Assembly: GCA_012729675.1 (NCBI GenBank)
Contig: JAAYCR010000019.1
Coordinates: 1-64,000, forward strand
Direction of reading: 5' to 3'
From: Phycisphaerae bacterium
GTDB taxonomy: Bacteria > Planctomycetota > Phycisphaerae > Sedimentisphaerales > Anaerohalosphaeraceae
Length of the DNA: 64,000 nt
A program made the position numbers and the translations under genes. Under the pieces are notes generated by a model. That model had not been told where the DNA came from. It did no database searches and worked only from the letters and a program-made list of their open reading frames with translations. Shown in pieces: positions 1 through 64,000 of this stretch (position 1 is the stretch's first letter; each line of letters starts with the position of its first letter).

Positions 1-19
1 TCTGGATACATTTAATCCG

Positions 20-37
20 CTGGGGGCATGCCCCCAG
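20..37. repeat. 18-bp perfect palindrome
   Basis: The sequence CTGGGGGCATGCCCCCAG is a perfect palindrome. A second, looser hairpin (arms CGTATCC and GGATACG, positions 82-104) lies just downstream. Neither is followed by a T-run, so neither is a convincing terminator. They sit upstream of the small-RNA promoter and may belong to the 3' end of whatever lies left of the window. Confidence 0.5.
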
Positions 38-142
38 CCCACACCTGCTTTAACTCCTGATACCGCTGTACAGTCATACACCGTATCCGCTTGAGGGGGA
101 TACGATGTTCCCTGCCCATCCCAATTTTTTTGAAAAACCTTG

Positions 143-171
143 TTGACAACCGGCTAACATGTCGATATATT
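143..171 (+). promoter_or_regulatory. Sigma-70 type promoter for small RNA
   Basis: TTGACA at 143-148, a spacer of exactly 17 bases, then TATATT at 166-171. This is one of the best promoter matches in the window. No open reading frame with a ribosome binding site follows; the predicted transcript runs straight into a hairpin with a T-run ending near 278. Confidence 0.75.
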
Positions 172-177
172 AAAAAG

Positions 178-279
178 AGATGATAAGGCAAGATAATTGC
201 TTTTTATAATCCTCGGCGAGGCTTAGTGGTTATCCGTTTCCCCCCCCAGACGGGACCGCATTCCTCGCCACTTTTTTTG
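178..279 (+). ncRNA. Candidate small RNA with C8 loop
   Basis: About 100 nucleotides lie between the expected start (about 7 bases after the -10 box) and an intrinsic terminator. The 3' part can fold into a three-tier hairpin: outer arms GGCGAGG (215-221) with CCTCGCC (263-269), middle arms GTGGT (226-230) with ACCGC (255-259), inner arms CCGTTT (234-239) with AGACGG (248-253), and an apical loop of eight C residues (240-247). Seven T residues follow at 272-278. C-rich loops are known in some bacterial regulatory RNAs that pair with Shine-Dalgarno sequences; that role here is inference. It does not show the GGAA tetraloop of SRP RNA and is too short for 6S RNA. Confidence 0.6.
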
Positions 280-328
280 GAAAGCCAGATTGAGGAGAAA
301 AAGGGTCTTTTGGGTTACATGGAAAGTC

Positions 329-1351
329 TCAAATAAGCCTTCCAATCAGCCATCGGGAACCCAAAAAACAGTCCGCCCCCAAAACCGCGACAATAATAAG
401 CCATCGGATTGCGAACTGGCGCATTCCAACACGGCTCAACAGCCAAACACCGCCCAGCACACCCGTCATTGAAAGGTAAAAGAGAGCCGGATTTGCATAA
501 ATATCGGATCGTTCAGGCAGATATAAGACCAAACTGACAGCCCCCAATAAAAGTCCCGCAACTGTACACATCATCACCCATTTGCTGTCCGATTTTCCGG
601 CCCAAAGCAGCGTCTGAACCCCAAGCCCCGTCAAAATCGACAAAAACACCATCGGAAGTGCCGTCCAGATGACCGGATTGACATGCAAAATCGGGTCAAA
701 AAACGCCAACACAAGCCCAACCGCCGCCGGAATCACTACCATCACCCTCTGCACCGACAGATATACAAACAACCCCATCAAGGCCGCCAGTGCCCCCGCA
801 TGATACACGCCAAGGATCACCGGCCGGGCTGTCATCGACAACGGCAGCACAATCCCGACAAGGTCATATCTTGACAGAAGTGTTTGCTTGGGGAGCAGAA
901 ACACCGGCCCGGCCCAGTGCTGCCTGAACACCCAGAAAAATGCGATAATAAACCCAAACGGCAGCAGACACAGCCCCGTCCGCACTGCAACGCGATACAG
1001 CGAAGGCTCGCGTCCCCGCTGCCAATACGTCGCCGGCAGCAGCAGCCACGGCACCGCCGCAAACGTGATGCCCGTAAGCGGGTGAAACCCCAAAAAGCTC
1101 AAGCCGAACGGCCCGAAGCCATACAGCAGCCCCGCCAGCGCCGCCGGCGTCCAGCCTGCCAGCCAGCGTCGGCTCAGCACAAACACCCCCAGCGCGCCCA
1201 CCGCCGGGTTTAAGGCATGCAGCAGCTTAAACCCCGAAGACATACCGCCCGCATAAGGCGAAAAGAGTGCAAACGCCCACCCCCCGTAAAGCCCGGCCGC
1301 CAGGACAAAACCCAAACGCGGCCCAATACGCAACCTGCGATCAATACCCAT
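329..1351 (-). CDS. Polytopic membrane protein, unknown function
   Basis: I do not recognise the family. The 340-residue product is very hydrophobic, with roughly nine or ten membrane segments and few charged residues, so it should sit in the inner membrane. The ATG at 1351 is preferred because a GGAG lies about eight bases upstream; a GTG at 1360 directly abuts that GGAG and cannot use it. The gene starts about 30 bases after the purM stop and is probably the last gene of a purF-purM operon, but nothing in its sequence ties it to purine synthesis. It ends facing the small-RNA candidate at 178-279, which is transcribed towards it. Confidence 0.7.
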   Translation of the reverse strand: MGIDRRLRIGPRLGFVLAAGLYGGWAFALFSPYAGGMSSGFKLLHALNPAVGALGVFVLSRRWLAGWTPAALAGLLYGFGPFGLSFLGFHPLTGITFAAVPWLLLPATYWQRGREPSLYRVAVRTGLCLLPFGFIIAFFWVFRQHWAGPVFLLPKQTLLSRYDLVGIVLPLSMTARPVILGVYHAGALAALMGLFVYLSVQRVMVVIPAAVGLVLAFFDPILHVNPVIWTALPMVFLSILTGLGVQTLLWAGKSDSKWVMMCTVAGLLLGAVSLVLYLPERSDIYANPALFYLSMTGVLGGVWLLSRVGMRQFAIRWLIIVAVLGADCFLGSRWLIGRLI

Positions 1352-1381
1352 ACCCGCCACTCCGTTTTGGGGAAGGTGATG

Positions 1382-2455
1382 TTATTTCAGGAGAACTTTC
1401 CCTGTCCCCGACACGACTGAGCCGATACGATAGACCGTTTCGCCGTAACGGGTCAGCTTGTCTTGTATGGCGTCGGCAAAATCCTCTGCCACTACCAGCA
1501 CAAACCCGATGCCCATATTGAAGACGCGATACATTTCCGCCTTATCCACCGGCCCGCGACGCTGCAAAAAATCAAAAATCGGCGGCGTTTTCCAGCTTGA
1601 CGGCTTGAGCACCGCATCGCAATCCGACGGCAGCACCCGCGGAATATTGCCCACCAACCCCCCGCCGGTGATGTGCGCCATCGCGTGAACGACCTTTTTG
1701 CGTTTGTAGCCGCCCAGCAGACGAATGACAGGACGCACATAAATCCGCGTCGGCTCCAGCAGCACCTCCCCCATCGTCGCATCGCCCAGTTCCTTGAACG
1801 TCGCGTCGATTGCGAGTTTTTCCTTCTTAAAACAAATATGCCGTACCAGCGAATAGCCGTTGCTGTGAATCCCGCTGGAGGCCAGTCCAAGCACCACGTC
1901 GCCGGGCCGCACGTCTTTGCCGGTAATAATGCGGTCGCGCTCGACCACCCCGACGGCAAACCCCGCCAAATCGTACTCGTCCCGGCCGTAAATATCCGGC
2001 ATCTCCGCCGTCTCGCCGCCGATCAGGGCACAATCCGCCATCCGGCAGCCGGCGGCAATGCTCTCGACCATCTCGGCGATCTTGGCCGGCTCCAGCTTGT
2101 TTATCGCCAGATAATCCAGGAAAAACAGCGGCTCGGCCCCCTGCACGATCATATCGTTGACGCTCATCGCCACCAGATCGATGCCCAGTGTCCCGAAGCG
2201 CCCGGCCTGCTGGGCGATCAGAATCTTCGTCCCCACGCCATCGGTACAAGCCACCAGCACCGGGTGCCGATAGTTTTTCTTGAACAGCTTTTCGTCGTAG
2301 TCCAGCCGAAACAGCCCCGCAAACCCGTTTTCAAGCCCAATGGCCCGCGGCCCGTGCGTGGATTTGAGGCTTCGGCTGATCCGCCCGACCATTTCATCGT
2401 TGGCGTCAATGCTGACGCCCGTCTGCTCGTAGCTGAGAGTTTGTTTGTCGGCCAT
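1382..2455 (-). CDS. purM: Phosphoribosylformylglycinamidine cyclo-ligase (AIR synthetase)
   Basis: PurM closes the imidazole ring of FGAM with ATP to give AIR, the fifth step of purine synthesis in the cytosol. The 357-residue protein has the usual family length. Visible family features are the N-terminal segment YEQTGVSID, the DGVGTK stretch near residue 93, the SVNDMIVQGAEPLFFLDY segment around residues 117-135, and the glycine-rich IGGETAEMP motif near residue 165, all characteristic of the PurM/PurL ATP-grasp-like fold. It starts only three bases after the purF stop, so the two are almost certainly translated from one mRNA. Identification is firm. Confidence 0.97.
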   Translation of the reverse strand: MADKQTLSYEQTGVSIDANDEMVGRISRSLKSTHGPRAIGLENGFAGLFRLDYDEKLFKKNYRHPVLVACTDGVGTKILIAQQAGRFGTLGIDLVAMSVNDMIVQGAEPLFFLDYLAINKLEPAKIAEMVESIAAGCRMADCALIGGETAEMPDIYGRDEYDLAGFAVGVVERDRIITGKDVRPGDVVLGLASSGIHSNGYSLVRHICFKKEKLAIDATFKELGDATMGEVLLEPTRIYVRPVIRLLGGYKRKKVVHAMAHITGGGLVGNIPRVLPSDCDAVLKPSSWKTPPIFDFLQRRGPVDKAEMYRVFNMGIGFVLVVAEDFADAIQDKLTRYGETVYRIGSVVSGTGKVLLK

Positions 2456-2458
2456 CGC

Positions 2459-3898
2459 TTACAGCTCTACATCATCAAACAGTTGCATTTGGTGTCGTTC
2501 CATCGAAAACTTGTTCGCGACCGAACTGACGGGAATCTTATATTGTCCGCTCCAGCAGGCCGTACAGTAATGATCCGGCGGCAGCGACGCCGACGCCAGC
2601 ATCCCCTCTATCGACAAGTACCCGATGCTGTCCACTTCCAGAAAATCCCGAATTTCAGGCATCGTCTTTTTCTGATTGGCCAGCAACTCGCCATACGTCG
2701 GAAAATCCACCCCGTAAAAACACGGATGTTTGACCGGCGGACAGGCCACTCGCATGTGCACCTCTTTGGCGCCCGCCTGCCGCAGCGAACGAATCTTTCC
2801 GCGTGTGGTTGTTCCGCGCACGACCGAATCGTCAACCACGACGACCCGTTTTCCCTTGACCGCATTCTTGACCACCGTCAGCTTGAGCCGCACCGCAAGA
2901 TCACGCATCATCTGCGACGGCGCAATAAACGTCCGCCCGATGTAATGGCTTCGGACAAACCCCATATCAAACGGGATGCCGCTTTGCGCCGCGTATCCGA
3001 TGGCCGCCGATGTCCCCGAGTCCGGCACAGGGATCACCACGTCGGCGTCAATAAAATGCTCCCGCGCCAGTTGCGCCCCGCAGCGTTTGCGTACCTCGTG
3101 GACGTTGTCACCGAAGATCGTGCTGCTCTGCTTGGCAAAATACACATGCTCAAAGATGCAATGCCCCGGCGTAATCGTGCCCGGCGTTACAAAAAATCGA
3201 CTCGACAGGCCGTTGCGATCCAGCGTCACGATCTCGCCCGGCTCCACGTCGCGCAGATACACGGCGTCAATGGCGTCCAGGGCACAGGTCTCGCTGGCCA
3301 AGCAGTACGCCCCTTCCGGTGTTTGCCCGATGCACAGCGGCCGTATTCCGTAGGGGTCGCGCGCCGCCTCGATCCTGTCCGGAAACAAAAACAGCAGCGA
3401 ATACGCCCCCTGCAAATGGTTCAAGACGTGCCCCAGCGGATCCGGCTTGCTGACGTGCGAAGGCTTGGCCATCAGGTGTACAATGATCTCGATGTCGTTG
3501 GTGGTTTTAAAGATCGCGCCGTAAGCCTCATATTCATCCCGCAGCAGCGAGGCATTAATGAGGTTGCCGTTGTGCGCGACCGCCACCTGCCCGCGCGAAT
3601 ACTCGCTCAAAAACGGCTGAGCGTTGCACAGGTTGCTCGACCCGCTCGTCGAATACCGCACATGCCCGATGGCCACCGGATTCTCCAGACGTTCCAGAAT
3701 CCCGCGCCCGGCCCGAAACACACGGCTGACTTGTCCCATCCCGGAAAAACAATTGATGTAGTCTCCGTCGCTGGTGGCGATACCCGCCGATTCCTGCCCG
3801 CGATGCTGAAGACTGTGCATCGCAAAATAGGTTTTATGAACCGCCTGCGGATCTCCGTAAATACCAAATATCCCGCATTCTTCTTTTTTATCTCTCAT
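2459..3898 (-). CDS. purF: Amidophosphoribosyltransferase
   Basis: PurF transfers the amide nitrogen of glutamine to PRPP, the committed step of purine synthesis. The reading frame stays open to 4099, but the ATG at 3898 is chosen: it has GAGG upstream, lies just downstream of a good promoter (3938-3966), gives the normal length of 479 residues, and puts the nucleophilic Cys at position 8 after a short propeptide, as in Bacillus-type enzymes. The glutaminase domain comes first (SLQHRGQESAG motif), then the phosphoribosyltransferase domain with the PRPP loop VVVVDDSVVRGTT. C-terminal cysteines (CFYG, CTACWSG) match the iron-sulfur type of PurF. purM follows after three bases. Confidence 0.97.
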   Translation of the reverse strand: MRDKKEECGIFGIYGDPQAVHKTYFAMHSLQHRGQESAGIATSDGDYINCFSGMGQVSRVFRAGRGILERLENPVAIGHVRYSTSGSSNLCNAQPFLSEYSRGQVAVAHNGNLINASLLRDEYEAYGAIFKTTNDIEIIVHLMAKPSHVSKPDPLGHVLNHLQGAYSLLFLFPDRIEAARDPYGIRPLCIGQTPEGAYCLASETCALDAIDAVYLRDVEPGEIVTLDRNGLSSRFFVTPGTITPGHCIFEHVYFAKQSSTIFGDNVHEVRKRCGAQLAREHFIDADVVIPVPDSGTSAAIGYAAQSGIPFDMGFVRSHYIGRTFIAPSQMMRDLAVRLKLTVVKNAVKGKRVVVVDDSVVRGTTTRGKIRSLRQAGAKEVHMRVACPPVKHPCFYGVDFPTYGELLANQKKTMPEIRDFLEVDSIGYLSIEGMLASASLPPDHYCTACWSGQYKIPVSSVANKFSMERHQMQLFDDVEL

Positions 3899-3937
3899 AA
3901 GGCCTCGTGATTGTTGTATCGGAATAGCTAAACCTAT

Positions 3938-3966
3938 ACTGTATCCAAAGCGGCGGCGCAAGTCAA
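3938..3966 (-). promoter_or_regulatory. Promoter of purF-purM operon
   Basis: On the minus strand TTGACT (3966-3961), a 17-base spacer and TACAGT (3943-3938). The predicted transcript starts about 30 bases upstream of the purF ATG at 3898, which supports that start over the upstream in-frame start at 4099. No PurR-box or purine riboswitch was recognised. Confidence 0.65.
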
Positions 3967-4024
3967 CGCATTTTTCCCGTAATACCGGACAAATACGCAC
4001 CCCAATAGCCTCCACGCATCCCGA

Positions 4025-4048
4025 AGGGGCAGACCTGCGAGTCTGTCC
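4025..4048. repeat. Dispersed palindromic repeat, degenerate copy
   Basis: AGGGGCAGACCT then GCGAGTCTGTCC. It matches the better preserved copy at 31755-31779 over almost its whole length, including the inverted arms GGGCAGAC and GTCTGYCC. It lies in the purF-deoC intergenic space. Confidence 0.55.
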
Positions 4049-4201
4049 GAAAACAAGAATATTCCACCCCATAATCAATGCCCATTGGTCAATAGTCAAT
4101 CGAAAATGGAGGGATATTTTTTGCTTTTTTTAATTTTTCATGGTAAAAGCCGGTGAAGAAAAACGGTTTATGTTCGCAATCGACAAGGAACTTATTCACC
4201 C

Positions 4202-4900
4202 ATGATACCCAAGACACGAAACGCACTGGCGAAATATTTTGATCATACGCGGTTGACTGCCACGGCTACAGAGGCGGACGTCCGGCGGCTTTGCGACGAG
4301 GCGGTCATGTACGGATTTTACGCCGTCTGTGTGCAGCCGCGATGGGTGGCGCTGTGTGCGGACATCCTGCATCAAACAGAAGTTAAAGTCGTGTCCGTCG
4401 CGGGGTTTCCGTTTGGCACCGAAACGGCAAAGGTCAAGGCGTTTGAGGCCGAGGCGGTCATTCGGGACGGGGCCGATGAGGTTGATATCGTCGCCGATCT
4501 GGCGGCGATTCTGGCGGCGGATGCGGCGTACCTGCGGCGGGAGTTTACGGCGGTCTTGAAGGTCTGCCGAAAGATGCACCCGCCGGTTGCCCTCAAAGTC
4601 ATCATCGAATCGGCGGCATTGACCAAAGAGCAGATTCGTTTCGTGTGCGGCGTCGCCCAGGAAACGGGTGTGGATTTTCTCAAAACCAGTACCGGCTTTC
4701 ATCCGGCCGGCGGCGCACGGGCCGAGGATGTGCGGCTCATGGCCGAGGCCGCACCGCGATGCAACATCAAGGCCGCCGGGGGCATCAAGACGCTTGAGCA
4801 GACGCTGGCGATGATCGAGGCGGGCGCTCTGCGCATCGGAGCCTCGGCGTCGGTTCAAATTGTCGAACAGTTCGGACAACACGATGGCGCAACAGACTGA
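4202..4900 (+). CDS. deoC: Deoxyribose-phosphate aldolase
   Basis: DeoC cleaves 2-deoxyribose 5-phosphate to acetaldehyde and glyceraldehyde 3-phosphate in deoxynucleoside salvage. The 232-residue product matches the family's short form. Seen in the sequence are DHTRL near the N-terminus, VKVVSVAGFPFG near residue 65, the Schiff-base lysine in DFLKTSTGF (about residue 162) and the relay lysine in KAAGGIKT (about residue 194). It is followed by pabB with a 17-base overlap, so the two are probably co-transcribed, although no functional link is obvious. No other deo gene is nearby. Confidence 0.96.
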   Translation: MIPKTRNALAKYFDHTRLTATATEADVRRLCDEAVMYGFYAVCVQPRWVALCADILHQTEVKVVSVAGFPFGTETAKVKAFEAEAVIRDGADEVDIVADLAAILAADAAYLRREFTAVLKVCRKMHPPVALKVIIESAALTKEQIRFVCGVAQETGVDFLKTSTGFHPAGGARAEDVRLMAEAAPRCNIKAAGGIKTLEQTLAMIEAGALRIGASASVQIVEQFGQHDGATD

Positions 4901-6332
4901 AACCGCCGTATCGTGCCGTCCGCATATTCAAGCAACGGAAGCGTGCCTTGACCTTGCGGCACTGGCAGAGGTCATCGCCGCCCGTCGCCAGCCGGCCATT
5001 ATAGGCGGCAATCCGGCCGTACGGGGCATCAGTATATTTGCCGCCGAGCCGGTCGAGGTGCTTGAGTTTCATCTCCACGAAAGCGCACCGTTTGAACAAC
5101 TGCTACGATTCCTCAACCAATATCAACTGAACAATAATCATCCCGCACCGGAAGGCTTTTGCGGCGGCTGGATCGGCTGTTTGGGTTATGAACTGGGACG
5201 GTTTATAGAAACGCTGCCGGGACGAGCGGCTGACGACCTCGGCCTGCCGGTCATTCGGCTGGGGTTTTACGACAAGGCCATTATCTATGACCCTCGGCAT
5301 GACCGCTTCTCACTGGTCGCGGTCGAAATGGACGGCGACAGCTCCGCAGAGGCCAAATTCGCGACGCTGCACGCCTGGCTCGATGAGGCAAAAGAGCGGT
5401 CAACCCCCCTGCCGCCGTCGCCGTCGATGGAAGCGTTTGACCCGTCGGCGATGAACAGCACGATCACACAGGCGGACTATTTTGCGGCACTGAAGAGGAC
5501 ACACCGGCACATCATTGACGGAGATGTCTATCAAATAAACTTCTCGCAGCGATTTTCGACCCCCTATCGCAAAGACCCGCTGGCCTTATTCAACTGGCAG
5601 AATCGCTATAATCCCAGTCCCTTTGCCGCCTATCTGGCCTGGGACAAGACCGCCATCGTCAGTGCCTCGCCGGAGCTGTTTCTGGAGGTTCGCAGACAGC
5701 GTATTTCCACCTGTCCCATCAAAGGCACACGCCCGCGCAACGCCGCCCTGCCGGATGACGCCCCCGCCAATCGCGCGCAGTTTGCCGCATTGTTCGAAAG
5801 CGAAAAAGAACAGGCCGAGCTGGCGATGATCATCGATCTGGAGCGTAACGACTTGGCGCGAATCTGCCTGCCCGGCACGCGGCACGTCGCCTGTGCACGG
5901 CGGATTGAGGCTTTCCCAACGGTGTATCACGCCGTGGCGACGGTCGAGGGGATGCTTGCCATGCCGCCGACGCCCGAACGGGTTGAAGCGATCCTGCGGG
6001 CGACGTTTCCGGGCGGATCGATTACGGGCGCTCCGAAGATTCGGGCAATGGAAATCATCGACGCCCTTGAACCAACCGCTCGCGGGGTTTATACCGGCGG
6101 CATCGGCTGGATTGGACTGAATTATGACGTGTGCTTGAACATCGCCATCCGCACAGTCATCGTCCACAACAACACCGCCCATCTTCAGGTCGGCGGCGGC
6201 ATCGTAGCCGATTCCGACCCGCAGGCCGAGTGGGAGGAAACGCTCAACAAGGCGCAGGCGCTGGCGGCGGGTACTCAGGCGATCAACCGCATGTCCGGTG
6301 GCGCGGAATGGCAGCCTGATAAAAACACTTGA
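4884..6332 (+). CDS. pabB: Aminodeoxychorismate synthase component I
   Basis: PabB makes 4-amino-4-deoxychorismate from chorismate for folate synthesis, using ammonia from PabA. The ATG at 4884 (482 residues) is preferred; an upstream TTG at 4860 has no clear ribosome site. Typical of the chorismate-binding family are PIKGTRPR, the ESEKEQAELAMIIDLERND segment and FPGGSITGAPKIRAMEII. The Lys in PIKGT marks aminodeoxychorismate synthases, where anthranilate synthases usually have Ala, so pabB is favoured over trpE. It overlaps the end of deoC. PabA and PabC are not in the window; another folate gene, folC, lies at 29.1 kb. Confidence 0.93.
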   Translation: MAQQTETAVSCRPHIQATEACLDLAALAEVIAARRQPAIIGGNPAVRGISIFAAEPVEVLEFHLHESAPFEQLLRFLNQYQLNNNHPAPEGFCGGWIGCLGYELGRFIETLPGRAADDLGLPVIRLGFYDKAIIYDPRHDRFSLVAVEMDGDSSAEAKFATLHAWLDEAKERSTPLPPSPSMEAFDPSAMNSTITQADYFAALKRTHRHIIDGDVYQINFSQRFSTPYRKDPLALFNWQNRYNPSPFAAYLAWDKTAIVSASPELFLEVRRQRISTCPIKGTRPRNAALPDDAPANRAQFAALFESEKEQAELAMIIDLERNDLARICLPGTRHVACARRIEAFPTVYHAVATVEGMLAMPPTPERVEAILRATFPGGSITGAPKIRAMEIIDALEPTARGVYTGGIGWIGLNYDVCLNIAIRTVIVHNNTAHLQVGGGIVADSDPQAEWEETLNKAQALAAGTQAINRMSGGAEWQPDKNT

Positions 6333-6389
6333 AAAATTCCATGCCGTGAGCTATTTTAGTGGCGAACCGAATTATACTCTCTTATTGCT

Positions 6390-7601
6390 ATGAAAAGCCC
6401 GATTGACTCAAAATTTGCCGGACGTCGCAACGAGCGGATGATTCTGTCGATGCTGCGTCAGCACCAGCGTCTCTCCCAGTCGCAATTGTGCCGGCTGGCC
6501 GGTATCGGCAGCTCGACCGCCAGCACAATTGTCGCCCGTCTGCGCGAAAAACAGCTTGTTCTCGAAACGCCCGGCACCAGCACCGACCGGGGTCCGAAGC
6601 CGACGCTGATTGAACTGAACCCCGACTGTCGATATCTTTTTGCGGTCGAGATCAATCCGAGCTATGTGTTCGTCGGCCTGTTTGACTTTGTCGGGCAGAT
6701 GCAGGACAACGTTCAGGTCTCGCTGGGGGCAGACCACTCCGTAGAGTGTGTGCTTGAGCTTCTCCAGCGGCAGATCCAAGGACTGGCCCAAAAGCACCGC
6801 ATCGCCGGACAAAAAATGCTCGGCGTCGGCGTGACGTTAAGCGGCTCGGTCTCCTCAAAGGGTCTGGTGTCGCTGTCCAGCCCGCTCGGCTGGCATAATA
6901 TACCCTTGCGAAACGCCCTTGAATCACGTCTGGAAATGCCGGCTTTTGTCTATAGCAATCGGGTACGCCTGCTGACGGAGTTTGACCTGAATCCCGACCT
7001 CAAGCATAAACATGTTCTGTATCTGAATGTCGCCGACGGCGTCGGTTCAACGGTGTCGATGAATGGGACGATGATGTACGGGGCCGGCGGTCGATACGGC
7101 GAGATCGGACACATTGTCGTTGACCCAAACGGGCCGACCTGCGGCTGCGGAAACCGCGGCTGCGTCGAGGCCTTGATTTCGGGGCAGGCCCTGGTACGGA
7201 AGATTCAGCACGATCAACTGGCCGGGATTGCCGTCGGGTTTGATGCGGCTGTTCATGAGGGGGCGGCGCGATCGGCCGAGCAAATCCTTTCGGTCTGGAC
7301 ACAACTGGTCGAAAGCGGGCACGCGTATGCACTCGCCCTGCGGGATTTTGTCGCCGATCATCTCGGCCGTATCGCCGCGGCGGCGATCAACTGCTATGAC
7401 CCGGATGTGATCATTCTGGCCGGCTATGTCCTGCGGCATTTCCCGGCGTATTACGCCGCGGCCATTCAGGCGCCGATGGCGACGCAGGTGTATGACAGTA
7501 CGCTGCGCAGCATTGGAATCCTTCCGGCCGCGGCCGGGGCAAACGCACTGATTCTGGGCGTTTCCATCGCCGCCTTTCAGGACGCAGCCGAGCATTTGTA
7601 G
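6390..7601 (+). CDS. ROK-family transcriptional regulator (NagC/XylR type)
   Basis: The 403-residue protein begins with a winged helix-turn-helix (about residues 14-75, LRQHQRLSQSQLCRLAGIG is the recognition part) and continues as a ROK sugar-kinase-like domain. The ROK zinc motif is present as CGCGNRGCVE preceded by GEIGHIVVDP. Such proteins repress sugar or amino-sugar genes and sense a sugar or sugar phosphate. A degenerate promoter (TTGAAA, 17 bases, TATTTT from 6331) precedes it. The target is not evident; the sugar-acid cluster starting a few hundred bases away is one candidate, but that is inference. Confidence 0.88.
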   Translation: MKSPIDSKFAGRRNERMILSMLRQHQRLSQSQLCRLAGIGSSTASTIVARLREKQLVLETPGTSTDRGPKPTLIELNPDCRYLFAVEINPSYVFVGLFDFVGQMQDNVQVSLGADHSVECVLELLQRQIQGLAQKHRIAGQKMLGVGVTLSGSVSSKGLVSLSSPLGWHNIPLRNALESRLEMPAFVYSNRVRLLTEFDLNPDLKHKHVLYLNVADGVGSTVSMNGTMMYGAGGRYGEIGHIVVDPNGPTCGCGNRGCVEALISGQALVRKIQHDQLAGIAVGFDAAVHEGAARSAEQILSVWTQLVESGHAYALALRDFVADHLGRIAAAAINCYDPDVIILAGYVLRHFPAYYAAAIQAPMATQVYDSTLRSIGILPAAAGANALILGVSIAAFQDAAEHL

Positions 7602-7614
7602 CCGTCGAATTCGA

Positions 7615-8190
7615 TCAGGGTGTTTTTCGGTAAAATCCCAGTTTCATCGTCCCCCACTGCCGGGTATCGAACGCTTCCAGTGTTCCGTAGTGTTCCAGCG
7701 TCATCGCATCTTCGTGCGTTCGCAGAATGACCACCGCGCCGGGCTTGACCTGTTCGGCGATTAAAACCATCAGCGCCGCCGTCTTCGACCCTTCGCCGGA
7801 GTGGGCACTCATGATATACGGCGGATCGACAAACACCAGATCGTACAGCCCCTGCTCGACCGTCGGGGCCGCCCCCACCGACAGGATATTGGCCGAGATC
7901 GCCTTGCAGCGGTCGCCGAACGCCGCCCGGGCGATATTCTTCTTGAGAATCTCGATGACCCGCCGGTCTTTGTCAAAAAACGTCACCCACGCCGCCCCGC
8001 GACTGAGCGCCTCCAGTCCCATCGACCCCGTCCCGCAGAACAAGTCCGCCGCGACCGCCCCTTCGGGCAGACCGTGGTTGAACAGGATATTAAACAGCGA
8101 CTCCTTGACACGGTCGGTAATCGGCCGCGTATCCCGCCCCGGCGGCGGCAGCAGTTTCATCCCGCGTTTTGTCCCGGCGATTATTCGCAT
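7615..8190 (-). CDS. rsmD: 16S rRNA (guanine(966)-N(2))-methyltransferase
   Basis: RsmD methylates N2 of G966 in 16S rRNA during 30S assembly. The 191-residue length fits. Visible are the N-terminal MRIIAGTKRGMKL, the Arg-rich TRPITDRVKESLFNIL segment, the SAM-binding DLFCGTGSMGLEALSRGA (about residues 48-65) and the catalytic motif FVDPPY (about residue 120). The next gene on the same strand upstream, the GH2 glycosidase, stops 13 bases before this start, so rsmD may be transcribed by read-through of the sugar-acid operon. Confidence 0.95.
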   Translation of the reverse strand: MRIIAGTKRGMKLLPPPGRDTRPITDRVKESLFNILFNHGLPEGAVAADLFCGTGSMGLEALSRGAAWVTFFDKDRRVIEILKKNIARAAFGDRCKAISANILSVGAAPTVEQGLYDLVFVDPPYIMSAHSGEGSKTAALMVLIAEQVKPGAVVILRTHEDAMTLEHYGTLEAFDTRQWGTMKLGFYRKTP

Positions 8191-8203
8191 AGCATTCCGA
8201 TGC

Positions 8204-10639
8204 TCATTTCACGCCGAGGTTGAGTTCCATGCCGTCCAGTCCCGGCGACGACGCCGAAATGGTGACACTGCCGGCCTCTTTTAGGGCCTGCACCACCGCC
8301 AAGCCCTGCCCCTGCCAGGCATTGTGCTCCGCGTCGGTCTCATCCTCATGGTTGGCGGGATTGCCGTTGCCCACCGCCAGCACACGGGCCGGACCGCTCA
8401 CCAAAAACCGCACCCGATGTTCGGCATCCGGCACAACGACGCCCTTTTCATCGGCAATATAAAATTCAATATGACAGACATCGTCCCCATTGGCCCGCAG
8501 CGTCCCGGCATCGGCTTTCAGGACAACCTTCTTTGCCGGGCCGGCAGTATTCAGCACGTACTCACAGACTACCGCACCCTCCTTCTTGCCAACCGCCTTG
8601 AGCTGGCCCGTCTCAAACGGCGTCTCCCAGACAAACACCGGCCCCTGTGACGGCTGCGGCCGTCCGGCCCCCAGCGAACGACCGTTTAAGAACAGCTCCG
8701 TCTCGGCACAATTGCTGTACGCCGTGATCGCCATGCGGTCGCCATCCGACCCATTCCAGTGAGAAAAGCCGCCCCTGTCGCCGCCTCGCGTGCCCGCCCG
8801 CTCGCCCTCGCCGATCCGTCGGGCCATCACATAGATCATCGGCGTATCGCTCCACAGGGCCTGACGGAACCACCCGATGGGCTTTTTGAACCCGCACAGA
8901 TCGAACAGCCCCGCCTGAGAATTCCGTACCGGCCAGTTGCGGGCCTCGCCCAGAAAATCATATCCCACCCACAAAAACTGTCCCGCGATGAAATCATTGT
9001 CCACCACTGCCCGCCACGCATTGTAATCCCGCGAGTTCTCGCTGCCGTAAATCATACGGTCGGGATATTTTTCGTGTTCGTCCGCATACTGCCGCTCCTG
9101 GTAATTGTACCCGACCACATCCAGCATATCCGCAAATCCGACCGCATTGGACATGGGCGCACTGGCCAGCGCCGCCGTCACCGGCCGCGTGGGATCCAGC
9201 GCCTTGACCGCCTCGACCAGCGGTTTGCCCAGCCGCATCAGTTCAGACGCCGGCGGATTGCCGGGCCTGTATCCACCCCCCAGCACTTCATGCGAAAACG
9301 GGTCATTCGGATAATCAATCTCGTTGCCGATGCTCCAGAAAATAATACTCGGATGGTTCCGGTCGCGGCGTACCATGTCCTGAATATCCCGCACCGCCCA
9401 TTCCTCAAATACCTTGCCATAGCCTTGCTTGGAAGGCGTGCCTGCGTTCCATCCCGCTACCCATTTATTTTTAGGCGGCGTAAACTCGTCAAACGCCTCA
9501 TCCATTACCAGAAATCCCATCCGGTCGCACAGGTGCAGCAACTCCGAGGACGGCGGATTATGACTCATCCGGATTGCGTTGCAGCCAAGGGCCTTGAGGT
9601 CTTTAAGCCGCCGCTCCCACATCCCCGCCGGCACCGCCGCCCCCACCGGCCCGGCGTCATGATGCACACACACGCCCTTGAGCTTCATGTTCTGGCCGTT
9701 GAGAAAAAAACCCTTGTCCGCATCGAAGCGGAACGTGCGAATCCCGAACGGCGTCGTCACCTGATCGACCTTGCGTCCCTCGGTCTCTACAACTGTCACA
9801 ACCGAGTACAGCACCGGTGTCTGGACCGACCACAGCCGCGGGTTCTTCACCGTCGCCTCCTGCACGATGACCTTTTGTCCGCCCGCCTCAACCGCCGAGC
9901 CGCCGGCCGTCGTTACACTGGCCACCGCCAGACCGTCCGCATTCACCACATACGACGTCACCTGCAACGAGCGTGCCGAAGACCCCAGATTGTCAATCGT
10001 CGTCTCGATTCGGATGTCGGCCTCATCATCGGCCACCTTCGGCGTCGTCACGAACACGCCCCACTGACCGACGCGCACCTTCTCGGTAATGCACAGCCGC
10101 GCCTTCCTATATATTCCCGACCCCGTATACCACCGCGAGTCGGCAAAATCGCTGTGATCCACTCGTACAGCCAGGATATTCACCTGGCCCTCAAACCGCA
10201 GATGCTCGGTCAAATCATACTGAAATCCAATATACCCATTCGGCCGCTTGCCGAGAAAATGGCCGTTAATCCACACCTCGCTGTTACAATATACCCCGTC
10301 AAATTCGACCGCCACGCTCTTATCCCGATCTTCCGCATCCAGCGTAAACGCATACCGATACCACCCGATTCCCCCGGGCAAATACCCCGTCCCGCTGGCC
10401 CATTCCCGGCTGTACGGCCCCTCGATGCTCCAGTCATGCGGCACGGTTACATACCGCCACAGACCATCGTCAAATGATCCCTTCTCCAAGCCGGCGATAT
10501 TCCCCTTATGAAATTTCCACCCCGTCGTCAATTCCCGATACACCCGAGGTGACACACTGTCCCCCGCCGCCGGCACGCGTGCTGCTGTTGCGACCAGCAG
10601 GGTCAGTACGAGTGTAGCCGCAATCCCATTCGTCTTCAT
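8204..10639 (-). CDS. Exported glycoside hydrolase family 2 (beta-galactosidase-like)
   Basis: An 811-residue retaining glycosidase with a signal peptide (cleavage near residue 25, after VPAAG). The order is jelly-roll sugar-binding domain, Ig-like domain, TIM barrel with the acid/base Glu in FWSIGNEIDYP and the nucleophile Glu in MIYGSENSRD, then a DUF4982-like domain and a C-terminal Ig-like domain. It is the last gene of a cluster for uronic acid use, so a beta-glucuronidase would fit the context. However, the Asn-X-Lys motif that binds the glucuronate carboxylate in known glucuronidases is not evident after the nucleophile, which favours a galactosidase-type or other specificity. Confidence 0.9.
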   Translation of the reverse strand: MKTNGIAATLVLTLLVATAARVPAAGDSVSPRVYRELTTGWKFHKGNIAGLEKGSFDDGLWRYVTVPHDWSIEGPYSREWASGTGYLPGGIGWYRYAFTLDAEDRDKSVAVEFDGVYCNSEVWINGHFLGKRPNGYIGFQYDLTEHLRFEGQVNILAVRVDHSDFADSRWYTGSGIYRKARLCITEKVRVGQWGVFVTTPKVADDEADIRIETTIDNLGSSARSLQVTSYVVNADGLAVASVTTAGGSAVEAGGQKVIVQEATVKNPRLWSVQTPVLYSVVTVVETEGRKVDQVTTPFGIRTFRFDADKGFFLNGQNMKLKGVCVHHDAGPVGAAVPAGMWERRLKDLKALGCNAIRMSHNPPSSELLHLCDRMGFLVMDEAFDEFTPPKNKWVAGWNAGTPSKQGYGKVFEEWAVRDIQDMVRRDRNHPSIIFWSIGNEIDYPNDPFSHEVLGGGYRPGNPPASELMRLGKPLVEAVKALDPTRPVTAALASAPMSNAVGFADMLDVVGYNYQERQYADEHEKYPDRMIYGSENSRDYNAWRAVVDNDFIAGQFLWVGYDFLGEARNWPVRNSQAGLFDLCGFKKPIGWFRQALWSDTPMIYVMARRIGEGERAGTRGGDRGGFSHWNGSDGDRMAITAYSNCAETELFLNGRSLGAGRPQPSQGPVFVWETPFETGQLKAVGKKEGAVVCEYVLNTAGPAKKVVLKADAGTLRANGDDVCHIEFYIADEKGVVVPDAEHRVRFLVSGPARVLAVGNGNPANHEDETDAEHNAWQGQGLAVVQALKEAGSVTISASSPGLDGMELNLGVK

Positions 10640-10748
10640 AATAGTCTCCGATGCATCTCATTCAAAACAGTCGTCGAAAAAACCTTACCGTCTGCTGTAA
10701 CGCCTTCGCACGCGGTTTAACCCCAAGCCGGGAAACGGGGGTTTCAGC

Positions 10749-11828
10749 TTATCGCTTGACCCGTGCGTTGCCCTGCCAGATGCTCCAGACTTGGTCTTCG
10801 TCGGCGGGCTGGCCGTAGTCGGTCAGCATCGTCGTAGCCAGTGCGCCGGTGGCCCAGCCGAACTGCGGCCATTTTTCCGGCTCCCAACCCTTGAGAATCG
10901 CGTAGAGCATCCCGCCGACAAAGCCGTCGCCGCCGCCGATGCGGTCGAGGACGCCGATCTCGCGCGGCTCAATGACGTGCCAGTTGTCGCCGGCGGCCAT
11001 GATCGCGCCCCAGAGGTGCTGGTTGGCGCTGACGACCTGCCGCAGCGTCGTGGCGAAGACCTGCGTATCCGGGTAGGCCTTTTTGACATTGTTGATCATT
11101 GCCTTGAAGCTGTCAATTTTGGCGGCAAGGTCTTTGCCGCCGGCTTCGGGGCCTTCGATGCCCAAACAAAGCTGGAAGTCCTCTTCGTTGCCGACGAGGA
11201 TGTCGGAGGCAGCGGCGATTTCATGAAAGATCGCGGCCAGTTCTTTCTCGCGGCCTTTCCAGAACGAGGCGCGATGATTCAAGTCGAACGAGATGCGCGT
11301 GCCGTATTTTTTGGCCGCCCGCGCCAGTTCCAGACAGAACGTGCCGGTTTCAGGCGACAGCGCAGCAATCAGCCCGGACAGGTGGACAATCTGAACGCCC
11401 TCTTTGCCAAAAAGGCGGTCGAGGTCGAAATCTTTGACATTGAGTGTGCGGCCGACTTCGCCGGCACGGTCGTTGTGGACGCGCGGGCCGCGGCTGCCGA
11501 AGCCGTAGTCAGCCAGGTTAAATTGATGACGATAGCCCCACGGGCCGCCCTGAGGCACTTCTTTACCCTCATAATCTATATGACGTGAGGCCAGATCGTC
11601 CTTGATGAATCGGGCAATCGGGCTGTCCTTGACAAACGTCGTCAGCACCTTGACCGGCAGTCCCAGATAGGATGAGACGCTGGCGACATTGGTTTCGGCG
11701 CTGGTGACATACATCATCAGCGTACGGCCGCAGTGCATCGGCTGGCCGTTGGTCGGCGTCAGACGAACGCCCATACTGGTCGGTACGACAAGGCTGTATT
11801 TATACTCTTTTTTTAACTCGATACTCAT
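10749..11828 (-). CDS. kdgK: PfkB-family sugar-acid kinase (KDG kinase-like)
   Basis: A 359-residue ribokinase-family enzyme. The C-terminal anion-hole and catalytic-base motif is present as DRIGGGDGFVGG (about residue 294; the Asp at the second GD is the base). Annotated relatives phosphorylate 2-keto-3-deoxygluconate to KDPG. It starts five bases after the uxaC stop, so it is translationally linked to glucuronate isomerase, which supports the uronate assignment. The family also includes kinases for other keto-sugars and the true substrate cannot be read from the sequence. No KDPG aldolase is found in the window. Confidence 0.82.
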   Translation of the reverse strand: MSIELKKEYKYSLVVPTSMGVRLTPTNGQPMHCGRTLMMYVTSAETNVASVSSYLGLPVKVLTTFVKDSPIARFIKDDLASRHIDYEGKEVPQGGPWGYRHQFNLADYGFGSRGPRVHNDRAGEVGRTLNVKDFDLDRLFGKEGVQIVHLSGLIAALSPETGTFCLELARAAKKYGTRISFDLNHRASFWKGREKELAAIFHEIAAASDILVGNEEDFQLCLGIEGPEAGGKDLAAKIDSFKAMINNVKKAYPDTQVFATTLRQVVSANQHLWGAIMAAGDNWHVIEPREIGVLDRIGGGDGFVGGMLYAILKGWEPEKWPQFGWATGALATTMLTDYGQPADEDQVWSIWQGNARVKR

Positions 11829-11833
11829 AAGAA

Positions 11834-13258
11834 TTAATCCTTTCCATCGTCAGCATGCAATGCCATCGAAAAGTAGTTCTTTGCGTTATTCCAGCAGATA
11901 TCCTCAACCATTCGCCCCAGCAGTTTCATATCGTTCGGCCACCAGCCCTTTTCCACCTCTTCGCCGAGCAGATTGCACAGGATGCGGCGGAAGTATTCGT
12001 GCCGTGAGTAGCTCAAAAAACTCCGCGAGTCCGTCAGCATCCCGATAAACCGACTCAAAAGTCCCAGGTTGGACAGGGCGTTCATCTGCTGAATCATCCC
12101 GTCCATCTGATCGAGAAACCACCAGCCGGAGCCAAACTGTAATTTTCCCGGCGTCTTTCCGTCCTGGAAGTTGCCCAGCATCGTGGCCATCACCGCGTTG
12201 TCCTTGGGGTTGATGTTGTACAGAATAGTCTTGGCCAGTTTGCCCTGTGCGTCAAGCCGGTCAAGATAGCACGCCAGCGGCAGAGCCATCTCAAAATCAC
12301 CGATGGAGTCAAAGCCGGTATCCGGCCCGACCTGTGCCAGCATCCGGCTGTTGTTACTGCGGATCACGCCGAGGTGGAACTGCTGAACCCAGCCCAAATC
12401 AAAATTCATCCGGCCATACTCTACGAGCATGGCCGACTTGAACTGATCTTTTTCCTGTACAGTCAGTTCTTTTGTGCCGCGAATCTTCAGGAAGATCGCC
12501 CGGATCTGACCGTCAGTGTAGTCGGCGGCATACGGCCTGTCCAGCCCATGATCGCTGAGCCGGCAGCCGTTCTGATGAAAAAACGCCTGCCGCTTGCGAA
12601 TCGCCTCAATGTACTCGTCAAAGCTCTTGACCTCACTGTTGGTCAGTCCGGCCAGCTTGTCGATCCAACGGTTCAACGCATCCAAATCCTCGACCGCCAT
12701 CGCCTTGTCCGGTCGCCAGGCGGTATGCACGGCGACCTCAAAACCGCTTTTGCGGATGGCCTGATGATACTCCAGCGCATCCAGCGGGTCTTCGGTCGTA
12801 CAGACGAGTTTGACATTCCACTGTCGCATAATGCCGCGGGCGCTGAAATCCGGCGTTTTCAGCTTCTCATTGCAAGCGTCGTAAATCGTCCGGGCGGTGT
12901 CGGCGTTGAGCAGTTTGTCGGTAATGCCGAAAGGTTTTTTCAGTTCCAGATGCGTCCAGTGATACAGCGGATTGCGCAGACACGCCGGCACGGTCGCCGC
13001 CCACGCCGCAAACTTTTCCCAGTCGCTCGCCTCGCCCGTGCAGTACCGCTCTTCGACGCCGTTGGTGCGCATCGCCCGCCACTTGTAATGATCGCCGGCA
13101 AGCCAGATCTGCGTCAGATTGTCAAACTGCCTGTCCTCGGCAATCTGCTGCGCGGACAAATGACAATGATAGTCATAAATCGGCATCGTGGCGGCATGAT
13201 CGTGATACAACCGCCGCGCTGTCTCATTCAACAACAGAAAGTCATCGTGCATATACAT
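11834..13258 (-). CDS. uxaC: Glucuronate isomerase
   Basis: UxaC converts D-glucuronate to D-fructuronate (and galacturonate to tagaturonate), the first intracellular step of hexuronate use. The 474-residue length is right. Family features include the N-terminal IYDYHCHLS with its metal-binding His residues, TEDPLDALEYH near residue 155, and the C-terminal DSRSFLSYSRHEYFRRILCN segment. It belongs to the amidohydrolase-related fold. It lies between gnd and the PfkB kinase on the same strand; an AT-rich heptamer-repeat spacer separates it from gnd. Confidence 0.96.
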   Translation of the reverse strand: MYMHDDFLLLNETARRLYHDHAATMPIYDYHCHLSAQQIAEDRQFDNLTQIWLAGDHYKWRAMRTNGVEERYCTGEASDWEKFAAWAATVPACLRNPLYHWTHLELKKPFGITDKLLNADTARTIYDACNEKLKTPDFSARGIMRQWNVKLVCTTEDPLDALEYHQAIRKSGFEVAVHTAWRPDKAMAVEDLDALNRWIDKLAGLTNSEVKSFDEYIEAIRKRQAFFHQNGCRLSDHGLDRPYAADYTDGQIRAIFLKIRGTKELTVQEKDQFKSAMLVEYGRMNFDLGWVQQFHLGVIRSNNSRMLAQVGPDTGFDSIGDFEMALPLACYLDRLDAQGKLAKTILYNINPKDNAVMATMLGNFQDGKTPGKLQFGSGWWFLDQMDGMIQQMNALSNLGLLSRFIGMLTDSRSFLSYSRHEYFRRILCNLLGEEVEKGWWPNDMKLLGRMVEDICWNNAKNYFSMALHADDGKD

Positions 13259-13260
13259 AT

Positions 13261-13332
13261 CAGTTACCAGTCAACAGTTATCAGTTATCATCTGATATGA
13301 CACATTTAACCTTTTATATTTTACATTTAACA
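13261..13332. repeat. Heptamer-phased spacer repeat (uxaC-gnd)
   Basis: Two runs of 7-base units: CAGTTAC, CAGTCAA, CAGTTAT, CAGTTAT (13261-13288), then TTTAACC, TTTTATA, TTTTACA, TTTAACA (13305-13332). It fills almost all of the spacer between gnd and uxaC and is one of about ten such tracts in the window. Confidence 0.75.
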
Positions 13333-13337
13333 TAACA

Positions 13338-14789
13338 TCACACCATGTACGTCGATGCCGCCGTGTCGCCGCCGCGTCCGGTCCAGTTGGTATGGAAGAA
13401 CTGGCCGCGCGGTTTATCGACGCGCTCGTAAGTATGGGCGCCGAAGTAGTCCCGCTGCGCCTGCAGCAGGTTGGCCGGCAGCCGCTCGGCCCGATAGCCG
13501 TCAAAATACGCCAGTGCAGCACCGATGGTCGGCATCGGAATACCGAGCTTGACAGCGCCGGAAACGACACGCCGCCACGACTCCTGTGAACTGGCAACCG
13601 CCTCGGTAAAGAACGGCGCCAGCAGCAGATTGGTCAGGTGGGGGTTCTTGTCGAACGCCTCTTTGATTTTGCCGAGGAAGACCGAGCGGATGATGCACCC
13701 GCCGCGCCACATCAGGGCGATGCCGCCGTAGTTGAGATTCCAGCCGTACTCGGCGGCTGCCGCCCGCATCAATTGATAGCCCTGCGCGTAGCTGATAATT
13801 TTGGAGGCATACAACGCCTTGCGCAGGTCGTCAATCATCTGTGCTTTGTCGCCGTCAAATTTTTTCGCCGGGCCGGTCAGCAGTTTCGATGCGGCGACGC
13901 GTTCTTCTTTTATCGCCGACAGACACCGGGCAAACACCGCCTCGCCGATCAGCGTCAGCGGTTGGCCGGTATCCAGCGCCGATACGACCGTCCACTTGCC
14001 GGTGCCCTTCTGGCCGGCGGTATCCAGAATCAAATCAATCACGGCGTTGCCCTCGGCGTCTTTGTAGCCGAGGATGTCGCGGGTGATCTCGATCAGGTAC
14101 GAATCCAGCTCGGCGGCGTTCCACTCGGCAAAGACCTTGTGCATCTCGGCGTTGCTCATCCCCAGCCCCTGCTTCATCATCTGGTACGTCTCGCAGATCA
14201 TCTGCATATCGCCATACTCAATGCCGTTGTGTACCATCTTGACAAAATGCCCCGCTCCGTTTTCGCCCACCCATTCGCAGCATGGCTCACCCGCGGCGGT
14301 CTTGGCGGCGATCTTCTGAAAGATCGGCTTGACGTGTTCCCACGCCGCCTTCGAGCCGCCCGGCATAATCGACGGCCCCAGCAACGCGCCTTCTTCGCCG
14401 CCCGAAACGCCCGTGCCGATATACAGCTTGCCCTTGCTCTCGACGTACTGCGTCCGGCGGATGGAATCCGGGAAGTGGCTGTTGCCCCCGTCGATCAATA
14501 TGTCGCCCGCTTCCAGATGCGGCAGCGCCAGTTCGATAAAGTCATCCACGGGCTTGCCCGCCTTGACCATGATCATCACCTTGCGCGGCGTCTTCAGGTT
14601 GGCAACCATCTCCTCGATCGAATGGCAGCCGAGAATGTCCTTGCCCTTGGCCCGGCCGTTGACAAAATCGTCGACCTTAGAGACCGTGCGATTGTAGCAG
14701 GCAACCGTAAACCCTTTGCTTTCCATATTCAGGATGAGGTTTTCACCCATCACTGCTAAACCCACAACTGCAATATCCGCTTTCGACAT
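13338..14789 (-). CDS. gnd: 6-Phosphogluconate dehydrogenase (decarboxylating)
   Basis: Gnd oxidises and decarboxylates 6-phosphogluconate to ribulose 5-phosphate with NADP. The 483-residue length is that of the long, homodimeric form. The coenzyme motif is seen at the N-terminus (VVGLAVMGENLILNM), NRTVSKVDDF follows, and the substrate site includes GVSGGEEGALLGPSIMPGG (about residue 128) and the catalytic segment HFVKMVHNGIEYGDMQ (Lys and Asn, about residue 184). Its place inside a uronate cluster rather than with zwf or pgl is unusual; see the findings for a route that would use it there. Confidence 0.97.
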   Translation of the reverse strand: MSKADIAVVGLAVMGENLILNMESKGFTVACYNRTVSKVDDFVNGRAKGKDILGCHSIEEMVANLKTPRKVMIMVKAGKPVDDFIELALPHLEAGDILIDGGNSHFPDSIRRTQYVESKGKLYIGTGVSGGEEGALLGPSIMPGGSKAAWEHVKPIFQKIAAKTAAGEPCCEWVGENGAGHFVKMVHNGIEYGDMQMICETYQMMKQGLGMSNAEMHKVFAEWNAAELDSYLIEITRDILGYKDAEGNAVIDLILDTAGQKGTGKWTVVSALDTGQPLTLIGEAVFARCLSAIKEERVAASKLLTGPAKKFDGDKAQMIDDLRKALYASKIISYAQGYQLMRAAAAEYGWNLNYGGIALMWRGGCIIRSVFLGKIKEAFDKNPHLTNLLLAPFFTEAVASSQESWRRVVSGAVKLGIPMPTIGAALAYFDGYRAERLPANLLQAQRDYFGAHTYERVDKPRGQFFHTNWTGRGGDTAASTYMV

Positions 14790-14810
14790 TTTTATTCTCC
14801 TATTAAAAAG

Positions 14811-14849
14811 TTCGTAGTTCGTAGTTCGTAGGATGGGCTTTAGCCCATC
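14811..14849. repeat. Triple heptamer plus palindrome
   Basis: Three perfect copies of TTCGTAG (14811-14831) are followed at once by the palindrome GATGGGCTTTAGCCCATC (14832-14849). The rest of this spacer (to 14957) is AT-rich with loosely heptameric and inverted AAAATTC/TTTAAAC-like units. It lies between the LarA-like gene and gnd on the minus strand. Confidence 0.75.
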
Positions 14850-14957
14850 GAATAAAGTTAAAGTTTATAATCAAAAATCCAAAACCAGAGTTTAAAATTC
14901 AAAAATCATTGCGTTCGCTCATTTATCATTTTAAATTATGGTTTTAAACTTTGGACT

Positions 14958-16226
14958 TTAACTTTTAAATTTCTCTCGCCACGCCCATAGTCCCATACCC
15001 GGATTGGGGATGAAGAAGATTTTTTCGCCGCCGACATCATTATATCCCATCTTCAGTGTCTTGGGATTATATTTCTGCATCATTGCATCCAGATCGGCAT
15101 ACGCAAAATTAACCGCTTCAATCCCCTCGCGGCGGATAGGGCCGGGACAGTAGGTAATTTTAAACCGGCCTTCAGACGAGCCGTGAATCAGGTGTGCCGC
15201 GGCGCTGAGGTTGTCCTGCAGCTCGGCGTTCTGCCGCGTCAGCTCCAGCACGCGATCCGTGCCGACATAGCCGTATTTGCGGATCAGCCGGTCGATCTCT
15301 TTGTCCTCGCCGAATTCCTTCAGCCCCGGCGCCAGCACAATCAACTCGCCCCCGTCGGCCATCGCCATCCGCGTGCGATAAATGCTCTTGTTGCCCAGCC
15401 AAGTGCTCTTGAACTCGTGCGGCTCCAGATACACGACCGCCTTTTGAATCGGCTCATCGAGCATCTGAAAATTCACCTGCAGCGACAACGCCGCCGCCTT
15501 GTTAAAGCATTCAATGTCGTCGCCGATATACAGCCCGCGCGTCACCGGCCCGTTGTCCGTTGCGCCGACAACCGTCTGCACATACACAATCGGCAGGCCG
15601 TTGGCAAAGTGATCGCTGGCGTAATTGAGCACCCGCCGCACCGGCGTATCGGCCCGCCCCATCATCCGCTCCATCCCATAGACCGCGCCGAGAAAATGGC
15701 TCTTGTTGATGCCCTCAACGCCGCCGGTGCCGACGAACACATTCTTGCTGTGGTTGGCCATCCCCACCACCTCGTGCGGCACCACCTGCCCGATGGACAA
15801 AATCAGATCGAACCCGCCCTCGACCAGCAGCTTATTGACCTGGGCCGGCCAGTCATAGTCCACCTTGCCTTCGCTGACCTGCCGGACAAACTCACCCGGC
15901 ACGCGCCCCAGCGTCACCAGATCGCTGCGCCAGTTATGCACACGAAACAAGGGTAGCGGCACATCGCCGTACATTTTGCGGATTTCGGCCTCCGTCATCG
16001 CAAAATGCGTCCCCAGTGCCGGCAGGATATCCGTCAGGGCACCGCCATAGTACTGCCATGCCAGCCGCGTCAAGTCGCCCGCCCGCGAATAAAACCGCGT
16101 CATATCCGGCGGGATCGCCAGCACTTTTTTCCGGAAACCCAACTTCGACAGAGCTGCGTACAGCCCCGCCTTCAGATCGCCCTCGCTCAAATTGTCCTGC
16201 GGGCCGCCCCGCTCGTAATACAGCAT
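14958..16226 (-). CDS. LarA-family nickel-dependent 2-hydroxyacid racemase/epimerase
   Basis: A 422-residue member of the lactate racemase (DUF2088) family, whose founding enzyme uses a nickel-pincer nucleotide. Residues matching the known LarA site are visible: Asp41 and Arg44 in DMTR, His74 in LGTH, His151, Lys161 and His177. The spacing His151-Lys161-His177 (10 and 16) is the same as His174-Lys184-His200 of Lactobacillus LarA, where Lys tethers the cofactor and the His residues bind nickel or act as base. Members of the family are known to act on several 2-hydroxyacids. In this uronate/gluconate cluster a C2 epimerase for a hexonate (mannonate/gluconate) is the likeliest role; that is inference. 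Cofactor genes larB, larC and larE are not in the window. Confidence 0.85.
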   Translation of the reverse strand: MLYYERGGPQDNLSEGDLKAGLYAALSKLGFRKKVLAIPPDMTRFYSRAGDLTRLAWQYYGGALTDILPALGTHFAMTEAEIRKMYGDVPLPLFRVHNWRSDLVTLGRVPGEFVRQVSEGKVDYDWPAQVNKLLVEGGFDLILSIGQVVPHEVVGMANHSKNVFVGTGGVEGINKSHFLGAVYGMERMMGRADTPVRRVLNYASDHFANGLPIVYVQTVVGATDNGPVTRGLYIGDDIECFNKAAALSLQVNFQMLDEPIQKAVVYLEPHEFKSTWLGNKSIYRTRMAMADGGELIVLAPGLKEFGEDKEIDRLIRKYGYVGTDRVLELTRQNAELQDNLSAAAHLIHGSSEGRFKITYCPGPIRREGIEAVNFAYADLDAMMQKYNPKTLKMGYNDVGGEKIFFIPNPGMGLWAWREKFKS

Positions 16227-16246
16227 ATTGTCTCTTAAAAATTTAC

Positions 16247-16315
16247 CATGAAGAGCATGAAGAACAGGAAGGTATATAAAAATTTGTCTTCATGAGCTTC
16301 ATGTACTTCATGGTT
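16247..16315. repeat. Inverted arms made of 9-base units
   Basis: CATGAAGAG, CATGAAGAA, CAGGAAGG (16247-16272) face CTTCATGAG, CTTCATGTA, CTTCATGG (16288-16313). The arms can pair over about 20 bases around an AT-rich loop. The hairpin lies between the SDR gene and the LarA-like gene and has no T-run on the minus strand, so it may be an mRNA processing or stability element rather than a terminator. A further loosely repeated stretch with AATCCGTGA-like units follows to 16356. Confidence 0.6.
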
Positions 16316-16358
16316 AATCTATAATCCGTGAAAATCCGCGAAATCTGTGGTTTCTCTT

Positions 16359-17183
16359 TTACACCCCGGCAAAGGCGTTAAACCCGCCGTCCACCGGTAT
16401 CACCGTCCCGGTGATAAACTTCGACGCATCACTGAGCAGCCAATGCACCGTGCCGCACAGCTCATCCGCCTGGCCAAAGCGGCCCATCGGCGTATGCTCG
16501 ATGATCGTCTTACCGCGCGGTGTCAGTGCGCCCGTCTTTTCATCCGTCAAAAGAAAACGGTTCTGATCCGTCAAAAAGAAACCCGGCGCAATCGCGTTGA
16601 CGCGGATTTCTTTGGAATAGTTCTGGCACAGGTGCACCGCCAGCCACTCGGTAAAGTTGCTGATGGCCGCCTTGGCCGCCGAGTAGCCGCAAATCCTCGT
16701 CAGGGGACGAAAAGCGTTCATACTCGATACATTCAGGATGATCCCTTTTTTCTGCTGCGCAAAGTATTTTCCGAACACCTGGCAGGGCAGAAACGTCCCC
16801 ATAAAATTCAGATCCATCACCGACCGCAGCGCCTCGCCCGGCAGGTCAAAAAACGGCAGTTCCTCCGACGTCGTCGCGTCTTTTCGGTTGCCTCCGGCGC
16901 CATTGATCAGGGCGTCAATCCGCCCCATCGAGTTGACCGCGCAGGAAAAGGCATCCTTTATCTCGGCCTTGTCCAATACATTAATCCGCAACGGCAGGGC
17001 AAACCCGCCCTTGGCCTTGATCTTCTTGGCCAGTTCATTGGCCCGAAACTCATCATAATCGGCAATGCACACCTTGGCCCCCGCCTCCGCCAGATATTCC
17101 GCCAACGCCGAACACAACACCCCTGCCCCGCCGGTCAGCACAACACACTTGTCTTGAAGACTAAACAATTCATTTGAATTCAT
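16359..17183 (-). CDS. SDR dehydrogenase, probable D-mannonate oxidoreductase
   Basis: A 274-residue short-chain dehydrogenase. The Rossmann glycine motif is TGGAGVLCSALAE (about residues 17-29), the NAG-like motif is NGAGG, the active-site Ser lies in LNVSSMNAF and the Tyr-Lys pair in GYSAAKAA. The C-terminus IPVDGGFNAFAGV is typical of the SDR type of fructuronate reductase found in Firmicutes (YjmF-like), which interconverts fructuronate and mannonate. The ATG at 17183 is chosen; the longer frame to 17246 adds residues not seen in SDRs. It is probably the first gene of the uronate operon. A gluconate 5-dehydrogenase-like activity cannot be excluded. Confidence 0.85.
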   Translation of the reverse strand: MNSNELFSLQDKCVVLTGGAGVLCSALAEYLAEAGAKVCIADYDEFRANELAKKIKAKGGFALPLRINVLDKAEIKDAFSCAVNSMGRIDALINGAGGNRKDATTSEELPFFDLPGEALRSVMDLNFMGTFLPCQVFGKYFAQQKKGIILNVSSMNAFRPLTRICGYSAAKAAISNFTEWLAVHLCQNYSKEIRVNAIAPGFFLTDQNRFLLTDEKTGALTPRGKTIIEHTPMGRFGQADELCGTVHWLLSDASKFITGTVIPVDGGFNAFAGV

Positions 17184-17252
17184 ATAAAACCTTAATTTAA
17201 AACATCTTATGGTATTCCTAATACTGAAATAAATATCACACACCATGAGATT

Positions 17253-17280
17253 ATTTTACTATGTTACCCTCAAAACGCAA
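17253..17280 (-). promoter_or_regulatory. Possible promoter of the sugar-acid operon
   Basis: On the minus strand TTGCGT (17280-17275), 16 bases, then TAAAAT (17258-17253), about 70 bases upstream of the SDR start codon. The match is moderate. A perfect 18-bp palindrome lies just upstream of the -35 box. Confidence 0.45.
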
Positions 17281-17293
17281 GGATTGTTTTAAA

Positions 17294-17311
17294 GGGTTTT
17301 GGCCAAAACCC
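17294..17311. promoter_or_regulatory. 18-bp perfect palindrome, operator or terminator
   Basis: GGGTTTTGGCCAAAACCC is perfectly symmetric and sits 13 bases upstream of the putative -35 box of the SDR gene. It resembles LacI/GalR-type operators in symmetry and size. It could instead act as a weak terminator for the nickel permease gene, since on the minus strand the hairpin is followed only by TTTAAAA. The remaining bases up to the permease stop (17312-17477) hold no recognisable gene, though a short open frame there continues into the permease antisense phase. Confidence 0.5.
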
Positions 17312-17477
17312 GTGCGGCAACGTATATTCGTCTAACCAGATATTGTCGTCCTGACACGCTCAATTCCGATTAGGCAATCTTGAGCCAACTGCCACGCAAG
17401 GGCGGCGCCTTGGGCTGGCCTATCATAGCCTTTCAGGCCGGAGTAAAAATGCTGAAAGCGTGGACTGCGACCAAGGG

Positions 17478-18188
17478 CTAGAGGCCGAGAAACTGGATGG
17501 CCAGGCCGGAGATGCAGATAGTCGCGCCGGCCAGGGCATGGGTATAGCGTTCCAGCCGGCCCAGACGGGCAAACGAGACGCCCCACGATGCGACCAGCAC
17601 GATCGTCAGCATGGTACCGATGGTGGTAATCGAAAAGACAGCCGCCACCAGCGCCGTTGCCCATAGCCCGTTTTCCGCGGCCGGATACATCAGCAACGGA
17701 ATCAGCGGCTCGCACGGGCCGAAGACAAAGATGGTAAACAGTATCCACGGCGTCAGCGTCGCTTTTTGGCCGTCATGGACGTGGGTGTGCTCGTCGGTGT
17801 GAGAATGCTCATGCATGTGCCGGCCGTCGCTGTCATGCGCGTGCGTGTGGACGTGCGGCCGGTTGCGGAGGGCACGGTGCAGACCCCATATCATATAGGC
17901 AAAGCCAAAGCCGATCAGCAGCCAGGCGGCAATCGAGCCGCGAAAGTCTTCCAGCGCCTCCAGCTTCATCACCTGAATCCCGATCAGGACGCCGAGCAGC
18001 CCCAGGATGACCGAACTGAGCACATGGCCCAGACCGCACAGGAAGGTGATCCACGAGGTTTTGGCCAGCGACCAGTTTCGCGCCCGACTCATCACGATAA
18101 ACGGCAGATAGTGATCCGGCCCGATGGCGGTATGAATCAGCCCCAGCGAGGCGGCGGTGGCACACAAAATCATAATATCTGTATTCAT
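17478..18188 (-). CDS. Nickel/cobalt permease (NicO/UreH-like)
   Basis: A 236-residue membrane protein with about six membrane segments. The first contains HTAIGPDH, the metal-binding signature of the nickel/cobalt transporter superfamily. A cytoplasmic or periplasmic loop near residues 110-145 is packed with histidine (HTHAHDSDGRHMHEHSH), as in metal transporters. The ATG at 18188 is preferred to an upstream frame extension because the HTAIGPDH helix then sits near the N-terminus as usual. It lies upstream of the cluster that holds a nickel-dependent LarA-like enzyme and is on the same strand, suggesting that it supplies the nickel. Direction of transport cannot be told. Confidence 0.82.
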   Translation of the reverse strand: MNTDIMILCATAASLGLIHTAIGPDHYLPFIVMSRARNWSLAKTSWITFLCGLGHVLSSVILGLLGVLIGIQVMKLEALEDFRGSIAAWLLIGFGFAYMIWGLHRALRNRPHVHTHAHDSDGRHMHEHSHTDEHTHVHDGQKATLTPWILFTIFVFGPCEPLIPLLMYPAAENGLWATALVAAVFSITTIGTMLTIVLVASWGVSFARLGRLERYTHALAGATICISGLAIQFLGL

Positions 18189-18275
18189 TGTGCTGTCATC
18201 TGCGTATAAAAACCGTAAACGGGCAATTCCGGCGTCGTACACCGGCGAGCCGGTTGGCTTCCTGAAACATCGACA

Positions 18276-18305
18276 ATTTTATCCGAAATCCTGTCGCGGA
18301 GTCAA
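18276..18305 (-). promoter_or_regulatory. Possible promoter of nickel permease gene
   Basis: On the minus strand TTGACT (18305-18300), 18 bases, then TAAAAT (18281-18276), roughly 90 bases before the ATG at 18188. It is back-to-back with the promoter of the YeeE pair. Confidence 0.5.
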
Positions 18306-18313
18306 GAAGAGAT

Positions 18314-18342
18314 TTGATATTGCCCCATCAATTTCATAGAAT
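18314..18342 (+). promoter_or_regulatory. Promoter of YeeE/YedE gene pair
   Basis: TTGATA at 18314-18319, a 17-base spacer and TAGAAT at 18337-18342, about 45 bases before the ATG at 18389, which is preceded by AGGAAAGGA. Confidence 0.6.
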
Positions 18343-18388
18343 ATTGGTGAAATGCAAATATCAGCGTCTTTTAGGAAAGGAATAAACG

Positions 18389-18934
18389 ATGGGGACGAAA
18401 AAGGTAAAAGACGGCTGGAGTCCATATCTGGCCGGGGCGTTGACGGGGCTGTTGGCGATTGCCTCCGTCTGGATCACCACCGAACGCCTTGGGAAAAGCA
18501 GTTTTCTCGGCGCTTCGACCACATTTGTCCGCGCCGCCGCCTACCTGGAGCGCACCGTCGCCCCGCAGCGGGTAGATACCGGCGAGTATTACCAGCGCAC
18601 AAAGCCCGTCCTCGACTGGCAATTTATGGTCGTATCGGGCATCTTTATCGGGGCGCTGCTCTCGTCGCTGACGGACAAGAGCTTCAAGCTCGAAAGTATA
18701 CCGCCAACGTGGATTGAACGCTTCGGCATATCGCCGGTCAAACGGGCGGTTGCGGCTGTCCTCGGCGGCATCGTCGCGATGGTCGGCGCGCGGATGGCCG
18801 ACGGCTGCCCCAGCGGCCACGGCCTGAGCGGCGTGATGCAGCTTTCGGTCAGCGGACTGGCGGCGATGGCGATGTTTTTTGCCCCGGCGATCTTGGCCGC
18901 ACACTATATCTACAACAAAAGGAGGTCCGTATGA
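18389..18934 (+). CDS. YeeE/YedE sulfur-transport membrane protein, first half
   Basis: A 181-residue membrane protein of the YeeE/YedE (TsuA-like) family, which moves thiosulfate or other sulfur species across the inner membrane. The diagnostic segment GARMADGCPSGHGLSG (about residues 129-144) carries the conserved Cys. The second gene overlaps by four bases (ATGA), and together the pair equals one full-length fused YeeE protein. No rhodanese or TusA-like partner is adjacent. Confidence 0.88.
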   Translation: MGTKKVKDGWSPYLAGALTGLLAIASVWITTERLGKSSFLGASTTFVRAAAYLERTVAPQRVDTGEYYQRTKPVLDWQFMVVSGIFIGALLSSLTDKSFKLESIPPTWIERFGISPVKRAVAAVLGGIVAMVGARMADGCPSGHGLSGVMQLSVSGLAAMAMFFAPAILAAHYIYNKRRSV

Positions 18935-19461
18935 ATCAGGCACAGATGATCGGATTGCTGACCGGCATTATCTTCGGGTTCCTGCTGCAAAAGGGGCGTG
19001 TGCTGCGCTTTGACAAACAGGTCGGCGCGATGCGGCTCAAGGATATGACCATCCTGAAATTTATGCTCTCTGCCATCCTCGTCGGAATGGTCGGCATTTA
19101 CCTGCTCAGCGACAGGGGCATCATTACGATGAGCCATAAGCCGATGAATGTCGGCGCGGTGGTCATCGGCGGCCTGCTGTTCGGACTCGGCTGGTCGGTG
19201 ATGGGGTTTTGTCCGGGTACGTCCATCGGGGCACTGGGCGAAGGCCGCTGGCACGCTCTCTTTGCCGTCGTCGGGATGATTATCGGTGCGGCGGTGTATG
19301 CGGAGTTGTTTCCGTTTTTCAACTCGACGGTGCTGGCGTGGAAAGATTTCGGCAAGATCAGCCTGCCGGAGATTCTCAACATCTCGCACTGGGTGATCAT
19401 CCCCATCTTTTGGGCAGCCGTGATCGCCCTATTTGTGTTTTTCGAAAAGAAGGGGCTGTGA
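18931..19461 (+). CDS. YeeE/YedE sulfur-transport membrane protein, second half
   Basis: A 176-residue membrane protein with the matching second-half signature GWSVMGFCPGTSIGALGEG (about residues 89-107) and its conserved Cys. It is translationally coupled to the first half by an ATGA overlap, with a strong GGAGG site just upstream. A short hairpin with a T-rich tail follows at 19474-19495. Confidence 0.88.
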   Translation: MNQAQMIGLLTGIIFGFLLQKGRVLRFDKQVGAMRLKDMTILKFMLSAILVGMVGIYLLSDRGIITMSHKPMNVGAVVIGGLLFGLGWSVMGFCPGTSIGALGEGRWHALFAVVGMIIGAAVYAELFPFFNSTVLAWKDFGKISLPEILNISHWVIIPIFWAAVIALFVFFEKKGL

Positions 19462-19473
19462 GCAGCGTTAATG

Positions 19474-19495
19474 AGGCAGTAATACTGCTTTTTTA
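19474..19495 (+). terminator. Short intrinsic terminator after YeeE pair
   Basis: Arms GCAGT (19476-19480) and ACTGC (19484-19488) with a 3-base loop, extended by two weaker pairs, followed by TTTTTTATT. The stem is short, so it may be only partly effective. Confidence 0.5.
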
Positions 19496-19600
19496 TTAAG
19501 GTTTTTCCCGATTGACATAAAATGGTGTTCTGTTACCGTTTATTCACAGTAATTCGGTGGGAAATCTCATCGTTTTAATGATACTAAACGCAGATGTCCG

Positions 19601-20845
19601 ATGAAATTACTGATATTGACAACGACAGCAACACTTCTTCTGGCCGTCTAGCCGGCGCAAGCAGCCCAAGCATCCGACCCGAACGCCCCGACGACCTTTC
19701 ACGAGTATCTTCACGTTGCGCTGGCTCAAAACGCCGGGCTGCAAAGCCGGTTTTCCGAGTTCAAGGCCGCGCTGGCGATGGTGCCGCAGGCCCGTGCGCT
19801 GGATGATCCGACGTTTACCTACGGCTACCGGCTCCGACAGATGGAGACGGAGGAAAAGCAGCGATTCGGCATTATGCAGATGCTGCCTTGGTTCGGTACG
19901 CTGGAGGCGTGCACCGATGCAGCGACGGCTTCGGCACGCGCAGCGGGACGGCGGTTTGAGGCCGCACGGCTGGAACTGACGGCGCAAACCTAGACGGCCT
20001 ATTATGAATTCGCCTACCTTGGCCGTGCGCTTGATATTGCTCAAGACAATCTTGAACTGCTGCGGCATTTTGAGCAGGTCGTACAGTCCCGCTGCCGCAC
20101 GGCGGCGGCAACACATCCCGACATCATACGGGCATAGATCGAACTGGCGATGCTGGAAGATGAATGGATTACGCTTGGCCGCATAAAGAAGCCGGTTGTG
20201 GAAATGGTCAACGCGGTGTTGAATCGCACGTCGAAATCGAATTTGCCCTGGCCCCTTCAGGCACAATTATCCAACCGGGTGATTGATGCCGCCCAAGTCG
20301 TCGCGGCACTGATGGACAACAACCCGGAACTGGCGATGAGTTATGAGATTGCTGCCGCCCGCAGCCGCGTCGAACTGGCGCAGAAGCGGTCGCGGCCGAA
20401 TATCACGCTGGGGTTGGAATGGATACAAATGGACAAGGCGGCCATGCCCGGCGGCCATCGACGGGACGCCTTTCTGGCGATGGTCTCGATCACTCTGCCG
20501 CTCTGAACGAACAGCTATAACGCCGGCGTGCAGGTACCGCTGATCCAGTTGGCCGACATCGAATTTTCCCGCGGCCTCGATATGATCAAGAGCGAAGATA
20601 CGTTTCTGGTCGGCTATGTACTCTTTGACGGACGGAAAGGATTTGCCGAGATAGATGTGGTCGAAGAGGCCTATGCATTTTTGGCCGTGCTGACCTCTAC
20701 CGGCCGCGGCACCGACGTTATGATTCCCATGGCCATCCCCTCCTTCGGCGGGATGGTCGTTTCCATTATGGATATTCTGATTGTACCGGTGCTGTTCTGT
20801 ATGATGCAGGAACGCAAACTGCGAAAAGCGACTCCTCACGGTTAA
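19601..20845 (+). pseudogene. Decayed CusC-CusA fusion remnant of a metal efflux system
   Basis: One frame from an ATG at 19601 reads through four in-frame stops (TAG near 19649, TAG at 19991, TAG near 20135, TGA at 20504) and ends at 20845. The first part is a TolC/CusC-like outer-membrane efflux protein: signal-like start, AYYEFAYLGRALDIAQDNLELL, IIRA-stop-IELAMLED. After the TGA the text becomes CusA-like (QVPLIQLADI, MIKSEDTFLVGYVLFD, FAEIDVVEEA), then jumps to the CusA C-terminus (GTDVMIPMAIPSFGGMVV, VPVLFCMMQERKLRK). The membrane-fusion gene and most of CusA are gone. The stops fall where relatives usually have Gln, Lys/Gln or Trp, consistent with C-to-T type decay. It is surely non-functional as an efflux pump. 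Confidence 0.85.
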
Positions 20846-20874
20846 TCAACCACCGAAGACACACAGGACACCGG

Positions 20875-21249
20875 TTAAACCTGAATCGGAATATAGCGAG
20901 CCACGATCTCGCCAAGCTTGGCGCGATCGATCGGCTTGGCCAGGTAACCGTCGCACCCGGCCTCAATGCATTTGTGTTCATCGTCGGTCATCGCGTTTGC
21001 CGTCAGGGCAAAGACGGGGGTTTGACAGCCTTTGTTGCGCAGTGCGCGGGTGGCTTCGAAACCGTTCAGATTCGGCATTTCCATATCCATCAAGATCAGG
21101 GCAAAGCTGTCGGACGCGACTTTATCAACAGCCTCTCTCCCGTTTTGAGCAATCACCGTTTCGACGCCCATTTTCTGCAATAGAATGCTGATCAATTTTT
21201 GATTGGAAGGGTTGTCTTCAGCAACAAGTACTTTACCGCTCACGATCAT
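20875..21249 (-). CDS. Single-domain response regulator (CheY-like)
   Basis: A 124-residue receiver domain with nothing attached. The acidic pocket is AEDN near residue 10, the phospho-acceptor Asp lies in LILMDMEMP (about residue 54), the Thr in FALTANAM and the Lys in YLAKPID (about residue 107). The sequence GKVLVAEDNPSNQKL is typical of receivers fed by hybrid histidine kinases. No kinase is in the window, so it is an orphan that probably accepts phosphate from a kinase elsewhere. An AAAGGA precedes the ATG closely. Confidence 0.93.
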   Translation of the reverse strand: MIVSGKVLVAEDNPSNQKLISILLQKMGVETVIAQNGREAVDKVASDSFALILMDMEMPNLNGFEATRALRNKGCQTPVFALTANAMTDDEHKCIEAGCDGYLAKPIDRAKLGEIVARYIPIQV

Positions 21250-21428
21250 TCCTTTCGCTTCTAATTCGCTAACATTTTCAAATCACCCAGCGGATTATTC
21301 AGACCGGGCCCTTCCGTTTATCCGGCGTGTTGTCCACAGAACGTATCGGCCCTTCATGGGGATCACTTTTGAAAAAAACTCTGATATGAAAAATATTACC
21401 TAATCGTCCGATAAAAAATCGACATGGG

Positions 21429-22154
21429 CTATTTCAGAGGGTGTCTTTTGATGGCAGCAAAGTTTCGACGCGGCCGATTGAATGGCGAAGCGCTGCGTTT
21501 TTCGCCGGCGGCAAGATACAGAGTCGCAGTGATTTCCGGCAGATTATAGCGGAACAGACTCGGCGGTGCCGCTCCCATCGTTTCAAAGGCCGCTGCGGCC
21601 GCGGCACATTCATCCCGAACCTGCGGCCCCTTCCAGAACAGCCCCAGTCCGCCGGGCCGCACAAATGCCAGCGTCAGCTCCGCCAACACATCCAGCCCCG
21701 CAACCGCCCGCGCCGTGGCCGCATCGAACCGCTCACGCAGGTCCGGGGCGTGCGCCGCCGTCTCGGCTCGCTCGCACCGGACAATCACATTCTCAATCGC
21801 CAGTTCCTCACAAATCAGCCGCTGAAAACGGGCTTTTTTCTCGGTTGCCTCCAGCGATGTTACCATCCAGTCCGGCCGTGCAATAGCGATTGCAAGGCCG
21901 GGAAACCCCGCCCCGGAGCCGACATCGATCAGCGACAAACGCTCTTGGGAATCGGCGGCCAACGTATCCAACACGGCTAATCCCGCCAGCGAGTCGAGGA
22001 AATGCCGGAGCCGTATATCTTCCGGCGTATTGATTCGGGTCAGATTGACCGTGTGGTTGTGCTCGATCAGCAGACGCGAAAAGATGGAAAACACCTCTTG
22101 GTGGGCGGCAAGGGCGGCCTGTGCGGCGGCAAGATCAATCGTCTCGGCGTTCAT
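21429..22154 (-). CDS. rsmG: 16S rRNA (guanine(527)-N(7))-methyltransferase
   Basis: RsmG (GidB) makes m7G527 in 16S rRNA. The 241-residue protein shows the N-terminal helical part with NLTRINTPEDIRLRHFLDSL (about residues 37-56), the SAM motif LIDVGSGAGFPGLAIAI (about 74-90) and LEATEKKARFQRLI. Its ATG overlaps the stop of trmB (ATGA), so two RNA m7G-type methyltransferases, for tRNA and for rRNA, are translated from one message. Confidence 0.96.
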   Translation of the reverse strand: MNAETIDLAAAQAALAAHQEVFSIFSRLLIEHNHTVNLTRINTPEDIRLRHFLDSLAGLAVLDTLAADSQERLSLIDVGSGAGFPGLAIAIARPDWMVTSLEATEKKARFQRLICEELAIENVIVRCERAETAAHAPDLRERFDAATARAVAGLDVLAELTLAFVRPGGLGLFWKGPQVRDECAAAAAAFETMGAAPPSLFRYNLPEITATLYLAAGEKRSASPFNRPRRNFAAIKRHPLK

Positions 22155-22783
22155 TGTTTTTGCAGCGTGAGCGTATAGCTGGGACGCCCTTCTTTGAGAT
22201 ACTTGCGTTCATAGTTGGTGCCGACGATTTCGCCGTCTTGGGCGCCCGCAGGCCGTCGAAAGGGGATAATCTGAACCTGTCCGGCCTCGACGGCCTGCCC
22301 GGCGACGTGCTGCATCTGCTCAAAATAGCCCTGATGGTCGGTTGCCATGTTGATCCAGCCGGCGGGCTTGAGACAGCACAGCATCCGGGCAAGGTTTTCC
22401 GAAGAGAAAAAACGCCGTCGATGGTGGTATTTTTTGGGCCAGGGATCGGGGAAATACAGATGAAAGCCGTCCACACCGCCGTCGGGAACATGCGCGGCAA
22501 TAAACTGAGCGGCGTCCGTGCGAATCAAGCGGACATTGTTCAGTCCCCGCCGCCCGATGCGATCCACGGTATAGCGATAAAATTTCCGTGCCCATTCGAT
22601 ACCCAGAAAACAGGTCTGGTCAAACGCTTGGGCCTGTGCGACCAAAAATGTACCCCTGCCGGAGCCGATTTCAATCTCGACCGGTCCCGAACGTCCGAAA
22701 AGAACCTCAAAATCAACAATCCCTTCAAGGGTTTGGTCTTGAATGGATACCGAGGGATAATCCTGTAATACCCGTGTTGCCAT
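22151..22783 (-). CDS. trmB: tRNA (guanine-N(7)-)-methyltransferase
   Basis: TrmB makes m7G46 in tRNA. The frame is open to 22963, but the ATG at 22783 (210 residues) matches family length and the upstream part is hydrophobic and unrelated. Seen are EIEIGSGRGTFLVAQA for SAM binding, FLGIEWARKF, and the family hallmark FYFPDPWPKKYHHRRR present here as HLYFPDPWPKKYHHRRRF (about residue 120). It is followed by rsmG with a four-base overlap. Confidence 0.96.
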   Translation of the reverse strand: MATRVLQDYPSVSIQDQTLEGIVDFEVLFGRSGPVEIEIGSGRGTFLVAQAQAFDQTCFLGIEWARKFYRYTVDRIGRRGLNNVRLIRTDAAQFIAAHVPDGGVDGFHLYFPDPWPKKYHHRRRFFSSENLARMLCCLKPAGWINMATDHQGYFEQMQHVAGQAVEAGQVQIIPFRRPAGAQDGEIVGTNYERKYLKEGRPSYTLTLQKQ

Positions 22784-22979
22784 TGGGATAAGTAATTTCC
22801 TATCACTAATATAATCATTATCACTGCGAAAATGAGCCTGATTGCGTATTTTGTCGCAAAAAACAATAAAGTCAAGCCCGCAACGGTTCGATACGAAAAT
22901 GAAACAAGAACCGTGTGTAGCAAAACACGTAAAATAAGGTATGGATGTCGATAAAAAAAACACTTTTGTTGAGTGGCGT

Positions 22980-23669
22980 ATGATACGGCCAATCCTAAAT
23001 TTGCGGAAAAGACGGATTCTGGTTGATGTGGATACGCAGCAGGATTTATTTCTGGCGGATGGCAGGATGTGCGTGCGGAACCATCGCCGCGTACTGGCTA
23101 ATATTCGACGGGTTATGGCATGGGCACGTCACGAACATACCCGTGTGGTTTCGACGGCCTTAGTTCATTACCCCAATGACCATCACGAACCGTACTGTTT
23201 GCTGGGCACCGACGGTGTCCGGAAGCTTCGTTATACACTTCGCAGTCGTCATATCACGTTTGATGCCAACGACAACACCGACCTCCCGCGCGAAGACCTC
23301 AGTGAATTTGAGCAGATCATCCTCTGCAAGCGGACGTCAGATCCCTTTGACGAGCCGCGCGCCGAACGAATGCTCACGGAGACAAAGGCCAATGAATATG
23401 TGGTGATCGGCGGGCCGACCGAGACCGCCGTGTTGACCACCGTTCTGGGGCTATTGGTGCGGCAGAAAAACGTCATTGTGGTGTATGACGCAATCGGGTC
23501 GCTGGATAAAGGGGCTGCGGAAGTTGCCTTGCGTAAGATGCAGGCTAAAGGCGCCCGCTTGATGGATACGCGGTCGCTGTTCGGGACGTCGTCCCTGCGA
23601 ATGGTAAATGCCTGTACCTGTGATCGCTGTCGCGGCCGAATGTCTAAAATCTCTTCTGCCCAAATGTAA
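22980..23669 (+). CDS. Isochorismatase-fold protein lacking the catalytic Cys
   Basis: About 229 residues. The fold is recognised by ILVDVDTQQDLFLADG near the N-terminus (first Asp of the triad), LCKRTSDPFDEP (Lys) and VVIGGPTETAVLTTVLGLL followed by VIVVYDAIGSLDKGAAEVALRKM. In cysteine hydrolases the last loop carries a Cys after a Thr-Asp/Glu pair; here the place holds TETAV, with no Cys. It may be a non-hydrolytic binding protein or use another nucleophile, as isochorismatases themselves do. An in-frame ATG at 22941 would add 13 residues; neither start has a clear ribosome site. The C-terminal CTCDRCRGR cluster could bind metal. Confidence 0.7.
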   Translation: MIRPILNLRKRRILVDVDTQQDLFLADGRMCVRNHRRVLANIRRVMAWARHEHTRVVSTALVHYPNDHHEPYCLLGTDGVRKLRYTLRSRHITFDANDNTDLPREDLSEFEQIILCKRTSDPFDEPRAERMLTETKANEYVVIGGPTETAVLTTVLGLLVRQKNVIVVYDAIGSLDKGAAEVALRKMQAKGARLMDTRSLFGTSSLRMVNACTCDRCRGRMSKISSAQM

Positions 23670-23715
23670 CAACAGGGAACAAGTATCTTTTTTCCGCAGG
23701 TTGTGGTGTGACGGT

Positions 23716-23774
23716 AAAAAAAAAAGCCTTGCACACAACGAATCTATTTTCCGATTTTCGCTATGTGCAAAGGC
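23716..23774 (-). terminator. Intrinsic terminator of Cys-rich peptide gene
   Basis: On the minus strand, arms GCCTTTGCACA and TGTGCAAGGC (one bulge, 10 pairs) followed by ten T residues (A-run at 23716-23725 on the plus strand). The 28-base loop may fold further. It terminates transcription coming from the gene starting at 24037. Confidence 0.75.
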
Positions 23775-23812
23775 ATTCTTCGTAAATTTGCAAGAGTCTC
23801 CACTCGCTATAT

Positions 23813-24037
23813 TCACGCCTTGTAAGGGCAGCCCTGATGATCAGCGCCTTTACAGCCGCCCCCATCTTGATCTTTCTCCTCGGCATTTTGAGCTCTGAAT
23901 TGTGTCAGCAACACGGCAGTCTCTTTGGTATCCTTATCGCCGCATGACCCGCCTCTGCCACCGCAGGCCCATGCCGCACCGGAGATCAGCAGAACTAGAC
24001 AAACTGCTGACAGTTTTTTGAGTATATTCGTCTTCAT
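23813..24037 (-). CDS. Small Cys-rich exported protein
   Basis: A 74-residue precursor. Residues 1-24 form a signal peptide (MKTNILKK, hydrophobic core, then SGAAWAC), which could be read by signal peptidase I after AWA or, less well, as a lipobox. The mature part has five Cys in CGGRGGSCGD, GGGCKGADHQGC and is rich in Gly and acidic residues. Its own terminator lies downstream and AAAGGTCGAAACC upstream gives a weak ribosome site. I do not know the family. It lies close to the MauE-thioredoxin fusion on the same strand, so the Cys residues could be a substrate for that protein; that is speculation. Confidence 0.72.
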   Translation of the reverse strand: MKTNILKKLSAVCLVLLISGAAWACGGRGGSCGDKDTKETAVLLTQFRAQNAEEKDQDGGGCKGADHQGCPYKA

Positions 24038-24133
24038 GGTTTCGACCTTTCAATAAGCGAGTGAATGTTTTTTTAATCTCACATTGTCAGCTATTTACGT
24101 CGGTCGAATATAACGGTTCACAAATTTCTCATG

Positions 24134-25288
24134 TCAGGGACTAAAAATCTCGTCGAGAATTTCGTCCGGCTCCGGGGACGTACCTTGAGGCCAGGTTTTG
24201 GCCACCGTCCCTTCGATGAGTGCCACCACGAACGGACTGGTGACGGCCCATCGCCGCTGGTCGGTCAGTTTGCCGTGCAAAGCCGTCGTGTCGGCCGGCA
24301 CAGGCCCCGCACCTTCCGGGCCGTAGGGCGGAATGGCAAGATAGGCGATTTTGAATTCATCGAGACCCATCCGGCTCAATTCCTGGTTGTACGCCTCATA
24401 TTTGGGAATGCTTTCGGCACAGGTCGAACAGTCCCAATGATACATATAAGCCACGACGATGCCGTCGGTGAGCTGGTCGGCGATATCGATGTATTCCAGC
24501 CAGGGCCACAGCGGAGGCGCCTCGACCACCGGATCGGGATCCGGATCGGGATCCGGGTCAGGATCAGACGCTGGATCAGGATCAGGTTTGATTACGGGAT
24601 CAGGCTCAATGACCTCTGGCATATTGGGTTCGACGGGTTCGACAGGTTCGATGGGTTCGATTGGTTCAATAGGTTCGACGGGTTCGATTGGATCGATAGG
24701 GTCGATGGGATCGATGGGATCGATGGGTTGCAGTCTGGGGTCGGGCCGGGGGTACGGAACGTGAGGAGTCCAATCTGTGGGCTGGATGAATTCAGGACGC
24801 AATGCCACCAGCAAGGGAGCCGTAAAGATCAGCGCCGCAAAAATCGGCACGGCCGTGGCAATCGCATGACGCACATCCGGCCACGGCGGCGGCAGGAGTT
24901 TGTGCCCTTTCGGACGAAATACCAGCAGCAGCAAAGCAAACGGAACATCAATGGCAAACAGCGTCACCCACGGGTCCACTTCGACACGGCCGAAACAACC
25001 GCAGGATGTTTCTCCGGCCATCGCTTTATAGAGAGTCACGCCGATAAAGCCCAAATATGCCGCGGTACCCGCCGTCCAGGCGGCCTTGCGAAACAGGCCG
25101 CTGACCATCCACACCCCCAGCGCAAACTCAACAGGAATCTGGAACAGAAAAAATTCCCACGACTCCCACACCCCATGCGTGCGCCATGAGGGAAAATAGA
25201 CAGTCAGGACTTCGTGGGCTTTGAGAATAGCGGCGACGACCAGCAGCAAACCGGCCAGCGTCATCACAACAACATTGATTTTTCGCAT
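24134..25288 (-). CDS. MauE/DoxX-like membrane protein fused to a thioredoxin-like domain
   Basis: About 384 residues. The N-terminal half is a MauE/DoxX-like four-helix membrane domain with the motif SCGCFG near residue 96, typical of redox-active relatives. After one more membrane segment comes a 68-residue spacer of Pro-Ile-Asp, Pro-Ile-Glu and Asp-Pro repeats (about 187-254), then a thioredoxin-like domain with a CSTC active site in YHWDCSTCAESIP (about residue 287). The arrangement suggests electron transfer from the membrane CxC to an external CxxC, i.e. thiol-disulfide exchange in the periplasm. The ATG at 25288 is preferred to a TTG at 25306. The C-terminal thioredoxin is divergent. 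Confidence 0.75.
   Translation of the reverse strand: MRKINVVVMTLAGLLLVVAAILKAHEVLTVYFPSWRTHGVWESWEFFLFQIPVEFALGVWMVSGLFRKAAWTAGTAAYLGFIGVTLYKAMAGETSCGCFGRVEVDPWVTLFAIDVPFALLLLVFRPKGHKLLPPPWPDVRHAIATAVPIFAALIFTAPLLVALRPEFIQPTDWTPHVPYPRPDPRLQPIDPIDPIDPIDPIEPVEPIEPIEPIEPVEPVEPNMPEVIEPDPVIKPDPDPASDPDPDPDPDPDPVVEAPPLWPWLEYIDIADQLTDGIVVAYMYHWDCSTCAESIPKYEAYNQELSRMGLDEFKIAYLAIPPYGPEGAGPVPADTTALHGKLTDQRRWAVTSPFVVALIEGTVAKTWPQGTSPEPDEILDEIFSP
24527..24730. repeat. In-gene repeats encoding the Pro/acidic spacer
   Basis: On the plus strand GGATCGGGATCC-type 6-base units (24535-24600) and GATCGATGG/GGTTCGATT-type 9-base units (24630-24730). They keep the reading frame and encode Asp-Pro dipeptides and Pro-Ile-Asp/Glu tripeptides. 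The length is likely to vary between strains. Confidence 0.85.
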
Positions 25289-25404
25289 AACTCTTGCCTT
25301 CGACAACGGTTGTCAACTTAACCAACAGACCCGATGGTATCTGAAAAACCCTACGACACAACAGGCCTTTGAGTTCTCATAAAACAGATTTATGTCGATA
25401 CAGA

Positions 25405-26505
25405 TTATACCCCAAAACTCGTATTGACCGCTTTGGCGGCCAAGACAAGGGGGTGATTCTTCGGCACAGTCTTGATGCGTCCGGCGGCCTGATGCAGCGG
25501 GATACTGTCAAGCTGCCCATTCTTGATGACCACGAGGCGATTGCGTTTGCCCTTGGCCAGCAGTTCGACGACATGGTGGCCGAATTGCGTCGCCAGCGTA
25601 CGGTCATACGGGCAGGGCGAGCCGCCGCGCTGGACGTGGCCGAGAATGACCGCCCGGCACGACTGGCCAGTGAGCGTTTCCAGCTGCTCGGCCAATACCG
25701 CGGAGATACCGCCAAGCCGAATCGGGTCGGGGCTGTCTTTGAGGATTTTGGCGACGAAGGCCTGACCGCCTTCGGGCTTTGCGCCCTCGGCGACGGCGAT
25801 AATGCTGAACCGTTTGCCTTTTTTCGACCGGGCCTGAATATACTCGGCAATCGCGTCGAACCGGTACGGGATTTCGGGAATCAGGATAACATCGGCGCCC
25901 GAGGCGGCCCCGGCATACAGGGCGATCCATCCGGCATAACGCCCCATCACTTCGACGATCATCACCCGATGGTGCGAGCTGGCGGTGGTATGCACCTTGT
26001 CAAGCGCATCTGCGGCGGTGTTGACGGCGGTATTGAAGCCGAAGGTCACCTCCGTTCCCCACAGATCGTTATCAATCGTCTTGGGCACGCCCATCACCGT
26101 GACCCCCTTTTTGGCGAACGCCGACGCCGAGGCCATCGTCCCGTCGCCGCCGATACAGATGAGAGCGTCAATCCGGTTGTGCTCAAGGTTGTGCACACAG
26201 ATATCGGAGACGTCTTTTTTGCGTGTGCCTTTGCCGGCGGACACGTGGAAGGCAAACGGATTGGACTTGTTGCACGAGCCGAGGATAGTGCCGCCGACGG
26301 TCAGAATATTACTGACGTCCTCGTATTGCAAAGGGTGCATCCGCCCTTCAATCAAACCGAGAAAACCGTCCTCAATCCCCCACACCTCAATCCCGTACCG
26401 GCTGATCGCCGTCTTGGTTACCGCACGAATCACAGCATTCAACCCCGGACAATCCCCCCCGCCGGTCATCACCGCAATCCGTTTAATCCGTTTTTTCCCA
26501 GCCAT
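25405..26505 (-). CDS. pfkA: 6-Phosphofructokinase
   Basis: PfkA phosphorylates fructose 6-phosphate in glycolysis. The 366-residue protein has the N-terminal GGGDCPGLNAVIRA, the phosphate-donor motif GGDGT (residues 119-123) and PKTIDND (141-147), plus the MGRYAGWIA and HVQRGGSP segments. Gly in the second half of GGDGT points to ATP, while Lys in PKTIDND is the form seen in pyrophosphate-dependent and actinobacterial-type enzymes (Gly in E. coli PfkA). So ATP use is likely but the enzyme belongs to the long, non-E. coli lineage. It has its own promoter and follows the tkt terminator. Confidence 0.92.
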   Translation of the reverse strand: MAGKKRIKRIAVMTGGGDCPGLNAVIRAVTKTAISRYGIEVWGIEDGFLGLIEGRMHPLQYEDVSNILTVGGTILGSCNKSNPFAFHVSAGKGTRKKDVSDICVHNLEHNRIDALICIGGDGTMASASAFAKKGVTVMGVPKTIDNDLWGTEVTFGFNTAVNTAADALDKVHTTASSHHRVMIVEVMGRYAGWIALYAGAASGADVILIPEIPYRFDAIAEYIQARSKKGKRFSIIAVAEGAKPEGGQAFVAKILKDSPDPIRLGGISAVLAEQLETLTGQSCRAVILGHVQRGGSPCPYDRTLATQFGHHVVELLAKGKRNRLVVIKNGQLDSIPLHQAAGRIKTVPKNHPLVLAAKAVNTSFGV

Positions 26506-26585
26506 TGCAATCCTCTCAATAAGTTAAGGTCATCGTCGACATCAGCCGGTTCCGTTATTCGAAATTCCTCTTTTTTCAAGATGGT

Positions 26586-26614
26586 ATTATACCCGAAACC
26601 GGCCAAAAAAGCAA
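26586..26614 (-). promoter_or_regulatory. Promoter of pfkA
   Basis: On the minus strand TTGCTT (26614-26609), a 17-base spacer and a perfect TATAAT (26591-26586), giving a leader of about 75 bases before the pfkA start codon at 26505. Confidence 0.7.
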
Positions 26615-26659
26615 GCTAAAAGCCGTCAGTACTGCTCTCGGGGTGATGCATCAGGTAAC

Positions 26660-26697
26660 AAAAAAAGGGCGGCAGTATAACAGTCAGCCGCCCTTTC
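26660..26697 (-). terminator. Intrinsic terminator of tkt
   Basis: Arms GGGCGGC (26667-26673) and GCCGCCC (26687-26693). On the minus strand the stem is followed by seven T residues. It separates tkt from pfkA, which then has its own promoter. Confidence 0.85.
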
Positions 26698-26715
26698 ATT
26701 TTTGGCTGAGTCGCG

Positions 26716-28740
26716 TTACCTGTTCTGCATCGCCTTTTTGGCCGCGGCCACGACGCCTTTGGCGGTGATGCCGAATTTCTCGAAGCAGGTATTGGCCGGC
26801 GCCGATGCGCCAAAGCCGCCCATGCCGACAAACTCGCCGCTGTCGCCGATCCAGCGATCCCAGCCCATGCGGATGCCGGCCTCGACACCGACGCGAGCCT
26901 TGACCGACGACGGGATGACGCTTTCCTTGTAACCGGCATCCTGTGCCTCGAAAAGTGCCCAACAGGGCATGCTGACGACCTGCGCCTTGACGCCTTCGGC
27001 GGCCAGTGTCGCGGCGGCGGCCATCGCCAACTGCACCTCCGAACCGGTCGCCAGCAGCAGCACGTCCGGGTTGTCCGCCTTGACCAGCACATACGCGCCC
27101 TTGTCAAAATCCTTCATCCCCGGATATTTTGCCGGGTCCAGCACCGGCAGGTTTTGCCGCGTCAGGGCGGTGACCGCCGGGCCGTCGGCGTGTTCAAGCA
27201 TATACTTCCACATCCACGCCGTTTCATTGGCATCGGCCGGGCGGAACACTTTCAGGTTCGGAATCGCACGCAGCGAGGCAACCGTCTCGACCGGCTGGTG
27301 GGTCGGGCCGTCTTCGCCGACGCCGATGCTGTCGTGCGTAAAGACAAAGATCGTCGGATACTGGCTCAGCGCCGCAACGCGAATCGCCGGACGCATATAG
27401 TCGGCAAACACCAAAAACGTCCCGCCGTACGGCCGCACAAGTCTGCTGACGGCGATACCGTTCATCACCGACCCCATCGCGTGCTCGCGGACGCCGTAGC
27501 GAATGTAGCGCCCGCCGGGGTTGGCTTTGGAGAAGTTCTCGGCACCCTTAAACCAAGTGTTGTTCGAGGGCGTCAGATCCGCCGAGCCGCCGACGACCAG
27601 CGGCATACCGGGCATCAGCGCTTCCAGCGTCTTGCCGGAGGCCGAGCGTGTGGCGACCGGTTTGGCCGGGTCAAACGTCGGCAGTTTGGCCGTGTCAATG
27701 GTTGTCATGCCCGCCAGCGCGTCCTTAAGTTCCGCCGCCAACTGGGGATTAGTCCTGGCCCAGGCATCAAAGGTCTTTTGATAGTCCGCCTGAAACGCTT
27801 GTCCTTTGGTTTTGCACTGACCCATGTGAGCGGCGACCTCGGCGGGCACAACAAAACTCTTTTCGGGGTCCCAGCCGAAATTTTTCTTAATCAGCTTGAT
27901 TTCGTCATCACCCAGTGGCGCGCCGTGGGCGGTGTGGGTGTTGACAAAGTTCGGACTGCCGTAGCCGATATGCGAGCGGAACTTGATCAGCGTCGGTTTC
28001 TCGGTCTGCGCTTTGGCGGCCTCGATGGCCTTATCCAGCGCCTCAATATTATGGCCGTCGCCGCCGATCTCGACCACGTTCCAGCCGTACGCGCGGTAGC
28101 GGGCGGCCACATCTTCGCTGAACGACAATCCTGTCTCGCCGTCAATGGTGATATGATTGTCGTCATAGATAACAATCAGGTTGTCCAGCCCCAGATGACC
28201 TGCCAAACTGCTTGCCTCGCCGCTGACGCCTTCCTGCAGGCAGCCGTCGCCGCAGATGGTATAAATGGTGTAGTCAAAGATTTTCCAGTCGGCGGTGTTA
28301 TACCGCGCCGCCAGGTACTTCTGCGCAATCGCCATCCCCACGGCGTTGGCAATGCCCTGCCCCAGCGGGCCGGTGGTCACTTCAACGCCCGGCGTGTGGC
28401 CGTATTCGGGGTGGCCGGGAGTCTTGCTGCCCCACTGGCGGAAGTTCTTCAACTCCTCCAGCGACAGGTCATAGCCGCACAGGTGCAGCAGCGAATAAAT
28501 CAACATACTGCCATGCCCCGCCGACAGGACAAACCGGTCACGGTTAATCCAGTTCGGGTCAGCGGGGTTATGCCGCAGGTGCCGCATCCAGAGGGCGTAG
28601 GCCGGTGCCGCCATCCCCATCGGCATACCCGGATGTCCGGACTTGGCCGCCTGAACGCCGTCCATGGACAAAAACCGAATCGTGTTGATACAAAGCTCAT
28701 CGAGTGCCGAAAGTCCCGTCTTTGTGATATTGTTCGCCAT
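26716..28740 (-). CDS. tkt: Transketolase
   Basis: A thiamine-diphosphate enzyme that moves two-carbon units between sugar phosphates in the pentose phosphate pathway. The 674-residue length is standard. The TPP/metal motif runs from [20 protein letters not shown] to the Asn in [10 protein letters not shown] (about residues 160-195). The pyrimidine domain has the catalytic Glu in [10 protein letters not shown], and [18 protein letters not shown] is the substrate-binding loop. Promoter and terminator flank it, so it is a single-gene unit. With gnd, pfkA and fba it covers the sugar-phosphate interconversions. Confidence 0.97.
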
Positions 28741-29104
28741 GTTTTTCCTTTTTTACTATAACTTTTCTTAAACCTTGCTTTTATGACCCCAAAAGAGGGA
28801 TTATCCTACTGTAAACGCCCTTCGCTTGCAAGCCCTTTAATTTTTTTATTTCTTCGGATTTCTTGTAACAAAAAACGAACAATGCGCATCTATAATTAAG
28901 AACAAACCCGTAGGTGAGGACAGTTTTTTGCCGAACAATGGATAAGTTTTGTTTATTTTGAAATAAGTAAATGTGTTTCAATGAATAGGGGCCTTAAAAT
29001 TTCTCAAGCCCTGTAGAAATTCAGTAATTGGTTTATATATAAAGATTTACAGTCGAATTGAAAATTGACCACGCTTCGCAAAAAGGCGGTGGTTAAGGAT
29101 TTCA
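28741..29104. other. Intergenic region tkt-folC
   Basis: Divergent spacer of about 360 bases, AT-rich. It holds the tkt promoter (28803-28831) and, at its right end, the folC promoter (29105-29133). No gene, repeat or structured RNA was recognised between them. Confidence 0.6.
28803..28831 (-). promoter_or_regulatory. Promoter of tkt
   Basis: On the minus strand TTGCAA (28831-28826), 17 bases, TAGGAT (28808-28803), about 60 bases before the ATG. An overlapping GGATAAT is an alternative -10. Confidence 0.5.
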
Positions 29105-29133
29105 TTGACGGACACCGTCCTTTGTGATAGAAT
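29105..29133 (+). promoter_or_regulatory. Promoter of folC, nearly leaderless
   Basis: TTGACG (29105-29110), a 17-base spacer and TAGAAT (29128-29133). The expected transcript starts near 29140, only a few bases before the ATG at 29144. Confidence 0.6.
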
Positions 29134-29143
29134 ACACAAAATT

Positions 29144-30583
29144 ATGGTACTTATAAAAAAATCCAATACGAAAAAGACTGTTAAAAAGAAATCTTCGACC
29201 CCGGTTGCCAAGGTAAAGCGCCCCGCAAAGGCGTTTCGGACATACGAACAGGCGATGCAGTACCTGTTCACGACGACGGACTACGAAAAGCAGCAGCGGC
29301 TGCGCTATAATGCGACAACGTTTGACCTGAATCGGATGAACGCACTGCTCAAGGGGCTGGGCAATCCGCATAAGAAAACAAAATGCGTGCATATCGCCGG
29401 CACCAAAGGCAAGGGTTCGACGGCAACGATGCTGGCCCGAATGATGGAAGCCAACGGCTACACCATCGGGCTTTACACCTCGCCGCATGTGACCACGCTG
29501 CATGAGCGGATTGTGGTCAATTCGACGATGATCACGCGGAAAGAATTTCTGGATTTAATCAATCGGGTACACGCAACCCTAGAAAAAATGGCAAAACAGG
29601 ATGATCGGCCGACGTTTTTTGAGATTATCACCGCGATTGCCTTTTTGCAGTTTGCCGATCACAACGTCGATCTGGCGATTATTGAAACCGGGTTGGGCGG
29701 GCGGCTGGACAGCACCAACGTCATTGTCCCCGAACTAATCGGCATTACCAGCATCAGCATCGATCATCAGAATCTGTTGGGCGAAACCCTGGACTGCATC
29801 GCCACAGAAAAGGCCGGGGTCATAAAAAAAGGCGTTCCGGTGTTGACGGTCTACCAAGATCCGATTGCGATGAAAGCCCTTAAAAAGCAGGCCGCCAGCG
29901 TTAAGGCGCCGTTTATTATCACGGGCAAAGATGTAGATTTTTCGTATCGGTTTGAGTCGTCGCGCGAACACGGGCCGCATACGCGTATCTGCCTGACGAC
30001 GCCGACGAGCCGTTTCGAGCATCTTCGGGTTCCCCTGCCCGGCGAGCATCAGGCCATCAACTGCGGGCTGGCGCTGGCGATGCTGGATCGACTGAAAAGT
30101 CAGGGCTACACCATCGACGACGAAAAGGCAATCTCTGGTCTGACCGATATTAAACTGGCCGGGCGAATGGAGATGGTCTATCGCGATCCCCGCGTTCTTG
30201 TGGATGCGGCGCACAACGCCGCCAGTGTCCGCGCACTGATTCAGGCCATCGGCCAACACATTCCTTACGATTCGCTGGTCTTTATTTTCGGCTGCAATGC
30301 GGACAAAGACGTGCGGGGCATGCTCACCGAGCTGCAGTACGGAGCCGACAAAGTCATCTTTACCCGCAGCAATTCACCCAAAGCGGTCTTTCCGATGGAT
30401 CTGGCCGAAATGTACACCGACATTTGCGGCAAAATGTGCCAGACCGCCCTGTCCCTGCGCGAGGCGCTGCGAGTCGCCCAGAGTGCGGTCACACGGGAAG
30501 ACCTGATTTGCGTCACCGGCAGCTTTTACTTGGTCGGCCAGGCGAAGGAGATGCTGACGCCGCGGGCCGCGACGACACGCTAA
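29144..30583 (+). CDS. folC: Bifunctional folylpolyglutamate/dihydrofolate synthase
   Basis: FolC adds glutamate to dihydropteroate and to folates. The ATG at 29144 (479 residues) is taken because an upstream TTG start overlaps the -35 box of the apparent promoter. A Lys-rich N-terminal tail of about 30 residues precedes the usual start of the domain. The P-loop is HIAGTKGKGSTATML, followed by YTSPHVTTLHERIVVN, the Glu-containing FFEIITAIAF, ETGLGGRLDSTNV and SIDHQNLLG; the C-terminal ligase domain has DAAHNAASVRAL. No ribosome site is visible, in keeping with a leaderless or very short leader mRNA. Confidence 0.93.
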   Translation: MVLIKKSNTKKTVKKKSSTPVAKVKRPAKAFRTYEQAMQYLFTTTDYEKQQRLRYNATTFDLNRMNALLKGLGNPHKKTKCVHIAGTKGKGSTATMLARMMEANGYTIGLYTSPHVTTLHERIVVNSTMITRKEFLDLINRVHATLEKMAKQDDRPTFFEIITAIAFLQFADHNVDLAIIETGLGGRLDSTNVIVPELIGITSISIDHQNLLGETLDCIATEKAGVIKKGVPVLTVYQDPIAMKALKKQAASVKAPFIITGKDVDFSYRFESSREHGPHTRICLTTPTSRFEHLRVPLPGEHQAINCGLALAMLDRLKSQGYTIDDEKAISGLTDIKLAGRMEMVYRDPRVLVDAAHNAASVRALIQAIGQHIPYDSLVFIFGCNADKDVRGMLTELQYGADKVIFTRSNSPKAVFPMDLAEMYTDICGKMCQTALSLREALRVAQSAVTREDLICVTGSFYLVGQAKEMLTPRAATTR

Positions 30584-30819
30584 AATAAAACCTACCAAAA
30601 CAGTTATTTTTTGGCTTTTTGCTGTTATTTCGCGAATAATAAGGTTATTCTTTACAAAAAATCAAAATATTTTCTTGCATCCCACGAAAATAGCGATAAT
30701 CTTACTATCGGTGTTCTGTTAAGGCCGGGCAAACAATTGAGAGTAGAGTATGTACACCGTGTAAAAAGTGAAACTGTAGAAACAAGTAACCGCGATTCTT
30801 TGTTGAAAGGAGATCGAAA

Positions 30820-31620
30820 ATGAAGAAGACACTTGTGGTATTGGCAGTACTGTGCGGCTTGGTGCCCGCAGTTCAGGCCGCAGATGTTGCCGGTACGGAT
30901 GTCGGCATCACGGCAGACCTAACCTTTATGAGCCGTTATATCTGGCACGGTATTAACAAAATGGGTAGCTCGCCTGTCTGGCAGCCCAGCGTGGACTTTG
31001 ATCTGGGCGGCGGCATCGGCGCCAACCTCATGGCCTCATACGCAAATAACTCCGGCCATGTCAACGAAACCGAGTATGCATACACACTGTACTACGGCGG
31101 AAGCATTTTGGAAAACTGCTTCAAGACCGATTACACCCTCGGCTGGCGGTACTATGACTTTATCGACATGCCGTCAAAAGGCGTTGACGTTCAGGAAGTG
31201 TTCGTAGAGATGGATATGCCCCAACTCCTCGTCGGCGGCTTGGTGCCCCACATCAACTACTACTATGTATGGCAAGCCCGCAGCGGTCGAAGCACCACCG
31301 ATTCCTTAGGCGATCCCTTGACAGTCAAGAGCGGAAGCATTGTTGCAGTCGGCTTTGACTACAACTTCAGCATACCGGAAGTGCCCGAAGCACCGATGAC
31401 TTTCTCGTGGGATATCGTCTATAACGATGGCGCCGGCCCAATGGATATGAAGCATGACTGGACACACATGGTCTGGGGACTGAAGGCAAAAATGCAGTGC
31501 CCGTTGACCGGCGGAGCCATTACTCCGCAGTTGTATTATCAGAACACGCTTGTGGATTCCGTTTTTGCTCCGAAAAAGGATTTCCTGTACGGTGGGATTT
31601 CCTACAGTCTGAAGTTCTAA
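30820..31620 (+). CDS. Outer-membrane beta-barrel protein (TorF-like)
   Basis: A 266-residue precursor with a clean signal peptide (cleavage after VQAA, about residue 20). The mature part is built of alternating aromatic/polar strands (MSRYIWHGINK, YAYTLYYGGS, GWRYYDFIDM) and ends in Phe (ISYSLKF), the usual outer-membrane barrel signature. It resembles the family of putative porins found in gammaproteobacteria and planctomycetes whose first strands carry SRYIWHG. GAAAGGAG lies at good distance before the ATG and a strong terminator follows, so it is a well-expressed single gene. The 236-base leader has a possible promoter (TTGCAT at 30675) but nothing else recognisable. Confidence 0.85.
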   Translation: MKKTLVVLAVLCGLVPAVQAADVAGTDVGITADLTFMSRYIWHGINKMGSSPVWQPSVDFDLGGGIGANLMASYANNSGHVNETEYAYTLYYGGSILENCFKTDYTLGWRYYDFIDMPSKGVDVQEVFVEMDMPQLLVGGLVPHINYYYVWQARSGRSTTDSLGDPLTVKSGSIVAVGFDYNFSIPEVPEAPMTFSWDIVYNDGAGPMDMKHDWTHMVWGLKAKMQCPLTGGAITPQLYYQNTLVDSVFAPKKDFLYGGISYSLKF

Positions 31621-31652
31621 GCGAACGACTTGACAGAAAAGCCTTAACACCC

Positions 31653-31684
31653 AAAGGCCGGTTCACAGCGAACCGGCCTTTTTT
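31653..31684 (+). terminator. Strong intrinsic terminator
   Basis: Twelve-base arms AAAGGCCGGTTC (31653-31664) and GAACCGGCCTTT (31670-31681) with a 5-base loop and a T-run to 31684, 33 bases after the barrel gene stop. The A-run on the other side could let it work in reverse. Confidence 0.95.
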
Positions 31685-31752
31685 GCTGCGCACTTAACAG
31701 GGTGTCTTCGGTAACCTCTGCGGTTCATTATTATTCAGTCAACAATAAGAGC

Positions 31753-31826
31753 GTAGGGGCAGACCTGTGTGTCTGCCCCCTGATCCGCCCGGTACAACTC
31801 CGCAAGAAAGGCGGGGTCGCCCCTAC
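31753..31826. repeat. 74-bp palindromic element with GTAGGGGC ends
   Basis: The element begins GTAGGGGC (31753-31760) and ends GCCCCTAC (31819-31826). Inside the left part GGGGCAGAC and GTCTGCCCC form a second hairpin (31756-31779). It looks like a small non-autonomous palindromic repeat; a degenerate relative is at 4025-4048, and GCCCCTAC boxes recur at 32313-32336. Confidence 0.7.
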
Positions 31827-31828
31827 TG

Positions 31829-31863
31829 TCTATCTTTTAACCTCTATCATCTATCCTCTGCCG
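31829..31863. repeat. Heptamer-phased spacer repeat
   Basis: TCTATCT, TTTAACC, TCTATCA, TCTATCC, TCTGCCG: five consecutive 7-base units ending exactly at the stop of the DUF4139 remnant. Confidence 0.75.
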
Positions 31864-32316
31864 CTACCACGTCTGCGTCATCGTATAGACCAGCGTAACC
31901 GTGCTGTCGGCGGCGACATCGACCTTAAAGCGGCAAGTGTAGGCATCCTTCTTTTCAAATGGAAGCGAGTTTTTGTCGATCTTCCAGTTGACATAGCGCG
32001 GAATGATTTCATCGACAAAAACCGACACCGCCTGGTCTGGTTTGCGGTTGCGAATCTCAACACTTCGAGTGAACGTCAAAAACCGGTCGCTGCGCCGCTG
32101 GTCGGTGATTTTCTGCTCCGGCACAATATCAAACGCATCCCCGATATACAGCGACAGCTTTTCTTTGCGGGCGGTGTGGTCGATTTCATCCTCGCCGACA
32201 AATTCCAGCGTTCCGTCGGCGGGGTCGGCCTTGAAGACGCGTACCTTGCCCTTGGGCAGGGCAATGCCTAACCCAATGTCTTCTTTGTTCTCAAACTCGA
32301 TCTTGACCTGCAGCCC
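31864..32316 (-). pseudogene. 5'-truncated DUF4139 protein remnant
   Basis: The last 150 or so codons of a DUF4139-type protein remain in frame. LGIALPKGKVRVFKAD, FVGEDEIDHTARKEKLSLYIG and VNWKIDKNSLPFEKKDAYT are characteristic of that C-terminal domain. Upstream the frame is cut by a TAG at 32317-32319 that lies inside a GCCCCTAC box, and the N-terminal half of the family is missing. No start codon with a ribosome site is present. The fragment is bracketed by GTAGGGGC-type repeats on both sides, which may have mediated the deletion. Confidence 0.8.
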
Positions 32317-32336
32317 CTACACCTCTGCGCCCCTAC
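32313..32336. repeat. Paired GCCCCTAC boxes
   Basis: GCCCCTAC at 32313-32320 and again at 32329-32336, sixteen bases apart. The second overlaps the stop codon of the polyprenyl synthase gene and the first truncates the DUF4139 fragment. Confidence 0.6.
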
Positions 32337-33328
32337 GGGCGGCAGACATCAACACGGCCTACGACATAAGCCACAAGCCCCAACAAGGACTGTTTAGCGT
32401 CGGATTCGGGTAGCTCGGCCAGCGCGGCACATGCGATGCGAGCATAGTCCTCAGCTCGACCAAGGGTGTAGTCAACTGCCCCGCTTTCGTGAAGGGTTTG
32501 ACGAAGGGTGGCCCGGTCGGCGCTCTGCATCAAACGTTTGAGGACGTTTTGCCGTTGCTGGCGATCCTGCATGAGCCAATGGACAACCGGCAGCGTCAGC
32601 TTTTCATTGAACAGGTCGGCACCGAGGGACTTGCCTTCCTTGTTCGTATCGCCGAAGATGTCCAACAGGTCATCAGCAATCTGAAAGAGCATTCCGAAAG
32701 CCGTGCCGTACTGTTGCAGATGTGTCTGCATGGCCGGTTCGGCCTTGCCCGCCAACGCACCCAGTTGACAGCACGTCCCGAACAGCGAGGCGGTTTTGGC
32801 CTCAATGACGGCTAAATAATCCGCCTCGGTAATCGTCCAGTCGCCCTTTTGCAGGTTTTGCCGCATCTCCCCGGTGCAGATCGCTTCGGCGGTCTTGCAG
32901 AGGATGGCCGACGCTTCCGGCAAGTGCAGCGCCGTGCCAAGTGCGAAGGCCTTGCTCAGCACAAAATCCCCCAGCAGCACCGCCTGCGTATTACCCCAGA
33001 GGGCGTTTGCGCTGCGGCGGCCGCGGCGGGCCTGCGCCTGATCGATCACATCATCGTGCAGCAGCGAGGCCAAGTGTATCATCTCCATAATCGCCGCCAA
33101 ATCAATTTGTTCAGGAGCGACCGAACCGAGGCATTTGCCGCCCAGCAGCGTCATCGCAGGACGCAGCATCTTGCCGCCGCACAAGTCAAGCTGCGACAGA
33201 AGATCGCCGACAGGCCAGACCACTTCGGTCAAGACGCGGCTGATGCACTCCCGCACCTGCTCCAGATCGGCGGCGACAGGCCTTAGCAGTGTGGATAAAT
33301 CGGAAAAGTTGTGATTCGTCGTCTTCAC
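32333..33328 (-). CDS. Polyprenyl diphosphate synthase
   Basis: A 331-residue trans-prenyltransferase that extends farnesyl or geranylgeranyl diphosphate with IPP to make the quinone side chain or a related long chain. The first Asp-rich motif is LLHDDVIDQAQARRG (about residues 90-104) and the second is FQIADDLLDIFGD (about 215-227). GGKMLRPAM near residue 50 binds IPP. Chain length cannot be told with certainty by eye; octaprenyl or heptaprenyl synthases have this size. The stop codon lies in a GCCCCTAC repeat box, so the last residues may have been changed by repeat insertion. ilvE ends 11 bases upstream on the same strand. Confidence 0.93.
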   Translation of the reverse strand: MKTTNHNFSDLSTLLRPVAADLEQVRECISRVLTEVVWPVGDLLSQLDLCGGKMLRPAMTLLGGKCLGSVAPEQIDLAAIMEMIHLASLLHDDVIDQAQARRGRRSANALWGNTQAVLLGDFVLSKAFALGTALHLPEASAILCKTAEAICTGEMRQNLQKGDWTITEADYLAVIEAKTASLFGTCCQLGALAGKAEPAMQTHLQQYGTAFGMLFQIADDLLDIFGDTNKEGKSLGADLFNEKLTLPVVHWLMQDRQQRQNVLKRLMQSADRATLRQTLHESGAVDYTLGRAEDYARIACAALAELPESDAKQSLLGLVAYVVGRVDVCRP

Positions 33329-33339
33329 GCAGGCTCGAT

Positions 33340-34197
33340 TCAGGAATGGGCCGCCTTGAAAAACAACGTGCGCAACCGTTTGGTCATCTCGCCCGGTTTG
33401 CCCGTGCCGATGACACGTCCGTCCATCTCGATAACGCCGATCACCTCGGCGGCCGTGCCGGTCAGGAAGAGTTCGTCAGCCGAATACAGGTCAAACCGCG
33501 TCAGGTCTTTTTCCACGACGCCAATGCCTTCCTGCTTTGCCAGCCGGATCACCACGCGTCGGGTAATGCCGTCCAGTGACCCGGCCTGAACGGGAGGCGT
33601 ATAGACCACGCCGCCTTTGACGAGAAAGACGTTGTCGCCCGATGCCTCGGCGACAAAACCGAGGTGGTTGTACATAATCGCCTCGCCGGCGCCGGCGTCG
33701 ATGGACTCGATCTTGGCCAGAATATTGTTGAGGTAATTGAGGCTCTTGATCTGCGGCGGCAGCGCCATCGGGTGGTTGCGAATGGTCGCGGCACTGATAA
33801 CCTTCAGCCCTTTTTCGTAGAACTCTTCAGGATAGAGCTTGACGTTATCGGAAATAATAATGACCTTGCCGTCTTTGCACAGGAAAGGATTCAGCCCCAG
33901 ATCTCCGATGCCACGGGTTACGATCAGCCGGATATAGCCGTCGCGGACGCTGTTGGCCTCGGTGGTCGCCAGCACCGCTTGGGTCATTTGCTCGATTGAC
34001 ATCGGGATGGTCAGCCGGATGACATGCGCCGACTCGAACAGTCGCTCCAGATGAGCCTTCAGCTCAAACACCTTGCCGCTATAGACCCGAATCCCCTCAA
34101 ACACACCGTCGCCATAGAGCAGGCTATGGTCAAACACCGAGATTTTTGCCTCGTGCTCATCGACCAGCCCATCGCCCAACCAAATCTTTAACGCCAT
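33340..34197 (-). CDS. ilvE: Branched-chain amino acid aminotransferase
   Basis: A class IV PLP aminotransferase of 285 residues that carries out the last step of leucine, isoleucine and valine synthesis. The PLP lysine lies in QIKSLNYLNN (about residue 147); GDGVFEGIRVY near residue 31 and GFVAEASGDNVFLVKGG near residue 177 are typical, as is FLTGTAAEVIGV. D-amino acid transaminase and aminodeoxychorismate lyase share the fold, but the motif set fits IlvE best. It is followed by the polyprenyl synthase gene and preceded by the ABC transporter genes at short distances, so a long minus-strand operon is possible. Confidence 0.9.
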   Translation of the reverse strand: MALKIWLGDGLVDEHEAKISVFDHSLLYGDGVFEGIRVYSGKVFELKAHLERLFESAHVIRLTIPMSIEQMTQAVLATTEANSVRDGYIRLIVTRGIGDLGLNPFLCKDGKVIIISDNVKLYPEEFYEKGLKVISAATIRNHPMALPPQIKSLNYLNNILAKIESIDAGAGEAIMYNHLGFVAEASGDNVFLVKGGVVYTPPVQAGSLDGITRRVVIRLAKQEGIGVVEKDLTRFDLYSADELFLTGTAAEVIGVIEMDGRVIGTGKPGEMTKRLRTLFFKAAHS

Positions 34198-34232
34198 ATC
34201 GTTCTCCGTAATTATATCTTTATTCGGCTATA

Positions 34233-34925
34233 TTATATCTCTTGAACCCTGCCGTCGGTAAGTCGAATGACTCGACCGGCCCGCCCGGCGATCCGCTCGT
34301 CGTGCGTGACCATCACGATGGTCTGTCCCGCTTGATGCAGAGTACTGAGCGACTCCAAGATACCAGAACCTGTCCGAGAGTCAAGGTTTCCTGTCGGCTC
34401 GTCGGCCAAAAGGACCTGCGGCTGGTTGATCAACGCCCGCGCCAAGGCCGTCCGCTGCCGTTCGCCGCCGGACAACTCGTAGGGCTTGTGGCCGAGCCGG
34501 TCCTTGAGGCCGAACTGCTCCAAGAGCTTTTCGGCGCGATTTATTGTTCGTTTTCGAACAGTCAGCCAGCCCAGCGTCCCCGTTGACGCCATCGCCGGGG
34601 CCAAAACATTCTCCAGGACGCTTAATTCGTTCAACAAATGATAAAACTGAAATACAAATCCGACGGTGTGATTCCGAAACCGGTCAAGTTTGCGCCCCCA
34701 CAGGGTGTTTAAGCGGATGCCGTCAAACTCGACACTGCCCTTTGTGGGTTGATCCAACGCGCCGAGAATGTGCAAAAGTGTACTCTTGCCGCTGCCGGAG
34801 GCCCCGACAATGACCAAAAACTCCCCTTTTTTCACGGAAAGATCGACCCCCCGCAACACATCCAGGGTACTCTTGCCCATTTTATAAGACTTGTGAATCT
34901 CTCTGGCCTTGATAATCGCCGTCAT
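34233..34925 (-). CDS. ABC transporter ATPase, LolD/MacB type
   Basis: A 230-residue ATPase with Walker A GASGSGKSTLLH (about residues 40-51), the Q-loop in FVFQFYHLLNELS, signature LSGGERQRTALARAL (about 146-160) and Walker B VLLADEPTGNLD. This subfamily works with FtsX-type permeases in lipoprotein release (LolCDE) or in mechanotransmission and export (MacB). Two FtsX-type permease genes lie directly upstream on the same strand, so the complete transporter is encoded here; two different permeases favour a LolCDE-like complex. Confidence 0.92.
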   Translation of the reverse strand: MTAIIKAREIHKSYKMGKSTLDVLRGVDLSVKKGEFLVIVGASGSGKSTLLHILGALDQPTKGSVEFDGIRLNTLWGRKLDRFRNHTVGFVFQFYHLLNELSVLENVLAPAMASTGTLGWLTVRKRTINRAEKLLEQFGLKDRLGHKPYELSGGERQRTALARALINQPQVLLADEPTGNLDSRTGSGILESLSTLHQAGQTIVMVTHDERIAGRAGRVIRLTDGRVQEI

Positions 34926-34950
34926 TATTTATTCCTTTTACCCTTTTCCC

Positions 34951-36300
34951 TTATAGTTGGCTGACTTGCAGCGTTTCCACCGGCCGTTTCAGCCCGGCCT
35001 TCAGGCTCGGCACAAGGCCGCCGATGATGCAGGCGATAATCGCGGCCCCAAACACCGACGCAATCAGGACCGGGTCGATCTGATTGGGGATGTCGCCGAT
35101 GGCATACACGGAGCGATCCCACAACTGCCAGCCGCGGGTGCGATGCAGCCAGTCCTCAATGGCATTGATGCGCCACAAAAACAGCATCCCGGCCCCGGCG
35201 CCCGTTGCGGCGCCGACAAGCCCGGTCAGGATCGCAAAGCCCTCAAACACCACTACCACGCCGCCGGTCGGGGCGCCGATACTTCGCAAAATGCCGATGT
35301 CCCGGCCGGAGTGGCTGACGATCATATACAGCACCACAAAGACGATAAAGACGGTGATGATGCCGAGCATCAGAAACAGCAGTATCAGCATCGTCTGTTC
35401 TTTTTCCATCGGGGCGATGAACGCACGACGGTTTTGCTGCCAGCTTTCAACGGCCACATAGTCGAACAGGTCGCCGCCGGGTTGGTCGCGATGGGCCGCG
35501 ACATGGGCGTGCCAGAGTGTTTGAACCTGAGCGACGCCGTGGGCAAGCGACACGCCGGGACGAAACGAAATGGAGATTTCATTGACGCGGCGGAGAGGAC
35601 TGTCCATCCCGCACAGCGTCTGGGCCCTGTCCAGCGGGATATAGACGACATTGGCGTCCACCTTGACCAGGCCGCTGTGGCTGTTGTCGCTGTAGTAAAA
35701 CGTCCGGCTGCTGACCATATCCGTCCCGACACGAGTCGGCAAGCCGCGAGTGTTCAGCGGAAAACTGCTCAGGATCAGCGTGAAGGGATACGGTTCGGGG
35801 TCGTGAAGATAGTCGCCGTCGGGACTGCGCCGCACAATCTTGTCGATCCCGACGACGCAACCTTCCAGCGATGAGTCGTACAACGGCACAAACGCCAGAT
35901 CGGGCGTGTCGCTGCGAAAATGCAGGCTGTCGCCGAAACCCGTCGCCCGTGCGTGGAACCTCGGATCGACGCCGACAATCTCCACGCCCATATTCCACGT
36001 CTGGCCCGGCTGCGTCAACAGCCCCACCTGACGGACAACCGGCGAAACGGCTTCGACAAACGGCTGGCCGATAAGCTGATCAACAAACGGCTCATAATAT
36101 CCAAATCCGACGAGTGAATCGCTGCTGATAACGCAGTCGCCGACGTAGAGGTGATTTTTCTCACGAAACTCCCCCACCAGCCCGTTCATCACGGTCATCA
36201 CGACGACAACGATAAATACACACAGCGCCACCGCCGCAACCGCCAGAAGCGTAATCGGCCGCTTACGAAAATACCGCCATGCGAGAATCCACTTGTACAT
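34951..36300 (-). CDS. FtsX/LolE-type permease
   Basis: A 449-residue permease with one N-terminal membrane helix (residues about 18-40), a periplasmic domain of about 260 residues, and three C-terminal helices in the FtsX domain (GIITVFIVFVVLYMIV, GGVVVVFEGFAILTG, FGAAIIACIIGGLVPSLKA). RDIGILRSIGAP near residue 335 is the conserved cytoplasmic coupling segment. The ATPase gene follows after 25 bases. With the related permease upstream it probably forms a LolCE-like heterodimer, moving lipoproteins out of the inner membrane. Confidence 0.85.
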   Translation of the reverse strand: MYKWILAWRYFRKRPITLLAVAAVALCVFIVVVVMTVMNGLVGEFREKNHLYVGDCVISSDSLVGFGYYEPFVDQLIGQPFVEAVSPVVRQVGLLTQPGQTWNMGVEIVGVDPRFHARATGFGDSLHFRSDTPDLAFVPLYDSSLEGCVVGIDKIVRRSPDGDYLHDPEPYPFTLILSSFPLNTRGLPTRVGTDMVSSRTFYYSDNSHSGLVKVDANVVYIPLDRAQTLCGMDSPLRRVNEISISFRPGVSLAHGVAQVQTLWHAHVAAHRDQPGGDLFDYVAVESWQQNRRAFIAPMEKEQTMLILLFLMLGIITVFIVFVVLYMIVSHSGRDIGILRSIGAPTGGVVVVFEGFAILTGLVGAATGAGAGMLFLWRINAIEDWLHRTRGWQLWDRSVYAIGDIPNQIDPVLIASVFGAAIIACIIGGLVPSLKAGLKRPVETLQVSQL

Positions 36301-36301
36301 T

Positions 36302-36381
36302 TTAGTTCTTAGTTCTTAGTTCTTAGTTCTTAGTTAAAGCCACTTAACTCAAAACTTAAAACTAAAAACTCATTACTCCTG
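36302..36381. repeat. Heptamer-phased spacer repeat
   Basis: Four perfect TTAGTTC units plus TTAGTTA (36302-36336), then ACTCAAA, ACTTAAA, ACTAAAA, ACTCATT (36347-36374). It fills the whole space between the two permease genes. Confidence 0.85.
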
Positions 36382-36385
36382 CTTT

Positions 36386-37723
36386 TTATTCATATCGCAA
36401 TATTTCCACCGGTTTGACCCGTGCCGCAGAGATCGCCGGGATCAACGCACCCAATGCCGCGGCCAGAACACCTGCCCCGCAAATCCACCAGACCGACGAC
36501 CAGTTGACGGTATTGGGAATCTGCGTAAACATATAGGTACTGGCCTGCCAGACCTTCAGGCCGAAGACATTGCTGATGGCCTGCTCGATGGGGTTGATGT
36601 AATGCGTAATCAGGCAGCCCAGCCCGACGCCCAGCGCCGCGCCCAGCGCCCCGGCCAGCGCGCCGAACAGAACAAAGACCGTCGCCACCGAGACGCTGCC
36701 CAGCCCGTAGCTTTTGAGGATGGCAATATCCTTGCGGCGGGTCATCACAATCAGATAAAAAATGCACAGCACCAGCAAAATGATCCCCAGACTAACCAGC
36801 CCGAAGATGAACAGCAGCACTTGCAATTGTTTGTGGTACTCGGCGATGAGTTGCGCCTGCATCTGGCGGGTGGAGGTGATCTCGGCCAATCCCAGCCAGG
36901 CAAAGCGGTCGCGGGCAAAGGCATACCAGACGCCGCGGACGACCGCCACCGCCTGCTGCTCGTCGGCGCCGGGGGCAAGACGAATTTGAATAATATCGGC
37001 CCCCGGGTCGGCGGCGGGAAACAGCGTCCGCGACATCACGTCAATCGGCAAATAGACAAACGCCTCGTCAAAATCGTTCACGCCGGTCGTGACAACATCG
37101 GTGATGGTAAACCGAATGACCTGACGGCGAAACTGCGTTCGCTGCCCCTCTTCGCCCGGCTGGGCCATACCCGTCGTCAACGTGGCGGTTTGCCCCAGAA
37201 AGCTGCGTACCAGTTCCATATCATAGCGGTCGGTCTTTTCGTCGGGACGGGCCAGCACGCCGATGCCGACCAAGCCGCCAATCTGCCCGTCCGCCGGATC
37301 GCCGAAGCCGATCTCCTCCGTCGGCCTCTCTGCCTGTACCAGCAGCGCATCGGTCAGCGGACTGACGGCCAGCCGCTGCGGCAGCTCGATGCCCCAAATC
37401 TTGACCGGACGCACACGACCCGGACCGCTGAGCAAAAGCCCCTGCCCGCTCAATACGGCCGTAGCCGCCTGCACCGCCTCGGTGGCCTCAAGCTGCTCGA
37501 TGAGGACGCTGTAATCGGAAATAATTCGCCCGGGCGGCGCCTGAATGAGGACATCCCCAAGATGCCGCCCGGCGGAATTCTCGACCGCGTCAATAAAGCC
37601 GGTAAACAGGCTGTCGGTGACGATCAGCAGGGCGCAACTGAGGGCAACCGCGGCGACGCTAAGCATCACCATCAGCCGACGCCGAAGATAACGGCCGCAC
37701 AGTGTCCATCCGATATGCTTCAT
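36386..37723 (-). CDS. FtsX/LolC-type permease
   Basis: A 445-residue permease with the same plan as its neighbour: N-terminal helix (MVMLSVAAVALSCALLIV), large periplasmic domain, then three helices of the FtsX domain. RRKDIAILKSYGLGSVSV near residue 330 is the coupling segment and PAISAARVKPVEILRYE is the usual C-terminal end. It shares general structure but little sequence with the next permease, as expected for LolC and LolE partners. An 85-base heptamer spacer separates them. Confidence 0.85.
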   Translation of the reverse strand: MKHIGWTLCGRYLRRRLMVMLSVAAVALSCALLIVTDSLFTGFIDAVENSAGRHLGDVLIQAPPGRIISDYSVLIEQLEATEAVQAATAVLSGQGLLLSGPGRVRPVKIWGIELPQRLAVSPLTDALLVQAERPTEEIGFGDPADGQIGGLVGIGVLARPDEKTDRYDMELVRSFLGQTATLTTGMAQPGEEGQRTQFRRQVIRFTITDVVTTGVNDFDEAFVYLPIDVMSRTLFPAADPGADIIQIRLAPGADEQQAVAVVRGVWYAFARDRFAWLGLAEITSTRQMQAQLIAEYHKQLQVLLFIFGLVSLGIILLVLCIFYLIVMTRRKDIAILKSYGLGSVSVATVFVLFGALAGALGAALGVGLGCLITHYINPIEQAISNVFGLKVWQASTYMFTQIPNTVNWSSVWWICGAGVLAAALGALIPAISAARVKPVEILRYE

Positions 37724-37769
37724 TTTATGTTATGCCCGTTCGATTTGTAAAATCCGATCTGCGAAAATA

Positions 37770-37929
37770 CGAAATCCGAAATCCGAAATGCCAAACAAAT
37801 TCAAAATGTAAATGTCAAAAATCCAAAACGCATGTGTAATCAGGACACTTTTTGGCGGCTTTCTTGTTTTGAAAATTTTATCTTTTTGTCATTTGATATT
37901 GTTTCGAATTTCGGATTTCGAATTTCGTG
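37770..37929. repeat. Heptamer repeats in inverted orientation
   Basis: CGAAATC, CGAAATC, CGAAATG (37770-37790) on one side, and TTTCGAA, TTTCGGA, TTTCGAA, TTTCGTG (37902-37929) on the other. The two tracts are roughly complementary and could pair across about 110 bases. They occupy the 220-base spacer between lysS and the permease gene, which shows nothing else. Confidence 0.75.
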
Positions 37930-37942
37930 CTTTTCCTCATAC

Positions 37943-39418
37943 TTAAGTTTCTTGTTCCTGTTTGGCAGACAGCGGTTTCAGCAGCGGAAACAAAATCACG
38001 TCCCGAATGCTCGTGGCGTCGGTCAGCAGCATGATCAGCCGGTCGATGCCGACGCCCAGCCCCCCCGCCGGCGGCATGCCGTACTTCAACGCCGTGATAA
38101 AATCCTCATCCATCTTGGCCATTGTCTCGTCGTCCCTCTGGCCGCGAAGCTGGCGGCGGAAGTTGGCCTCCTGAACGACCGGGTCGTTCAGTTCGGTATA
38201 GGCATTGGCCAGTTCCATCGCCCCGACAAACAGCTCAAACCGCTCGGCAAACCGCGGATCTTTTTTGCTTTGTCGGGTCAGCGGGCAGATCGCCGCCGGG
38301 TAATCGATCACAAACGTCGGATTGATCAGATGCGCCTCAACGGTCGCCTCAAAGACCTCGTTGACCACCACGGCGTCGTCTTTATTGACATCGTTAATCC
38401 CCAACTCCTGAGCTCGTTTGCGCACCGACGCCATATCGTCCATATCGCACTGGCCGTATTCCTTGAGCAAATCGGCGTACCGTGCCCGCCGCCACGGACG
38501 GCTGTAGTCGATGGACAACTCGCCGAACGACAGCGTTTGCGAGGCGCAATGCCGTTCGATCAGATGGCAGACCAGTTCCTCGGTCAAGTCCATCATCACG
38601 TTGTAATCGGCGTACGCCTGATACAGTTCCATCATCGTAAATTCGGGGTTGTGCCGCGTGCTGAGGCCTTCGTTGCGGAAGTTGCGATTGATCTCAAAGA
38701 CCTTTTCCATCCCGCCAACCAAGAGACGCTTAAGAAACAGTTCCGGCGCAATCCGCAAAAACAGGTCGATATCCAGCGTGTTGTGATGCGTGATAAACGG
38801 CCGAGCCGCCGCCCCGCCGGCAATCGTCTGCATCATCGGCGTTTCGACCTCCAGAAACCCTTTCTCGCAGAGAAACCGCCTGATCGAGGCCGTCATCGCA
38901 CTGCGCTGCTGAAACCGCGCCATCACTTCCGGGTTGGCCCACAGATCGACATAACGCATCCGATATCGCATATCGACATCGGACAAACCGTGAAATTTCT
39001 CCGGCGGCGGCAGCAGGGCCTTGCTCAGCAGCGTAATGGACTCAACCCAGATTGTGATCTCGCCGGTTTTGGTCTTTCCCAACTGCCCGTCGGCGACGAC
39101 AATATCGCCCAATTCGACCAGCTTGATAAAGTCCCATTGCCCCTCCAGAATTTTTTTGCTCAGGCCAAGCTGAATCGTCCCGCTCGAATCCCGCAGCGTG
39201 ATAAATATAAGCTTGCCGATGTCGCGGTGCAGCACAATCCGCCCGGCACAGCGGGCCGTCTGGCCTTCCGCGTCATCCACAAACGCGGCCTTGACCGTCG
39301 CGGCGGGCTGGACGCCGTCGATGCGGTCGCCGTAGGGGTCCAGGTCAAACTGACGAATCTTGTCGAGTTTTTCTCGACGCTGCTGCTCAAACTTGCTCGG
39401 CGCGGTCTGTTCGGTCAA
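37943..39418 (-). CDS. lysS: Lysyl-tRNA synthetase, class II
   Basis: Charges tRNA-Lys. The 491-residue protein has an N-terminal OB-fold anticodon domain ([19 protein letters not shown], about residues 58-76) and a class II catalytic core with motif 1 around [12 protein letters not shown], motif 2 [19 protein letters not shown] (about 266-284) and motif 3 [15 protein letters not shown] (about 454-468). The C-terminal [11 protein letters not shown] is typical of LysS. Heptamer spacers flank it on both sides. Confidence 0.97.
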
Positions 39419-39498
39419 TGCCGTATCCTTTCATACTTCCATCAGAAACCACAGAGTACACAGATTTCCCGGAATTAATAATCATTTCCCTGAAACGA

Positions 39499-39526
39499 AC
39501 TAAAAACTACGAACTACGAACTAAAA
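39499..39526. repeat. Heptamer-phased spacer repeat
   Basis: ACTAAAA, ACTACGA, ACTACGA, ACTAAAA: four consecutive 7-base units just before the stop of the S41 protease gene. Confidence 0.8.
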
Positions 39527-39530
39527 ACGC

Positions 39531-41768
39531 TCAATCCGTCTGAAGCGAAACGGCCGGCAACTCTTCTAGCGGCGTCAGCGTCAGGCGTTTGCCTTCAGCC
39601 ACAAGCTTGGCCTGCGCGACCATCAAGGCCACGGCCAATTGCGGATCGGACGTGAGCGTCATCTCCAGCGAATGCCGGATCGGTTTTTCGCCGTCCTGAT
39701 CGTGGTCGGCTCGAAACAGCACGTCATTGTCGCGCTGCACGTCCAGCATCGCACGCAATTCGTTGCTGTACATCGTCACATCAATATCCGGTGCGATGCC
39801 CCAATCTTTTCGCCCCAGCCGCTCCATCTGATAACGATTCTTGACCTGCTGGTCGCTGGGCAAATGGTAATACGCCACGGTGTATTTGAGTTGCGCCCCG
39901 CCGCCGGCAATAACGGGGTCCACCATCTGTACGCTGCCTTTACCATAACTGCGTTCGCCGACCAGAACCGCCCGCTCGTGCTGCGGATCCTGCAGCGCGC
40001 CGGCGACGATCTCGGAGGCGCTGGCGCTGGATTCGTTAATGAGAATGACCAGCGGATAATTCGGATGCGTGCCGCTGCGCCGGGCGATCTCGTAGGTCGC
40101 CAAGCCGTGCCGCGGGCTGCTCTTGACAATCACGCCTTCACGAATGAACAGATCCACCACTTCGGCGGCGCTGGACAGATAGCCGCCGCTGTTAAACCGC
40201 AGGTCGAGAATCAGGGCGTTGAGTCCTTGTTTCTCAAGCTCAAGAAGCGTCTTATTGAGGTCGGGCCCGCTGGTCTCGGTAAACGCCGTCAGCCGGATAT
40301 AACCGACGCCGTTGACCGGATCGATCAGATGGTCCCAGTGTCCCGGCTCCGTGCGGCGCCAGCCTCGCAGCGGCTGAACCACAATGCGATCCCGGACAAT
40401 GGTCACATCCCACGTCTGGCCGGTTGAAGGCCGACGCATGGTCAATGTAACTTTGGTTCCTCTGGGGCCAGTGATCTTGCTGACCGCACAATAAATGGTC
40501 ATCTCGACGGTCGATTCGCCGTTGACAGCCAGGATTTCATCGTCGGCGTCCAGGCCGGTTCGGTAGGCGGGCGTGTCCGGCAGCAGGCTGGAAACCGTCA
40601 AAACGCCGGTGCGGTTCGAAATCTCTACCCCGATACCCGAAAACTGCTGCGTCATACTCTTTTCAAAATCCCTGACGCTCCACGGCCAGATCAGCGTCGT
40701 ATACGGATCCAGTGCCGACAGGGCCGCCTCCGAAAAATGCGCAATGATCACTTCCTGCGGCAGTCGAAGAGTCGCGGCGTTTAAGCCCAGAACCTCATCG
40801 AACAATCGAACAAACTGTTCAAAGCCGATATCGCCAATCTCCTCGGATTTGACCCTGTCGTCCATCCCCTTGACGCCGGCCAGCCAGCTATGAATCGCCT
40901 CCGGCTCAGCCTTCCAGGCCAACTCGTCCGGATTCTTGAGCAAGACCTCGCCGAGCAGTTCGCATCGCAGGACGGCCTTCTCGATCATCGGACGATACGC
41001 AACGCCGTTGACATAGTTGGTCTCCAGAGCGTTGACCGCACGGAGCAGCATATCGGGACGAATCCCCTCATGGCGTTCGGCGGCATTTTCGCCGCATCCG
41101 CTGTCCTTGAGGGATACCTCAATCGAAGCCAACTCCGTAAGCTGCTCGGCGATCTCTTTGAAACTCGGATCATCCTCAAACAGCCGCGTCATCCAGTAAT
41201 AACAATTGGCGTAGGCGTCCACCCATTTGCCCTCCTGGCGATAACTCATCCCGCGATCCAGCATCGTGTCGATGAGCCGCTGCACAAAGGAGTCACTGAG
41301 CAACTCGTCTTTGTTTTCGTCGGCGGCGTACTCACGCGCTAAAATAACCGCGACCATCGCTTCATTGATGCTATTAGGATCGGGCGGCTCCTGACCGGCC
41401 ATCTCGCCTTCGAGCCGGCGCAGCTCGGCAATCTGTTCGTCGTAAGCCGCTTGCCGTTCACGGCGACGATGTTCCTCAAGCTGTTCGTATCGCGCCAGCA
41501 ACTGACGAACCGTCGCGGCGCCGACCGCCTCCGGATCCGCCTGAAGAACAACGTCGGCCCCGTCGAAATCGCCGCGGAGTATCCGTTCCACCGCGGTCAG
41601 CGTACTCTCACCGACCTGTTCGGGAACGCCAACGCCCTCAGTGCTCCGAGATGGACGGTAGTCGTTAAATCCTTCATCCGGCTTGCAGCCGATCACCGGC
41701 AACAGCATCGCGGCCGCTGCCAACCGAATCAGCCAGGTGTTCGCCTTGTGGCATTTGTTCTTACTCAA
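39531..41768 (-). CDS. C-terminal processing protease (S41, CtpA/Prc type) lipoprotein
   Basis: A periplasmic serine protease of about 745 residues. The N-terminus is a lipoprotein signal with lipobox VIGC (about residue 28). A long helical region (about 55-350) comes before a PDZ domain (GIGVEISNRTGVLTVSSLLPDTPAYRTGL) and the S41 core, with the catalytic Ser in NESSASASEIVAG (about 580) and Lys in GERSYGKGSVQ (about 605). The TTG at 41768 is chosen because AGGAG lies eight bases upstream, while a GTG at 41777 overlaps that AGGAG. Relatives trim membrane or exported proteins. Lipid anchoring to an envelope membrane is inferred. Confidence 0.88.
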   Translation of the reverse strand: MSKNKCHKANTWLIRLAAAAMLLPVIGCKPDEGFNDYRPSRSTEGVGVPEQVGESTLTAVERILRGDFDGADVVLQADPEAVGAATVRQLLARYEQLEEHRRRERQAAYDEQIAELRRLEGEMAGQEPPDPNSINEAMVAVILAREYAADENKDELLSDSFVQRLIDTMLDRGMSYRQEGKWVDAYANCYYWMTRLFEDDPSFKEIAEQLTELASIEVSLKDSGCGENAAERHEGIRPDMLLRAVNALETNYVNGVAYRPMIEKAVLRCELLGEVLLKNPDELAWKAEPEAIHSWLAGVKGMDDRVKSEEIGDIGFEQFVRLFDEVLGLNAATLRLPQEVIIAHFSEAALSALDPYTTLIWPWSVRDFEKSMTQQFSGIGVEISNRTGVLTVSSLLPDTPAYRTGLDADDEILAVNGESTVEMTIYCAVSKITGPRGTKVTLTMRRPSTGQTWDVTIVRDRIVVQPLRGWRRTEPGHWDHLIDPVNGVGYIRLTAFTETSGPDLNKTLLELEKQGLNALILDLRFNSGGYLSSAAEVVDLFIREGVIVKSSPRHGLATYEIARRSGTHPNYPLVILINESSASASEIVAGALQDPQHERAVLVGERSYGKGSVQMVDPVIAGGGAQLKYTVAYYHLPSDQQVKNRYQMERLGRKDWGIAPDIDVTMYSNELRAMLDVQRDNDVLFRADHDQDGEKPIRHSLEMTLTSDPQLAVALMVAQAKLVAEGKRLTLTPLEELPAVSLQTD

Positions 41769-41799
41769 GTCAACCACTCCTGCTTAACATCAGAATAGA

Positions 41800-41825
41800 G
41801 CAGGACGGCCCGCAAGCCGCCCTGC
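41800..41825 (-). terminator. Hairpin after fba
   Basis: Arms GCAGGACGGC (41800-41809) and GCCGCCCTGC (41816-41825), one mismatch, 6-base loop. On the minus strand it is followed by TCTATTCTG rather than a pure T-run, so it is a weak intrinsic terminator or a 3'-end stabiliser for fba mRNA. Confidence 0.5.
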
Positions 41826-41874
41826 CGAACACAATGGATATCGCATTTCGTCCGTTCGCACGGACCCGGTTACA

Positions 41875-42819
41875 TTACAGACACTCGGCGGCCTTGCCGG
41901 CGCAGCCCAGCACGCGCAGTTTGCGCTTGACCATCTCGGTAATCGCCTTGCGGCCGGGGGCGAGGTACTTGCGCGGATCGAACTCGGCCGGCTTGGTGCA
42001 GAACACCTCGCGAATCTTGGCCGTCAGCGCCATCCGCAGGTCGGTATCGATGTTGACCTTGCACAGGGCCAACTTCGACGCTTCCGAGATCGCCGATTCC
42101 GGCACGCCCATCGCGTCGGGCATCTGGCCGCCGTACTGGTTGATCAAGTCTTTGAATTCCTTCGGCACGCTGCTGGAGCCGTGCATCACCAGCGGAAAGC
42201 CCGGAAGCTTCTCCTGAATCTTCTGCACCACATCGAACGCCAGTTTCGGCTCTTTCTTGAACTTGTACGCCCCATGGCTGGTGCCGATGGCCACCGCCAG
42301 CGAATCGACGCCGGTCTTTTCGACGAACTCGACCACCTGGTCGGGATCGGTCAGGTGCGCCATCACGTCTTCGACACCCTTGACATGCTCTTCGATACCG
42401 CCGAGCTGACCCAGCTCCGCTTCGACCACGACGCCGTGCGCATGGGCATAGTCAACCACCTTTTTGGACATCGCGATATTTTCCTCGAACGAATGATGCG
42501 AGGCGTCAATCATCACCGACGTAAAGCCGTCATCGACGCACTGCTTGCAGATCTCAAACGTATCGCCGTGATCCAGATGCATACAGATCGGGATGTCCGG
42601 ATTTTCCGCCACGGCCACATCGATGATCGCCCGCAGGTAACTCATCTTGGCATAGTCGCGAGCGCCCTTGCTGATCTGAAGGATCAGCGGCGCCTGTTCT
42701 TCAACGACGGCATCCACGATGCCCTGCGTAATTTCCATATTGTTGACGTTGAAGGCGCCGATGGCATAGCCGTTCTTGTACGCCATCTCAAACATTTTCT
42801 TGGTGGTAACCAGAGCCAT
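41875..42819 (-). CDS. fba: Class II fructose-bisphosphate aldolase
   Basis: A zinc aldolase of 314 residues, cleaving fructose 1,6-bisphosphate to the two triose phosphates. The metal ligands are seen in CMHLDHGDTFE (about residue 82), VEAELGQLGG, GTSHGAYKF (about 179) and LVMHGSSSVP (about 210); NIDTDLRMA near residue 260 binds phosphate. Tagatose-bisphosphate aldolases are close relatives, but with pfkA in the same window the glycolytic role is likely. AGGAG precedes the ATG at good distance. Confidence 0.94.
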   Translation of the reverse strand: MALVTTKKMFEMAYKNGYAIGAFNVNNMEITQGIVDAVVEEQAPLILQISKGARDYAKMSYLRAIIDVAVAENPDIPICMHLDHGDTFEICKQCVDDGFTSVMIDASHHSFEENIAMSKKVVDYAHAHGVVVEAELGQLGGIEEHVKGVEDVMAHLTDPDQVVEFVEKTGVDSLAVAIGTSHGAYKFKKEPKLAFDVVQKIQEKLPGFPLVMHGSSSVPKEFKDLINQYGGQMPDAMGVPESAISEASKLALCKVNIDTDLRMALTAKIREVFCTKPAEFDPRKYLAPGRKAITEMVKRKLRVLGCAGKAAECL

Positions 42820-42904
42820 ACATTCTCCTGAAAAATAAGTGTTAACCGTTTACATTATTCGTTCATATTCGTTTAAAATACCTCAGCCGAAAGCTGATTC
42901 CGCA

Positions 42905-42939
42905 CTTTTTACCTTTGCCTTTTACCTTTTAACTTTTTC
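42905..42939. repeat. Heptamer-phased spacer repeat
   Basis: CTTTTTA, CCTTTGC, CTTTTAC, CTTTTAA, CTTTTTC: five consecutive 7-base units that run up to the stop codon of the LptD-like gene. Confidence 0.75.
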
Positions 42940-45929
42940 TATTCTTCCCGCATCGCGCCGGTCAGCCCGGCATACCGCCGCGCGCCGATCCCCATCTCGC
43001 TGACGCCCTGCGGCCAGATACTGAACATCACCGAATTCCGCTTCAGCGATTCGTCAACCGAAAGGCTGACGGCGTAAAACAGCCGATGGTACTGACGGAT
43101 AACCGTCAATTCGCTGCGCACGTTATGCCCGAAATCGAAATTGTATTCCTGTGCAAACGTCATTGCATAACGCGGCGTCATCTGCCAAGTGATCGCCCCG
43201 ATAACCGAGTGCGAGCCTTTTTCGCGAATATCAAAAATATCATCGCCGGTCGTATCGATATTCACCAGCAGCGGACGCAGGTATCGGCTGCCGATGTAAT
43301 AACTGATGTCCGGATGCACATAGCGGCTGATACCGACATTAAGCTGTTGAAGGTGACCGCTTTGCAGGTCATAATTGGCGTCGCTGAGCAGCGTAAACGT
43401 ATCCGAGACGCGCCATTCGTAATCGGCCGCCAGCGTATCTCGCGCCATCCCGTAATACACACTGTCCCGCCGCACCAAAAACGGAATCGCCGGATTGTGA
43501 TACACAAACCGCGCCGGGCCGTAAGTATTCACCGGGCCGATGGATGAATCGGCGCCGTCGCTCACCCACGTCATATTTGTATCCAGACGCATCCAATCGA
43601 CCGCCTGAACGGTGTGGTCGCTTCCGCGGCGCGTCTGCCATCGCTGCGTTGCTCCGACGTGAACATAATCACGCATATCAATCGCCGAATCGCTCGACTG
43701 ATACGCGACCGCCTCAAAATACGGCATAATGATATGCCGCAGGCCGTTAAGGTTCCAGAATGCCGACTGCACCGTCGGGTCTTCTTTCCAGAACACCGTC
43801 GAGCCGCGAACGCCCGTTTCGCCCAGAAAGACGCTGCTTTCACGGCCGGTGGCGTTTCCGCGAATATCCAACGCAAAACTGTCGCGGTCTTCAAACCCAT
43901 ACGAGCCGGCCGCAAACGGGACGATCTTAAACGTCCCGACCGTCAGCGGCCAGTTGATTTCATTACGACTATGGACAAAGCTGTAAAAGCCGCCTGTGCC
44001 CGGGGCGAGGTCGTCCTTATCGAAGCGTTCCCGCAGGCGACTGACCTGCGTGCTGCTGTACCAGGTCAGTTGATGATCCCAGAACGACTGACCGAGGCGA
44101 TGATACTCAATCGTCGGCAGTTCCTCGGTTTGCCGCTCAAAATCATTGAGCCGCACTTTACCGAGAATTGAAAAGGCCTGATTATCCCAGATGCGTTTGG
44201 CATAAAACAGGGTCTCCTGCTCTTTATCCGTGTAAAATTCGTCGCGGTACATCCACTCCTGAAAATGCCGATCGGAAAGATAACCGGTCTCCAGCGTCAA
44301 CTGCCAGCCGTCCTCCAGAAACTGCCGATGGCGAAAACTAAAACGCCCGCGAATATCTTTGTCCGGATCCAGGTTGCGGCGATCCGGCGTGCGTCCCAAA
44401 TCGTCCTCCCCGCGGTCGGTCATCACATAGCCAATGAAACTACCGAAGGCGTTGTCGGTCTTGTACTCGGCGTCAATCCCCGTGCCGACGCCGCGTTGAC
44501 TGAAATAGTCCAAGGCGAATCGACTGTCCACACCCGGCGCATCCGGCAGACCCAACAGCCGGGCCAGGTGCCACCGTGTTTCGACAAACGTGCCGAAATC
44601 CGAATCATTCCCGACGCGAATCCGGCTCAGCGGGGTATCCGGACGGACAAAATCCGTCCTCATAGTCGGCCACCGGAAAAAGGGGACGTTTCCATAGCGC
44701 GCTTCAATATCATACAATCGGGCGTCATACGTCCTGGCGCGATCCACCGTCTCCGGATCGCGCTGCGCGATGGAATGCTCTTCGGTCAGCAGGATCATCC
44801 GAGACGCATTGATCGACACCTGCGGCAGGTAAAACTCGCTGGTGGTCAACTGGACATTCTCGGCCTCATACAACGTCTCACTGACGCGCCCCAACTTCTC
44901 GGCGCGCAAATACACTGGAATGCCGCGATCCTGGTCAAAGACGCGCAGTGACGCATTGACAATCAGCGCCCGCTGATTGCGAAAATCGTAATAAAGCTCA
45001 TCGGCTCGCACCGTTCGCTCCGATTCGGTAAACACAATATTGCCGCCCAGATAGGCTGTACGAATCTGCCCGCGTCCCAGTTCGCTGCCGGTTCGCGCGT
45101 CGGCCAGATCAAACTGTCCCGATTCCAGATATAAAACCACACTGTCAGCCATAAACTCAATCATCCGTCCGTCCGGCTGCTGCTGCCACAAATAAAATCG
45201 ACCCGACGCAATGATCACCTCCTGCCCGTCGGGCAGCGTCGTCACCTGAATCTCGGACATGGCCGCAGTGGCCGAGGCGATATGCACCGGATAAAGCACC
45301 GCAGGCTCGTCCGGAGCGCCCGGCCGTACGGGGTCAACCGTCGTCGGTGAGCGCAGCGGATCGGCCGGGACACGTCGCGGGACCGCCGGCGTCTGTGCGC
45401 CCTGGGGGATACCCGGACCAAATGCCACCGGCGACAACGCGGCCATACCCCGCTGATAAATCGGTTCAGATCGCACAGAGACAAACGACGCTTCATAACG
45501 CCGGTCAACAGCCGAAAACACATCCCCCGACACCACAAATTGCGTCGTCAACGCATCGGCACCCTGAATGGTGGCTTGCTGGAATGGCGTGGCCTTCGAA
45601 CGCGGCCCCTGCTCAACCAGCACATTCCCCTCAAGATACAAGTATGCCTGATAATAGCGATCCGCGGGGTCAAGCGAGGCGGTGCCCTGCACTTTCAACC
45701 AGAGAAAGCCCTCTCGACCGCTGATCCGGTTGTCCCCAACCGTCACCGTCGCCCCGCCCGAAAAACCAAGAATGTGATCCCACATCGCAGGCGTATCGGT
45801 AAACACCGTCATGTCCGGGGTTCGGAGGTGCATATCCTGCCGGGCCGTCAAGCCGCCGACAACACCCGGCTCGGCAACCGACGCCCCGCTCCACAGAAAC
45901 ATACACACCAGTATGAGCGCGCTTTCCAT
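42939..45929 (-). CDS. LptD-like outer-membrane LPS assembly protein
   Basis: A 996-residue exported protein with signal peptide (cleavage near residue 19, after GASVAE). Residues about 230-420 resemble the periplasmic OstA/LptA-like jelly-roll (EVIIASGRFYLWQQQPDG, FDLADARTGSELGRGQIRTAYLGGNIVFTE, IVNASLRVFDQDRGIPVYLRAE). The rest alternates aromatic strands as in a large beta-barrel (GFYSFVHSRNEINWPLTVG, YEWRVSDTFTLLSDANYDLQ). That plan is the one of LptD, which inserts lipopolysaccharide in the outer leaflet. The usual LptD Cys pairs are not evident. It is the longest gene in the window and divergent from the classic E. coli protein. Confidence 0.75.
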   Translation of the reverse strand: MESALILVCMFLWSGASVAEPGVVGGLTARQDMHLRTPDMTVFTDTPAMWDHILGFSGGATVTVGDNRISGREGFLWLKVQGTASLDPADRYYQAYLYLEGNVLVEQGPRSKATPFQQATIQGADALTTQFVVSGDVFSAVDRRYEASFVSVRSEPIYQRGMAALSPVAFGPGIPQGAQTPAVPRRVPADPLRSPTTVDPVRPGAPDEPAVLYPVHIASATAAMSEIQVTTLPDGQEVIIASGRFYLWQQQPDGRMIEFMADSVVLYLESGQFDLADARTGSELGRGQIRTAYLGGNIVFTESERTVRADELYYDFRNQRALIVNASLRVFDQDRGIPVYLRAEKLGRVSETLYEAENVQLTTSEFYLPQVSINASRMILLTEEHSIAQRDPETVDRARTYDARLYDIEARYGNVPFFRWPTMRTDFVRPDTPLSRIRVGNDSDFGTFVETRWHLARLLGLPDAPGVDSRFALDYFSQRGVGTGIDAEYKTDNAFGSFIGYVMTDRGEDDLGRTPDRRNLDPDKDIRGRFSFRHRQFLEDGWQLTLETGYLSDRHFQEWMYRDEFYTDKEQETLFYAKRIWDNQAFSILGKVRLNDFERQTEELPTIEYHRLGQSFWDHQLTWYSSTQVSRLRERFDKDDLAPGTGGFYSFVHSRNEINWPLTVGTFKIVPFAAGSYGFEDRDSFALDIRGNATGRESSVFLGETGVRGSTVFWKEDPTVQSAFWNLNGLRHIIMPYFEAVAYQSSDSAIDMRDYVHVGATQRWQTRRGSDHTVQAVDWMRLDTNMTWVSDGADSSIGPVNTYGPARFVYHNPAIPFLVRRDSVYYGMARDTLAADYEWRVSDTFTLLSDANYDLQSGHLQQLNVGISRYVHPDISYYIGSRYLRPLLVNIDTTGDDIFDIREKGSHSVIGAITWQMTPRYAMTFAQEYNFDFGHNVRSELTVIRQYHRLFYAVSLSVDESLKRNSVMFSIWPQGVSEMGIGARRYAGLTGAMREE

Positions 45930-46315
45930 GCAAAAAATCCCTAAACCCAGTTTTCAACATTGATGATTAAGTTTCCAGGTTGTCTTGCGGACACGCCGCA
46001 TCCGCAGCACAACATCTTCAGAATCGGTACGATTATAGCCGTTTTGGCCTGCGATTCCAGTCAAAAAAAGAATCTCAATAGTGAAATAATGGACATTACC
46101 CGAAAACAATTCAATAGCAGACAAATATAGTCCTGATCCGTGAGGTTCCAGGAACCACACGGACAAACTGAAACACAAGGCAACCTCAAAAAATTCGTGG
46201 CACGGGCATCTTGCCCGTGGAATTCGTGTCATACGGACATCTTGACCGTGCACTATTCATTTTTGAAGTTGCCTACGGTTGCAACGATATCCAAATCCTG
46301 CACTCTCCTTGGCCG
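45930..46315. other. Intergenic region with tandem palindromic repeat
   Basis: About 385 bases between the LptD-like gene and glyA. The only clear structure is the two-copy palindromic repeat at 46193-46251. A short inverted repeat GGTTCCAGGAACC lies at 46144-46156. No gene was recognised. Confidence 0.6.
46193..46251. repeat. Tandem palindromic repeat, two units
   Basis: Unit one: ATTCGTGG then CACGGGCATCTTGCCCGTG (46201-46219). Unit two starts ATTCGTGTCA and has the degenerate palindrome ACGGACATCTTGACCGT (46233-46249). The units are about 31 bases apart. The CACGGGC/GCCCGTG hairpin resembles dispersed REP-like elements. Confidence 0.65.
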
Positions 46316-47581
46316 CTATTGATTGGCCGCGCGTTTGACAAACAGCTCCGGCACAGGAAATTGGCTGCACAATTCCTCAACCCCCTTGGCGACCTTTGCG
46401 ATGACGGCCTCGTTGTCCAGATTCTCGGCCACGGTGTTGATCCACTCGGCCACCTGATCCATCTGCGCTTCCTTAAGGCCGCGCGTCGTCAGCGCCGGCG
46501 TCCCCAAACGCAACCCGCTCGGATTGAACGGCCCGGCCGTATCGCCCGGCACGGAATTATAATTGCACACGATACCCGCTCGATCCAGCGCCTTGGCCAC
46601 CGGTTTGCCCGTCAGCCCCTTGTTCCGCAGGTCGATGAGCATCAGGTGATTATCCGTCCCGGAGGAGACCAGCTCAAAGCCGCGGTTCATCAACCCGTCG
46701 GCCAGCCGTTTAGCATTGGCGACCACCTGTTTGGCGTACAGCTCAAAGTCCGGCGTGGCTGCCTCGCCCAGCGCCACCGCCAGCGCCGAAATGGTATGCA
46801 TGTGAGGCCCACCCTGCATCCCGGGGAAAACCGCCTTGTTGATCGCCGCTTCGTGTTCTTTTTTGAACAAAATCATCCCGCCGCGCGGCCCGCGCAATGT
46901 CTTGTGCGTCGTTGTCGTAACCACATCCGCATACGCCACCGGACTCATGTGTACCTTGCCCGCCACCAGCCCGGCAATATGCGCCATATCGCATACATGA
47001 TAGGCCCCGACGCTCTGGGCAATCTCCTGGAACGCCGTAAAATCAATCGCCCGCGGATAAGCGCTCGACCCGGAGATGAGAATCCTGGGCTTATGTTTTT
47101 TGGCCAATTCGGCGATTTTGTCATAATCCAGCAAACCGGTCTTCAGATCCAGTTCATACTGCACCGAGTTGAAAAACTTGCCGGTGAAGCTGACCTTCCA
47201 GCCGTGCGTCAGATGCCCGCCATGCGGCAGGGCCAGCCCCATAATCGTCGATCCCGGCTCCGCCAAAGCACAATACGTCGCCAGATTCGCCGGCGAACCG
47301 GAATGCGGCTGGACATTGGCCCCCTCAGCCCCAAACAGCTTCATCGCCCGCTCGCGCGCCAGATTTTCGATCTGATCGGTGTACTCCTGCCCCTCATAAT
47401 ACCGCTTGCCGGGATAACCCTCGGCGTATTTGTTCGTCAGGCAGCTTCCCGTCGCCAGCATCACTGCCTTGGACACGTAGTTTTCAGACGGAATCATCCG
47501 CAGCGAGGCCGCCTGTCGGGCTTCTTCGCGATGAATAATATCAAAAACAACCGAATCGCTCTGCTCAATGGCCGATAACAT
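46316..47581 (-). CDS. glyA: Serine hydroxymethyltransferase
   Basis: A PLP enzyme of 421 residues that converts serine and tetrahydrofolate to glycine and methylene-THF. The PLP lysine lies in VVTTTTHKTLRGPRGG (about residue 225). MIPSENYVSKAV near residue 33, YAEGYPGKRYYEGQE near residue 54 and NVQPHSGSPANLATY near residue 92 are family hallmarks. The ATG at 47581 has AGGAG eight bases upstream; an ATG at 47587 is only two bases from it. It gives one-carbon units to the purine and folate enzymes also found here. Confidence 0.96.
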   Translation of the reverse strand: MLSAIEQSDSVVFDIIHREEARQAASLRMIPSENYVSKAVMLATGSCLTNKYAEGYPGKRYYEGQEYTDQIENLARERAMKLFGAEGANVQPHSGSPANLATYCALAEPGSTIMGLALPHGGHLTHGWKVSFTGKFFNSVQYELDLKTGLLDYDKIAELAKKHKPRILISGSSAYPRAIDFTAFQEIAQSVGAYHVCDMAHIAGLVAGKVHMSPVAYADVVTTTTHKTLRGPRGGMILFKKEHEAAINKAVFPGMQGGPHMHTISALAVALGEAATPDFELYAKQVVANAKRLADGLMNRGFELVSSGTDNHLMLIDLRNKGLTGKPVAKALDRAGIVCNYNSVPGDTAGPFNPSGLRLGTPALTTRGLKEAQMDQVAEWINTVAENLDNEAVIAKVAKGVEELCSQFPVPELFVKRAANQ

Positions 47582-47665
47582 CGACATATCTCCTATAAAA
47601 TGGGTAATTGGCGTAAAAAAAGCCTTATATCACAGAACCCCCCTGCGAACAAGTGTTAATTTTTA

Positions 47666-47693
47666 TTGACAGACAACCGATGCTAACTATACT
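47666..47693 (+). promoter_or_regulatory. Promoter of TPR gene
   Basis: TTGACA (47666-47671), 16 bases, TATACT (47688-47693), about 45 bases before the ATG at 47739. Confidence 0.65.
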
Positions 47694-47738
47694 GCAACCT
47701 TTCTGCTGTTCAGAATTTGGGAGAGTTGACCGATTGTA

Positions 47739-49136
47739 ATGCATGACGATACACTGGATGTCGGGCTTCAGAAGGCACGAGCGTTTTTTACCCGTGCCGA
47801 AGAGGTGGCCTCGACGGACAATTTTGACTACGCCATCGACCTGTACATCGATGGGTTGCGGTTCGCACCGGACGCCCTCGAGGACGGGCATGCCCCGTTG
47901 CGCAAATTGGCGCTGATTCGTGAGGGCAAAGGCGGGAAAAAACCGTCGATGCTCGAAATCGTCCGGCACAAAGGCGGAAAAATGCCGTTGGACGAGATGC
48001 TCAACGCAGAATTTTTGCTGGCCAAAGACCCCGACCACCTCGGCTATGCCGAGACGATGCTCAAGGCCGCCGTCGCAGGCGGCTACCACCGCACCGGCGA
48101 ATGGATCGCCCTGCTGGTGTTTGAGGCCAACAAAGCGTCCGACAAACCCAGCTTTGCCACCTATATCCTGCTCAAAGACGCCTATGTCAAGATGCAGTTG
48201 TTCGCCAAAGCCGTCAGTGCCTGCGATCTGGCCCTGCAGCTCCGCCCCAACGACGGGCAACTGCAGAACGAGCTGCGCAATTTGTGCGCCAGCATGACGA
48301 TGGAAAAAGGCAAATACGGCAAGACCGCCGATTTTCGCGGCTCGATCAGCAACAAAGAGGCACAGGATCGACTGCACAGCCAGGAAAGCTTTGTCAAATC
48401 CGCCGACACCCGCCAGCAGGCCGTCCAAGAGGCCCGCAAACGGATTGAAGAGGGGCGGTTTTCGCCGGTCAATGTCATCGAACTGGCCGACGCACTGGCC
48501 GATTTGGAAAGCGAGGCGGGCTACAAAGAAGCCTTTGAAACGCTTGAGAAATTCTATGCCCAGAGCCAGGATTTCTCATTTCGGCGGCGTCTGGGCGAGC
48601 TGAAAATGCGGTATCTGCGCGCCAAAATTCGCGTCGGAAACAAGCTGCTCAAAACCGAGCCGGAAAACGCCGCATTGAAAGACCAACTGGCCGCCCTGAC
48701 CGCGAACCTCGAACGCCTGGAGACCGAGCACTATCGGCTCTGCCAGGAAAACTATCCGACCGATATGCGGTACAAATACGAATACGGCCGCTGCCTGGTC
48801 CGCGCCAAACAGTTCGACCAGGCCATTCCCCTCTTCCAGGAGGCCCAAAAAGACCCCAAACTGCACCTGGCCGCAATGGACAAAGCCGGCCTGTGCTTCC
48901 TTTTGAAGGGCTGGTACGAGGATGCCATCGATATTTTTCAACGAGCACTCAAAGCCTGCCCCACCGAAGACAACGCGATTGCAAAAGACATAACTTACAA
49001 TCTGGCAAGAGCTTACGAAGCATCCGACCAGACGTCCGAAGCCCTTAATCTGTACCGAAAGATCGCCCAACTCGATTTTAGTTATAAAGATGTCGGACAA
49101 CGTATTGACATTTTGCGAAAAGATGGTAAAAGGTAA
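47739..49136 (+). CDS. Tetratricopeptide-repeat protein
   Basis: A 465-residue helical protein without signal peptide. TPR-like helix pairs are visible near the N-terminus (ADFFxxAEE-like start, NFDYAIDLYIDGLRFAPD), around residue 150 (AYVKMQLFAKAVSACDLALQLRPND) and in the C-terminal third (YEYGRCLVRAKQFDQAIPLFQEAQ, FLLKGWYEDAIDIFQRALKACP, NLARAYEASDQTSEALNLYRKI). The middle is a charged coiled-coil-like segment (about 220-340). TPRs mediate protein-protein contacts; the partner is unknown. rpsT follows after 87 bases, so it may be co-transcribed. Confidence 0.85.
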   Translation: MHDDTLDVGLQKARAFFTRAEEVASTDNFDYAIDLYIDGLRFAPDALEDGHAPLRKLALIREGKGGKKPSMLEIVRHKGGKMPLDEMLNAEFLLAKDPDHLGYAETMLKAAVAGGYHRTGEWIALLVFEANKASDKPSFATYILLKDAYVKMQLFAKAVSACDLALQLRPNDGQLQNELRNLCASMTMEKGKYGKTADFRGSISNKEAQDRLHSQESFVKSADTRQQAVQEARKRIEEGRFSPVNVIELADALADLESEAGYKEAFETLEKFYAQSQDFSFRRRLGELKMRYLRAKIRVGNKLLKTEPENAALKDQLAALTANLERLETEHYRLCQENYPTDMRYKYEYGRCLVRAKQFDQAIPLFQEAQKDPKLHLAAMDKAGLCFLLKGWYEDAIDIFQRALKACPTEDNAIAKDITYNLARAYEASDQTSEALNLYRKIAQLDFSYKDVGQRIDILRKDGKR

Positions 49137-49223
49137 GGTTTCCCCTGCGCGTGCAGGTGGAAATGCGGTAGTTGAATTCCCTTTTCAGGATAAAAAAAGT
49201 AAGAACCTATACAGGAGTAAAAC

Positions 49224-49499
49224 GTGGCACATTCATTATCGGCCAAAAAACGTGCTCGCCAGAACGCCAAAGCCCGGACGCGAAACCGCGCCCGCAAGAG
49301 TATTGTCAAAACGCAGCTCAAGCGTTACGAACAGACTCTGCAGGCAAGCAATCTTGATGCCGCACAGGAACAGTTCAAGCAGCTTACCCGCAAGCTCGAC
49401 AAGGTCTCGGCGACAAGCACGATGCACAAAAACACCGCCTCTCGCCTCAAATCGCGGATGGCCCGTCGCCTCAACGCCCTCAAGGCCAAGGTCAGCTAA
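49224..49499 (+). CDS. rpsT: 30S ribosomal protein S20
   Basis: A 91-residue basic helical protein that binds the 5' domain of 16S rRNA. AHSLSAKKRARQNAKARTRN at the start and MHKNTASRLKSRMARRLNAL near the end are the S20 signature. The start is GTG at 49224 with AGGAG eight bases before it. A long hairpin terminator follows. Confidence 0.95.
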   Translation: MAHSLSAKKRARQNAKARTRNRARKSIVKTQLKRYEQTLQASNLDAAQEQFKQLTRKLDKVSATSTMHKNTASRLKSRMARRLNALKAKVS

Positions 49500-49533
49500 G
49501 GTCTGCGCGACACATTTTATTAAGCTGGTTTCC

Positions 49534-49575
49534 GGCGTCTTGTCGATAACAAGTATCGACAAGTCGCCTTTTTTT
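49534..49575 (+). terminator. Intrinsic terminator of rpsT
   Basis: Arms GGCGTCTTGTCGATA (49534-49548) and TATCGACAAGTCGCC (49554-49568), one mismatch, 5-base loop, then seven T residues. It ends about 20 bases before the rnr start, so rnr must rely on read-through or on a promoter within this hairpin region. Confidence 0.9.
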
Positions 49576-49594
49576 ATTGACGTTTGATGATTCA

Positions 49595-51799
49595 ATGGAA
49601 TTACTGAAACGCCAAATACTGACCTCGCTGTCCCGGCGGGATTATACGCCGCAGCCGCCGCGTCGGCTGGCCGAAAGTCTGGGCATCAGCCAACACGACT
49701 ACCCCGAATTTCAACAGGCGATCGAACACCTCCGCCAAAACAACCAGATCATCGTTGATTCCAAAAAGAACATCACCCTGCCGGCGATGGGGCATCGCGT
49801 CATCGGCACGTTTCGCGCCAGCGTCCGGGGCTTTGGCTTTATCGTCCCGCTGGAAAAGAACGCTTACGGCGACCTGTATGTAGCCCCCACCGACACCGCC
49901 GGCGCGATGAACAACGATGTCGTCATCGCCCGCGCCGTCAAAAAAGGGATGCGTGACGGCCAGACCCGCTATTCCGGCGTCATTCTGGAAATCGTCGAAC
50001 GCGGCGGCAACCGCTTTGTCGGCACGCTCCAGCGTAACGCGGACACTTGGTACGTCCAGCCCGAAGGCAAGGGTTTCTTCAAGCCGATCCTGATCGAAGA
50101 CGTTCCCCTCGGCAGCGCCGCCGAAAACGACAAGGTCGTCATCGAGATTGTCAGCTTCCCCCGCGGCAGCGACCCGGCCGTCGGCGCCATCGTGGAGACC
50201 ATCGGCAAGGCCGGGCAATACGATTCGGAACTCTATTCGATCATCGCCCTATACAACCTGCCGACGGAGTTTCCCGAAGACTGCCGCGAGCAGGCCCGGC
50301 GCGCCAGCGAGGCCCACGACCCCGACCGCGCCGTCAACCGTGCCGACCTGTCCGACCAGGTCATCCTCACCATCGACCCGCCCGACGCCAAAGACTTCGA
50401 CGACGCCATCAGCCTGACCAAAACCCGCGACGGCCACTGGCGGCTGGGCGTACACATCGCCGACGTGAGTCATTTTATTCCGCTGGATTCGCCCCTGGAC
50501 ACCGAGGCCCGCCGCCGCGGCAACAGCGTCTATCTGCCGCTGAAAGTCCTGCCGATGCTGCCGGAGGTACTCAGCAACGGCATTTGCAGCCTTCAGCCCA
50601 AACAAAAACGCTTTGCCAAAAGCGCCTATATCACCTACGACGCCGAAGGCCGCGTGCTGGGCACAGAATTTGATAACAGCGTCATCCGCTCGACCGCCCG
50701 GCTGACCTATCTGGAAGCGGACAAAATCCTCAAAGGCCGTGCCGCGGGTTTCCCCGGCGAGGTGGTCGCCCTGATCAAGGATATGGAGACGCTGGCCCGC
50801 GCCATCGAAGCCCGCCGCGAAGCGAACGGCATGCTGCATCTGGACCTGCCCGAAACGGAGTTGATCTTCGACAAGGCCGGCCGCGTCATCGACGCCGAAC
50901 CGGCCGAGAACAGCTACCCCCACACGATTATCGAAATGTTTATGGTCGAGGCCAACGAGGCCGTCGCGTCGTTGCTGGATCGCTTTAACGTCCCGTTTCT
51001 GCGCCGCATCCACCCCGACCCCGACGCCTTTACCACACAGAACCTGGCGCGTTTCGTCAAGCTCTGCGGACTGAAAGTCCCGCGACACCTCGACCGCAAC
51101 GCGATTCAAGACCTGCTGACCGCCGTCAAAGGCACGTCCGCCGAATACGCCGTCAATATGCACGTGCTGCGCAGTATGCAGCGGGCCGAGTACTCGCCCC
51201 TGCACATCGGGCATTTCGCGCTGGCCTCCAAACACTACTGCCACTTCACCAGCCCGATCCGCCGCTATGCCGACTTGACCGTCCATCGCCTGCTGAACTG
51301 CTATATCGAAGGCCGTCTGGCCAAGATCGGACTGGAAGAAGTCCTGCCCGAAGCCGACCTGATCGAGATCGGCAAAAACATCACCTTCACCGAGCAGCAG
51401 GCCGCCGACGCCGAAAAAGAATTGAAAACCGTCCTGATCTTGCAGATGCTCAGCAACCGCATCGGCGACGAGTTGAACTGCATCGTCTCCGGCCTGACCA
51501 ACTTCGGCGTCTTCGTCCAGTGCACCAAATACGGCATCGAGGGAATGATCGAACCCGGCGACCTCGGCATGGACGAATGGAAATTCGACCAACGTGCCCA
51601 GGCCGTCATCGGAAAATACTCCGGCGAAAGCATCCACCTCGGCCAGCCGATGAAGGTCAAAATCGCCGCCGTCAGCCTGCCGGGCCGACAGCTCTTTTTG
51701 ACCCCGGCCGAGCCGCTGGTCGCCTCACGCCCGACCGCGAAAACCCGAAAAAACAAAGGCTTCAAAACCAACCGCCGCAAACAGCGCGGCCGACGTTAA
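49595..51799 (+). CDS. rnr: Ribonuclease R
   Basis: A 734-residue processive 3'-5' exoribonuclease of the RNB family. The order is a short N-terminal helix-turn-helix-like region, two cold-shock domains (GTFRASVRGFGFIVPLE at about 75), the RNB catalytic domain and a C-terminal S1 domain. Catalytic acidic residues are seen in ILTIDPPDAKDFDDAISL (about residues 262-279) and HYCHFTSPIRRYADLTVHR (about 550). The S1 domain begins near ELNCIVSGLTNFGVFV and the tail is Lys/Arg-rich. ATG at 49595 is preferred to a TTG at 49577, which overlaps the T-run of the rpsT terminator. Confidence 0.94.
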   Translation: MELLKRQILTSLSRRDYTPQPPRRLAESLGISQHDYPEFQQAIEHLRQNNQIIVDSKKNITLPAMGHRVIGTFRASVRGFGFIVPLEKNAYGDLYVAPTDTAGAMNNDVVIARAVKKGMRDGQTRYSGVILEIVERGGNRFVGTLQRNADTWYVQPEGKGFFKPILIEDVPLGSAAENDKVVIEIVSFPRGSDPAVGAIVETIGKAGQYDSELYSIIALYNLPTEFPEDCREQARRASEAHDPDRAVNRADLSDQVILTIDPPDAKDFDDAISLTKTRDGHWRLGVHIADVSHFIPLDSPLDTEARRRGNSVYLPLKVLPMLPEVLSNGICSLQPKQKRFAKSAYITYDAEGRVLGTEFDNSVIRSTARLTYLEADKILKGRAAGFPGEVVALIKDMETLARAIEARREANGMLHLDLPETELIFDKAGRVIDAEPAENSYPHTIIEMFMVEANEAVASLLDRFNVPFLRRIHPDPDAFTTQNLARFVKLCGLKVPRHLDRNAIQDLLTAVKGTSAEYAVNMHVLRSMQRAEYSPLHIGHFALASKHYCHFTSPIRRYADLTVHRLLNCYIEGRLAKIGLEEVLPEADLIEIGKNITFTEQQAADAEKELKTVLILQMLSNRIGDELNCIVSGLTNFGVFVQCTKYGIEGMIEPGDLGMDEWKFDQRAQAVIGKYSGESIHLGQPMKVKIAAVSLPGRQLFLTPAEPLVASRPTAKTRKNKGFKTNRRKQRGRR

Positions 51800-51873
51800 G
51801 AATAACCGCCCAACCCGCCGGTTCGGTTCTTTTCTTTGACATTTTCTCTCAAAACGAATACAATAGGCCCATC

Positions 51874-52674
51874 ATGATCAGACAGGAGATATTTTTGATT
51901 TTGGCCTTGACGATTTTGATGGCAGGCTGCACCGAACATGAGGCGGCCGCCCCTCGTCGTCCCCTTTCTATTGACGGAGTTACACTGGCAGACCTGCAGC
52001 CGACCGTGACAGAACCGCCGCCGCCGGTGCTGATGTTTATGGTCGTCGGATATCTCGCCGACGAGCAGCAGCTTGAGGCGGTACGCGGCTGTTTCGAGAG
52101 TCTGCCGCAGGGTCCCATACGCTTCAGAGATAAATCGGCTTTCGAGGCCAACGGCCTTTTGGCCGCACACGGAACCGGAATGGAGATAGGGCCGGTCGGC
52201 GACTGCCTTCTTCGGATGGGCGCCCAGCAAAACGGTCAGACCGCCCTGATACTGAACCCCGGGATGGATTCTCCGTTCAGTTCGGTGTTTATTGAAGAAC
52301 ATGCGGTCGTCTATCTGACCGCCGAAGGCGACAAACGCACGGTCTCGCTTCGCAACGGTCTGTTGAGCTGGGTGCTCACGACTCAGCCGGAGGCGACGGC
52401 GGCGGGCCGTGTCCGCGTAACCATTGAGCCGGTTTTTTCGCCTCAGGGAATTTTACACTGGCCGAGCTTCGAACGCATCGCCCAACAACTGGGACATCGA
52501 TTTGAAGACCTGGGCTTTGAGGCGACGCTTCGCGAGGCGGACTTTGTGATGCTCAGCGTCAATCGGAACTCCTTTGACGAAATGTCCGAGTTGGAACGGC
52601 TTCTGTTTACTGTTCCCGACAGAGACGGCAAAGTGGTCATCTATGCTATCATTTGCGCCCAGGTGCAAAGCTGA
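51874..52674 (+). CDS. Lipoprotein of unknown function
   Basis: A 266-residue precursor with lipobox LMAGC (Cys18). The mature protein has no motif that I can name; segments such as PPPPVLMFMVVGYLADEQQLEAV and WPSFERIAQQLGHRFEDLGF suggest two alpha/beta domains. The frame is open far upstream, but the ATG at 51874 with AGGAGATATTT after it and the signal peptide decide the start. Its stop overlaps the ATG of the DUF362 gene by one base (TGATG), so the two are translationally coupled and may work together. Confidence 0.75.
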   Translation: MIRQEIFLILALTILMAGCTEHEAAAPRRPLSIDGVTLADLQPTVTEPPPPVLMFMVVGYLADEQQLEAVRGCFESLPQGPIRFRDKSAFEANGLLAAHGTGMEIGPVGDCLLRMGAQQNGQTALILNPGMDSPFSSVFIEEHAVVYLTAEGDKRTVSLRNGLLSWVLTTQPEATAAGRVRVTIEPVFSPQGILHWPSFERIAQQLGHRFEDLGFEATLREADFVMLSVNRNSFDEMSELERLLFTVPDRDGKVVIYAIICAQVQS

Positions 52675-53630
52675 TGGCCGAGTCGAAAACCACAGTCGCA
52701 CTGTTGCGATGTCCCGATTATACACCGGATTTGGTTCGCCGGCAGGTGGCCGAGGCCCTCGCGCTGCTCGACGGCACGCAATCGTTTGTCCGCCCCGGCC
52801 GGCGCATCCTGATCAAGCCCAACCTGATCGTACCGGTCGGCCCCGATGTCCCCGCCCAGACGCATCCCGAAGTCATCTGCGCCGTCGCCGAATGGGTCAA
52901 AGCCGCCGGCGCAACGCCGCTAGTGGGCGATTCCCCCGCCTGGAGCAATACCGCGGCCTGCCTTGCGGCGCTGGGCATCGACCAACGCCTGCAAACCCTC
53001 GGCGCAGAGATCGTCCAGCTTGACCGGCCGGTGCGAACAAAGATCGAAGGCTCATCCCTCGGCCTAAGCCGTGTTGCGCTGGAAGCCGACGCGATCATCA
53101 ACCTGCCTAAACTCAAGGCCCATCAGCAGCTTGGCGCAACCATCGCCGTCAAAAATATGTACGGCTGCGTGGCCGGAAAAGAAAAGGCCTTCTGGCACTT
53201 CGCCAAAGGCGGCTCGTATGACGCCTTCTGCCGGATGCTCATCGGCGTCTATCGGCAGCTTGCCCCCGTCGTTACGCTCATCGACGGCATTGTCGCCATG
53301 GAAGGCCAAGGCCCCATCAACGGCACCCCGCGCCCCCTTGGATTCATCGCCGCCGGCACAGACCCCATCGCTTGCGAGCGGCTCTGCTGTCGGCTGATCG
53401 GGGTGGATCCGGCGACCCTGCCGATTCTTCAGGCGGCGGCAAAAATGAACTTCGGCTGCCAAGACGATGCAGCGATAGACGTGGTCGGCGACGCGGCCGA
53501 GCCATTAATCTGTACAGATTTCAAACCGGCCCAGCAAACCCCGCTGCGGTTCACCTTCGGCCGCATCTGCAAAAGCGTCATCAAACAAGCCCTCCTGCTG
53601 TACCCCGCCCTGTTCGGCAAACGACACTAA
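52674..53630 (+). CDS. DUF362-domain protein
   Basis: About 318 residues. The DUF362 pattern is present: RRILIKPNLIVP near residue 42, TSGDSPA-like LVGDSPAW near residue 90, INLPKLKAHQQLGATIAVKNMYG near residue 143, and TLIDGIVAMEGQGPINGTPRPLG near residue 200. Many family members carry a C-terminal ferredoxin domain with two CX2CX2CX3C clusters; none is seen here, so this is the short, cluster-free form. The biochemical function of the family is not established. It is coupled to the upstream lipoprotein gene. Confidence 0.85.
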   Translation: MAESKTTVALLRCPDYTPDLVRRQVAEALALLDGTQSFVRPGRRILIKPNLIVPVGPDVPAQTHPEVICAVAEWVKAAGATPLVGDSPAWSNTAACLAALGIDQRLQTLGAEIVQLDRPVRTKIEGSSLGLSRVALEADAIINLPKLKAHQQLGATIAVKNMYGCVAGKEKAFWHFAKGGSYDAFCRMLIGVYRQLAPVVTLIDGIVAMEGQGPINGTPRPLGFIAAGTDPIACERLCCRLIGVDPATLPILQAAAKMNFGCQDDAAIDVVGDAAEPLICTDFKPAQQTPLRFTFGRICKSVIKQALLLYPALFGKRH

Positions 53631-53693
53631 ACCGCCCATATTGTACACCCCCTCTCAACAAGACCAAGAAAATTACAACAAAAATCAGCAATT

Positions 53694-53714
53694 GGAAACA
53701 GGAAATAGGAAATC
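53694..53714. repeat. Heptamer-phased repeat
   Basis: GGAAACA, GGAAATA, GGAAATC: three consecutive 7-base units in the spacer between the convergent DUF362 and zinc-ribbon genes. Confidence 0.65.
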
Positions 53715-53742
53715 CCTCGTTAATCGAGACCAAATTAAGGTG

Positions 53743-54129
53743 TCATCCCATCCGGAACACCGAATCATCGATCACCTGCTGGCAGTACAGGCACACCGAG
53801 TGCCGCGGGCCAACCGTTCGTCCGCAGCCCGGGCAGGCAATCGCCTTGCGCTGGTTCTTGCCGTCCAGCGTCCCGTCGCGCATATCGATCTCATACAGCT
53901 TGTCGTGGAGTTCCTGCACCGTCAGGCCGGTGCGCTGGCTGAGCAGCTCCCACAACGCCTCGCAAATCAGCAGCGTCTTAGCCAGATTTTCCTCCAGCAT
54001 CTTGACCGCCCGCTCGGCCCGATCCGCCCGGCTGGACGCACGCGATGCCTGACCGGACGCCATGGCCTCTCCCGCCGTCTGATTGCCCGCGATCTTGGCC
54101 ACCATTGCCATTCCAAATAATCCGTTCAT
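53743..54129 (-). CDS. Small zinc-ribbon protein
   Basis: A 128-residue protein. The N-terminal part is Ala-rich and polar (VAKIAGNQTAGEAMASGQAS), followed by a helical stretch (RADRAERAVKMLEENLAKTLLICEAL, about residues 35-60) and a C-terminal zinc ribbon CPGCGRTVGPRHSVCLYC (about 100-117). The ATG at 54129 has AAAGGAG eight bases upstream; the longer start at 54174 lacks one. Function unknown. Its promoter region borders the left copy of the 165-bp direct repeat. Confidence 0.8.
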   Translation of the reverse strand: MNGLFGMAMVAKIAGNQTAGEAMASGQASRASSRADRAERAVKMLEENLAKTLLICEALWELLSQRTGLTVQELHDKLYEIDMRDGTLDGKNQRKAIACPGCGRTVGPRHSVCLYCQQVIDDSVFRMG

Positions 54130-54209
54130 TGCGATACTCCTTTCGTCGAATAGAATAGTGTTTATGCATTTCATACTCCAAAACGCCTCTCACCTCAAGC
54201 AAAAACTGC

Positions 54210-54374
54210 CTCGGCCGACGCTTGCAATTGGCGCGGATATCGGCTATCCTGTCAGCATGACCGCCATCATTACCCAGCCGGATACCGTCGAAAAGCTGAG
54301 CATCCTCAGTGCCGACGCCCGGTACGATCCGGCCTGTGCCTGCGGCTCGCCCCAGGACGAACACCGCCGCCGCA
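54210..54374 (+). repeat. Left copy of 165-bp direct repeat
   Basis: Matches 58232-58396 without gaps, with about 11 differences by eye (93 percent identity). It carries the upstream region and first 39 codons of the radical SAM gene whose intact copy starts at 58279. Weaker similarity may extend to about 54411. Confidence 0.9.
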
Positions 54375-54412
54375 TCCAGCCGCGTCCGGCCCCGGATGGC
54401 GGGTCGATCTGA
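54257..54412 (+). pseudogene. Truncated 5' copy of the radical SAM gene
   Basis: The 51-codon frame starts MTAIITQPDTVEKLSILSAD like the full gene at 58279 and follows it for 39 codons, with changes such as Arg22 for Gln, Pro25 for Leu and Pro32 for Thr. It then diverges and stops at 54410, before the CxxxCxxC cluster. A product could not be a radical SAM enzyme. The protease gene starts 13 bases later. Confidence 0.88.
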
Positions 54413-54425
54413 CAAGGAAATTGCT

Positions 54426-55940
54426 ATGAAAAAAGGACTGATTTGTGTTGTGTTGGTGTTCTTAAGCCTGTTGGCTTTCGGATGGATGCAGGCGTATCGG
54501 GCGATAACGTGGAAACCGGCCGCGCCGCACATCAATGAGGACGCGATTGTCTATATTTTGAGAATAGCACTTCAGAATGAATCTCAAAGCGGGCTTCAAT
54601 ATAAAGGGTTGAGTATCGGATTTGCAGTCGGGGACGGCCGCTATATTGTCACCGCGGCACACTGTGTTCGTGAGTTTGAAACCACCCGGGGGATGCTGTA
54701 TTACCCATCAGTCATCAGTCCGTATTATGGCGATATTGTGGCCGCCAAGCTCGTCGCTATTGACCACGAAAACGATATCGCCATCTTGGAGGCTGACTGG
54801 GACGTACACCCCGCGCTGCAGCTTGAACCAAGCGACGCATGGAAAACCGCAAGCAGGTTGGTCATGGCAACCTATCCGCCCCCCAGCGAGGAACATGGCG
54901 GCAACGGCAGCATCAGCCACGCCCTGCTGACTGAGACAACAAGGAAGGTTACACTTGTCGATACGGCAGGCGTGAAGAAGCAAAAAGTCATATCAGCCTC
55001 CCCGATTCGTTATCCCGGTCCCGGCTGGAGCGGCTCACCGTTTATTGTGCCCGAAACGGGAAATGTTGCGGGATTGATGGCAATCGTCGGGACGGAAAAG
55101 GGACGTTTCAATTCAACAGTGCGCTACAGTTCCGGTCCTGATGTGGATGCGATTCGACAGTTGTTCGAGGCCAACTCGCTTTGTTATCAGTCAACGGGAC
55201 TTCCCGTTCCCGAGATGAGCCGCAAAGAAGAATTCAAACAAATACTAAGCTTTTTTGACGTCTTTACAAAAGACCAGACTCAGATGCCGGATCGGGTCAA
55301 ACAAGTGTGTGCAGATTTTCCGGACACGTTCGCTTTTTATATGATAGCCGGTTTTTTTCTGAACGAGCCGAATCTCCCGACGGACTATTTTCAGAGGCTG
55401 ACCAATATGGCCCCCGAAGATCCTTTTGCTCACGCCGCCAGCGGGATCTTGCGCTGGGCCATGAAAGATAATCTTCCGCAGGCCGCGGCAGACTTTAAGC
55501 GTGCCGCGGAATTGGATACGGAGAATCTCTTTGCTCACAACGTGCATTTGCAGATGCTGGTGATGACAGATCCGAATGCGGCCGAGATTCTGGCGCAGGA
55601 CCTGATTGCGCGCTGGCCTCAGGAGGCACAATTCTGGTTCGAATACGCCCGGCTGCTGAGGAATCAAAACAGGCTAAGCGAAGAACTGCCGATGATTCAA
55701 AAGGCCATCGCATTGGCACAGTCCGATAATATCCCATACCTGTATCAGCGTCATCTGGCCGACTCCCTTGCGGCCAATGGGCTTCACGATGCCGCCGAAC
55801 AGGCGTACGAGACACTGTTTGAAGTTCACTCCTGTACAAGGTGCCGGGCCGCATACGCACAGTTTTTAGAGAAAATCGGCAAGCCTGAACAGGCCGAAGA
55901 GGTCCGTCTCATAGATGCCCCCCAACCCGACTCCCCCTGA
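54426..55940 (+). CDS. Trypsin-like serine protease with TPR domain
   Basis: A 504-residue exported or membrane-anchored protein with an N-terminal hydrophobic segment (residues 4-20). Residues about 60-230 are an S1 (trypsin/DegP-like) domain with a full triad: His79 in VTAAHC, Asp117 in HENDIAILEA and Ser202 in GPGWSGSP. There is no PDZ domain. Residues about 320-490 form TPR-like helix pairs (AAADFKRAAELDTENLFAH, WFEYARLLRNQNRLSEELPMIQKAI, AEQAYETLFEVHSCTRCRAAYAQFL). AAGGAAA precedes the ATG at 54426. It opens the 3.9-kb block bracketed by direct repeats. Relatives cleave exported proteins; its substrate is unknown. Confidence 0.82.
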   Translation: MKKGLICVVLVFLSLLAFGWMQAYRAITWKPAAPHINEDAIVYILRIALQNESQSGLQYKGLSIGFAVGDGRYIVTAAHCVREFETTRGMLYYPSVISPYYGDIVAAKLVAIDHENDIAILEADWDVHPALQLEPSDAWKTASRLVMATYPPPSEEHGGNGSISHALLTETTRKVTLVDTAGVKKQKVISASPIRYPGPGWSGSPFIVPETGNVAGLMAIVGTEKGRFNSTVRYSSGPDVDAIRQLFEANSLCYQSTGLPVPEMSRKEEFKQILSFFDVFTKDQTQMPDRVKQVCADFPDTFAFYMIAGFFLNEPNLPTDYFQRLTNMAPEDPFAHAASGILRWAMKDNLPQAAADFKRAAELDTENLFAHNVHLQMLVMTDPNAAEILAQDLIARWPQEAQFWFEYARLLRNQNRLSEELPMIQKAIALAQSDNIPYLYQRHLADSLAANGLHDAAEQAYETLFEVHSCTRCRAAYAQFLEKIGKPEQAEEVRLIDAPQPDSP

Positions 55941-56063
55941 AATGACCAAAACATCGCGGCCTGCCTTTTGTCCGATTTGCGAAAATATTTGTCTGGATTT
56001 CTGCAAATAATTCCTCATAATATTCAAAATAGTGTGTTACAATTTTCTGCCCGGAGCGTCTTA

Positions 56064-56091
56064 ACAGGAAACAGGACAAATTAGAAACCGG
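56064..56091. repeat. Heptamer-phased repeat
   Basis: ACAGGAA, ACAGGAC, AAATTAG, AAACCGG. A 14-base match (CAAATTAGAAACCG) recurs at 56915-56928, at the end of the next gene. The rest of the 288-base spacer shows nothing recognisable. Confidence 0.5.
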
Positions 56092-56228
56092 CACAAATAA
56101 AGATAAAAGGAATGAGGAATATTCGTTTCGATGTACCGCGTTGTTCAAAATACGTCTGCCGTTTCCGAATCGATAAGGGCACGTTGTAACAAACAAGGAT
56201 AACCAAACTGAATAACGGAGAGAACTTT

Positions 56229-56921
56229 ATGAATCCATCATCAATGCTTTTGAGTGTTGAATTCAATGAAATCGCGCAACTGCTCATTTTTTTTGTGCCT
56301 GTATTGCTCTTTGCGATCTACAAAATCATCTCACGGGTGCTGAAACATCGCTATGCCAAAATGGTACTTGAAAAAGGGTTCGTCCCGAAACCTCGAACCG
56401 GCCCCAAAAAGCCCCGCTGGATCAGGAGCCTGTATATCGGCGTCTTTCTATTGCTGGTCTCCTCGCCGTTTCTGATCAATTACATCACAACAGCAATCGA
56501 TCAACGCGATGCCATGGAAATGCCGCTCTATCTGTTCAGCGTTATCCCCTTTGCCGTTGGCATTGCATATATCCTCCGCGGCCTGCTCAAACGCAAAGAC
56601 CATATCAGAACCCTCGCCCTGAAAAACGCCGTACCCTTCGAGCAGGTGTATGCCCCTCTGCCCTGGATCATTGCACTGGCCATCGGCATCCCGCTGCTCG
56701 GCTATGCAGTCGTCATCTATCTGCTTTGCTTTTTTGCGGATTTTGCTTCTTTGCCGTGGACTCCGCCTTATAGCTATGAACGTCTCCCGCTGATTGTCGC
56801 CATCCCAGGCGGCATGTTCACCCTATACGGCCTCCTGACGGTGTGCTTTGGACGAAAAAAATCAAGTCCAATGCCATTATCTGAAAAACAGGCACAGCCA
56901 ACCTGTCTTGAGGCAAATTAG
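56229..56921 (+). CDS. Membrane protein, unknown function
   Basis: A 230-residue protein with about five membrane segments: near residues 15-32, 77-95, 108-127, 148-172 and 186-208. Basic stretches (KHRYAKMV, KPRTGPKKPRW) follow the first segment and should be cytoplasmic. I do not recognise the family. A GGAG lies nine bases before the ATG. It begins a run of three small membrane-protein genes and a lipoprotein gene with spacings of 26, 70 and 39 bases, likely one operon. Confidence 0.72.
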   Translation: MNPSSMLLSVEFNEIAQLLIFFVPVLLFAIYKIISRVLKHRYAKMVLEKGFVPKPRTGPKKPRWIRSLYIGVFLLLVSSPFLINYITTAIDQRDAMEMPLYLFSVIPFAVGIAYILRGLLKRKDHIRTLALKNAVPFEQVYAPLPWIIALAIGIPLLGYAVVIYLLCFFADFASLPWTPPYSYERLPLIVAIPGGMFTLYGLLTVCFGRKKSSPMPLSEKQAQPTCLEAN

Positions 56922-56947
56922 AAACCGACCTCGATAAGGAGATATAA

Positions 56948-57316
56948 ATGCGTAAACTTGCGTTCGGTTGTATTCTGGTACTTGCGGCGATCTGTGTGTG
57001 GGGACTGATGTCGTCCAACGTGTCCATCCAGATCAACGGCCAGGAGGTCCACGGCCCGCTTAAAACGGTTGTCGGCATGTGGGGGCTTATCATCACCACG
57101 GTTGTTCTGTTCTGTGTGGCCATCCTCTTGGCGTTTGTGTTTGCCGGCGTCGGGCTTGTTATGCTGGGCGCACTGGCGATTGTCGGGCTTATTCTTGCAG
57201 GGACGGCCTTTCCGTTTCTGCTGCCGTTGCTGATTCCGCTGTTTGTCGTATGGGTGTTCTGTGCAGGAATGCGCCGCGGCAGGCTCAATCGTAATAATCT
57301 GCCGACGACTCACTGA
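56948..57316 (+). CDS. Small membrane protein, unknown function
   Basis: A 122-residue protein. The N-terminal hydrophobic segment (residues 5-22) may be a signal anchor, followed by SSNVSIQINGQEVHGPLKT, a polar stretch probably outside the membrane, and then two long hydrophobic segments (about 43-72 and 75-105) and a basic tail. AAGGAGA precedes the ATG. No family recognised. Confidence 0.7.
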   Translation: MRKLAFGCILVLAAICVWGLMSSNVSIQINGQEVHGPLKTVVGMWGLIITTVVLFCVAILLAFVFAGVGLVMLGALAIVGLILAGTAFPFLLPLLIPLFVVWVFCAGMRRGRLNRNNLPTTH

Positions 57317-57386
57317 ACGGGAAGCGAGGTCATGGGATGAATCGGTTTTTACGGAATGAATCACGGGACTTTTTGAGGAGTCTAAA

Positions 57387-57650
57387 ATGACACAACGATT
57401 AATCGCTCGGCTATGCCAATGGGTTATGATCCTCGCGGGGATCATCTTCATGTTTTCCGTTTTCGCTGTCCCGCGATTTGCGACCGCGTATGCCGCGGCC
57501 GATATGCCGCTGCCATGGTACCTGAAAGTGACATTTGCTTTTAGCGGCATGATGTTAGAATACAGCTGGTTTTTAGTTCAATTTTATCTTCTTCTGTTTG
57601 CACTGATAGTGGTATGGAGTTTCACTACGAAATCCCCCCGGACAAAATAG
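57387..57650 (+). CDS. Small membrane protein with GspF-like pattern
   Basis: An 87-residue protein with two hydrophobic segments (about 12-28 and 53-80). The central VPRFATAYAAADMPLPWYLKV resembles the periplasmic linker of type II secretion/type IV pilus GspF proteins (a Pro-X-Phe followed by a Leu-Pro pair before the next helix). The match is short and could be chance. It has TGAGGAG before the ATG. Confidence 0.6.
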   Translation: MTQRLIARLCQWVMILAGIIFMFSVFAVPRFATAYAAADMPLPWYLKVTFAFSGMMLEYSWFLVQFYLLLFALIVVWSFTTKSPRTK

Positions 57651-57689
57651 AGGACTCCACAGAGTACTGAACTTTCAAAGGAGAGACAA

Positions 57690-58187
57690 ATGCGGCATTT
57701 AATGATTGCGACAATGTGTTTACTGGGACTCAGCATCGCGGGCTGCTCGGTTTACGTAGAGACTGAAAGCAGCGGCCCGGACAACCGAAGCAACTTTCCC
57801 GTAGGGCAGCCCGACGACCGCGCGACGCTGATGGAAATTGATGCGGCCGCCAACCTGTCTTTTGACAGCGAAAGGAATAAAACGCTTACCGCCATCGCGT
57901 CGCGGCCGTATTTGTCTGCTCGGGCACAGAATTACCTGGTAACAAAGGGCGTGCGGTCCCTGGACTTTGAGTCGTCCCGGCTTAATGTGATGCTGGCACT
58001 GGTGAACAACCCGCATTTCCTGGCCGAAGGCAAACTGGCCGTTCTGGAGAACATCAATATGCTGTCATTCAGCAGCAGCCAGACGAAAGTACTGGAGGCG
58101 ATCAACCGGCGGGGGTATGTCCCTGAAGAACGTCAGTTATATGCAGAACCCCCGTCCTATCCTGACCCCGAAATCCAGCAGCCCTGA
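57690..58187 (+). CDS. Small lipoprotein, unknown function
   Basis: A 165-residue precursor with lipobox SIAGC (Cys19). The mature part holds short repeated helices (NKTLTAIASRPYLSARAQNYLV, RLNVMLALVNNPHFLAEGKLAVL, QTKVLEAINRRGYV), about 30 residues each, that look alike and may form a small helical-repeat domain. AAAGGAGAG precedes the ATG. It is the last gene before the right-hand 165-bp repeat. Confidence 0.78.
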   Translation: MRHLMIATMCLLGLSIAGCSVYVETESSGPDNRSNFPVGQPDDRATLMEIDAAANLSFDSERNKTLTAIASRPYLSARAQNYLVTKGVRSLDFESSRLNVMLALVNNPHFLAEGKLAVLENINMLSFSSSQTKVLEAINRRGYVPEERQLYAEPPSYPDPEIQQP

Positions 58188-58231
58188 TAAAAATTCGTAG
58201 ATTCATTGCCGTCAGCAAAGCCCAAAAACGG

Positions 58232-58396
58232 CTCGGCCGACGCTTGCATTTTCCGCGGATATCGGCTATCCTGTCGGCATGACCGCAATCATTACCCAGC
58301 CGGATACCGTCGAAAAGCTGAGCATCCTCAGTGCTGACGCTCAGTACGATCTGGCCTGTGCCTGCGGCTCGACGCAGGACGAACACCGCCGCCGCA
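58232..58396 (+). repeat. Right copy of 165-bp direct repeat
   Basis: Collinear with 54210-54374. It forms the upstream region and first 39 codons of the intact radical SAM gene. Confidence 0.9.
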
Positions 58397-59415
58397 GCCC
58401 CGACGGCAAATGGATCTATCCCGTCACCCTGCCCGACGGCGGCAAAGGCAGCATCTTCAAAATCCTCCTGTCCAACGTCTGCCGTAACGACTGCAAATAC
58501 TGTCCCTTACGGCACGATCAGGACATCCGCCGCTGCTCCCTCGAGGCCGAGGAGACCGTGCGGCTGTTCTGGGACTACTACACGCAGGGCAAGGTCTTCG
58601 GCCTGTTCGTCAGTTCCGGCGTCATCGGCACCCCCGACGCCACGATGGAACGCATCAACGCCATCGCCCGCATCCTCCGCACCCGCTACCGTTTTCGCGG
58701 CTATATCCACCTCAAGGTCATCCCCGGCGCCTCGACGGCCGCCGTCGAAGAGGCCGTGCGCCTCGCCTCGGCCGTGTCGCTGAACATCGAGGCCCCCGGC
58801 GCCGAATTTCTGGCCAAAGTCTCCGACCAAAAGGACTTCCTCCGCGACATCATCGCCCCCATCAAGCACATCAGCCAACTGGTACAAGAGCCGAACGCCT
58901 TTCGCCGCCGCGTCCAACAAACGACGCAATTTGTCGTCGGGGCCGCCGGCGAGACCGACCGCCGCATCGTCCAATATATGGAAGGCCTCTATCATCGGCT
59001 CAAGATGCACCGCATCTACTTCAGCGCCTACCAAGCCGGCTTGGGCGCCCCCGACCTACCCGGCGAACACGGCGACAGCCCCGCCGACCGCCTCACCCGC
59101 GAGCACCGGCTGTATCAAGTGGACTTTTTGATGCGAAAATACGGCTTCCACGATGCCGAAATCCCCTTTGACGACCACAACCGCCTGCCGCTGGACAAAG
59201 ACCCCAAAGAGGCCTGGGCCGACCTGCACCCCGAACAGTTTCCCGTCGATGTCAACCGCGCCGACCGCCAGACCCTCCTCCGCGTCCCCGGCCTTGGCCC
59301 CCTGACCGTCCGCACCCTCCTCAAACGCCGCCAACAGGCCCGCCTGACGACCATTGCCGACATCGGAAAACCCGGAAAACTGCTCCGCAAAGCAGAAAAA
59401 TACCTCACCTTCTAA
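58279..59415 (+). CDS. Radical SAM protein, putative DNA modification/repair type
   Basis: A 378-residue protein. The iron-sulfur Cys triad is Cys68, Cys72 and Cys75 in NVCRNDCKYC. The barrel continues with GLFVSSGVIGTPDATMERI, YIHLKVIPGAS and LNIEAPG, and residues about 325-365 form a helix-hairpin-helix (ADRQTLLRVPGLGPLTVRTLL), a DNA-binding module. This matches the family annotated as putative DNA modification/repair radical SAM protein, normally next to a DUF4130 partner related to DNA glycosylases; no partner is adjacent here, where a convergent LRR gene ends two bases away. Its 5' end is duplicated at 54210. Confidence 0.88.
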   Translation: MTAIITQPDTVEKLSILSADAQYDLACACGSTQDEHRRRSPDGKWIYPVTLPDGGKGSIFKILLSNVCRNDCKYCPLRHDQDIRRCSLEAEETVRLFWDYYTQGKVFGLFVSSGVIGTPDATMERINAIARILRTRYRFRGYIHLKVIPGASTAAVEEAVRLASAVSLNIEAPGAEFLAKVSDQKDFLRDIIAPIKHISQLVQEPNAFRRRVQQTTQFVVGAAGETDRRIVQYMEGLYHRLKMHRIYFSAYQAGLGAPDLPGEHGDSPADRLTREHRLYQVDFLMRKYGFHDAEIPFDDHNRLPLDKDPKEAWADLHPEQFPVDVNRADRQTLLRVPGLGPLTVRTLLKRRQQARLTTIADIGKPGKLLRKAEKYLTF

Positions 59416-59417
59416 AG

Positions 59418-61970
59418 TTATCGGGAATAATGTAATGTTACGTCGCTGCTTTGTAGATTTTTAAGCCTGCCTATCTCGGCCGGCAAAGTCGTCAATGGAT
59501 TATCCAAAAGCGTGATTCTTTCCAGTTTTGTGAGATTGCCGATGTGCGGTGGAATTTCAGTCAGATAGTTGCCTTTCAGGCAGAGCTGCTTCAATTCCGT
59601 TAACGTCCAAAGCTCCGGGGGCAACGACTCCAGTTGCATGTCTTCGAGGAAAAGATATTCTAAATACTTCAGATTGCCGATCTCGGTCGGCAATGAGGTC
59701 AATGGGATCTGACTGAGTGCAAGTTTTGTCAACTCCGTTAAGGTAAATATCTCCGGCGGCAGGGAAGTCAGTTGCGTACCATTAAGATAAAGCAGCATTA
59801 ATTTCGTCAGGTTGCCGATCTCCGGCGGAAGGACCGTGATTGGGTTTTGGTCAAGAGTGAGCGTTCTCAGGTTGGTCAGATTCCATATCTCCGGGGGCAG
59901 GGAAGTCAACTGATTTTGCCCGATACCAAGATTTTCCAGGTGTATCAGGCGGCCGATCTCCGGCGGCAGCGACGTCAGTTGATTCCTATTTACCCAAAGC
60001 AGCTTTAATTTTGTCAGGTTGCCGATTTCCGGCGAAAGAACGGTGATTGGGTTGTGGCCAAGCACAAGCTCTCTCAGGTTGGTCAGATTCCATATCTCCG
60101 GGGGCAGGGAAGTCAACTGATTTTGCCCGAGATGAAGTCGTTCCAGATGGTTCAGGCGGCCGATCTCCGGCGGCAGCGACGTCAGTTGATTACTACTTAC
60201 CCAAAGCAGCTTTAATTTTGTCAGGTTGCCGATTTCCGGCGGCAGCGAAGTTAGATTTGTCTGGAGCATAAGACTTTCCAGATTGATCAGATTGCCGATC
60301 TCCGGCGGCAGCGAAGCCAGCTTTGCCTGGAGCATAAGACGCTCCAGATTGACCAGATTGCCGATTTCTGGCGGTACTGAATCCAATGAATTGCCGCCGA
60401 ACGATAGATGCTTTAACTCAGTAAGATTGCCGATTTCAGGCGGCAGTGAAGTCAGTTGGTTGTTAGAAAGATCAAGTCGCGTCAGATTCGTAAGATTCCA
60501 AAGTTCCGGTGGAAAGGTGGTCAGTTGGCTTTTCCCAAGCGAAAGGCTGGTCAGTTTCGTCAGATTTCCGATTTCGGGAGGAAGAAAAGTTAGTTCGTTT
60601 TCCCCCAATTGAATGCTCTCTAAATTCGCTGCGTACCCAATACCGGTCAAATCGTTGATAGATAAATTCGCTGTTGGATGTAACCGTGTCAGTTTGAGCA
60701 TCGCCGTCGGCCCCGGATCCATAATTCCCAGTTCGATTTCGATGGCCGCCTTAAGGTTCGCGTCCGGAAAATAGACCGGTACCTCGTCAGCCGTCTCCAT
60801 CACCGGATAAACCGTTTCAATGGCCGTCATCGCGGGATCCGCTGATGTTGGATCGGATTCGAGGCTATAGACAATCTTTGTCCCGGTTAATTGATTGAGT
60901 AATACAGGCAGCAGTTCAGAATAGAAATGCGCATCCAGTGGATTACCTTCAAGGTGTAAATCTGCCAACTGTGTTAAATTGCCGATCTCCGGCGGCAGTG
61001 AAATCAAACGATTATTGTCGAGTTCGAGGTTCGTTAAATTCCTCAAGTTTCCGATTTTCGCCGGCAATCCCTCCAATTGGTTGCCGGAAAGCCAAAGGTA
61101 TCGCAGCTTCGACAGATTACCGATCTCCGGCGGCACTGAGCTGAGTTGATTGTTGCGAATGTAGAGATGCTCCAGTTTCGTAAGTGCATAAGTCTCAGGC
61201 GGCAGTGACATCAGCTTGTTGTCACAAAGGAAGAGTTCAGAAAGATTGGTCAAGTACACTATCTCTGACGGCAGGGAGCGCAGTTGATTTCCGCCAAGTT
61301 CGAGCCGTTCCAGTTTTGTCAGGTTCCCGATCTCAGGCGGTACAGTCGTTAATTGGTTGCCCCTTGCTTCAAACCATGTCAATTTTGTCAATCCCCACAT
61401 CTCAGACGGCAGATCGCTCAGTCGATTGTAAGAAAGCCAGAGCGAAGTCAGTTCTTTCAGGTTGCCGATCTCTGCAGGAATCGAAGTTAGTTTGTTGCCA
61501 TAAAGGTAAAGAGTTTCCAACTTTATGAGGTTGCCGATCTCCGCTGGGATCGAAGTCAGTTCGTTAGCCGTCAGGACAAGTGTTTTCAAGCTCGCAAGTT
61601 TTCCGATTTCGGGCGGCAAAGAGGTTAGTTTATTGTCAGAGAGGTAGAGTGCCGTCAGGTTCGCAAGTTTGACGATGGCAGGCGGCAAAGAGGCTATTTT
61701 GTTGTAAGAGAGGTCAAGTGTTGTCAGGTTCGTCGCATACTCCAACCCGGTCAAATCTTCGATGGATTGTTTCGGTGCACGCAACTCTGTCAGCTTCAGC
61801 ATCGCCGCCGGGTCCGGATCGGTTACTCCCAGCGCCGCTTCGATGGCCGCTTTGAGATTTTTGTCCGGGATGTAAACAGGCTCACCCGCGGTCACGGCTT
61901 CGGTTTGTGCAAAAAGAATACCCGTGGCCGATACGGTGACAAGTAAAACCGCCGCTGCTCTTCTAAACAT
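59418..61970 (-). CDS. Exported leucine-rich-repeat protein
   Basis: An 850-residue precursor with signal peptide (cleavage near residue 20). It consists of two similar modules. Each starts with a VYIPDKNLKAAIEAALG-like header (about residues 31 and 400) that contains an AMLKLTEL segment and a DLTGLEYATNL segment, followed by 23-residue leucine-rich repeats of the type LTSLPPEIGNLTKLxxLxLxxN. There are about 13 repeats in the first module and 18 in the second. Such LRRs bind proteins or ligands outside the cell. The DNA of the repeats is very similar, so expansion by recombination is likely. It ends two bases from the convergent radical SAM gene. Confidence 0.92.
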   Translation of the reverse strand: MFRRAAAVLLVTVSATGILFAQTEAVTAGEPVYIPDKNLKAAIEAALGVTDPDPAAMLKLTELRAPKQSIEDLTGLEYATNLTTLDLSYNKIASLPPAIVKLANLTALYLSDNKLTSLPPEIGKLASLKTLVLTANELTSIPAEIGNLIKLETLYLYGNKLTSIPAEIGNLKELTSLWLSYNRLSDLPSEMWGLTKLTWFEARGNQLTTVPPEIGNLTKLERLELGGNQLRSLPSEIVYLTNLSELFLCDNKLMSLPPETYALTKLEHLYIRNNQLSSVPPEIGNLSKLRYLWLSGNQLEGLPAKIGNLRNLTNLELDNNRLISLPPEIGNLTQLADLHLEGNPLDAHFYSELLPVLLNQLTGTKIVYSLESDPTSADPAMTAIETVYPVMETADEVPVYFPDANLKAAIEIELGIMDPGPTAMLKLTRLHPTANLSINDLTGIGYAANLESIQLGENELTFLPPEIGNLTKLTSLSLGKSQLTTFPPELWNLTNLTRLDLSNNQLTSLPPEIGNLTELKHLSFGGNSLDSVPPEIGNLVNLERLMLQAKLASLPPEIGNLINLESLMLQTNLTSLPPEIGNLTKLKLLWVSSNQLTSLPPEIGRLNHLERLHLGQNQLTSLPPEIWNLTNLRELVLGHNPITVLSPEIGNLTKLKLLWVNRNQLTSLPPEIGRLIHLENLGIGQNQLTSLPPEIWNLTNLRTLTLDQNPITVLPPEIGNLTKLMLLYLNGTQLTSLPPEIFTLTELTKLALSQIPLTSLPTEIGNLKYLEYLFLEDMQLESLPPELWTLTELKQLCLKGNYLTEIPPHIGNLTKLERITLLDNPLTTLPAEIGRLKNLQSSDVTLHYSR

Positions 61971-62021
61971 AGTGACGCTCCTTTCCGGGGCAGCCTCAGC
62001 GACCCCATCTCGTCTCGTTTT

Positions 62022-62051
62022 GTCCGATCGTCGTCCTATTATAGATCGGAC
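62022..62051. promoter_or_regulatory. Inverted repeat around a TATAAT box
   Basis: Arms GTCCGATC (62022-62029) and GATCGGAC (62044-62051) flank a TATAAT on the minus strand (62043-62038), about 70 bases upstream of the LRR gene start. No good -35 box is seen, so an activator or repressor bound to the repeat could control the LRR gene. Confidence 0.4.
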
Positions 62052-62197
62052 GAACAGGATTCGTATGTAAATTTTGTGTAAAATTTAGGGTTTTCGAAGA
62101 GATTTCTCCACACCGTTAATAATTCAAAATCAAACAATTGTCTATCCCTTATTCTTTTATTCTCTCTCACTGGATGCTGACGGGTCCAAACGGAGAG

Positions 62198-62680
62198 TCA
62201 ACTGCGCAGCGGTTTGCCGCAGCCGCTGCAGAATCGGGCGTCGCCGGTCTCCACATACCCGCAGGCCGGGCAGCGCTCTAACGGCAGATCATCGGAGCCT
62301 TCCGCCGCGCCCTCCCGGATGCCCTGGGTAATCGACCGCGCCACGGTTTTGATCCCGTCCTGCGTCCCTTCGGCCATGTAATTGAACGTATCCTTGGCCA
62401 CCGGGGTGTATTGAGCCGCGTGAAAACGCGCGATCCTGCCGGCGTAACCGGTGGATGTCAGGACGACGCCGAAAAAGGTCAGCGGTCCCCCGACAAAAAA
62501 CAGCCAGAAAAAACGCGGCCAATCGGAAAGTTCCATCATGACTCGAACCACATCGATGAACGCGACCAACATACACAGAGCGCCCAACACCAACAGTATC
62601 GGCCCGACCGTCCGCAATATCTTGAGTACCCTTTGGTGCCCCGGATCGATTTTTTCTTCTTCGCTCATTTTGCTGTTCAT
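62198..62680 (-). CDS. Zinc-ribbon membrane protein
   Basis: A 160-residue protein with two membrane segments (about 25-45 and 57-78) and a C-terminal zinc ribbon CPACGYVETGDARFCSGCGKPL (about 138-158). In between lies an amphipathic stretch (KDTFNYMAEGTQDGIKTVARSITQGIREGA). This plan is seen in many small proteins of unknown role with a zinc-ribbon tail. AGGAGACAAAA precedes the ATG at 62680. It is 29 bases downstream of the pilin-like gene stop. Confidence 0.8.
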   Translation of the reverse strand: MNSKMSEEEKIDPGHQRVLKILRTVGPILLVLGALCMLVAFIDVVRVMMELSDWPRFFWLFFVGGPLTFFGVVLTSTGYAGRIARFHAAQYTPVAKDTFNYMAEGTQDGIKTVARSITQGIREGAAEGSDDLPLERCPACGYVETGDARFCSGCGKPLRS

Positions 62681-62709
62681 TTTTGTCTCCTGAAAACTCG
62701 TATGGGGTG

Positions 62710-63591
62710 CTATAGCACGAGAAAAGAATCTTCTTCGCTCTTGGCGTCGTTGTCCGGCGTCCGGTCAACCGGTGCCGCCCCGCCCCGCCGGTCCTGCTCG
62801 GTAGGGCTGTCTTCCGTGGGCCAGAAAGTATAAATGTTGTCGTTTCTGACGCCGACATCGGAACGGGTTTCATAGTGGGCGTGGCCGTCAGCAAAAAGGA
62901 TGTTCTGGCCATCCGAGGGACCAGTGCCGAGGCGCGTATGGTTGAGAGTGTTGCCCAGCAGCCAGGTGGTCGGGTCGGTAAAATCAATCACCTGCGGCGG
63001 TGCGTTTTTCGCGCCCGCCGGCTGAATGTCCCCCTCCCGGAACCATGGACTCATATCGGCGGCGACGGCAAAAGAGGCGATGTTGCGGCTACCTGCCGGA
63101 AAGCGACCGTACGGATTGTGCATCGCGTAGCTGACGTGCCGGTGCGGCGTCGGGCCAAAATCCCACAACTGCACGATATCCAGATTGCCGGGGTTGCGGC
63201 CGTCAAATGCGGTTTGGTCGCTGAACGGACAGACCAACGATTTCGGGGAAACATCCACCTCGCGGATCAGCATATACCAACTGGCCGTCACCGAGCGAGG
63301 GGTGCTGCCCTGCGCGCCGTCGGGGGAAAAGTCCGGCAAGAGCATATCGTAGTCAAACCCCAGATCCTTTTCCCACGGCCCCGTGCCGGGGAGCTGCGGG
63401 TACCAGCCGTCATAGTCGTGGGCATAGACAAAAAATGCCGTCCCAAGGCCATTGAGGTTTGACCCGCAGTGCACGCTGGAACTGCGGCGGTTGAGCCGAT
63501 TCCACACCGGAATAAAGACTGCCGGCAAAACCGCAAATATCGCCAGCATAATCATCACATCGACCTTCGAAACGCCTCGCTTTGCTTTCAT
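62710..63591 (-). CDS. Pilin-like protein with H-X9-DG motif
   Basis: A 293-residue protein of the type abundant in planctomycetes. The N-terminus RGVSKVDVMIMLAIFAVLPAV resembles a prepilin: Gly at the cleavage site followed by a hydrophobic helix, but the residue at +5 is Asp rather than the usual Glu. The C-terminal part carries NHTRLGTGPSDGQNILFADGHAHYE, the H-X9-DG region (here near residue 220-250). Such proteins use the prepilin peptidase/type II secretion pathway and form pseudopilins or surface structures. Downstream is a zinc-ribbon membrane protein gene. Confidence 0.82.
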   Translation of the reverse strand: MKAKRGVSKVDVMIMLAIFAVLPAVFIPVWNRLNRRSSSVHCGSNLNGLGTAFFVYAHDYDGWYPQLPGTGPWEKDLGFDYDMLLPDFSPDGAQGSTPRSVTASWYMLIREVDVSPKSLVCPFSDQTAFDGRNPGNLDIVQLWDFGPTPHRHVSYAMHNPYGRFPAGSRNIASFAVAADMSPWFREGDIQPAGAKNAPPQVIDFTDPTTWLLGNTLNHTRLGTGPSDGQNILFADGHAHYETRSDVGVRNDNIYTFWPTEDSPTEQDRRGGAAPVDRTPDNDAKSEEDSFLVL

Positions 63592-63681
63592 AAATGCCCT
63601 TTCCGGATATATACCTATGTTCTTTTATACATTCTACCCCATCACCCCCGCCAACATCAACAACAAAAAATCGGTACAATC

Positions 63682-63710
63682 TTGCATTTTTCGTCTTGGT
63701 TTGGTATAAT
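63682..63710 (+). promoter_or_regulatory. Promoter with extended -10
   Basis: TTGCAT (63682-63687), 17 bases, TATAAT (63705-63710), preceded by TGG, i.e. an extended -10. It lies about 55 bases before the ATG at 63765. Confidence 0.7.
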
Positions 63711-63764
63711 ACACATCAGACGTTTTCGTAAACGGGGTGGCAACCATAATATAAGGGTGAGCTA

Positions 63765-64000
63765 ATGAGTCCGATAAGACATTTTTCGACGCAGGGCTTT
63801 TTTCGTCTTGGCCTGTACGGAGTTTTCGCACTTCTTTTGTCCGCGGCGGCTTACGCCGGGCCGGTGGACTGGCGCGGACCGGGCGGCTCGCGGATCAGGG
63901 CGGTTTATCAGGTTGAACAAGAGCCGCAAGAACCCGAACTTCAGCCCTTTTCGGCGTCCACTAACTCAGTCTCTGCCAACACCATCGATTCGCCGCCAAT
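63765..64000 (+). CDS. Exported protein, 3' end beyond window
   Basis: The first 78 codons of a gene cut by the window edge. The ATG at 63765 has AAGGGTGAG upstream and a good promoter. A signal peptide (LGLYGVFALLLSAAAYA, cleavage near residue 31) is followed by VDWRGPGGSRIRAVYQVEQEPQEPELQPFSAST, a Pro/Glu-rich start of the mature part. The family cannot be told from this fragment. Confidence 0.75.
   Translation, partial: MSPIRHFSTQGFFRLGLYGVFALLLSAAAYAGPVDWRGPGGSRIRAVYQVEQEPQEPELQPFSASTNSVSANTIDSPP

Follow-up and report, generated by a model that had tools for sequence, protein, structure and literature searches.

The window (the 64,000-nucleotide stretch of DNA analysed here) contains the 5′ end of a radical SAM gene twice, in direct orientation, and the two copies enclose a block of accessory genes. 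We interpret the locus, which comes from one genome, as an insertion scar at the site of an ancestral divergent gene pair, of which the left copy of the repeat may be a captured promoter. The account that fits best, and that we hold on balance to be the probable one, is insertion of accessory DNA at the ancestral junction between a zinc-ribbon protein gene (ZnR) and the radical SAM gene, by recombination with homology on one side only.

The repeat and the genes that it brackets

Each copy of the repeat is 176 nt long (Table 1). A repeat search of the window gave 91% ungapped identity between the two, and BLASTN of the window against itself aligned them with 92% identity over 178 columns (E = 5e-68); the local alignment score of 284 compares with a maximum of 28 in 100 shuffles. 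A preliminary description of this DNA had reported a 165-bp repeat with about 11 differences, and positions 54210–54374 indeed differ from the right copy by exactly 11 mismatches. Its assignment of the left copy to a truncated start of the radical SAM gene and of the right copy to the intact gene was also correct, as the first 39–40 codons match. Similarity between the copies is limited upstream by the sequence CAAAAAC and is lost downstream at about 54377, and extension past either limit was not significant at the DNA level. A weak echo in the predicted protein (I.P...PDGG, shuffle p about 0.001) may continue the likeness of the left copy up to 54406, where the DNA similarity is not significant. 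The repeat occurs at two places in the whole 2.8-Mb genome, both of them in the window, and when the window was aligned with itself, as had been proposed, the 64-kb self-comparison revealed no other repeat as large, apart from those internal to a leucine-rich repeat (LRR) gene. The latter (59421–61970, minus strand, 850 aa, with a 69-bp tandem repeat structure) adjoins the 3′ side of the radical SAM gene, and its GC3 of 0.57 suggests that it is accessory too.

Between the repeats lie 3,846 bp (54378–58223). Pfam matches and hydropathy agree with the gene content first described, namely a protease with TPR repeats, three small membrane proteins and a lipoprotein, and we infer that the products of the block are an envelope protease and small membrane partners for it. 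GC3 is 0.54–0.67 in the block genes, as against 0.75–0.82 in the DUF362, ZnR and radical SAM genes. The first 40 codons in the left copy run on into novel sequence to form a 51-codon open reading frame, the stop codon of which is followed after 13 bp by the ATG of the protease gene (54426), with AAGGA preceding that ATG. A short imperfect repeat (CAAATTAGAAACCG...) is found at 56077–56103, before memA, and again at 56914–56940, at the memA stop codon; it may be what is left of a lost paralogue, or a mark of the block having been put together in steps. In the flanks, the double-zinc-ribbon Pfam match of ZnR is weak and falls under the cut-off. The radical SAM protein matches TIGR03916 (rSAM_link_UDG) over nearly its full length with 297.3 bits, below the cut-off of 343.5; judged from its sequence, it is related to that family and is not a formal member of it.

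Table 1. Features of the repeat-flanked locus (positions in the window).
Feature	Position	Strand	Evidence or remarks
ZnR, zinc-ribbon protein gene; left neighbour, probable ancestral divergent partner of the radical SAM gene	53746..54129	-	Head-to-head homologues, 63% identity or lower
Left repeat copy	54202..54377	+	Radical SAM gene from candidate promoter to codon 40; decaying as coding sequence
Candidate promoter, left copy	54222..54250	+	TTGCAA-17-TATCCT, 6 bp before ATG; layout common to right copy, G003 and G001
51-codon ORF, begins as truncated radical SAM gene and continues as novel sequence	54257..54412	+	ATG 54257, TGA 54410-54412
Trypsin-like protease with TPR repeats, membrane-anchored, 504 aa	54426..55940	+	PF13365 (E = 1e-12), TPR_16; one N-terminal hydrophobic segment
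memA, membrane protein, 230 aa, about six hydrophobic segments	56229..56921	+	Hydropathy; without Pfam match
memB, small membrane protein, 122 aa	56948..57316	+	Hydropathy; homologues in G008 and G020
memC, small membrane protein, 87 aa	57387..57650	+	Hydropathy; sub-threshold DUF4064 match
Lipoprotein gene, 165 aa	57690..58187	+	Signal and LSIAGC lipobox, by eye
Right repeat copy	58224..58399	+	5′ part of the intact radical SAM gene with its candidate promoter
Candidate promoter, radical SAM gene	58244..58272	+	TTGCAT-17-TATCCT, 6 bp before ATG; layout shared by G003 and G001
Intact radical SAM gene, 378 aa	58279..59415	+	ATG 58279; resembles TIGR03916

The probable ancestral junction and the fate of the two copies

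The radical SAM gene is present in 33 of the 40 relatives and ZnR in 24. In nine genomes (G004, G007, G008, G009, G014, G020, G042, G045 and G054) the two genes stand head to head, with a gap of about 150–300 bp in six of these. Because the nine represent seven genera of the family, none of them the genus of the window, the adjacency is most likely ancestral in the family. The preliminary description had pointed to relatives with ZnR adjoining the radical SAM gene and a single copy of the repeat as a check on an insertion, and such relatives exist in several genera; none of 21 other radical SAM loci had its 5′ end duplicated. In the window 125 bp separate the left copy from ZnR, as in the empty sites, against 4.1 kb for the right copy, so that it is the left copy that occupies the ancestral position. 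The resemblance to G042 extends to a cluster of a TPR gene, S20 and RNase R near the ZnR/radical SAM pair, which is also found in the window in a different order.

The spacer between ZnR and the radical SAM gene holds a lipoprotein gene in G007 (L044:4549-5274) and a pair of small membrane-protein genes in G008 and G054 (L047:3670-4966 and L230:675-1852), and in these three filled spacers the radical SAM 5′ end is not duplicated. Since other small lipoprotein or membrane-protein genes thus lie there, the spacer seems to be receptive and to take in envelope-protein genes repeatedly. The repeat-flanked arrangement was not seen in the three same-genus species. G003 has its radical SAM gene after pfkA and ZnR on a separate contig; G001 has it after pilin-type genes, and ZnR was not found there; in G002 ZnR is present and the radical SAM gene was not detected. 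No radical SAM remnant lies next to ZnR in G003, G002 or G017.

When the differences between the copies were polarised with G003 and G001 as outgroups, the left copy proved to have acquired Q22R and L25P, and to differ at codon 40 as well, whereas in the right copy all coding changes that could be polarised, at codons 19 and 21, are synonymous. This contrast involves few sites (Fisher p = 0.10), and the weight is borne by the invariance of Q22 and L25 in 40 of 40 radical SAM homologues, which argues that the left copy is free of protein constraint. The preliminary description had reserved the case that relatives might all carry the same arrangement with both copies under purifying selection, which would have suggested a functional duplicated promoter and not an insertion scar; the left copy is instead without coding constraint. 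We conclude from these comparisons that the left copy is a decaying fragment at the ancestral position and the right copy the working gene. The copies agree at 112 of 120 coding positions, and each agrees with G003 and G001 at 92–94 of 120. The duplication is therefore younger than the split from these species and yet not recent, as had been surmised from the divergence of the copies.

Origin of the block and routes to the present arrangement

No full-length protease was found in the other genomes of the family that were searched, in which three weak matches cover the TPR part only. Relatives of the protease with 27–35% identity were present in 9 of 298 genomes of the class, all of other families, and at four of these loci tblastn detected no other block gene nearby. 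Members of the lipoprotein family were found in 13 of 40 relatives, in a genome context other than that of the radical SAM gene. A memA homologue was found in G022 only (38% identity) and memB homologues in G008 (49%) and G020 (39%), all in different neighbourhoods, and in no relative does any block gene adjoin the radical SAM gene. The idea that the block is a unit that moves together is not supported, the relatives of the protease, lipoprotein, memA and memB lying in unrelated places; the block looks as if it were assembled from separately distributed accessory genes, and this may have happened in steps. A phage or plasmid origin was rejected, as the protease has no relative among viral contigs or plasmids, and so was an origin as a defence system, for which PADLOC gives only weak matches to the protease domain. 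A scan of a collection of genome contigs for the protease gave no match.

According to the reading that we favour, ZnR and the radical SAM gene would originally have stood head to head, about 150–300 bp apart. Once this lineage had separated from its sampled congeners, DNA with accessory genes would have entered at the radical SAM gene by recombination; one junction would have formed through homology at the 5′ end of that gene and the other as an illegitimate join near codon 40. The outcome would have been a complete radical SAM gene on the right that has a promoter of its own and, on the left beside ZnR, a second promoter followed by 40 codons, so that the conserved gene was spared and the newcomers were supplied with a promoter. 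We infer this recombination route from an arrangement known from one genome. Its appeal is that one-sided homology plus an illegitimate join yields the observed topology in a single event, where tandem duplication with two deletions needs three.

Homology-facilitated illegitimate recombination has been proposed for displaced T6SS effector modules of Vibrio cholerae (PMC5361080), and it has been reported in E. coli conjugation (PMC3240628). The locus resembles its products in combining a conserved anchor, here the 176-bp repeat, with a new gene set and a truncated piece of the old gene alongside. In that process the other end joins without homology; here DNA similarity of the left copy ends at about 54377, and the weak protein echo may run on to 54406. 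Unlike in the T6SS case, a housekeeping-type gene would have served as anchor with its promoter and 5′ end, that gene remains intact, and the event itself is deduced from its outcome.

The same topology would result from tandem duplication of a segment holding the radical SAM gene and the block, or from local relocation in which another copy of the gene arose close to the first, followed by deletion of most of the left radical SAM gene and of the right copy of the block, a course of events that we regard as possible, if unlikely. The neighbourhood of the radical SAM gene has changed in G003 and G001, where it follows pfkA and pilin-type genes, and its ancestral rpsU–uvrB neighbours lie elsewhere in the genome studied here: uvrB, close to the radical SAM gene in several relatives, is on contig 85, and no radical SAM (3′) remnant was found by it. 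The right-hand flank of the gene is thus not the ancestral one, and relocation is a possibility for these reasons. The relocated radical SAM gene of G003 has GC-rich interspersed repeats of about 32–59 bp between it, pfkA and transketolase (L033:4324-4477, 3034-3067 and 2801-2832), which might have mediated the move in that species. Tandem duplication (merodiploidy) with later loss is known in Streptococcus pneumoniae (PMC3784515), and the locus shares with it two direct copies of a segment, one of them decaying. It differs in that the intervening DNA is accessory and never lies by the radical SAM gene in relatives, and in that at least two extra deletions are needed. Moreover, the full-length protease is without a homologue in the family, so that it must have been acquired under this reading too.

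A site-specific integrative element with its target in the radical SAM 5′ end is, in our judgement, improbable. Precedents are the dusA islands and SXT in prfC, which insert at gene 5′ ends, supply a promoter and N-terminus and carry integrases (PMC8409611). Such islands restore the target gene by means of a promoter that they bring along, and the insertion here likewise preserves the radical SAM gene, with candidate promoter and start on the inserted side. However, the known islands have an integrase, a directionality factor and defined att sites, whereas the present locus has a 176-bp repeat of 92% identity, no recombinase among the neighbouring genes, and a truncated copy that is of native sequence. 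In addition, no element was seen at the radical SAM gene in the other genomes examined, and the relatives of the block genes sit in unrelated places.

The preliminary description had spoken of insertion with duplication of the target. Insertion of accessory genes at the ZnR/radical SAM junction is upheld by the empty sites in relatives, and the part that has to be given up is duplication of the transposition type. Target duplications made by transposons are short, about 2–14 bp. The repeat of about 176 bp is too long for this, and a transposon or IS was rejected on its length together with the lack of terminal inverted repeats and of a transposase: no inverted pair of at least 20 nt joins the ends of the block, and no transposase, integrase or other recombinase family was detected among the proteins of the block and its neighbours, as had been noted from the outset. 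This is compatible with an enzyme that was lost or that acted in trans. No tRNA or known structured-RNA target is present at the site. Finally, a false join of two strains or loci in the assembly, which is fragmented (96 contigs), is highly improbable, given that both copies are well within a 72-kb contig of a genome that is 99.9% complete and 0.4% contaminated, that they differ by 8%, and that unrelated sequence, not a shared stretch, adjoins the end of the left copy.

A candidate promoter in the left copy

The layout TTGNNT-17-TATNNT-6-ATG is conserved in three species of the genus with a radical SAM gene, that of the window, G003 and G001, in which it takes the forms TTGCAT or TTGATT and TATCCT, TATCAT or TATGAT. 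The candidate in the left copy was not flagged by a generic consensus promoter scan, and the call is based on conservation, not on score. If the candidate is the promoter, transcription of the radical SAM gene would start at or beside the start codon. The right copy keeps the conserved candidate promoter layout together with an open reading frame that is predicted to be intact. With only about 50 bp of non-repeated sequence ahead of the protease ATG, the left copy suggests itself as the candidate promoter of the protease gene, and transcription from it may cover the 51-codon fragment as well as that gene, which lies behind it. An insertion scar and a duplicated promoter had been put forward as alternatives; they are not exclusive, in that the left copy retains the promoter layout conserved in the genus. 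A bolder reading, which we regard as possible but unlikely, is that the left copy is more than debris and represents a captured, near-leaderless promoter with a translated lead-in of 51 codons, which would couple the newly acquired envelope-protease genes to regulation of a DNA-repair-type radical SAM gene.

Upstream sequences of the radical SAM gene elsewhere in the family include a palindrome, GAACAAATGTTC, that resembles the Gram-positive LexA (SOS) box and is located 52–65 bp before the radical SAM start in two genera, represented by G009 (L042:11004) and G007 (L044:5423). It is absent upstream of the radical SAM gene in the window. A LexA-like palindrome would be in keeping with a function of this radical SAM family in DNA repair.

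The general process is already known, and the locus is an ordinary kind of genome-rearrangement scar. It is nevertheless a well-delimited case with a known empty site, in which accessory genes entered the chromosome, a mobile-element enzyme is not seen and the neighbouring gene is intact. If the promoter reading is true, partial duplication of a gene at the point of insertion would have wired the new genes into existing regulation.
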